Shown piece by piece: positions 1 to 25,837 of a stretch of DNA of 25,837 bases (position 1 is its first letter; each line of letters starts with the position of its first letter). The notes beneath the pieces were generated by a model, which had not been told where the DNA came from, searched no databases, and worked only from the letters and a program-made list of their open reading frames with translations. This DNA is from a virus. The stretch is taken from positions 24,800 through 50,636 of IMG/VR virus record IMGVR_UViG_3300037847_002725; one strand, written 5' to 3'. Both the position numbers and the translations under genes were made by a program.

Positions 1-3000
1 ATCCATGTAATCAATATGGATTTCAACCTTATCCGATTTCACTACCACATCATGTGGGTAAATCATCGGACTGTATGATTTATTCAATATGTTCAATGTT
101 TCAACGCTATCCGTAGCCAATGTTGATGACTGACCCAATATCTTAACGGGTTGTATATCATACACTTCTTCACCTTCACGCTCTTTTGATGATACACTAG
201 ATACAGATACACGGACAAAATCACCTTCCATGTATGGTTTGCGTTCTCTGGCGATTGTCCCTACATCCATATACCATTTACCACCATGCTTTGTTGCACG
301 GTTGCCCAATGATTCACCGTGTTCATCATTCAACGGACCTATACCCAATCTATACATGTAAGGCCCTACACCACGCTTATCCAGAATCATAACATCCATC
401 TCTTTTTGCTCACGAAGCAATACCCACTTGGGGTGGCGTGATTCACCACGCATGTATGTTGAGATTGCATCACGCAACAATATACCATCGTTTTCCTCTG
501 CTTGCAGATGTTCAACAGATTCTTCCAAACCGTCATCATCAGTGCGTCTGGTATTGAATGGTGCAGGAACTAACACATCTTCTGTGCTTTCAAATTGGGT
601 TCGTAGTTTTACGATACGGTCTTTCAACGGTTCTTCATACAGTTCCTTATGTCCGTGTTCTAACAAGTCAATGAAGTACAACTTCTTCCCATCAATAATG
701 ACATCAGCAACATATCGGTCATCGTTTGCATCAATCAGACCTTGACGGACATTGCGTGGTAATTTACAATTTGAACCATCGGCATATGTGGCTTCAACCT
801 TTTTGCCTTGCTTAGTAACGATTGCACGGTATCCATCATACCATGATGACAATACCCAATCACCACTGAAACCACGCAACTGTTCCATGTCATCGTATTC
901 AAAGATACGATGCGCTGCTTTAATTGGTTTAATTGCAGCATTTTCTTTGATGATGTCAGGGTTGGTTAATGCTTTCAACAATGTGGATACTGGAATGTCA
1001 TCTTCACTGAGTTTGAATACAACACTTTCACCGAACTCATCTTCTTTGTGTGCTTCGGGTTCATCACCAGCACCTGGTGCTGATGGGTGTTCCCTTGTCA
1101 TAGATTGCATCTCAGGGAATACCGTTTGTAATTGGTTCATTGGAACATTGAGATATGGCCTTTTGTCAGCAGATGGCAAACCGTCATTGTGTAGTACTTC
1201 GGGTTGCCCGTCTATACCAAAATGCACACCAAATGTTGGACTCATTTTCCAACCATGTTTCATTTGTAATCCACTGCTATTGTAAATACTCAATGGTAAT
1301 GAACCTGGTGCGTGTTGTCTTTCATCGTGAGCAAAGTGTTGATTCTGTGGCCAATAGATTGCTGACGATGCGGTGGCATCATCAATCTCATGGGTCTTTC
1401 CTTCATCTGTAGTCCATACACCATGCACTACATCGTTGTCCCAATCACGATGTTGCGGTTGCGCTCGCAATATCCAATCGTTTGCATGACTCCATAGAGC
1501 CAACGCATTGACATGCGCTTGCGACCAATCTCCATTTTCATCAGGTCCGAATGGGTCTGGTAATTCAGATGCTTCAAATTGTTCTCGTATTTTCCCAGCA
1601 AGTGATTGAGCAGCGTTAGCCACTAAGTTGTTTGTACTCATCCACTTGTTAGCATAGTAATTTGTTTGAGCGCGACGGTTTGGATTGCGACCAGTTGGTG
1701 CAAGATTCGGTTGCTCGCTTTCTTTGGTTTTTTGTTTGAACCATTCTTCATCACGCTCATCTTCGGGTGTGTCTAAGAATGCATCCAATCCCATTTGCAT
1801 AACGGATTCTTTGTGTTGCTCTTTACTTGGTGCTATGGTTGATTGTAATGCTTCTTGGCTAAACTTGTGTTTGCCTGTGCCATTACAATTCGGACATGTT
1901 TCGCCAACCTTTGGTGCAGATTCATCACTGCTGAATATATCGGGTAGTGTGCTTTGTTGTGTTTCACCACCACCGAATAAATCTGGTAAATCAGATTTAG
2001 CCACATCTTCAGGGTCAATCATTCCATCTCCATTACATACGGGACATTCGGTTTCACCATCGGCTAATGCTTGTAATCCCGCTTGGCGGTTTGGGAACTC
2101 AAATCTGTGCGCCCTTTCACCATCGTTATGACGCACCCTCTCAATATGTTGGCCACGACTCAAGAAGTCCCGTTGCATTGTTTCATCAACAGGACCTGAT
2201 GCTGGCAGTTCATCAATTGGTTTGTACATGTACCACGAACCTGGTGGTTTGTCTTTATCCAACCAACCAGTTTCTTCTGATGACCGCCATGTTTCACCAG
2301 GTTGCATACCTGTGGAACTTACTGCGAATGGTGCAACCTTCCCATGAACATCCATATCATCAAGTGAAAACATGTTGGCATATTCATCTAACAATGGCAA
2401 CGGTTCTTGTTGCACTTCTTCCCTACCTAAATCTGCATGTAGTAAGAACTGCTTGACTCTTTCATCAATGTTATCGGCTTTACCAGGTATCAAATGGATA
2501 CCTTGCTCTCTTGCTAATTGTGATAATTCCCGTTCCCATTTACCTGTTTGGGGAGTTAGATTCCCACCAGGTAATGAACCCAGCATTCTATCAGACACAC
2601 CACCATCAGCGGGGTGTTCAGTCCATCTTCCCCATAATGCGCCTAACATGCGTTGGCGTTTGTCATCTTTACGACCACGATTGTTGAACATGTGATTCAG
2701 TGTATTACGAGTTGTTGTGTAGTGGTTATCATTCAATGATACACCTTCAATGGTTTGTCCTAATCCTTCATCATTGGTGTTCCAATCACCAGCATACAAA
2801 GGCCCTGTTGGGTATGCACGGGAAAACTCATGGTGGTATTGCGGGTCATGGGACATTGAAAACTGTGGCCATGCTTGTAATTGGCCACTCAATATATGGA
2901 ATGGTAATCCTGCACCAGCAGAGCGTGGGTGGTCAGATATGAAGCCCATGATTTGTTGCATGTTATCACGGGGAACTCCATTCATTTCCAATCCAACTTG

Positions 3001-4884
3001 AGTTGCTTCTTCACGGGATTCATTAGCAGACAATCCGCCTTCAGCATCTGTGCGACCAGTTGCTTTTGGCCATATCTTTTCTGGGTATGCTTCCTGTATT
3101 GTGTCCCCTTCTTTCAATGGCAATACATATTGTGGTGAACTTGATTGTGTTGGCATAGTGAATAGACCAGTGTTTTCTTTACCCCATGTGTCAGGGTGAA
3201 ACATATGGTCAAGTTCTGTGATTGGTGATTGTGGGTCATCAGCGATACCACCTCTTGAATGGTGCGGTATCATAAACAAACCATACGGACTCATACGCAG
3301 ATTCTTTTCATCACCGCCCATAAAATGATACATGTTGAGATACGGACCTAAACCATTCAATACTTCTTTTTGGCGTTCAAACTGTTCAGCAATTGATTGC
3401 AGATGTTCCTTTGTCAAGAAGTGTTGATTTTCGTCAATAAATCCTTGATGTAATAAATCGTCAAACTCATCCATACTGCCAAAGGCTTCGTCATTGTCGG
3501 TATCGTGGTCAGTGCTTAATGCCTGTTCATATTCACCATTTTCATCTTTGACTCGTCTTGGTATCATTCCATGTTGCTGAATGAGATAATCGTGTAATGT
3601 CATCATACCGAACATATTTTGCACATTCGGGCGAATGTGCTGACTAGTAGGATGTTTCAAACCTGGTCTATGATTCAAAAGAGTAGTTGCTTCTGGGTGC
3701 ATCAAATCGTGATTCCAACCATTTTCATCAAAATGACCTACTGGTATATCACCAGCCTGAACATCTTGCATCAAGTCATCTTTACCATATACCAATATCT
3801 CCTTCATTGCTTCAAGCAATCTGCGACCTTGATATTCGGGTTTTGTACTTTCACCCAATTTGTAATACTGTGGGGGTATTGCACTGCCAGGTGAATTGTG
3901 AGCGCGTAGTCTGTGCATTATTTCACCCGCACCAAATCGCCCTTTGAAATTACGAGTTAGCCAACCTTCATTGATTGATGGTGGTCGCTTATCGCCACCA
4001 AACCCGTGTTCACTGATATGAGCGATTACTGCATCACGCTCACTTGGTTTCAACCATTCCAATCCAAATGCATAACCCAACATACCCAATGAGTGATTGC
4101 CAGTGTCATATATTTCAAGCGGGTCTTTCTCTTTACCTGCCCATACACGCTTGTATTGGTCAAGATGTGCTTGGCGTTGTTGCATTGGTTCGGCATTTTG
4201 TATCTCTTCGGGTGCTTGTTTCAACCATTCCCAAAAGTGCTTCCGATACAAGTCAGTTGGCGACCCAATAATCCCATCACCTTCTATGCGACCCAAATGT
4301 GATGGTTGGTTATGCCAACCATTTTTGTGAATACGCTCATGGTCAGCCACTTCTTTTTCCAACCACGCTTTATGATAATTGGTCATTTCACCGTTGTCAT
4401 CAGTGTATGGTTGCCATGCAGATGACAATGTTTCAAGCCATTGAGGTCTGCCCCATTCGGAATTATGCATAAGTGGTGAGATGTCCCAGGGACATATAGA
4501 ACCAAATGCAACTTGTGAATCTATGTCATTCATAGATGGCCATGTGGAATGTGAATCACGGGGTTTGTTATGCCCATTTACATATTGTCGCAATCGTGGT
4601 ATCCACGCTGCATCTGATAGTCCAGATTGTTGAGCAGTTGTTTGACGGAATGGTTTGACGAACTCCCTATTCCCGACACCCTTTTTTGCACCCTTCAATA
4701 TATCTTGAGATGCCATTGACAATGCCGTTTCGTAAAACATTGGTTGGAATACGCCATGACGGATTGCATTCATCTTTGAGAACTCATAATTGGCTGCTGC
4801 GTTTAGCAGGTCTTGGCCATCAATCAGCGACTTATACAATTCATGTTTCGCCCGTAGGTGAAAGTCATACGCTGATTCAATCAT
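1..4884 (-). CDS. Giant virion-type protein with ligase-like nucleotidyltransferase domain, C-terminus beyond left edge
   Basis: Reading leftward from ATG at 4884, the frame stays open to base 1, giving 1628 codons with no stop, so the gene is partial at its 3' end. The start follows the upstream stop by 13 bp and is preceded by AGGGGG. Most of the protein is unrecognised: acidic, rich in Asn, His, Gly and Pro, with repeated D-E-N-G turns. Two Cys pairs resemble DnaJ zinc repeats: CPVCNGDG (C947, C950) and CPNCNGTG (C997, C1000). From about residue 1325 the order of motifs matches ATP-dependent DNA ligases or capping enzymes: WYDGYR at 1348 (motif I), VADVIIDG...YFIDLL near 1392-1405 (motif III region), DGILLRD at 1466 (motif IV), WVLLREQKEMD at 1487 (motif V), then a likely OB fold. 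Motif I has Trp where the nucleotide-accepting Lys belongs, so ligation is unlikely. A virion or tail-associated role is inferred from size and position after the portal operon. Confidence 0.8.
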   Translation of the reverse strand, partial: MIESAYDFHLRAKHELYKSLIDGQDLLNAAANYEFSKMNAIRHGVFQPMFYETALSMASQDILKGAKKGVGNREFVKPFRQTTAQQSGLSDAAWIPRLRQYVNGHNKPRDSHSTWPSMNDIDSQVAFGSICPWDISPLMHNSEWGRPQWLETLSSAWQPYTDDNGEMTNYHKAWLEKEVADHERIHKNGWHNQPSHLGRIEGDGIIGSPTDLYRKHFWEWLKQAPEEIQNAEPMQQRQAHLDQYKRVWAGKEKDPLEIYDTGNHSLGMLGYAFGLEWLKPSERDAVIAHISEHGFGGDKRPPSINEGWLTRNFKGRFGAGEIMHRLRAHNSPGSAIPPQYYKLGESTKPEYQGRRLLEAMKEILVYGKDDLMQDVQAGDIPVGHFDENGWNHDLMHPEATTLLNHRPGLKHPTSQHIRPNVQNMFGMMTLHDYLIQQHGMIPRRVKDENGEYEQALSTDHDTDNDEAFGSMDEFDDLLHQGFIDENQHFLTKEHLQSIAEQFERQKEVLNGLGPYLNMYHFMGGDEKNLRMSPYGLFMIPHHSRGGIADDPQSPITELDHMFHPDTWGKENTGLFTMPTQSSSPQYVLPLKEGDTIQEAYPEKIWPKATGRTDAEGGLSANESREEATQVGLEMNGVPRDNMQQIMGFISDHPRSAGAGLPFHILSGQLQAWPQFSMSHDPQYHHEFSRAYPTGPLYAGDWNTNDEGLGQTIEGVSLNDNHYTTTRNTLNHMFNNRGRKDDKRQRMLGALWGRWTEHPADGGVSDRMLGSLPGGNLTPQTGKWERELSQLAREQGIHLIPGKADNIDERVKQFLLHADLGREEVQQEPLPLLDEYANMFSLDDMDVHGKVAPFAVSSTGMQPGETWRSSEETGWLDKDKPPGSWYMYKPIDELPASGPVDETMQRDFLSRGQHIERVRHNDGERAHRFEFPNRQAGLQALADGETECPVCNGDGMIDPEDVAKSDLPDLFGGGETQQSTLPDIFSSDESAPKVGETCPNCNGTGKHKFSQEALQSTIAPSKEQHKESVMQMGLDAFLDTPEDERDEEWFKQKTKESEQPNLAPTGRNPNRRAQTNYYANKWMSTNNLVANAAQSLAGKIREQFEASELPDPFGPDENGDWSQAHVNALALWSHANDWILRAQPQHRDWDNDVVHGVWTTDEGKTHEIDDATASSAIYWPQNQHFAHDERQHAPGSLPLSIYNSSGLQMKHGWKMSPTFGVHFGIDGQPEVLHNDGLPSADKRPYLNVPMNQLQTVFPEMQSMTREHPSAPGAGDEPEAHKEDEFGESVVFKLSEDDIPVSTLLKALTNPDIIKENAAIKPIKAAHRIFEYDDMEQLRGFSGDWVLSSWYDGYRAIVTKQGKKVEATYADGSNCKLPRNVRQGLIDANDDRYVADVIIDGKKLYFIDLLEHGHKELYEEPLKDRIVKLRTQFESTEDVLVPAPFNTRRTDDDGLEESVEHLQAEENDGILLRDAISTYMRGESRHPKWVLLREQKEMDVMILDKRGVGPYMYRLGIGPLNDEHGESLGNRATKHGGKWYMDVGTIARERKPYMEGDFVRVSVSSVSSKEREGEEVYDIQPVKILGQSSTLATDSVETLNILNKSYSPMIYPHDVVVKSDKVEIHIDYMD

Positions 4885-4897
4885 TTCGTCGCCCCCT

Positions 4898-5314
4898 TCA
4901 TAGGTGGCGCGATAATTCCTCAACCTTCTTGACGAGTGCATCCACCTCAAATGGGTTGTCCTCTTGCCATGCGCCTAGCAATTGAGATTTTTTCAGTGCT
5001 GCTGGGCGTTCTCCACCTGCTTGATTGTAATGCATGCCCAATGTTGATTCGGTTTGGTGTGTATTTCCACCTTCATGGTAATTCAAACCTGGTGGGTTTT
5101 TATCAACGGTCAGTTTCTTTGCTACGGTTTCAGGAACTGGTGGTTGCTCTTGGTTAGTCCAATAGTGTTGCGCCCTAACATTTTGACCGCTAACATCTTC
5201 AAAACGAACATCATTGTTTCCAGATTCTTCAACTGCCTTTTCCAATTGTAATGCTTTGTCAAGCAACCTTCCGATTTCGCTATGTTCTCCTGCTTTAACT
5301 GGTATTGGCTTCAT
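4898..5314 (-). CDS. Small protein of unknown function, portal-operon distal
   Basis: This is a 138-residue hydrophilic protein I do not recognise. ATG at 5314 is preceded by AGAGGT at good spacing, and that site lies over the end of the upstream gene, whose stop is at 5317, so the two are probably co-translated. The N-terminal third contains a predicted helix (residues about 10-32). The middle is Asn/Gln/Pro/Gly rich and probably disordered. The C-terminal 30 residues, from SQLLGAWQEDNPF onward, look helical and charged. No cysteine pairs, membrane span or catalytic motif is visible. Its place between the portal and the giant protein suggests a scaffold, head-completion or virion accessory role, but that is positional inference only. 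Confidence 0.75.
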   Translation of the reverse strand: MKPIPVKAGEHSEIGRLLDKALQLEKAVEESGNNDVRFEDVSGQNVRAQHYWTNQEQPPVPETVAKKLTVDKNPPGLNYHEGGNTHQTESTLGMHYNQAGGERPAALKKSQLLGAWQEDNPFEVDALVKKVEELSRHL

Positions 5315-5316
5315 GT

Positions 5317-5688
5317 TTATACCTCTGGTAATGGTTTGTTTTCATAGTGTCCCAAATCTTTTGCTTGATTGGCCAGATTGTGAATATCTGCCCAATCCAT
5401 TTCGTGGAACTCTTGATTAGATGTTGGAACATCAAATGTTGCACCAAAGTCATCTTCGTCTGTTCCCTTAATCAATGCTGATTCGTTTCGTAGTGGGTCG
5501 CCCCATACATCTTGAATAGCGGGTGTGTCAGCGCGAACGAATCCTGCTCGCTTTAGCAATCCCGCTGGATTGACCAGCATTTTACGGAGTTGTAGGTTTT
5601 GCTCACGGATACTTTGCATGTCGTTATCCATCTGTTCCATTTTGGTAATCAGAGCCGACATGAGTTTTTCCGCTGCATTATCTGTCAT
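5317..5688 (-). CDS. Small coiled-coil protein, possible scaffold or head accessory
   Basis: A 123-residue protein with a near-perfect ribosome site (GAGGTGATTG just before ATG 5688). Residues about 5-38 form an amphipathic heptad-like helix (KLMSALITKMEQMDNDMQ and onward), consistent with a coiled coil. The rest is acidic, with motifs such as GTDEDDFGATFDVP and a short C-terminal helix. The upstream gene ends at 5698, nine bases before this ATG, and the downstream gene starts immediately after, so it belongs to the same transcript as the portal. A coiled-coil protein after the portal would fit a scaffold or portal-adaptor partner, but I recognise no family and this remains a guess. Confidence 0.75.
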   Translation of the reverse strand: MTDNAAEKLMSALITKMEQMDNDMQSIREQNLQLRKMLVNPAGLLKRAGFVRADTPAIQDVWGDPLRNESALIKGTDEDDFGATFDVPTSNQEFHEMDWADIHNLANQAKDLGHYENKPLPEV

Positions 5689-5697
5689 TCAATCACC

Positions 5698-6069
5698 TCA
5701 ATATGGTCGGGATACATATTGGCCAGGTGAGCGTTGAGGTCGCATAGGGCCTCCAGTTCGTGCAGGTAAAATCAATCCTTTGACCATTCTATCACGGTCT
5801 GCCACATCAAACACCTTTGCGGTTTCTTCCCACTGTGCGATTGGGACACCGTTCACGAATTGGCTTGTGCCATGAATATGTGTTCCTTCGGCTTTCTGAA
5901 CCAATGACCATAAATCTTCACTAAGGAATGAACTGGTGTTTTTGATGACGCTTAGTGCATCACCAGCCATGTTAGAATCACCGTTTTCAATCGCCTTATC
6001 AATCGCTTCAACTGCGTCTTTCAACTTACGAACCATAGGGTCCATCTTGGATAAATCAATCCCCGCCAT
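5698..6069 (-). CDS. Small helical protein of unknown function downstream of portal
   Basis: The reading frame is open from a GTG at 6087. I prefer ATG at 6069 (protein beginning MAGIDLSKMDPMV, 123 residues) because the GTG sits directly against a GGTGG run. Residues about 10-60 are helical (KLKDAVEAIDKAIENGD; ALSVIKNTSSFLSEDLW). The C-terminal 25 residues are basic and rich in Pro, Arg and Gly. No catalytic or metal motif is visible. It follows the portal stop by about 30 bp and its own stop is within ten bases of the next gene, so it is an operon member, probably of virion assembly. Function unknown. Confidence 0.7.
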   Translation of the reverse strand: MAGIDLSKMDPMVRKLKDAVEAIDKAIENGDSNMAGDALSVIKNTSSFLSEDLWSLVQKAEGTHIHGTSQFVNGVPIAQWEETAKVFDVADRDRMVKGLILPARTGGPMRPQRSPGQYVSRPY

Positions 6070-6100
6070 GATGAAGCCACGCCTCACCCACCTATTGAAC

Positions 6101-7990
6101 TTAACCGTTGAAACCTGAATCAGGTGATAAGTCCCCTAACGGGTCAGCGGCTTTCTCTTTTACCTTGTGAAATGACTCCAATGCTTGTTCAATTGGGGAT
6201 TTTTCATGCCCTCTTTGATGTTTAGATGCCTTTGGCGCACCAGATTGCGCTCGCTCATCTTTCACACCAGATATTCGGTTAGGTCTTGAACCATCGGTTT
6301 TGTCAGAATCACTACCACCACCTACGGGATTTAGCAAACTGCCTTTCATCATGGCTGGATTAGCCATTGCCATATTTGGGTCAGGTGTCATACCCGCTGG
6401 CATACCTTGTGGTGGCATACCTCCTGCGCCCATCTGTGGTGGCATACCCGCCATTGGTGGGCGACCACCCATCATATTTTGTCGCTGCATTGGGTTGCCA
6501 CCCCTACCCATTTGTCCCATACCTGGCATACCACCCGCTGGTGGTGGAACTTGCGGATTACCTGGTTGCGGTGGTGCTGGGTTCTTGTACACGAAGCGAA
6601 TATCCCTATCACCTTCATCTTTGAGTTCTGGTTTGAATCCGAGTTGAGCCATACGAGATGCAATGTTCACTTCCATTTCATCACGCCTCAAGCGAGTGAC
6701 TTCATCTTCTTCTTCATTCGGATACAGACTGAGTTTCCAATCTGCCACTCCCATTTCATTTAACAAACGGGGGAATAAATCACGGGTGTATATCTTTTGA
6801 CCATATTCAACTGCACGATTAGTAACTAAGATTTGCAGACCTTCGTTGCTTAGTCCACCACCCTTTCCACTATCTTGCATGAATACATTGGATACACCAT
6901 AGAATGCGGATATGCGTTGTCGTAGTTCTTCACGAACCTGTGCATATTGCATCTCATCCATTGTATCCATGAACTTAACCCACTCAACACGGCCACGACC
7001 TGTGGCAGATTCAACACCAACCTTTGGAACATAGTGTGGGTCGCGTTCCATCTTTTCTTCAACACCCTTCCAAAATGATGCCGTTGATTGTATGTTATCG
7101 GTAGTGATTGCCAAAATACCACGAGGCATTCTGCGTTTGGAATATAGCAAATACATGTAATTATCCATAGCACTCAATGTCATGGCTTGTCGCCACATTG
7201 TTGCCACTGGACTACGACCATACAACTTGGTTGGATTGAACTTGGATATGTGCAACACTTCACCTTCAAGATAGTATTGTGTTTTACCACTACCTGCCGT
7301 ATTGACAAAGTGAACATCTTGAAGTGGTAAATCACATATTTCACAATTGGTGTATTCTTCAGAATGGGTGTATGTTTTGTTTCGGTGAACGGGACATACT
7401 TGGTATCTGCCACCACGCACACCACGCTTATCAGCAACAATACGAATGAATGTAGGGTCGCCACGAACCAATTGCTTGACACGGGTGAACTCAATATCAC
7501 CTGATTCTTTATCCAAATAGTATTCCTTCTGCAAAATTAAGAATGCATCATCAACAATGTTCAAGTCAAACTCAATTTCACGAAGCACATCAAGAGCGCG
7601 CTGGTCCATAGTGTTGCGTTGTTCAAACAACCACTTTGGATACACCACTTCATCATGGTCTGGTGCTTTTACTTCACCGCCACATAATGTGCATTGGTCA
7701 ACTGCGTGTTGATATTCTTCCATGCAATCAACACACTTCTTTTGGAACTTCTTTTCCCAAAATATACCACGCCTGAATATCTCTTGCGTTAGCGTATTGA
7801 TGGTGGTTCGTAAAATAATGGATTCTTGAGTGACTGCATACAAAGCGGGTATCGTAATCCCTTGAACCAATACGGGTTCTTGAATACCACTTTTCCAAAG
7901 TGGCATTGTTGGCGCAGGGGTTTCCTTACGCTTGAATGGTTTTGTGAGTGCTTCCAAAAATCGGCCTACAGGTCCTTTTTCCTCTGGCAT
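6101..7990 (-). CDS. Portal protein with two zinc-ribbon insertions
   Basis: A 629-residue protein placed downstream of the terminase, with the layout of the phage portal family, which forms the dodecameric DNA gate at one capsid vertex. Supporting segments are VLHISKFNPTKLYGRSP (about 246-262), the helical stretch RQAMTLSAMDNYMYLLYSKRR and the clip/stem-like region around AFYGVSNVFMQDSGKGG. Two Cys clusters are inserted in the N-terminal half: C86-x2-C89 with C100-x2-C103, and C199-P-V-H202 with C216-x2-C219. These look like zinc ribbons and are unusual for portals. After about residue 470 comes a Met/Pro/Gly-rich tail, then a charged end containing SPIEQALESFHK, one copy of a motif shared with other proteins here. 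ATG at 7990 overlaps the upstream stop as TAATG. I am fairly sure of the call from order and fold-like segments, without a database search. Confidence 0.85.
   Translation of the reverse strand: MPEEKGPVGRFLEALTKPFKRKETPAPTMPLWKSGIQEPVLVQGITIPALYAVTQESIILRTTINTLTQEIFRRGIFWEKKFQKKCVDCMEEYQHAVDQCTLCGGEVKAPDHDEVVYPKWLFEQRNTMDQRALDVLREIEFDLNIVDDAFLILQKEYYLDKESGDIEFTRVKQLVRGDPTFIRIVADKRGVRGGRYQVCPVHRNKTYTHSEEYTNCEICDLPLQDVHFVNTAGSGKTQYYLEGEVLHISKFNPTKLYGRSPVATMWRQAMTLSAMDNYMYLLYSKRRMPRGILAITTDNIQSTASFWKGVEEKMERDPHYVPKVGVESATGRGRVEWVKFMDTMDEMQYAQVREELRQRISAFYGVSNVFMQDSGKGGGLSNEGLQILVTNRAVEYGQKIYTRDLFPRLLNEMGVADWKLSLYPNEEEDEVTRLRRDEMEVNIASRMAQLGFKPELKDEGDRDIRFVYKNPAPPQPGNPQVPPPAGGMPGMGQMGRGGNPMQRQNMMGGRPPMAGMPPQMGAGGMPPQGMPAGMTPDPNMAMANPAMMKGSLLNPVGGGSDSDKTDGSRPNRISGVKDERAQSGAPKASKHQRGHEKSPIEQALESFHKVKEKAADPLGDLSPDSGFNG
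6360..6560 (-). repeat. Imperfect Met-Pro-Gly repeat tract in portal tail
   Basis: On the plus strand this stretch shows repeated, degenerate copies of a GGTGGCATACC-type unit. In the portal frame they encode runs such as GGMPPQGMPAGM and GGRPPMAGMPPQMG. The tract probably encodes a flexible, disordered linker between the portal core and its charged C-terminal end. It is coding sequence, not an intergenic repeat. Confidence 0.6.
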
Positions 7991-8304
7991 TACATTCCGC
8001 CCCCACTAGGTTTCGGTCCGCCCCCAGTGAGTGCATCCTCAAGAATCTGCTTTATGCGTTCAACATCAAACAACAACCGTTCCCAATCTGCGCTACCACC
8101 AGAATCGTGTAGTTCACGCAATAATTGTGCGATTTGTTGCACATCGTCTAACAGATAGTGGGCTATACCCAATTGTTGTTTTTGGTCATACAAAGGCTTT
8201 GACTCTTCTTGTTCGGGGGGTTGCGGTTGCGCTGATTGCATTGGTGCGCCTGTTTCATCCATGTAAAACGACTCATCATTTTTGAGAACTGACCACCAAT
8301 TCAT
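7990..8304 (-). CDS. Small helical protein between the LAGLIDADG protein and portal
   Basis: The frame is open further upstream, but the supported start is ATG at 8304. It forms an ATGA overlap with the upstream stop and has GGAGG seven bases before it, giving a 104-residue protein beginning MNWWSVLKNDESFYMDETG. A Pro/Gln/Glu-rich linker (about 24-40) is followed by a long helix-rich segment (LGIAHYLLDDVQQIAQLLRE, then LLFDVERIKQILEDAL) and a Gly/Pro C-terminus. Its stop shares a base with the portal start, so it should be made together with the portal. I do not recognise the family; a small head accessory or portal partner is plausible. Confidence 0.75.
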   Translation of the reverse strand: MNWWSVLKNDESFYMDETGAPMQSAQPQPPEQEESKPLYDQKQQLGIAHYLLDDVQQIAQLLRELHDSGGSADWERLLFDVERIKQILEDALTGGGPKPSGGGM

Positions 8305-9809
8305 AGCATTGCCTCCATCTGTTCCGCTTGTATTCCAAGCCGAATCAAAGTGGGGTCGCGCCATGCTTCAACATCCTCCGCTGCTACACCCCACCCCTCA
8401 AGTAGTTCATCACCTTTCGTGTCATACCAATTATCCCATTTCACTAATTTTTCCAATTGATTCCTACGAGTTTTGGCGAGCATGCCTTTGTTTGGCGTGT
8501 CAAGATACTCCAAAACTGACGCTGCTTGATTCTTTTTCAATTTGAGATGCGGAAGCACACCTTTCAGCATAGTTCTCACATCGTCTTTGGAATAAAATTG
8601 TAGTCTATGTTGTGAGCGTTTGCTGGATTTATGAACCTTCAAATCTAGTTGAAGAACTCCACATCCAAGTGTTTTGTATAACTGTTCACAATGCACACGG
8701 CCACGCTCACCTGTGGCTACCAAACCAACACGGGGTTCACCACGCTTTGTAATAGTGATATATCCATCAGCGTCAATGAATCCAGCAGCATAAGCCCAGG
8801 GGTCTTTGATAATCAAATCACCATTTTGTTTCACCAACATCCAGTGGTTTCGCTTTGAACCTTTGACGATGCCCATTTCATCACCGTATGTTTTCATCAA
8901 ACCGCTAAGTTTGGCGGGTGTCAATTTTTTGGTTGCATATCCTTTGGATACTAAATTGCCCTGTATAGTGCGACTATCCATTTGACCATGATTGGCCAGT
9001 TCTTCAGATGCCAATGACAACCATGACATTTCAGATTTGGTTAGTGCATCCAATATGTGTAGTGATTTACTCCACATCTTTTTCGCTGCATCACGGTCAT
9101 CGTGTGCTTTGACCCAATCTTGTTTTTCAATGTCAGTCCATACATCATCGTTTTTGGATAGCATTTCAATACGATTGTTGGCATCTTCCCATTGCATACA
9201 TGCACGAACCAATGATGTTTTTCGCAACTCATGGCTTTTCATCAATGCTTTCAAATCACGGTCATTCAATCCCATAGATTTGATAGTAGTGATGTAATCC
9301 TTAGCCCAATCAATAGATGCTAACGAATTGTTAATCTCTTGTTGCTTCATCAAACGAACTGCCGTAATCAGGTCATCAATTTCGCCTTTGACCATTTTGT
9401 GTTCCCTTCGTGCATTTTTCAAATCCTTGACAATATCATGTGCAGATTTACCAAATGTGTCAAACCAACCAATGGATTTAGCCAATCCACCAGATGCTTG
9501 TTGAGGTTGTTGTGGTTGCTGACCACTTAATCCCTGTGCCATATCTTGCAGTTTCTTTTGTTGCGATTGTTGGTCATCGGGTGTATCTTTTGGTGCTTCA
9601 CTTGGGGTCAAAGAACCATCACCTTCGCTTGATGTTGGTGCATTTTCATTAGTGGTTGGTGCGCCCATGATTGATTGACCCTGTTGTGGTGGTGGGGATT
9701 TGAAGATTGGGTGTTGCATCAAATGTTTGCATATTTCAATCACTTCGGGGTGTCCGTCAATCTCAAACGGTGAATCATAAGAATCACCAATCAACATACT
9801 GCCCCACAT
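8301..9809 (-). CDS. Virion-operon protein with a C-terminal LAGLIDADG-type domain
   Basis: A 502-residue protein encoded between TerL and the portal. The N-terminal 110 residues are Pro/Gln/Ser rich and probably disordered. Residues about 125-280 are strongly helical and charged. A winged-helix-like segment follows (about 280-330, SRTIQGNLVSKGYATKKLTP), and then a LAGLIDADG motif, YAAGFIDADGYITI, at 340-353. The downstream part (KTLGCGVLQLDL, KSSKRSQHRLQFYSKDDV, MLKGVLPHLKLKKNQA) matches a single-motif LAGLIDADG homing-endonuclease domain of about 100 residues. The acidic residue of the motif is present. It is not an intein: there is no flanking Cys/Ser and His-Asn splice pair, and neither neighbour is interrupted. 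It could be an active endonuclease fused to a structural protein, or a LAGLIDADG fold kept for DNA binding. ATG 9809 is used; ATG at residue 5 has a better GGGG site. Confidence 0.8.
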   Translation of the reverse strand: MWGSMLIGDSYDSPFEIDGHPEVIEICKHLMQHPIFKSPPPQQGQSIMGAPTTNENAPTSSEGDGSLTPSEAPKDTPDDQQSQQKKLQDMAQGLSGQQPQQPQQASGGLAKSIGWFDTFGKSAHDIVKDLKNARREHKMVKGEIDDLITAVRLMKQQEINNSLASIDWAKDYITTIKSMGLNDRDLKALMKSHELRKTSLVRACMQWEDANNRIEMLSKNDDVWTDIEKQDWVKAHDDRDAAKKMWSKSLHILDALTKSEMSWLSLASEELANHGQMDSRTIQGNLVSKGYATKKLTPAKLSGLMKTYGDEMGIVKGSKRNHWMLVKQNGDLIIKDPWAYAAGFIDADGYITITKRGEPRVGLVATGERGRVHCEQLYKTLGCGVLQLDLKVHKSSKRSQHRLQFYSKDDVRTMLKGVLPHLKLKKNQAASVLEYLDTPNKGMLAKTRRNQLEKLVKWDNWYDTKGDELLEGWGVAAEDVEAWRDPTLIRLGIQAEQMEAML

Positions 9810-9813
9810 TATA

Positions 9814-11244
9814 TCACAATCCTAACACGCTTTCTGGGAATACACTTTCACCGATTTCATCCAAATCAACGATACGGTCTTGGAACTCCGTAGTCGCCCA
9901 ATGAGCAAGTGCTAATGAGATAACCATATCATCGTGTCGCCCGATGGATTCCAATTTACCTTGCTTTGACATACCAAACAAAAGCAGTTCCTGTTTCAGT
10001 TCTGCCATCATGGTTCGGGAGTTTTCATCACCCATTGGTAATACCATTTGCTCACGCTCAAACTTCAACACTAAACCCATCAACATGGATTCACGCTTTG
10101 TTTTAGATGAAATGAATGTCTTGATTGGTAAATCGGTATTGGCTCGCAATTCAGTTGCGAATACACGCTGGAAGTGGTTGGCTTCAAGTTCAATCACTTC
10201 AGGTCTGAACTTATTGTTGAGCCGTTGTATCTCCATGATTTGTGTGCGGAAGTCCATACCTTTTCGTCTGGTGATATGTACAATTTCCAGTTTGTTTGGT
10301 TCATCAGATGGTCTGCGTAAAACAGTCATCACTGTATAGTCGGCTTGTCTATCCGATGAAATGGCGGGGTCCCAGCCAATGAAGTATTGGTCATCATGGT
10401 TGCCACCTTCTTTTTCACTGTATTTACGATTGAGTAATATGTGGTCGCGTGATTCGTTTAATGCCATCACGCTTGATGGGAATAAACTAGATGCATCGTC
10501 AATTGGTTCACACAGATATTCACGGGTGAATGCAACCGCTGGCATGTCTTTACGCCTTGAATCCAATGCGTCTAAATCCCATCGTTCTGGCCATAGTGGT
10601 TCACCTTGAGCATTTATGGCGGGATATGTTTCAACCAAATAACCTGGTTTTTGTTCCAATTCCGTGTAAAGGTCAGTCGGTGTGAACGGTGTCCCTACAA
10701 TACATAGTTGTGATGTGTGGTGCAAACATGGGACTAGAACTTCATAGAACCATGAAGCAACACGCTTCAATTCGGTATCAGTTGTCCCCCATAGAATGTC
10801 ATCACACAATACAATGTGAGGGTGCGCTCCACGCACACCACCGCCAACCGATTTGGCAGTGATACGAGAACCGTTTGTAAATCCAAAATATGTTTTAGCC
10901 CATGCATCACGCTTCTTCATTTTTGCTAACATGGGTATGCTTTCAATCATATCATTGAGAAAACGCATATGCCGAATGGTCTGGTCAAGACTGTGGCTGA
11001 AAATCATAGCGTCAGTTCCAGGTGTGAAACACACCTTCCATAATAGATAACTGAGAAAAGCCACTGACTTTCCGTGGTCCCGAGATGCTTTGACGCAATA
11101 TCGGTTATGGGTCATTAGATTTTCAACCCACTTAGCGTGGTGGTTGGCTAATTGCCAACCGCAAATATCTTCAAAGAAAAACTGAAAGTCTTTCTTGCAC
11201 ATTTCAAAGTCTATCTCTTGGATGACTTCTTCCAGATTTGACAA
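9814..11244 (-). CDS. terL: Terminase large subunit (TerL), packaging ATPase and nuclease
   Basis: This is the motor that pumps and cuts viral DNA at the portal. The N-terminal ATPase has a Walker-A-type ASRDHGKS (residues 53-60), a Walker B strand IVLCDDIL (144-151, with D148 and D149) and a coupling-type CIVGTPFTPTDLY (181-193). The C-terminal RNase H-like nuclease shows acidic residues in FIGWDPAISSDRQADY (D292), IELEANHF (E354) and RHDDMVISLALAHW (D438, D439). The length of 476 is normal. The frame closes with TGA immediately upstream, so the start must be TTG at 11244, which GGTGGTGA supports six to nine bases before. Upstream lies the low-complexity protein (5 bp gap); downstream is the LAGLIDADG protein. 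All catalytic positions look intact. Confidence 0.95.
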   Translation of the reverse strand: MSNLEEVIQEIDFEMCKKDFQFFFEDICGWQLANHHAKWVENLMTHNRYCVKASRDHGKSVAFLSYLLWKVCFTPGTDAMIFSHSLDQTIRHMRFLNDMIESIPMLAKMKKRDAWAKTYFGFTNGSRITAKSVGGGVRGAHPHIVLCDDILWGTTDTELKRVASWFYEVLVPCLHHTSQLCIVGTPFTPTDLYTELEQKPGYLVETYPAINAQGEPLWPERWDLDALDSRRKDMPAVAFTREYLCEPIDDASSLFPSSVMALNESRDHILLNRKYSEKEGGNHDDQYFIGWDPAISSDRQADYTVMTVLRRPSDEPNKLEIVHITRRKGMDFRTQIMEIQRLNNKFRPEVIELEANHFQRVFATELRANTDLPIKTFISSKTKRESMLMGLVLKFEREQMVLPMGDENSRTMMAELKQELLLFGMSKQGKLESIGRHDDMVISLALAHWATTEFQDRIVDLDEIGESVFPESVLGL

Positions 11245-11249
11245 TCACT

Positions 11250-12458
11250 TCACCACCCCTTTAGGATGTCGTTGATGCGAGAGAATGTGTCATTACTCGT
11301 TTGGATTTGTTGCAGATTTTGTTGTGCTTGGTTGCCAGCATTGGCAAACATTCCGCCACCACCTGAACCCAATGCTGGTTGAGCAGGTGCTTGAGGACCT
11401 TGATTTTGTGCAATTTGTTCAACCGCACTTGGGTCTGCTTGTGCCGTTTCTGGTTGTTGAGCATTCGGGTCTTGTTGAGCATTCGGGTCTTGTTGTTGCG
11501 CTTGACCTTGTTGAGGTTGTTGAGGAGGTTGAGCATTTGCATTTTGCATGCGTTGTTGTTGCCGAGCAGCGTTAGGGTCTGCTTGAGCAAGATTTGCTTG
11601 TTGCTGCTGACCCGCTTGATTCATTGCGTTAGATACTCCTTGTGCTGCATTGGAAGCCATATTCTTCATACCTTGCAGGGCTTTACCGCCAAGTATTTTC
11701 GCAGCACCTGCTACTTGTCCTACCTTGCCCATTGCGCCTTGACCTGTTTGGAAGTTCTGTGCTTGTTGGCCAGCAGCGTTCTTCACACCGACCATGCCTT
11801 GTTTTGCAGCATCACCAGCGAGTTGGCCTAAGCCACCTTCGCCACCCATGACTTTTCCATACTGACCAGTTTGTTTGCCTCTATGTGCTTGAGCCATTGA
11901 TGCACCCAAACCACCGAGTGCTCCCAAAGGACCTCCTGCTATACCACCTGCGGTAAATGCACCGAGATGTCGCAAACCACGACCCATTGCTGGCATGGCT
12001 CTTTCCTTAGCCCATGTTTTGAATCTTGAACCCAAACCTTGTTTGGGTGCGTGTGATTGTTGATTACCACCCGCAGTGCCTTGAGATGCACCACCAGACA
12101 ATGCTGCTGAACCATCACCAGCACCTGGTTTGGATTCTTCTTGGAATTGTGGTAGCATATCCATTGCTTGTTGTCGGTTTGCTTGTCCCAAACCCTTACC
12201 AGGTCTTTGGGGATTAAATTGTTTGATAACATTGTCAATAAAAGCAAACACTTCACCCGATTTAGCAATTGAATCGCCCATTAGAACCCATGCCATATCT
12301 TGGCGTGTTCCATCATATTTGTGCATGACTTCAACTGCAGCGACTTCGGGGCTTTTGTAAAGCGACTCCAATTCAAACTCTCGCACTATGCGATTTGCTA
12401 TTGCTTCTTTGAGCAGGCTACGGTTCTCGTATCCTCCTCTTGGGTTGTAATTACTCAT
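11250..12458 (-). CDS. Low-complexity Gln/Ala/Gly-rich protein with folded N-terminus
   Basis: A 402-residue protein. ATG 12458 overlaps the upstream TGA as ATGA and is preceded by GGTGG. Residues 1-90 look folded (SLLKEAIANRIVREFELESL, then VMHKYDGTRQDMAWVLMGDS). The rest is dominated by Ala, Gln, Gly and Asn. Residues about 170-200 include a glycine-rich hydrophobic stretch (HLGAFTAGGIAGGPLGALGG) like a membrane-active or glycine-zipper segment, and a polyglutamine/Asp-Pro-Asn-Ala tract follows. The extreme C-terminus (NDTFSRINDILKGW) again looks helical. The pattern would fit a DNA-ejection or internal virion protein, but I recognise no family and offer that only from composition and its position before TerL. 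Confidence 0.75.
   Translation of the reverse strand: MSNYNPRGGYENRSLLKEAIANRIVREFELESLYKSPEVAAVEVMHKYDGTRQDMAWVLMGDSIAKSGEVFAFIDNVIKQFNPQRPGKGLGQANRQQAMDMLPQFQEESKPGAGDGSAALSGGASQGTAGGNQQSHAPKQGLGSRFKTWAKERAMPAMGRGLRHLGAFTAGGIAGGPLGALGGLGASMAQAHRGKQTGQYGKVMGGEGGLGQLAGDAAKQGMVGVKNAAGQQAQNFQTGQGAMGKVGQVAGAAKILGGKALQGMKNMASNAAQGVSNAMNQAGQQQQANLAQADPNAARQQQRMQNANAQPPQQPQQGQAQQQDPNAQQDPNAQQPETAQADPSAVEQIAQNQGPQAPAQPALGSGGGGMFANAGNQAQQNLQQIQTSNDTFSRINDILKGW
11454..11489 (-). repeat. Perfect 18-bp tandem duplication
   Basis: Two identical 18-bp units (TTGTTGAGCATTCGGGTC on the plus strand, 11454-11471 and 11472-11489) lie within the low-complexity gene. A third partial TTGTTG follows. They encode repeated D-P-N-A-Q-Q in the reverse frame. 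The in-frame unit length and perfect identity suggest recent slippage expansion. Confidence 0.9.
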
Positions 12459-14536
12459 ATGATACCACCAAACGCCACCTTGACACTGCTAACCACAGTG
12501 GGTGCGATTGATAAGGTTTTTGCGATATTCACCCAATCGCCCTGTGTTTCAGTAATGCAATAAATATCGGTGGGTGTGAGTGAGAACTTATGTGCCATAA
12601 CCATCAAATCGTCATGGCTATTGCGGTTCAGTCCACGCTTTGGAAGCATCTTGATAACTTCTGGGTCTTTTGCTGCTTCCTTCATTTGTATATCTTCCAT
12701 TGCTTTCAACAGCCGATGTTCAGATTCAGTGTATTTATCTTCACTGAATTGGAATAAATCTGGTCGGTCAGGATTCCAATTATTCAATGTCAATTGACCA
12801 GGGTCTGCGGTTGCCACTTCAGGTGGACTTTGGACTGGTTGAATATGACTGTGTGCTTCAAGAACGGCACGGCTTGGATTAGATGCCCATTCACGGGGTA
12901 GTGTCGGTGTTGCCAATGCACTTTCTGGATGTCCTTGTGTGAAATCTATTGGTTTCAATTCCTGTAATTTTGGGTCATTGGCAATACGATGTGCTGCAAT
13001 TGCTTCGTATATTTGACGCACTTTGTTGGCTTGAACATGTGCTGGTGTTTCAGGGTGAACGGGGTCAGCATGTGTATTATTCCACACTTCATTCAAATCA
13101 ACACCGTTTTCATGTGCTGCACCAAACAATGCCAATGAACTACGGGTTGAACTGACAGTTCCTTGACCGTATCCAGGGCCTGTATATCTTCGTGCTTGAC
13201 TGTGATGTTTTTCGTGGTGGTGTGCGCCTTCGCCTACACCATGTTCCCATTGGTCTGGGTCATTCTTGTATTGAGCATACTGTTCGGCTAATTCTTCGGG
13301 TGTCCCGACTTTACCTCTTTTCCATAATCCAAATCGGACAGGTTGACCAGGGTGGAAACCAGTTTCTTTTCCGAGATGGTTGTATGTCTTTTTGTATGCA
13401 CCTTGACCCGACAATTTCATACCTGGTGTTAGCAATGCTGCGATTGGAGCGCGAGCAATTTGATACAATTGTTGCTCATTCAATCCCAATCCCAACATAG
13501 CATTGTATGAAGCCAACATATCAAGTGATTTTGTTGATGGTCGGCCACCGCCATCCCTTTCAGTTGGAATACGGAAGAATGCATCAGGGTGATGTGGAAT
13601 AAGATGTTCAGGTGCTACAGGTCCGTAATGTGATTGCTCAGCCAATGCCCGTTCTTGGTCAGGTGTCATGGTTCGCTTACCTCGTGTTCCTTCGGTGCTT
13701 CCTTCACGACTCATCTGTGGGTTCATCATATGTGGTTCAATGTATGGTTGATGAACGAAGTTCATTGACATACCACGACCCAGCATTGCGTTCAATACTT
13801 CTTTGAGTTCTGCATAGAATGGAACTGCACCTGATTCGGGATATTGACCTCTATCGGGTTCACCTATTGCAGTTCCGCTATTGGTGTAAAATGTAATCAA
13901 TTCCCCATTTTCATTACGGGTTGGTATCATATGTGAATCCATAACTCCGCCTTCCGCACCTTTGGGGAATGCACCCATAACGACTTTTTTCCAATCGTCA
14001 TGTGTTCCGTTTTCGTCAAACAGTGGTGGTAGTTGTTGCTCAGGGTTGCTATGTCTTTGATTGAATAATTCAATTGCTTGAGATATTGCTTCCATTGCTA
14101 AATGGTAATCAAACGGTATGCCGTGTTCCGAATCACCAATTAGACTGCGCCCGTATTGGTCGGTTTGGTATCCCTTCTTTCGTATGAAATCTGATATGCC
14201 TTTCACTACGGCTTCAATAGGAAATAGAACTCGGCCATTGCCGTTTTCATCACTGCCAAACATATGGCTGAATCCATCAATGCCACGACCATCGTGAATG
14301 TGGTCGCCAGTTGTCCCGTGTGGGTGATGTGTTAATGTGCCATATTCACCTGTTTCGGGATTGACATTACCATAGTCAATATCAAACGGGTGATGACGAG
14401 CAAGCATATCGCCATAATGTTCAGGGTGATACGCTACCGCAGTCGGGTCGCCACCTATTGGGGTATAGTACACACCTTTTGATTTGAGAATAATATCAGC
14501 AGATTTAGCAAAAACCATTGCCATAAACTCACGCAT
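12455..14536 (-). CDS. Large protein of unknown function, likely virion component
   Basis: The open frame reaches GTG at 14545, but ATG at 14536 is preferred (MREFMAMVFAKS, 693 residues) because GGGGTGG lies five bases upstream and it overlaps the previous stop slightly. The protein is rich in His, Gly, Pro, Asp and Asn, including GEGAHHHEKHH around residue 440. It repeats D-E-N-G or N-E-N-G turns also seen in the giant protein. A segment MIPTRNENGELITF resembles MIPRRVKDENGEYE of the giant protein, hinting at shared ancestry. The last 120 residues (SEDKYTESEHRLLKAMEDI and onward) are helical, and AHKFSLTPTDIYCITETQGD looks like a small helix-turn-helix-like end. I see no catalytic motif. Its place in the packaging operon argues for a structural role. 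Confidence 0.75.
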   Translation of the reverse strand: MREFMAMVFAKSADIILKSKGVYYTPIGGDPTAVAYHPEHYGDMLARHHPFDIDYGNVNPETGEYGTLTHHPHGTTGDHIHDGRGIDGFSHMFGSDENGNGRVLFPIEAVVKGISDFIRKKGYQTDQYGRSLIGDSEHGIPFDYHLAMEAISQAIELFNQRHSNPEQQLPPLFDENGTHDDWKKVVMGAFPKGAEGGVMDSHMIPTRNENGELITFYTNSGTAIGEPDRGQYPESGAVPFYAELKEVLNAMLGRGMSMNFVHQPYIEPHMMNPQMSREGSTEGTRGKRTMTPDQERALAEQSHYGPVAPEHLIPHHPDAFFRIPTERDGGGRPSTKSLDMLASYNAMLGLGLNEQQLYQIARAPIAALLTPGMKLSGQGAYKKTYNHLGKETGFHPGQPVRFGLWKRGKVGTPEELAEQYAQYKNDPDQWEHGVGEGAHHHEKHHSQARRYTGPGYGQGTVSSTRSSLALFGAAHENGVDLNEVWNNTHADPVHPETPAHVQANKVRQIYEAIAAHRIANDPKLQELKPIDFTQGHPESALATPTLPREWASNPSRAVLEAHSHIQPVQSPPEVATADPGQLTLNNWNPDRPDLFQFSEDKYTESEHRLLKAMEDIQMKEAAKDPEVIKMLPKRGLNRNSHDDLMVMAHKFSLTPTDIYCITETQGDWVNIAKTLSIAPTVVSSVKVAFGGII

Positions 14537-15905
14537 GGCCACCACCCCTACGGGTGTACAGATTTACTGCATCAGCGCCCCAATATCGTGGGTCATCATC
14601 TGGGTCAGTTTCCGTTGCACCTTCATTGCGTGATGTCTTTTGAGGTCCGTTTGCTGGTGCTTCAACTTGGCCTTCACTACGATTGCCACCACCCGCAATT
14701 CCCATCAAACTCTTTCGTGGCAGTCTTGCCAATAGATGCTTCAATTCACGAAGCAAATCTTTCAAATCGTGTGAATCAATAGATGTGAGACCAGGTCCGA
14801 GATGACGGACATATGCTTTTGACACTTCCACCAATTCTTCTAATTCGGCTTTTGCTAATGGTGATGCCATCTTTGGTGATGCCAAAGGTGATGTCCCCCT
14901 GATGCCTTTTGGTTTTGGCGGACCTCGTGTTGCCCTTCTAGGTCCTTCACGCATCAATCGTGATTGACCTGGTAGCAAACGCATACGGCCTGAACCCTGC
15001 AAACCTGGATATTTCAATTGACCCAACTGCTCACGGGGGGCGTGTGGTGTATATGGCAACATAACACCAGAACCACCAGCACCACGATATGCAGACTGAC
15101 GACCCAACCATGACATGTATTTACCTGGTGATTCCAAACGACCAGGTCTGGGTTTTCCCCATAGTGAACCAACACCGAGATGGTGTGGACTCAATGTATA
15201 TCTTTGGCGCATCATACCTGTTTTGGATTTACCACGAATGCTTTTACCGCCCGTTCCTTTGATGTTGCCAAACAATCTTTGGTGGACTGATGCCCTTCGC
15301 TTTGTTGAAGCCCAGGGACTTCGGCCACCAATTGGTCTTGGGAATGCTTGCACTCGGTGGTCTTTTCTCGGTTTCGTGCCACCAGGTCCTATATGCGACC
15401 TCATAGAACGGTCAGTTGATTCCAATGTTGATGTTCCAACTGGGTCGCCCAATACTTTGAGAAGCAAATCATCCCATGCCATGTTCATTGGTTCGCTTCG
15501 GGTCATACCGAATGCGCCCATTTGTGGTAATTGCGGTGGGATTTCACCCATTGCTGAACCTGTGCCAGTTCTTGCACCAACGGCTTGGTCTAAATCTTCA
15601 CCACGACTACCAGCAGGTCCTGTCTGGTCAGACAATTCCGTTTGCTCATCTTGTGGTGTGGATTCTTCAAATGGTGTTTGCTCATCGTTTTTGGTGGATA
15701 TTTTGAGATGGTTTAGACCAACCCACTTACGATGCTGTTCTTCACGCCTTTCCTTCTTTTCCCGTGATTCTAGTTCACGGTTTTCTGGGTCGCCAGGTCC
15801 GAACTTCTCTTCTTCGTCGGCATACATGAACTCCTCAGATTCAGAACGGGGATTGTACATCCGAGTATCGCTACCCGTTGCCTGAGGACTCTTTCGTATT
15901 GCCAC
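14529..15905 (-). CDS. Basic Gly/Arg-rich protein carrying the shared PMNMAW motif
   Basis: A 458-residue protein whose start is GTG at 15905, preceded by GGTGAT five bases upstream. The first 130 residues are acidic and disordered (EEEKFGPGDPENRELESREK). Residues about 133-147 contain SEPMNMAWDDLLLK, a copy of a motif found in other proteins here. Residues about 165-345 are very basic and rich in Gly, Arg, Ser and Pro (STKRRASVHQRLFGNIKGT; GPPKPKGIRG), suggesting DNA or RNA contact or a packaged internal protein. A helical segment follows (about 350-400, ELEELVEVSKAYVRHLG; DLKDLLRELKHLLARLP). No enzyme motif is visible. It lies between a His-rich protein and the 693-residue protein with short overlaps. 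Function unknown. Confidence 0.75.
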   Translation of the reverse strand: MAIRKSPQATGSDTRMYNPRSESEEFMYADEEEKFGPGDPENRELESREKKERREEQHRKWVGLNHLKISTKNDEQTPFEESTPQDEQTELSDQTGPAGSRGEDLDQAVGARTGTGSAMGEIPPQLPQMGAFGMTRSEPMNMAWDDLLLKVLGDPVGTSTLESTDRSMRSHIGPGGTKPRKDHRVQAFPRPIGGRSPWASTKRRASVHQRLFGNIKGTGGKSIRGKSKTGMMRQRYTLSPHHLGVGSLWGKPRPGRLESPGKYMSWLGRQSAYRGAGGSGVMLPYTPHAPREQLGQLKYPGLQGSGRMRLLPGQSRLMREGPRRATRGPPKPKGIRGTSPLASPKMASPLAKAELEELVEVSKAYVRHLGPGLTSIDSHDLKDLLRELKHLLARLPRKSLMGIAGGGNRSEGQVEAPANGPQKTSRNEGATETDPDDDPRYWGADAVNLYTRRGGGHA

Positions 15906-15918
15906 ACTTAATCACCAA

Positions 15919-16329
15919 TCAGTACTCAATGTCATCATCTTTTTTACTGCGTCGGTGCAATTCACCCATTGCTGCTGCTAAGACATTGCTGATTGGGTCT
16001 TTTTTGCTATGTGCGCCAGCCGCTACTTGCTGATGCATCTGAGTTTTTGCATTGTTATCTTCACTCGGCATTACGAGATGTGTAGCGACTTCTGGGTGAT
16101 ACCCATGAGTTGTTGATGAATAATGTGGTGCGGGTGAATACCCGTGATGTGGGTCATCAGGATTTTCGGGATACAAACCGATATGATGTGGAACATCATA
16201 TTCTTCATGTCTTGATTTAGACCTGTATTTTCGTGCTTCACCATCGTCTGTTGCACCGATTTCTTCTGCATCATCTGGTAAAACTACACCCATTTTGAGA
16301 ATGGAATACACTGTATCGTAGGCTGACAT
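15919..16329 (-). CDS. Small histidine-rich protein of unknown function
   Basis: The chosen start is ATG at 16329, which shares a base with the upstream stop (TGATG) and has GGTGGAG ahead of it, giving 136 residues. The N-terminus (MSAYDTVYSILKMGVVLPDD) is a short helix. The centre is remarkably rich in His, Tyr and Pro (DVPHHIGLYPENPDDPHHGY), suggesting metal binding or a flexible adhesive segment. The end (DPISNVLAAAMGELHRRSKK) is helical and vaguely like the shared SPI/SPM motif, although its LLK end is missing. I do not recognise the family. Confidence 0.7.
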   Translation of the reverse strand: MSAYDTVYSILKMGVVLPDDAEEIGATDDGEARKYRSKSRHEEYDVPHHIGLYPENPDDPHHGYSPAPHYSSTTHGYHPEVATHLVMPSEDNNAKTQMHQQVAAGAHSKKDPISNVLAAAMGELHRRSKKDDDIEY

Positions 16330-16772
16330 CACTCCACCCCTCCGTCAAGTATGTATTCAAATGTTGCCCTGACACGGGAAGCCAAATTAAGATAGAAATG
16401 TCGGATTGATTGAGGGCCTGTGAACGGCCTTGCCATTTCATCACACATTCCATCAAACTGGTCAATCATTAGTGCCAACCTTTGACGGATTGGCCATGCT
16501 TCTTCTGGGTCATCATTCGTGTATGCTTCTTCAATTGCATCACGAAGCATTGCGACAAACTCATGTCTTGAGTCTGCCCATCCATCTGGGCATGTTGCTA
16601 TTCTTTGTAGGAAGTTAGCCCATACACCCAAACTCGCTTGGAGTGTATTGAAAAAAGTGGCTAGTTCATCTTCTTTCAAATATCCTTCTTCTGTCAGTAT
16701 ATGTGCTGATGGCATATCAACGCACATCAAATCACTTACTGGTATTCCAACATAATTCATTTTATTGCTCAT
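16329..16772 (-). CDS. Helical protein of unknown function next to candidate TerS
   Basis: I choose ATG at 16772 (MSNKMNYVGIPVSD, 147 residues); a TTG three codons upstream is also in frame. GAGG lies nine bases before this ATG, within the end of the previous gene, which it overlaps by 11 bp. The protein is compact and mostly helical (ELATFFNTLQASLGVWANFL; HEFVAMLRDAIEEAYTND; RQRLALMIDQFDGMCDEM), with three Cys that do not form a clear zinc site. Its composition suggests a folded soluble protein. It sits directly after the candidate small terminase gene, so a head-tail or packaging partner is conceivable, but no family is recognised. Confidence 0.72.
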   Translation of the reverse strand: MSNKMNYVGIPVSDLMCVDMPSAHILTEEGYLKEDELATFFNTLQASLGVWANFLQRIATCPDGWADSRHEFVAMLRDAIEEAYTNDDPEEAWPIRQRLALMIDQFDGMCDEMARPFTGPQSIRHFYLNLASRVRATFEYILDGGVE

Positions 16773-17469
16773 TTTCTTCAACCTCTATAACCTCGCCACC
16801 TTCAGCGGCTACCAATTGTGAACGAACCCTACGCCATGTATCTGGACTTTCACGGGCAAGTTCCACTTTGAGAATGTTAATTGTATCTGCTCGCATGTTT
16901 GTTTCAGATAACGACATGCCAGATTTGTCTTGAATACGCATAATGTCTTTTACGGTTTCACGCACTTCTTTGCTTAGACCTGTGAGATTACGGACATATT
17001 GTGGGTCATGTCTATCCGCATCATCAAGCATCAATGTCAATTCACCGTTCAAACGCTCTGCGTTCTTTCGCAATTGCTCAACTTCTTCACCAGCGGCTAA
17101 TGCTACGATTGGTGCTGCTGATTGTTTGACAATTGGTTTGAGATGGTGCTTCATGTGGTGATATACAGACGATTCTGCGATACCCAACAATTCTGCAATT
17201 TCAGAAGATGGCATGCCTTCCAACATGTATCGGCTTTCTAATTCAGCGCGATTATCGGCAGTACATACTCCACATTCGCTATTTGACCCCATGTGGTATT
17301 CACCCATGTGATTACGGAAGTGGCGGTCAGATGTGCCTTCACGCCACCCCATATCTTTGTCAAGTTGCTTCGGAGTACTAATACCCGATAGCATATCTTG
17401 TTCAAATTGGTCGCGTGATTCATGCACACAAAAAGGACATGAATTACGAGTTATACGCTCCGCCATCAT
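16762..17469 (-). CDS. Tandem zinc/helix-turn-helix protein, candidate small terminase subunit
   Basis: This 235-residue protein contains the same module twice. Module 1 has C11-x2-C14, a helix-turn-helix-like stretch (MLSGISTPKQLDKDMGW) and H50/H54/H59 in RHFRNHMGEYH. Module 2 has C66-x2-C69, MLEGMPSSEIAELLGIAESS and H104-H109 in YHHMKHHL. This CxxC-HTH-HxxxH arrangement is common in phage and bacterial DNA-binding proteins. The remainder (about 125-215) is helical, ending in a low-complexity acidic tail. A small terminase subunit recognises viral DNA before TerL loads; position at the head of the packaging operon and a DNA-binding N-terminus fit that role. A transcription regulator is the main alternative, made attractive by the palindromes beside its start. 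Two adjacent ATGs (17469, 17466) have no clear Shine-Dalgarno, so the mRNA may be leaderless. Confidence 0.75.
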   Translation of the reverse strand: MMAERITRNSCPFCVHESRDQFEQDMLSGISTPKQLDKDMGWREGTSDRHFRNHMGEYHMGSNSECGVCTADNRAELESRYMLEGMPSSEIAELLGIAESSVYHHMKHHLKPIVKQSAAPIVALAAGEEVEQLRKNAERLNGELTLMLDDADRHDPQYVRNLTGLSKEVRETVKDIMRIQDKSGMSLSETNMRADTINILKVELARESPDTWRRVRSQLVAAEGGEVIEVEENEQ

Positions 17470-17514
17470 GTTATGCTAGTAACATTCATCAATTGAATGT
17501 TTTGTCAATGACAA
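17468..17514. promoter_or_regulatory. Three consecutive inverted repeats in a 46-bp divergent promoter region
   Basis: The gap between the divergent starts at 17469 (minus) and 17516 (plus) is almost wholly made of perfect inverted repeats. These are ATGTTA-6-TAACAT (17468-17485, touching the minus start codon), ACATTCA-5-TGAATGT (17482-17500) and TTGTCA-1-TGACAA (17502-17514, ending one base before the plus ATG). On the minus strand a TTGACA sits in the third palindrome. They look like operator sites controlling both genes; no binding protein is shown by the sequence. Confidence 0.6.
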
Positions 17515-17515
17515 C

Positions 17516-17767
17516 ATGGGGAGATTGCCACGCGCTCGTAAAATCGGTGGTGTTCCATTGAAATTGAAAACCGTCAAAGATTTGGGATTAGCAGCGATTG
17601 ATATTGCCACTGGTCGCCATGTTTCATTGGAGATGGCTCAACAAAGATGGGATACATGCAACACATGTGAACATTTCACTGGCACACGATGTAAATTGTG
17701 TGGGTGCTTTATGAAAAAGAAGGTTGGGCTGTTGTCATCAACATGTCCCGCTAACAAGTGGAACTAA
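17516..17767 (+). CDS. Small four-cysteine-plus zinc-ribbon protein
   Basis: One of only two plus-strand genes. The 83-residue product has a basic N-terminus (MGRLPRARKIGGVPLKLKTV), a helix around residues 25-42, and then a zinc-binding module: C-x2-C in CNTCEHFTG, C-x2-C in CKLCGCFMKKK, and a final CPANKW. This RW..C..C..F...C..CGCF...CP..KW pattern is frequent in small phage proteins of unknown role. ATG 17516 follows a palindrome by one base and lacks a Shine-Dalgarno, so the transcript is probably leaderless or tightly regulated. Its stop overlaps the stop of the convergent 86-residue gene by four bases. It may be an independently expressed accessory gene; no activity can be assigned. Confidence 0.85.
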   Translation: MGRLPRARKIGGVPLKLKTVKDLGLAAIDIATGRHVSLEMAQQRWDTCNTCEHFTGTRCKLCGCFMKKKVGLLSSTCPANKWN

Positions 17768-18024
17768 CGAGCCAATCGTCTATACACACTACCCGCCAAA
17801 ACGAAGAATGTGATAATGCAACCAACTACCCATGTCAATTCATTACCACCCATTTTATCGCCATTGCTTGCCAATAGCAAAAACGCACCAATGAATAGTG
17901 AAATAACTTGAACCATAATCAAATCAATCATTACATCATGGTCGGTGTCATGCATTATTTTCCAACCATCGGATATTGACCCAATGATGCTTGTCCCTTG
18001 CTTTGGTGGTTCTGAACCTATCAT
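17764..18024 (-). CDS. Two-span small membrane protein, last gene of the GTPase block
   Basis: An 86-residue protein with AGGAGG eight bases before ATG 18024. A cytoplasmic-looking N-terminus (residues 1-32) is followed by two hydrophobic segments, about 33-54 (MIDLIMVQVISLFIGAFLLL) and about 63-82 (LTWVVGCIITFFVLAGSVY), joined by a short polar loop (NGDKMGGNE). The positive C-terminal RRLAR suggests both termini are inside. It begins four bases beyond the end of the Q-rich protein gene (TGA at 18026), so it is made from the same transcript as the GTPase. The shape is compatible with a holin or a membrane anchor; holin is only one possibility because no lysis enzyme is nearby. Confidence 0.8.
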   Translation of the reverse strand: MIGSEPPKQGTSIIGSISDGWKIMHDTDHDVMIDLIMVQVISLFIGAFLLLASNGDKMGGNELTWVVGCIITFFVLAGSVYRRLAR

Positions 18025-18025
18025 A

Positions 18026-18655
18026 TCATCTGCCTCCTGTTAGTACTGACCGCACGAATCCACCTGCACCTTGACCGATGTTCTGAAGAACTCCTGGGTC
18101 TTGTAATGCAGCATCTAACGCACCTTGCATCATGCTTGCTTGTGCCATTTGTAGGATTCTTTGCTGTTCCATCAATGAACCTTGAACGGCTTGATTACAT
18201 GCGGATTGTAATTTGGTCAATTCCGCAGTGACATTTTCTGCGGATAGTGTTTGATATTGTGTTGGCAATGATGCAATGTCAATCGCAAGGTTGCCATCTT
18301 TATCTTCAGTGAACTTAGAATTGCGGAAGAACTCAACCATTGAAAGATTAACAATGTTAGCAATAATACTGATTAACATGTTAAGATTCTGTCCCATTAA
18401 GAATTGGTCAATTGGCTTTTGGTGATGCAATAGCATTGATACAATTTCCAATTCAGATGGTGGCATCATTGGTTGATTTGGATTGTATTGCTGACCTGTT
18501 GCACCAGCAGCAAATGCTTGAAACCCAGCGGGTTGAGCATATTGTTGCCCATATGCTGGTTGCTGACTTGCACCAAATTGCGGGTGCTGATTTGCACCCA
18601 GATTTAATCCACTTTGTTGTGGTTGTTGTTGATTATTTCCAAAAGGCCATACCAT
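18026..18655 (-). CDS. Gln-rich then helical protein in the GTPase block
   Basis: I choose ATG at 18655 (MVWPFGNNQQQPQQ, 209 residues) because GGGGAGG lies ten bases upstream; a TTG three codons earlier would sit directly on that site. Residues 1-65 are Gln/Pro/Ala/Gly rich with spaced tyrosines and are probably disordered. From PPSELEIVSMLLHHQKPIDQ onward it is helical, with a strongly hydrophobic helix at about 88-108 (NMLISIIANIVNLSMVEFF) that could be amphipathic or membrane-lying. A further long helix (about 140-185, ELTKLQSACNQAVQ; LMEQQRILQMAQASMMQGAL) may be a coiled coil. No family is recognised. It lies between a zinc-site protein and a two-span membrane protein, so a membrane-peripheral scaffold is a reasonable inference. 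Confidence 0.75.
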   Translation of the reverse strand: MVWPFGNNQQQPQQSGLNLGANQHPQFGASQQPAYGQQYAQPAGFQAFAAGATGQQYNPNQPMMPPSELEIVSMLLHHQKPIDQFLMGQNLNMLISIIANIVNLSMVEFFRNSKFTEDKDGNLAIDIASLPTQYQTLSAENVTAELTKLQSACNQAVQGSLMEQQRILQMAQASMMQGALDAALQDPGVLQNIGQGAGGFVRSVLTGGR

Positions 18656-18688
18656 TTCGCTCAATCCTCCCCATAGTGCCTCAGTTCA

Positions 18689-19672
18689 TCAGGCTTTTGG
18701 AACTTCTGGTGCGTCAAAAACCACTTCTTCTTCCTTCACAGTTTCCAATAATCCTTGTAATCCCAACCCCGTTGGTGCAACTGCTTGCTGCATTAAAGGC
18801 ATATTTGAAGCAGCAGTTAGCAATGGACTATGGTCGCCCAATCGTTGGAATTGTCGCAAATCAAAAATTACAACCGTCATGTCATTCATTCCAGTTTCCT
18901 TATTTGTAAAATGCTGAACGGGTATTCCATCTCTTTTTGCCATGCGGAAGAACTCTTCGTATTTTTGTAATCGCTCTGGTGTATTGTCTGGTTGTGTTCG
19001 CTTCACTGCTGCAATTGGAACGGCAACTGTTGATACACCACGCTTTAGTTTATCTTTCAATGTTCCACTACCACGCTCACGCTCGGCTTCTTCTTCTGCT
19101 TCCCATTGAGCAAGTAAATCGTATAGATGCAAATGTTCAGGGCAATATGTTCCCGTCAATGTTCGCCCACTAGTGACTCCTTCCCGTGCCAAAAATGCAC
19201 GGGGTTGCCCACTTACTGGGTCGGTGAAGTATTTTTCCCATAGTGATTCGCCTGTTTCCTCATCACGGATTTCACCATATACATTACCAACTGTTTGTAA
19301 TAAATTATGAACATCACAACCATCAACTACGCATTGTGATGTATTGTGAGAATATCGGTATTTACCGCCCAACCATCTTCGTGGCGACCACCATGCTCGC
19401 TTCATTGGCTTCAACAACTTGTATGCTTGCTTGATGTCTTTGCGTCTGCGCTTTCGTGGATTTGCATGCACACTCGGATAAAAATTGACCTTTGGTATCT
19501 CAATATGTGGGGTCTGTTCAGCAGCGGCTAACATTGCCCCTTGTGCTTGTGCTGCGTTTTGTAGTTCTTGCACATTCATATTGGATTGTGCTGACAGTTT
19601 CACCAAATCTGCTTGCGTACTCATGGCCAACTGTGCCTGTAATTCTCTATTCCTTCTGCTTTTGTCAAACAT
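18689..19672 (-). CDS. Zinc-site protein downstream of the GTPase
   Basis: A 327-residue protein starting at ATG 19672, only four bases after the GTPase stop, with AGGAAG upstream. Residues 5-50 form an Ala/Gln-rich helix. Residues 70-105 are very basic (NPRKRRRKDIKQAYKLLKPM; WWSPRRWLGGKYR). A metal site is suggested by C114-x4-C119-x2-H122 (QCVVDGCDVH) together with C177-x2-H180 (YCPEH), flanking a beta-rich region. A Glu-rich helix (189-200) and a region with alternating strands (IPVQHFTNKETGMNDMTVVI) follow, then an acidic tail. The C/H arrangement resembles zinc-ribbon proteins that bind partners or nucleic acids. I recognise no family. Co-translation with the GTPase makes it a candidate effector or membrane-recruited partner. 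Confidence 0.78.
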   Translation of the reverse strand: MFDKSRRNRELQAQLAMSTQADLVKLSAQSNMNVQELQNAAQAQGAMLAAAEQTPHIEIPKVNFYPSVHANPRKRRRKDIKQAYKLLKPMKRAWWSPRRWLGGKYRYSHNTSQCVVDGCDVHNLLQTVGNVYGEIRDEETGESLWEKYFTDPVSGQPRAFLAREGVTSGRTLTGTYCPEHLHLYDLLAQWEAEEEAERERGSGTLKDKLKRGVSTVAVPIAAVKRTQPDNTPERLQKYEEFFRMAKRDGIPVQHFTNKETGMNDMTVVIFDLRQFQRLGDHSPLLTAASNMPLMQQAVAPTGLGLQGLLETVKEEEVVFDAPEVPKA

Positions 19673-19676
19673 CGTT

Positions 19677-20390
19677 TCAACTTCCTAACATTTTGATGAG
19701 ACTATTCTCAACATTCCAACCAATGCGTGTGGCCATCATGCTCACCCTACATACAACCCCATGCTTCTGCAATTTAATCATAGCGGGTCTGAACGGGTCA
19801 AAGATTCTATGTTCCCTCAACCTTTGTTGTTGCCACAGAATACTGGCTTGCTCATCCCACCATCTATCTGCTTTGTTGGCAACTAAGAATACGAATAACG
19901 GCTTGTATTTTTTACCTTTGAACCGAGTCCATAGCCGTCTATATCTGTATCGTCTGTTGATGATTGCATCAACCAAGAACTCAAAGCCAGCGATTGCATC
20001 AACCGCACCAGGCCCTCCATTTTTTGACCTATCATCAAACATGTAAATGATACCTTCAACCTGCCTATCCACCATGTCATCAATCCATAGCGACCAAAAC
20101 TTGCGCTCACCGCCCATATCTGCTGAATGCACTACACGCTTTTTCCCTTCGTATTTGACACGCTTTCGTGTTGGGTGTGGCAATACATATTTGCTACCAA
20201 GCAGTTGTTTGAAATGTTTAGTGCGGTCATTATCACCAAGTTCTTCCATTTCACCTGGTGTGGTCATATACATGTCAAGTGTGGTCTTGCCAACCATTGT
20301 CGGACCGTAAATGCCGACCCTGCGTGGCTTCCAATAATCATACAACTCTTTCCCATAAAGGGCAGCGCCAACTAAAACTGCACCACTCAT
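19677..20390 (-). CDS. Arf/SR-beta-like small GTPase
   Basis: A 237-residue Ras-superfamily GTPase, nearest in layout to Arf/Sar1/SRP-receptor-beta. G1 is GPTMVGKTT (29-37). G2 is probably T74 in HPTRKRVKYEGKKRVV, which lines up with the Arf PT...V.Y switch/interswitch strand. G3 is DMGGER (91-96), G4 is NKAD (172-175) and G5 is perhaps SMMA (217-220). The Arf switch-II glutamine is Glu95 here, so GTP hydrolysis may be slow or depend on a partner. A short hydrophobic N-terminus (SGAVLVGAALYG) could insert in membranes like the Arf N-terminal helix. ATG 20390 overlaps the stop of the 79-residue membrane protein as ATGA. Such GTPases control membrane recruitment in eukaryotes and polarity in bacteria (MglA); in a tailed-virus genome this is unusual. 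Role here unknown; membrane-site assembly or host takeover is inferred. Confidence 0.9.
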   Translation of the reverse strand: MSGAVLVGAALYGKELYDYWKPRRVGIYGPTMVGKTTLDMYMTTPGEMEELGDNDRTKHFKQLLGSKYVLPHPTRKRVKYEGKKRVVHSADMGGERKFWSLWIDDMVDRQVEGIIYMFDDRSKNGGPGAVDAIAGFEFLVDAIINRRYRYRRLWTRFKGKKYKPLFVFLVANKADRWWDEQASILWQQQRLREHRIFDPFRPAMIKLQKHGVVCRVSMMATRIGWNVENSLIKMLGS

Positions 20391-20626
20391 TCAAACAGCC
20401 CCGCCACCCAATCTAAGAACCAAACCAATATATCGTGATACAAACTTGCACCCGAATAATACTCAATGGCAGATGTGGCAACAACGGCAATGAATGAACA
20501 TACAACTGCTTTGAGCCAACCCCATGTTCGCTCATACACCCTATCCACTTGATTCGCCATGTGGAGTTGGCGCAGTGTTCCTTCAACTGCGTCATCACTG
20601 GGTGTTTTGAAAAGCCATCCCATCAT
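20387..20626 (-). CDS. Small single-span membrane protein coupled to the GTPase
   Basis: A 79-residue protein beginning at one of two adjacent ATGs (20626, 20623) that overlap the upstream stop. An amphipathic, charged N-terminal part (residues 1-36, DDAVEGTLRQLHMANQVDRV) precedes a transmembrane helix at about 37-58 (WLKAVVCSFIAVVATSAIEY). The C-terminus is amphipathic and aromatic (LYHDILVWFLDWVAGLFE) and may lie on or dip into the membrane. Its stop codon overlaps the GTPase start (ATGA), so the two products are made in linked amounts. It is a natural candidate for the membrane anchor or receptor of the GTPase, but no family is recognised. Confidence 0.8.
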   Translation of the reverse strand: MMGWLFKTPSDDAVEGTLRQLHMANQVDRVYERTWGWLKAVVCSFIAVVATSAIEYYSGASLYHDILVWFLDWVAGLFE

Positions 20627-21216
20627 TCACCATCTTCCTTTTTGTATCGCTTATCGGGTGTGCCATCTTTTTTGGTTGGAACTTCACCGTAATCAACACC
20701 AAGATTAACCGCTTTGGTTTTTCCATCGGTTTTGTGTTTTGGTGGTGGGTTGAAATCAGCAGTTGAATCGTCAAATGTTTGCGGTTCACGGAAATGGTCA
20801 TCAAGAATACCAAGTGAATTACCACCCATCATTGCCATGTATGCATCTGGGTTTTGTTCCATCATTCGCAATTGCCTATCCATCTGCATTTGACGGACTT
20901 TCAATTCCTGTTCTAACTGTGCGTTAGCGAACTGAGATTGCATCTCACGGATTCTTCCATCACGAACTCTTTGTTGGCGAGTCCATTGGGCTTTGGAATC
21001 CATGCTCTCTTGAACCAACAGTTTGTAAAAGAAAAATGACATACCTTGTAATGTAAATGCGCCCATTGCATAGGTCAATGCATTACTGTATGTATCTTCA
21101 CTTTTCAACCATAATCCTGCATCAAACACGGCCACTGCTGACCCAACTAAAATTGAAACGAATCCAATAAACCCCATTACTCGGAGTATATCTTCATTAC
21201 TTTTTGCACTACTCAT
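20623..21216 (-). CDS. Two-span membrane protein with long cytoplasmic coiled coil
   Basis: First gene of the GTPase block, 197 residues, ATG 21216 preceded by GAGAGG at seven bases. Two hydrophobic helices lie at about 13-37 (VMGFIGFVSILVGSAVAVF) and about 48-67 (YAMGAFTLQGMSFFFYKLL). A charged, Gln/Met/Arg-rich helix follows (about 72-121, RQQRVRDGRIREMQSQFANA; QLEQELKVRQMQMDRQL), a likely coiled coil, and then a disordered, lysine- and proline-rich tail (PPPKHKTDGKTKAV). The layout suggests a membrane platform with a cytoplasmic stalk. It has the only obvious leader region upstream (21217-21368), so the promoter for the whole six-gene block is probably there. Function unknown. Confidence 0.8.
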   Translation of the reverse strand: MSSAKSNEDILRVMGFIGFVSILVGSAVAVFDAGLWLKSEDTYSNALTYAMGAFTLQGMSFFFYKLLVQESMDSKAQWTRQQRVRDGRIREMQSQFANAQLEQELKVRQMQMDRQLRMMEQNPDAYMAMMGGNSLGILDDHFREPQTFDDSTADFNPPPKHKTDGKTKAVNLGVDYGEVPTKKDGTPDKRYKKEDGE

Positions 21217-21275
21217 ACTACGGCCTCTCTGGTCAGTCGGTGCTGAAACGCCTCAATAAGCGTTCCGATTTCATA

Positions 21276-21360
21276 TTGTATCAATAATATCATGTATTGT
21301 ATGTACAGATATTGTCAAGAATAATAATTGTACAAATGATTCATAATACAATTGATACAA
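21276..21360. promoter_or_regulatory. AT-rich leader with 10-bp inverted repeat upstream of the GTPase block
   Basis: TTGTATCAAT at 21276-21285 and its exact reverse complement ATTGATACAA at 21351-21360 bracket a very AT-rich stretch. On the minus strand this lies 60-145 bases before the start of the first gene of the GTPase block and includes a TTGACA hexamer and several TATA-like stretches. No single promoter reading is convincing. A small AACGC/GCGTT hairpin (21247-21264) follows in the leader. It is probably the promoter and operator of the block. Confidence 0.5.
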
Positions 21361-21368
21361 CACATACG

Positions 21369-21424
21369 GTGGGATGGGTCAGGCATGGGCGAGAGAGGCA
21401 CACGGGCATCCCGACCCACCCCAC
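21369..21424 (-). terminator. GC-rich hairpin after the 237-residue gene, terminator-like
   Basis: Arms GTGGGATGGGTC (21369-21380) and GACCCACCCCAC (21413-21424) form a 12-bp stem. In minus-strand RNA the only imperfect pair is a G-U wobble, whereas plus-strand RNA would have an A-C mismatch, so the hairpin fits a minus-strand transcript. It starts 24 bases past the stop of the 237-residue gene and is followed downstream by AT-rich sequence, though there is no immediate U-run. The 32-nt loop contains its own GGGATGCCC. Confidence 0.55.
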
Positions 21425-21448
21425 TCATATCCTATGCAGTATGGTTAA

Positions 21449-22162
21449 TCAGTCCTCTGTCCTTCGGCTTCCAGTGCCTTCGGGTTGGTCAGCACGGTTG
21501 CGCTGTTCAGTATTTGGTGTGTTAGCACCAGCGGATAATTGTTGTCGGTCTTGACCAGTAACCCTTCGGTCATGCGATTGTGCTAGTTCGTCAAGCACAT
21601 CATCAACATCTCCCTTTCCTTCTGGTAATTCCGTGTGATGACGGACATGTGGTGCTACTTCCGTAGTACCAGGAATATCTGCGGTCCTTACACCGTGCTT
21701 GAATCCTGCTGGGACACCAGGCCCTCCTTCATACCATTCACGGGGATTGATACCTTGCCTTCGCATTGCACCTGCTAATCCACGACCACCTTGTTTTGCT
21801 TGTGCAATCAATCGGTGCATACGCTCGTTTGCTGCATCACGGGCTTCGTCATCTCCGCCCAAACCTTGTTGCCTTACTTCTTCCAAAGATGCTGGATGTG
21901 CGATTATGGATTGCCCTGTGTTTTCTCTATTCATGGCGTGTGCGGGAACATCTGCCCCACCTTTCATTCGCTCACGGAACTTATCAGATGCTCTTGTTCT
22001 GCCTTGACCACCTTCAGGGCTACCCGTTGGGTTCGGGAAGCCACGCGGTACACCTTTTGCACCAAACGGACCGCCACCCAAATCAGGGGGAGTAAGACCG
22101 CGTGATGCCATCTCTAGGTCTTTTTCAGTCAGTTCCTTCGCAATAACTCCAACGAGCGCCAT
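21449..22162 (-). CDS. Hydrophilic protein of unknown function
   Basis: A 237-residue Gly/Arg/Glu-rich soluble protein. The N-terminus (MALVGVIAKELTEKDLEMAS) may be a small helix. A Gly/Pro/Phe-rich part (PPDLGGGPFGAKGVPRGFPN) and then charged helical segments follow (ARDAANERMHRLIAQAKQGG). The C-terminal 40 residues look disordered. I see no catalytic signature or zinc site and recognise no family. ATG 22162 abuts the divergent plus-strand gene, and no Shine-Dalgarno is visible ahead of it, so both divergent messages may be leaderless, with promoters inside each other's 5' ends. A hairpin follows the stop. Its base composition is somewhat more GC-rich than its neighbours, which might mark a separate origin. 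Confidence 0.75.
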   Translation of the reverse strand: MALVGVIAKELTEKDLEMASRGLTPPDLGGGPFGAKGVPRGFPNPTGSPEGGQGRTRASDKFRERMKGGADVPAHAMNRENTGQSIIAHPASLEEVRQQGLGGDDEARDAANERMHRLIAQAKQGGRGLAGAMRRQGINPREWYEGGPGVPAGFKHGVRTADIPGTTEVAPHVRHHTELPEGKGDVDDVLDELAQSHDRRVTGQDRQQLSAGANTPNTEQRNRADQPEGTGSRRTED

Positions 22163-22168
22163 GTGTAT

Positions 22169-22513
22169 ATGGGAAGTCAGCCTCGTTTATCAAGTTATAT
22201 GAACTACAAACCCTGTGGGCTACTCATGGGGGAGTTATCGCCAGCCGCTAAGAAGCGGAAAAAGGAGTATGATACGAAGTATGAATCATCCCCTGAGCGT
22301 GTCAAATATCGTGAAGAATTGAATCAAGAACGAAGGAAACGAGGCATATATGGTGAAGGCGGACCTGATATGAGCCACACTAAAGACGGCAACATGGTTC
22401 CTGAATCACCACATACAAATCGCGCTCGCCATTTCAAAGAACGGGGGACACTGAAATCTTCTTCACCCATTGACCAAGCGTTTTCACTTTTGAAAGGTCA
22501 ATTGAACCAATGA
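22169..22513 (+). CDS. Small HNH-like basic protein with the SPIDQAF motif at its end
   Basis: Plus-strand gene, 114 residues from ATG 22169; GTG 22163, ATG 22199 and ATG 22226 are other possible starts and none has a clear ribosome site. A basic helical part (SPAAKKRKKEYDTKYE; SPERVKYREELNQERRKRG) is followed by GGPDMSHTKDGNMVPESP and then NRARHF. The K-rich helix followed by D-x-x-H-x-x-D-G-N...NR resembles the small phage HNH-like family usually written D-x-x-H-x-D-G-N...N-x-R, with one extra residue. Nuclease activity is uncertain because the usual Asn and second His are not clear. The final residues SPIDQAFSLLKG (22463-22495) nearly repeat the end of the gene at the right edge. The 3' end overlaps the convergent lyase gene by 80 bp. 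Confidence 0.75.
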   Translation: MGSQPRLSSYMNYKPCGLLMGELSPAAKKRKKEYDTKYESSPERVKYREELNQERRKRGIYGEGGPDMSHTKDGNMVPESPHTNRARHFKERGTLKSSSPIDQAFSLLKGQLNQ

Positions 22514-23300
22514 TGGGTATATCGTTTGACGATGCCCACGATACCAATTCTTCTGTTGCCAAGTTAGCACCCGAACCTGGTGCAAATGGGCAACCACCCA
22601 ATCCACCAATGCTGGCATCAAACTCACGAATACCACTGTCATATGCGCTTTGCACATTCCCTATCAGTGAATCACCATGTTCATTGTGATGCAAATGAAT
22701 TGCCCATGTGGTGTATATGCCTTTAGTCAAACTCATCACATGTTCAATTGATTCTTTGGTCGCAAGACCTGATGTATCAGATAACACAACTGTTGAACCA
22801 ATCAATGCACATTGCTCTAACACCATTCGCATTTTTTCATCATCACATTGTCCGTCAATCGGACAACCAAATGCATTTGAGATATACACACGAATGTTAT
22901 TCTTGTCAATACCATACAACATACTGCGATACGATGCCAATAACACATTCAACGACGAATTGAAATTATTTTTGTTGAATGATTCGGAAGGTGAAAGGCA
23001 TACATTGAACTTCTTTGCACCAACTGACTTTGCACGAATCAATCCCCTTTCGTTTGGCACTAACACACTGAAATTGCCATTCAAGTGTGCAATTTGTTGA
23101 TACACTTCGGCACTGTTCGCCATGTTTGGAACATATCGTGGATGAACAAAACTGCCGACTTCAATGTTGTCAATGCCAGCATTATACAAATCGTTTATCA
23201 TTTGCACTTTGTCAGATAACGACCAATCAGTTTTCGCTGCTTGAATACCATCACGAGGGCCGACTTCAAAAATCGTGATTCCCTTCACGATACCACTCAC
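22434..23300 (-). CDS. 3-hydroxy-3-methylglutaryl-CoA lyase-like DRE-TIM enzyme
   Basis: This protein matches HMG-CoA lyase, which splits HMG-CoA into acetyl-CoA and acetoacetate in leucine and ketone-body metabolism using a divalent metal in a TIM barrel. With GTG 23300 as start (288 residues), expected active-site residues are in place: R16 and D17 in FEVGPRDGIQ, E47 in IEVGSFVHP, H202 and H204 in IHLHHNEHG, C237 in GGLGGCPFAPG and N246 in GANLATEE. Spacings agree well with the human enzyme. The frame is open to GTG 23336, but GTG 23300 overlaps the stop of the 53-residue gene as GTGA and has AGAGG eight bases upstream. The barrel end is short (GSIDLSKVKTLGQWVKKIS) and overlaps a convergent gene. 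A related DRE-TIM lyase acting on another acyl-CoA is possible. It appears functional, and it is surprising next to virion genes. Confidence 0.9.
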   Translation of the reverse strand: MSGIVKGITIFEVGPRDGIQAAKTDWSLSDKVQMINDLYNAGIDNIEVGSFVHPRYVPNMANSAEVYQQIAHLNGNFSVLVPNERGLIRAKSVGAKKFNVCLSPSESFNKNNFNSSLNVLLASYRSMLYGIDKNNIRVYISNAFGCPIDGQCDDEKMRMVLEQCALIGSTVVLSDTSGLATKESIEHVMSLTKGIYTTWAIHLHHNEHGDSLIGNVQSAYDSGIREFDASIGGLGGCPFAPGSGANLATEELVSWASSNDIPIIGSIDLSKVKTLGQWVKKISVSPVL

Positions 23301-23458
23301 CGCTTGAACCTCTGCTCGCCAAGCCCTTCCCAACACATCCTGTCAAGTTCTTCTTGTGATTCAAAAATAATGATGTCGGTTTCATTTGTAAAATCCATGA
23401 AATAGATTGAACTAAAACCTGCTATGAAAGCGAGAATAAATGCAATCGTTAGCCACAT
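23297..23458 (-). CDS. 53-residue single-span membrane protein coupled to the lyase
   Basis: A short frame from ATG 23458 to TGA 23297. It encodes an N-terminal hydrophobic helix (MWLTIAFILAFIAGFSSIYF, a signal anchor) followed by an acidic then basic tail (IIIFESQEELDRMCWEGLG, ending QRFKR). The stop overlaps the lyase GTG as GTGA, and the lyase ribosome site lies within its last codons, so translation of the lyase probably depends on it. It fills the 26-bp-flanked gap between the 603-residue gene and the lyase, which otherwise would be unexplained. There is no clear ribosome site of its own. No family is recognised; similar small signal-anchored proteins occur in phage operons. Confidence 0.65.
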   Translation of the reverse strand: MWLTIAFILAFIAGFSSIYFMDFTNETDIIIFESQEELDRMCWEGLGEQRFKR

Positions 23459-23484
23459 CGGTTAAGCGTAGGGCAGTGTAAAAA

Positions 23485-25296
23485 TTAAACCTTTCTGCTT
23501 TTCAGTAAAGAATCCCACGCAATATCCATTGGTTCACTCAATGTGAAACCAGTTTCCTCATTGAACGGTATTCCGTAAAATGTTGGGCGACTTTGTAATG
23601 TTCCACCATGCCCACTTTGAACCCATGTATCTCCGTGTTGCTGCGCCATCGTGTGGCTTGCAGTTGGAATATCCTCTCTATTGTAGTCATGTCGGTCTGG
23701 GTCGCTATCAACCCAGAACCTACGCTCAAGAACTGGTGCATTTTCAAGTTCTTCCATGTGTTCTTGTAATGCTTTTCCTTCTTCTCCTGACAATTGTAAA
23801 TTACCACGAACTTGAATCTCACCATCTTCATCAATGAAGTATTCATGTTCCATGTCATCTAAATGACCACGCCTACCAGCCTCTTCCAATACATTATCCA
23901 TTGGTTTTTTGACATCAACAAAGCCACCGCTTTCTCTATCCAATGCTGATAATCCCATTTGAGCCATTTCTCTAATCATTTCATTGCGGTGGTTTTCATC
24001 AACTGAATCCATGAATCTATCCATGTTGATTGTTCCTGCTTGTATATCTTCCCACAGTTCTGGATTTTCCGCTATCCATTCTTCCCATGTTCGTGGTTCA
24101 TGTGGGTATGCTTGTCCCAATGGTCTAGTGAAATCTTCTTGGTCTCTTCCACGATATGTACGACCTGCAACCCTACGAGCCAATTCCACTGGCGCACGGG
24201 CAATTCGTGGTGGCAATCTTGCACCACTTGGGTCTAGTTCATCAGTATCCATCAATAACGAACCTGGATGGTATGTGCGGGATTCATCACGCTCATTCAT
24301 GTAAATACGCCTTGCTCTTGCTTCCAATTTGTCCCGTTCATATTTTTCACGGGCAAGTTTGTTTGCCCTACGAGCAGCATCCCGTGTAGCCATTCCTGCC
24401 GTTCCTGTTTTACCAGCAAGACCTGAATGCGGTGCATCACCTTGAGTTCCGAACTGTCCTCGCGCTCGTCTTGCACCTTCGCTTAATTTTGGTCTTGATT
24501 CACGCTTCGGACCTTTCCAACCTTGAAAACCACCTGCTCTGCTGGATAATCTATCCATAGCCCGTTCTTCATCGGTTGCATCTTCGGGTTCGTCATCCCA
24601 ATCTAATTTGAAAAGAATATCTATGAGATTTTGAGATTTCAATAGACTGAAAGCCATATCCATTGGTTCTCCAGCCATAAACATGTCATCATCACCTCCG
24701 AAGTCAGTTCCCTCACAGTCCATCCATTCTTTATACACTTGCACTGCTGTTTGAGCCATAATTGGTGGCATCTCGCCTTGATGTGTTGTTGCACTTTGTT
24801 TTACGAACATTTTGAAGTCGCCACAGTCCATTGAATTGATAATCCTTGCTTTTTCATCATGCACGGGTTTCATTTGGTCATTGTAGTGCTTTTCAATATC
24901 GGCAACCGCTTCTTGACGGTCTGCTTCAATTTCTTCAGGGCTAAACATGTATTCGCCTGTAATTCCATAAGCCTTCTCATTCATCTCTTGGACTTCATCA
25001 AAAAATGCGTCAAGACCCGTACCATCATGGTATTCATCTTTGGCTTCTTGAATCAACTCATCAAGCCTTGACCGAATCCAACGCTCTTGACCCTTTAGCC
25101 ATGTTTCTTTGGCATTGTCGCAACAATCTTGGTCATTTTCACCTTCGGATTTTGGTTTGGTGTCATAATCACCATATGAAAACTGATACATCGTTTGTTC
25201 GGGGTTTTCCATCATCAATGTTGGTTCTTGACTAGGCACACCAGGTTCACGGAAAGCCCAATCAGGTTTTGTGTCATCCCAGCGTTCATCTGGCAT
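23485..25296 (-). CDS. Large acidic protein with two copies of the PMDxA motif
   Basis: A 603-residue acidic, mostly helical protein starting at ATG 25296, overlapping the upstream gene by 11 bp. Residues about 60-150 are charged helices (LDELIQEAKDEYHDG; EEIEADRQEAVADIEKHYND). At about 209-220 is GEPMDMAFSLLK (24637-24672). A basic Arg/Gly-rich stretch follows (about 245-330, RRARGQFGTQGDAPHSG; ARRANKLAREKYERDKLEAR), then a second acidic helical half. The very end, SEPMDIAWDSLLKSRKV, repeats the motif (23500-23538). No catalytic signature, zinc site or membrane segment is visible. It is likely a structural or morphogenesis protein, judging by size, charge pattern and the motif shared with the portal and others. 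Confidence 0.78.
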   Translation of the reverse strand: MPDERWDDTKPDWAFREPGVPSQEPTLMMENPEQTMYQFSYGDYDTKPKSEGENDQDCCDNAKETWLKGQERWIRSRLDELIQEAKDEYHDGTGLDAFFDEVQEMNEKAYGITGEYMFSPEEIEADRQEAVADIEKHYNDQMKPVHDEKARIINSMDCGDFKMFVKQSATTHQGEMPPIMAQTAVQVYKEWMDCEGTDFGGDDDMFMAGEPMDMAFSLLKSQNLIDILFKLDWDDEPEDATDEERAMDRLSSRAGGFQGWKGPKRESRPKLSEGARRARGQFGTQGDAPHSGLAGKTGTAGMATRDAARRANKLAREKYERDKLEARARRIYMNERDESRTYHPGSLLMDTDELDPSGARLPPRIARAPVELARRVAGRTYRGRDQEDFTRPLGQAYPHEPRTWEEWIAENPELWEDIQAGTINMDRFMDSVDENHRNEMIREMAQMGLSALDRESGGFVDVKKPMDNVLEEAGRRGHLDDMEHEYFIDEDGEIQVRGNLQLSGEEGKALQEHMEELENAPVLERRFWVDSDPDRHDYNREDIPTASHTMAQQHGDTWVQSGHGGTLQSRPTFYGIPFNEETGFTLSEPMDIAWDSLLKSRKV

Positions 25297-25837
25297 GGCT
25301 ATACCCCTTTATGAGTGCAAATGCTTGGTCAATAGGGGACATTGACTTCAACATCTTTTGGAATCGTAAATCTTCAATCCAATGTGGGTCATCAAGTTCA
25401 ATCAACATGCCTTCATCGTCAGTTAGCGGTAAAGGTTGTTGTGGCCGACCCGCTTGACGCGCTCTGGTCGGTTCAGTGTGATTGTATGCAATTCTTCGCT
25501 GCAATTCTTTTGCTGCTAGTTCATTTTTCTCTGGATTATTCAAATCACCTTCATCGGCACTGGATTCTTCGCCACCACCGAATAAGTTTGGTAATTCTTC
25601 ACTGGATTCTTGATTTGTTTGTCGGCCACCACGAGTTCCACGATGCGCTGGGATTTTTCGTGTAATTTTTCGTGGTGCGCGACCTTCTCGCATTGCTGCC
25701 ATGTCCTCATGCATCTGTTCTTCAATACGCGACTGTTCTGGAGTGACTGGACCTCGTGGAATTGGTAAATTGCCCATTGCACGGGCTTGAGTTGCTTCTT
25801 CATTGCTCAATCTGCGCGCTTCACGGATTTCCTCAAG
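25286..25837 (-). CDS. Acidic protein of unknown function, 5' end beyond right edge
   Basis: The frame is open to the right window edge. A TTG at 25810 could serve as start, but the nine codons before it continue a charged helix (LEEIREARRLSNEEATQARA), so the true start is probably outside the window. About 184 residues are visible. The middle is basic then acidic and probably disordered (RGTRGGRQTNQESSEELP). LPNLFGGGEESSADE resembles LPDLFGGGE of the giant protein. The C-terminus, SPIDQAFALIKGYSHAR, carries the shared helical motif (25307-25339). Its stop lies inside the next gene. Probably a virion or morphogenesis component, by association. Confidence 0.72.
   Translation of the reverse strand, partial: LEEIREARRLSNEEATQARAMGNLPIPRGPVTPEQSRIEEQMHEDMAAMREGRAPRKITRKIPAHRGTRGGRQTNQESSEELPNLFGGGEESSADEGDLNNPEKNELAAKELQRRIAYNHTEPTRARQAGRPQQPLPLTDDEGMLIELDDPHWIEDLRFQKMLKSMSPIDQAFALIKGYSHAR

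Follow-up and report, generated by a model that had tools for sequence, protein, structure and literature searches.

The window analysed here, a viral DNA stretch of 25,837 nucleotides, encodes what we interpret, with a probability of about 0.6, as a functional, virus-adapted HMG-CoA-lyase-type enzyme of a magrovirus-like archaeal virus, produced late and supplying acetyl-CoA. Its activity, substrate, host, late expression and metabolic purpose are deduced from what the sequence offers directly, namely the gene, its active-site residues, a predicted fold, a clade, a signature of selection, a genomic position and an overlap with a neighboring gene.

Lyase gene and assembly

The window corresponds to G000:24800-50636, part of a 64,422-bp IMG/VR record, and is one gap-free contig of the scaffold. 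Runs of 10 N at G000:24790-24799 and 50637-50646 border it exactly. A separate assembly of the same virus, IMGVR_UViG_3300037961_002468 (110,196 bp), is 99.6-99.9% identical to G000 and aligns with it in two blocks that meet across the record ends in circularly permuted order, as expected of a circularly permuted genome. The lyase region contains zero N runs in both the window and this second record. The relative L044/G009, whose terminase is 90% identical, displays the same order of membrane-protein ORF, lyase, convergent 104-aa gene, C66 and C5 genes. The second assembly (>99.6% identical) and the syntenic relative L044 rule out a chimeric assembly, and the region has no assembly problem. 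The best start codon of the lyase is GTG 23300, which fits exactly the residue numbers R16, D17, E47, H202, H204, C237 and N246; a start at the upstream GTG 23336, giving an ORF of 300 aa (22434-23336, minus strand), is a less likely possibility.

Table 1. Coordinates of the lyase gene, its neighbors and recurrent sequence features (window positions unless a locus is named).
Feature	Position	Strand	Remarks
HMG-CoA-lyase-like DRE-TIM enzyme	22434..23300	-	288 aa from GTG 23300
53-aa single-pass membrane protein	23297..23458	-	N-terminal TM and acidic tail IIIFESQEELDRMCWEGLGEQRFKR
GTGA stop/start overlap, 4 bases	23297..23300	-	membrane-protein stop / lyase start
Convergent 116-aa gene	22163..22513	+	3' end overlaps lyase 3' end by 80 bases; C-terminal SPIDQAFSLLKG peptide
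237-aa gene, cluster C66	21449..22162	-	common to syntenic relatives L044 and L025
603-aa gene of unknown function, virion module	23485..25296	-	upstream of membrane protein
Terminase large subunit	9814..11244	-	virus marker
Portal protein	6101..7990	-	nearest named relatives haloviruses HCTV-5/HVTV-1
PIDxAWxLLK-like peptide	22475-22510	+	also in other G001 and G009 genes
PIDxAWxLLK-like peptide	23488-23530	-
PIDxAWxLLK-like peptide	25289-25330	-
About 90-aa family (C29)	L003:5554-5832; L022:5551-5832; L047:7001-7249; L049:4185-4460; L061:3698-3952; L079:4867-5133

Family membership and active site

The original prediction of a complete HMG-CoA-lyase-like ORF was borne out by domain models, PDB matches and a full-length alignment. 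The protein harbors a full-length Pfam HMGL-like domain (PF00682, E 1.3e-25, residues 20-287), and the NCBIfam HMG-CoA lyase model is matched by 50/50 family members. Against the subfamily model NF004283, the window protein scores 225.9 bits (E 6e-67), below the curated cut-off of 246, and a member of the clade from G016 lies above it with 257.9 bits. Its sequence matches in the PDB are HMG-CoA lyases (E 1e-44 to 1e-40), plus one weak homocitrate synthase. An AlphaFold model computed from a 50-sequence alignment reached a pLDDT of 95.3 and a pTM of 0.93. When this model was searched against PDB folds, matches 1-14 were all HMG-CoA lyases with a TM score of about 0.9 (2cw6, 1ydo, 6nds), followed by isopropylmalate synthases at about 0.75; homocitrate and aldolase structures also ranked behind.

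The equivalents of human R41, D42, E72, Y167, D204, H233, H235, C266 and N275 are invariant among 80 viral sequences, the sole exception being the N-terminal positions of one contig, which is cut there. All the catalytic residues named beforehand are therefore present and kept across the viral alignment wherever there is sequence; we take their roles to be those established for the human enzyme. In the family-wide alignment, the HLH motif of the viral proteins corresponds to human H233/H235 and is invariant across viral sequences. An apparent loss of the second metal-binding His, seen with three viral and five PDB sequences in which the HxH was out of register, was overturned by the 80-sequence viral alignment. 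Around this site, the HxH of the HxHDTxG motif is kept, whereas the T (99% in cellular sequences) and the G (94%) are lost throughout the viral clade; the D-T-x-G segment following HxH is nearly invariant in bacterial enzymes. The viral C-loop signature, GGxGGCPF[I/V]xGSGxNL, also differs from that of cellular enzymes, and the equivalent of human E279 is an Asn in 36 of the 80 viral sequences.

Together, the conserved residues and the predicted fold strongly support a metal-dependent retro-Claisen cleavage by the viral lyase. A divalent metal would most likely be bound by D17, H202, H204 and N246, and R16 and the mobile C237 loop would act in the cleavage of HMG-CoA or a close 3-hydroxy-3-carboxymethyl-acyl-CoA, to give acetyl-CoA and acetoacetate (or its homologue). 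HMG-CoA is a likely rather than a certain substrate, as the viral enzymes have a remodelled loop behind the metal site; with a score under the curated cut-off and the D-T-x-G segment lost, the window protein may act on a different acyl-CoA.

A virus-only branch of lyases

Searching IMG/VR with a mixed viral/PDB alignment retrieved 207 relatives, a count that depends on exact peptide patterns, and the best 80 of the 207 were kept for comparison. Apart from a near-identical copy from the same virus, these 80 share 40-65% identity with the window lyase; among the matches listed, bacterial loci reach at best 37-40%. The genome-contig matches listed were from bacteria only, with no archaeal cellular lyase, and the plasmid records listed were also bacterial. 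In a tree of 89 sequences, obtained by a short search without bootstrap and containing no archaeal cellular HMG-CoA lyase and no Klosneuvirus protein, the viral lyases occupy one side of a branch with an SH-aLRT value of 100. On this phylogeny, they are one large virus-only branch, apart from the bacterial HMG-CoA lyases compared. The dN/dS values of viral lyase pairs (unsaturated pairs only) range from 0.03 to 0.30, which indicates that the gene is intact, as predicted, and actively maintained under purifying selection. Three records of the phage collection matched the lyase, two Acinetobacter phage entries and one unannotated contig, with no magrovirus reference genome among them. The two entries, CAKLQH020000001.1 and CAKLQF020000001.1 (Acinetobacter phage MD-2021a, 329-379 kb), have bacterial-type leuA/accC under the lyase match and may be bacterial sequence. 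Neither the lyase nor the membrane protein nor the approximately 90-aa neighbor (L003 member) has a PHROGs family.

The lyase is an accessory auxiliary metabolic gene of a cellular family, not a core gene. It is absent from all 21 contigs, 25-103 kb long (one of 103 kb), whose terminases are nearest; as a control, the lyase model found it in 5/5 lyase-bearing genomes and 0/6 lyase-free genomes. The view of an unusual viral auxiliary metabolic gene held for its auxiliary nature, HMGCL being listed for magroviruses (PMC10160649), but not for its rarity, given the 207 IMG/VR matches. The lyase of G002 is 64% identical to that of the window, and only one other window gene among those compared is common to both (33%), so that the lyase has probably moved between virus lineages. 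G002 (L003) belongs to a second lyase-bearing group with G003 (L022), G020, G022, G024 and G025, in which the terminase is distant or undetected (37-39% where found) and the chaperonin is a much weaker match to the Cpn60 model. The GC content of G002 is about 34.5%, and the lyases of L003 and L022 are localized outside the virion module. This second group suggests a transfer between virus families.

Membrane protein and neighboring genes

The predicted GTGA overlap between the lyase and a small membrane protein was confirmed (23300-23297), and similar 4-base overlaps are found in L046, L047, L061, L079, L093 and L094. A profile built from the 53-aa protein and its counterparts at other loci describes a real family, with an N-terminal transmembrane segment followed by an acidic tail of the VVIFxSEEELQxLCWDGLR type. 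The membrane protein touches the 5' side of the lyase in the window, L044, L093 and L094, and its 3' side in L046, L047, L057, L061 and L079, in both cases usually through a 4-base overlap. Kilobases separate it from the lyase in L081, L088, L091 and L099, and it is present in the lyase-free relatives G053 and G056. Because of these four distant loci and two lyase-free relatives, the partnership is recurrent, not obligatory, and the idea that the protein is a dedicated lyase anchor is weakened.

As predicted, the lyase is placed among virion genes. At about 24 loci, it lies on the same strand as the terminase or portal gene and at most three genes away, and this position suggests that it is probably expressed late. 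Synthesis would occur with the virion genes, partly through a probable translational coupling to the 53-aa membrane protein. In many relatives, the lyase sits in the terminase-portal interval; in the window, this interval contains a gene (8301-9809, minus strand) whose C-terminal region resembles an HNH endonuclease (phrog_5046, E 1e-10). The G009 homologue of the 116-aa gene (104 aa) is likewise convergent and overlaps the lyase end. A family of approximately 90 aa (C29, LGxxIDEDxQxMSRxELCxYIE...FWxLDSTxKIRFG) recurs near the viral lyase at nine loci. A PIDxAWxLLK-like peptide recurs at one end (N- or C-terminal) of proteins that otherwise have no relation to each other, in 8 of the 112 predicted G001 proteins and 7 of the 86 in G009; from shuffled termini, about 0.2 proteins would be expected in G001 versus the 8 observed. 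The peptide might serve as a tag for capsid targeting or for processing.

Virus identity and host

The prediction of an archaeal virus agrees with the presence of TFB, a thermosome and a halovirus-like portal. G001 encodes TFB, a group II chaperonin (thermosome), PolB, an RFC-like ATPase and an ERCC4 nuclease, among others, and the portal is 29-30% identical to those of HCTV-5/HVTV-1, which indicates relatedness to tailed haloviruses. Among lyase-bearing contigs longer than 60 kb, a related terminase is found in 33/36 and a Cpn60/TCP1 chaperonin in 33/37. The Magrovirales (Caudoviricetes, ICTV) are described as tailed viruses with genomes of about 90-110 kb, a PolB-based replisome, and a virion module oriented opposite to the replication module (PMC12999244). 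The 110,196-bp record corresponds to this description in size, PolB, RFC-like ATPase, terminase, portal and modules on opposite strands. Judging from these genes, the virus is very probably an archaeal tailed virus of marine archaea and is consistent with magroviruses; its host is probably a Poseidoniales archaeon.

Proposed function and alternatives

HMG-CoA is the point at which archaeal membrane-lipid synthesis is entered and leucine breakdown is left. The enzyme would supply acetyl-CoA by draining a leucine-degradation/mevalonate intermediate. Leucine catabolism for acetyl-CoA is the simplest purpose and follows the annotation in the magrovirus gene list (PMC10160649). The Pfam scan of G001 proteins, which turned up no further enzyme of CoA, leucine or mevalonate metabolism, speaks against this reading.

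The HMG-CoA name would be misleading if the protein were a DRE-TIM lyase or aldolase with the same fold and metal chemistry but another substrate, either a different acyl-CoA or a non-CoA aldol. The separate clade on its long branch, the lost D-T-x-G segment, the changed C-loop, the NF004283 score of the window protein and the frequent Asn at the E279 position all point in this direction. However, the full HMG-CoA-lyase catalytic set is kept, including the equivalents of C266, Y167 and D204, and both sequence and fold are far closer to HMG-CoA lyase than to any other DRE-TIM family; we regard another substrate as possible but rather doubtful. A decayed or chimeric fragment of a host gene can be envisaged as well, since host contamination can account for metabolic genes in viral contigs. 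This explanation is refuted by the second assembly, the syntenic relative, the invariant active site, purifying selection and the 80 viral relatives in one clade, and its probability is negligible.

The lyase might also be an anti-host weapon that destroys HMG-CoA late in infection and starves isoprenoid lipid synthesis, with the coupled small protein anchoring it to the membrane. In favor of such a role, archaea build their lipids from HMG-CoA through mevalonate, the lyase is probably late, and its small membrane partner recurs on either side of it. The membrane protein is nevertheless no dedicated anchor, because it also occurs without the lyase and at a distance from it, and we consider this anti-host role quite unlikely. 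That a late HMG-CoA-consuming lyase of the virus's own, together with the membrane protein, stops the synthesis of isoprenoid lipids or reshapes the host membrane ahead of egress is similarly improbable; a diversion of HMG-CoA away from the making of these lipids is possible. The existence of a widespread, selected, virus-only branch of the HMG-CoA-consuming enzyme points to control of the HMG-CoA node by viruses of archaea that abound in the ocean, probably late in infection. The role of the viral lyase is testable through its family signature and its recurring membrane partner.

Comparison with known systems

The window enzyme shares with HMG-CoA lyases (HMGCL/MvaB; 2cw6, 1ydo, 6nds) a TIM barrel, the R, D, E, HxH, C, N and Y set and a full-length alignment. 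It differs from them by an identity of only about 32-35%, its placement in a separate viral clade, the absent D-T-x-G and its score below the curated cut-off. The DmpG/BphI aldolases and the isopropylmalate and homocitrate synthases (DRE-TIM) have the same D + HxH metal site and barrel fold, whereas their sequence and fold match the viral lyase far more weakly and, to our knowledge, they are devoid of the HMG-CoA-lyase cysteine loop. Among viral structure models, the only comparable one is the HMGL-like protein of Klosneuvirus KNV1 (A0A1V0SKU2), with a similar fold (TM 0.90); it belongs to a giant virus of eukaryotes, is 29% identical and stands outside our tree. Xu et al. (2023) listed HMGCL among the auxiliary metabolic genes of magroviruses, which are Marine Group II archaeal viruses, and assigned it to leucine degradation (PMC10160649). 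The window lyase has the same enzyme annotation and very likely belongs to the same gene family as this HMGCL. In that gene list, HMGCL appears as an annotation, with no clade, no analysis of the active site, no placement in a late module and no membrane partner. HMGCL in the magrovirus gene list was thus already known, and what is added here is that the viral lyases compared form one large virus-only branch.
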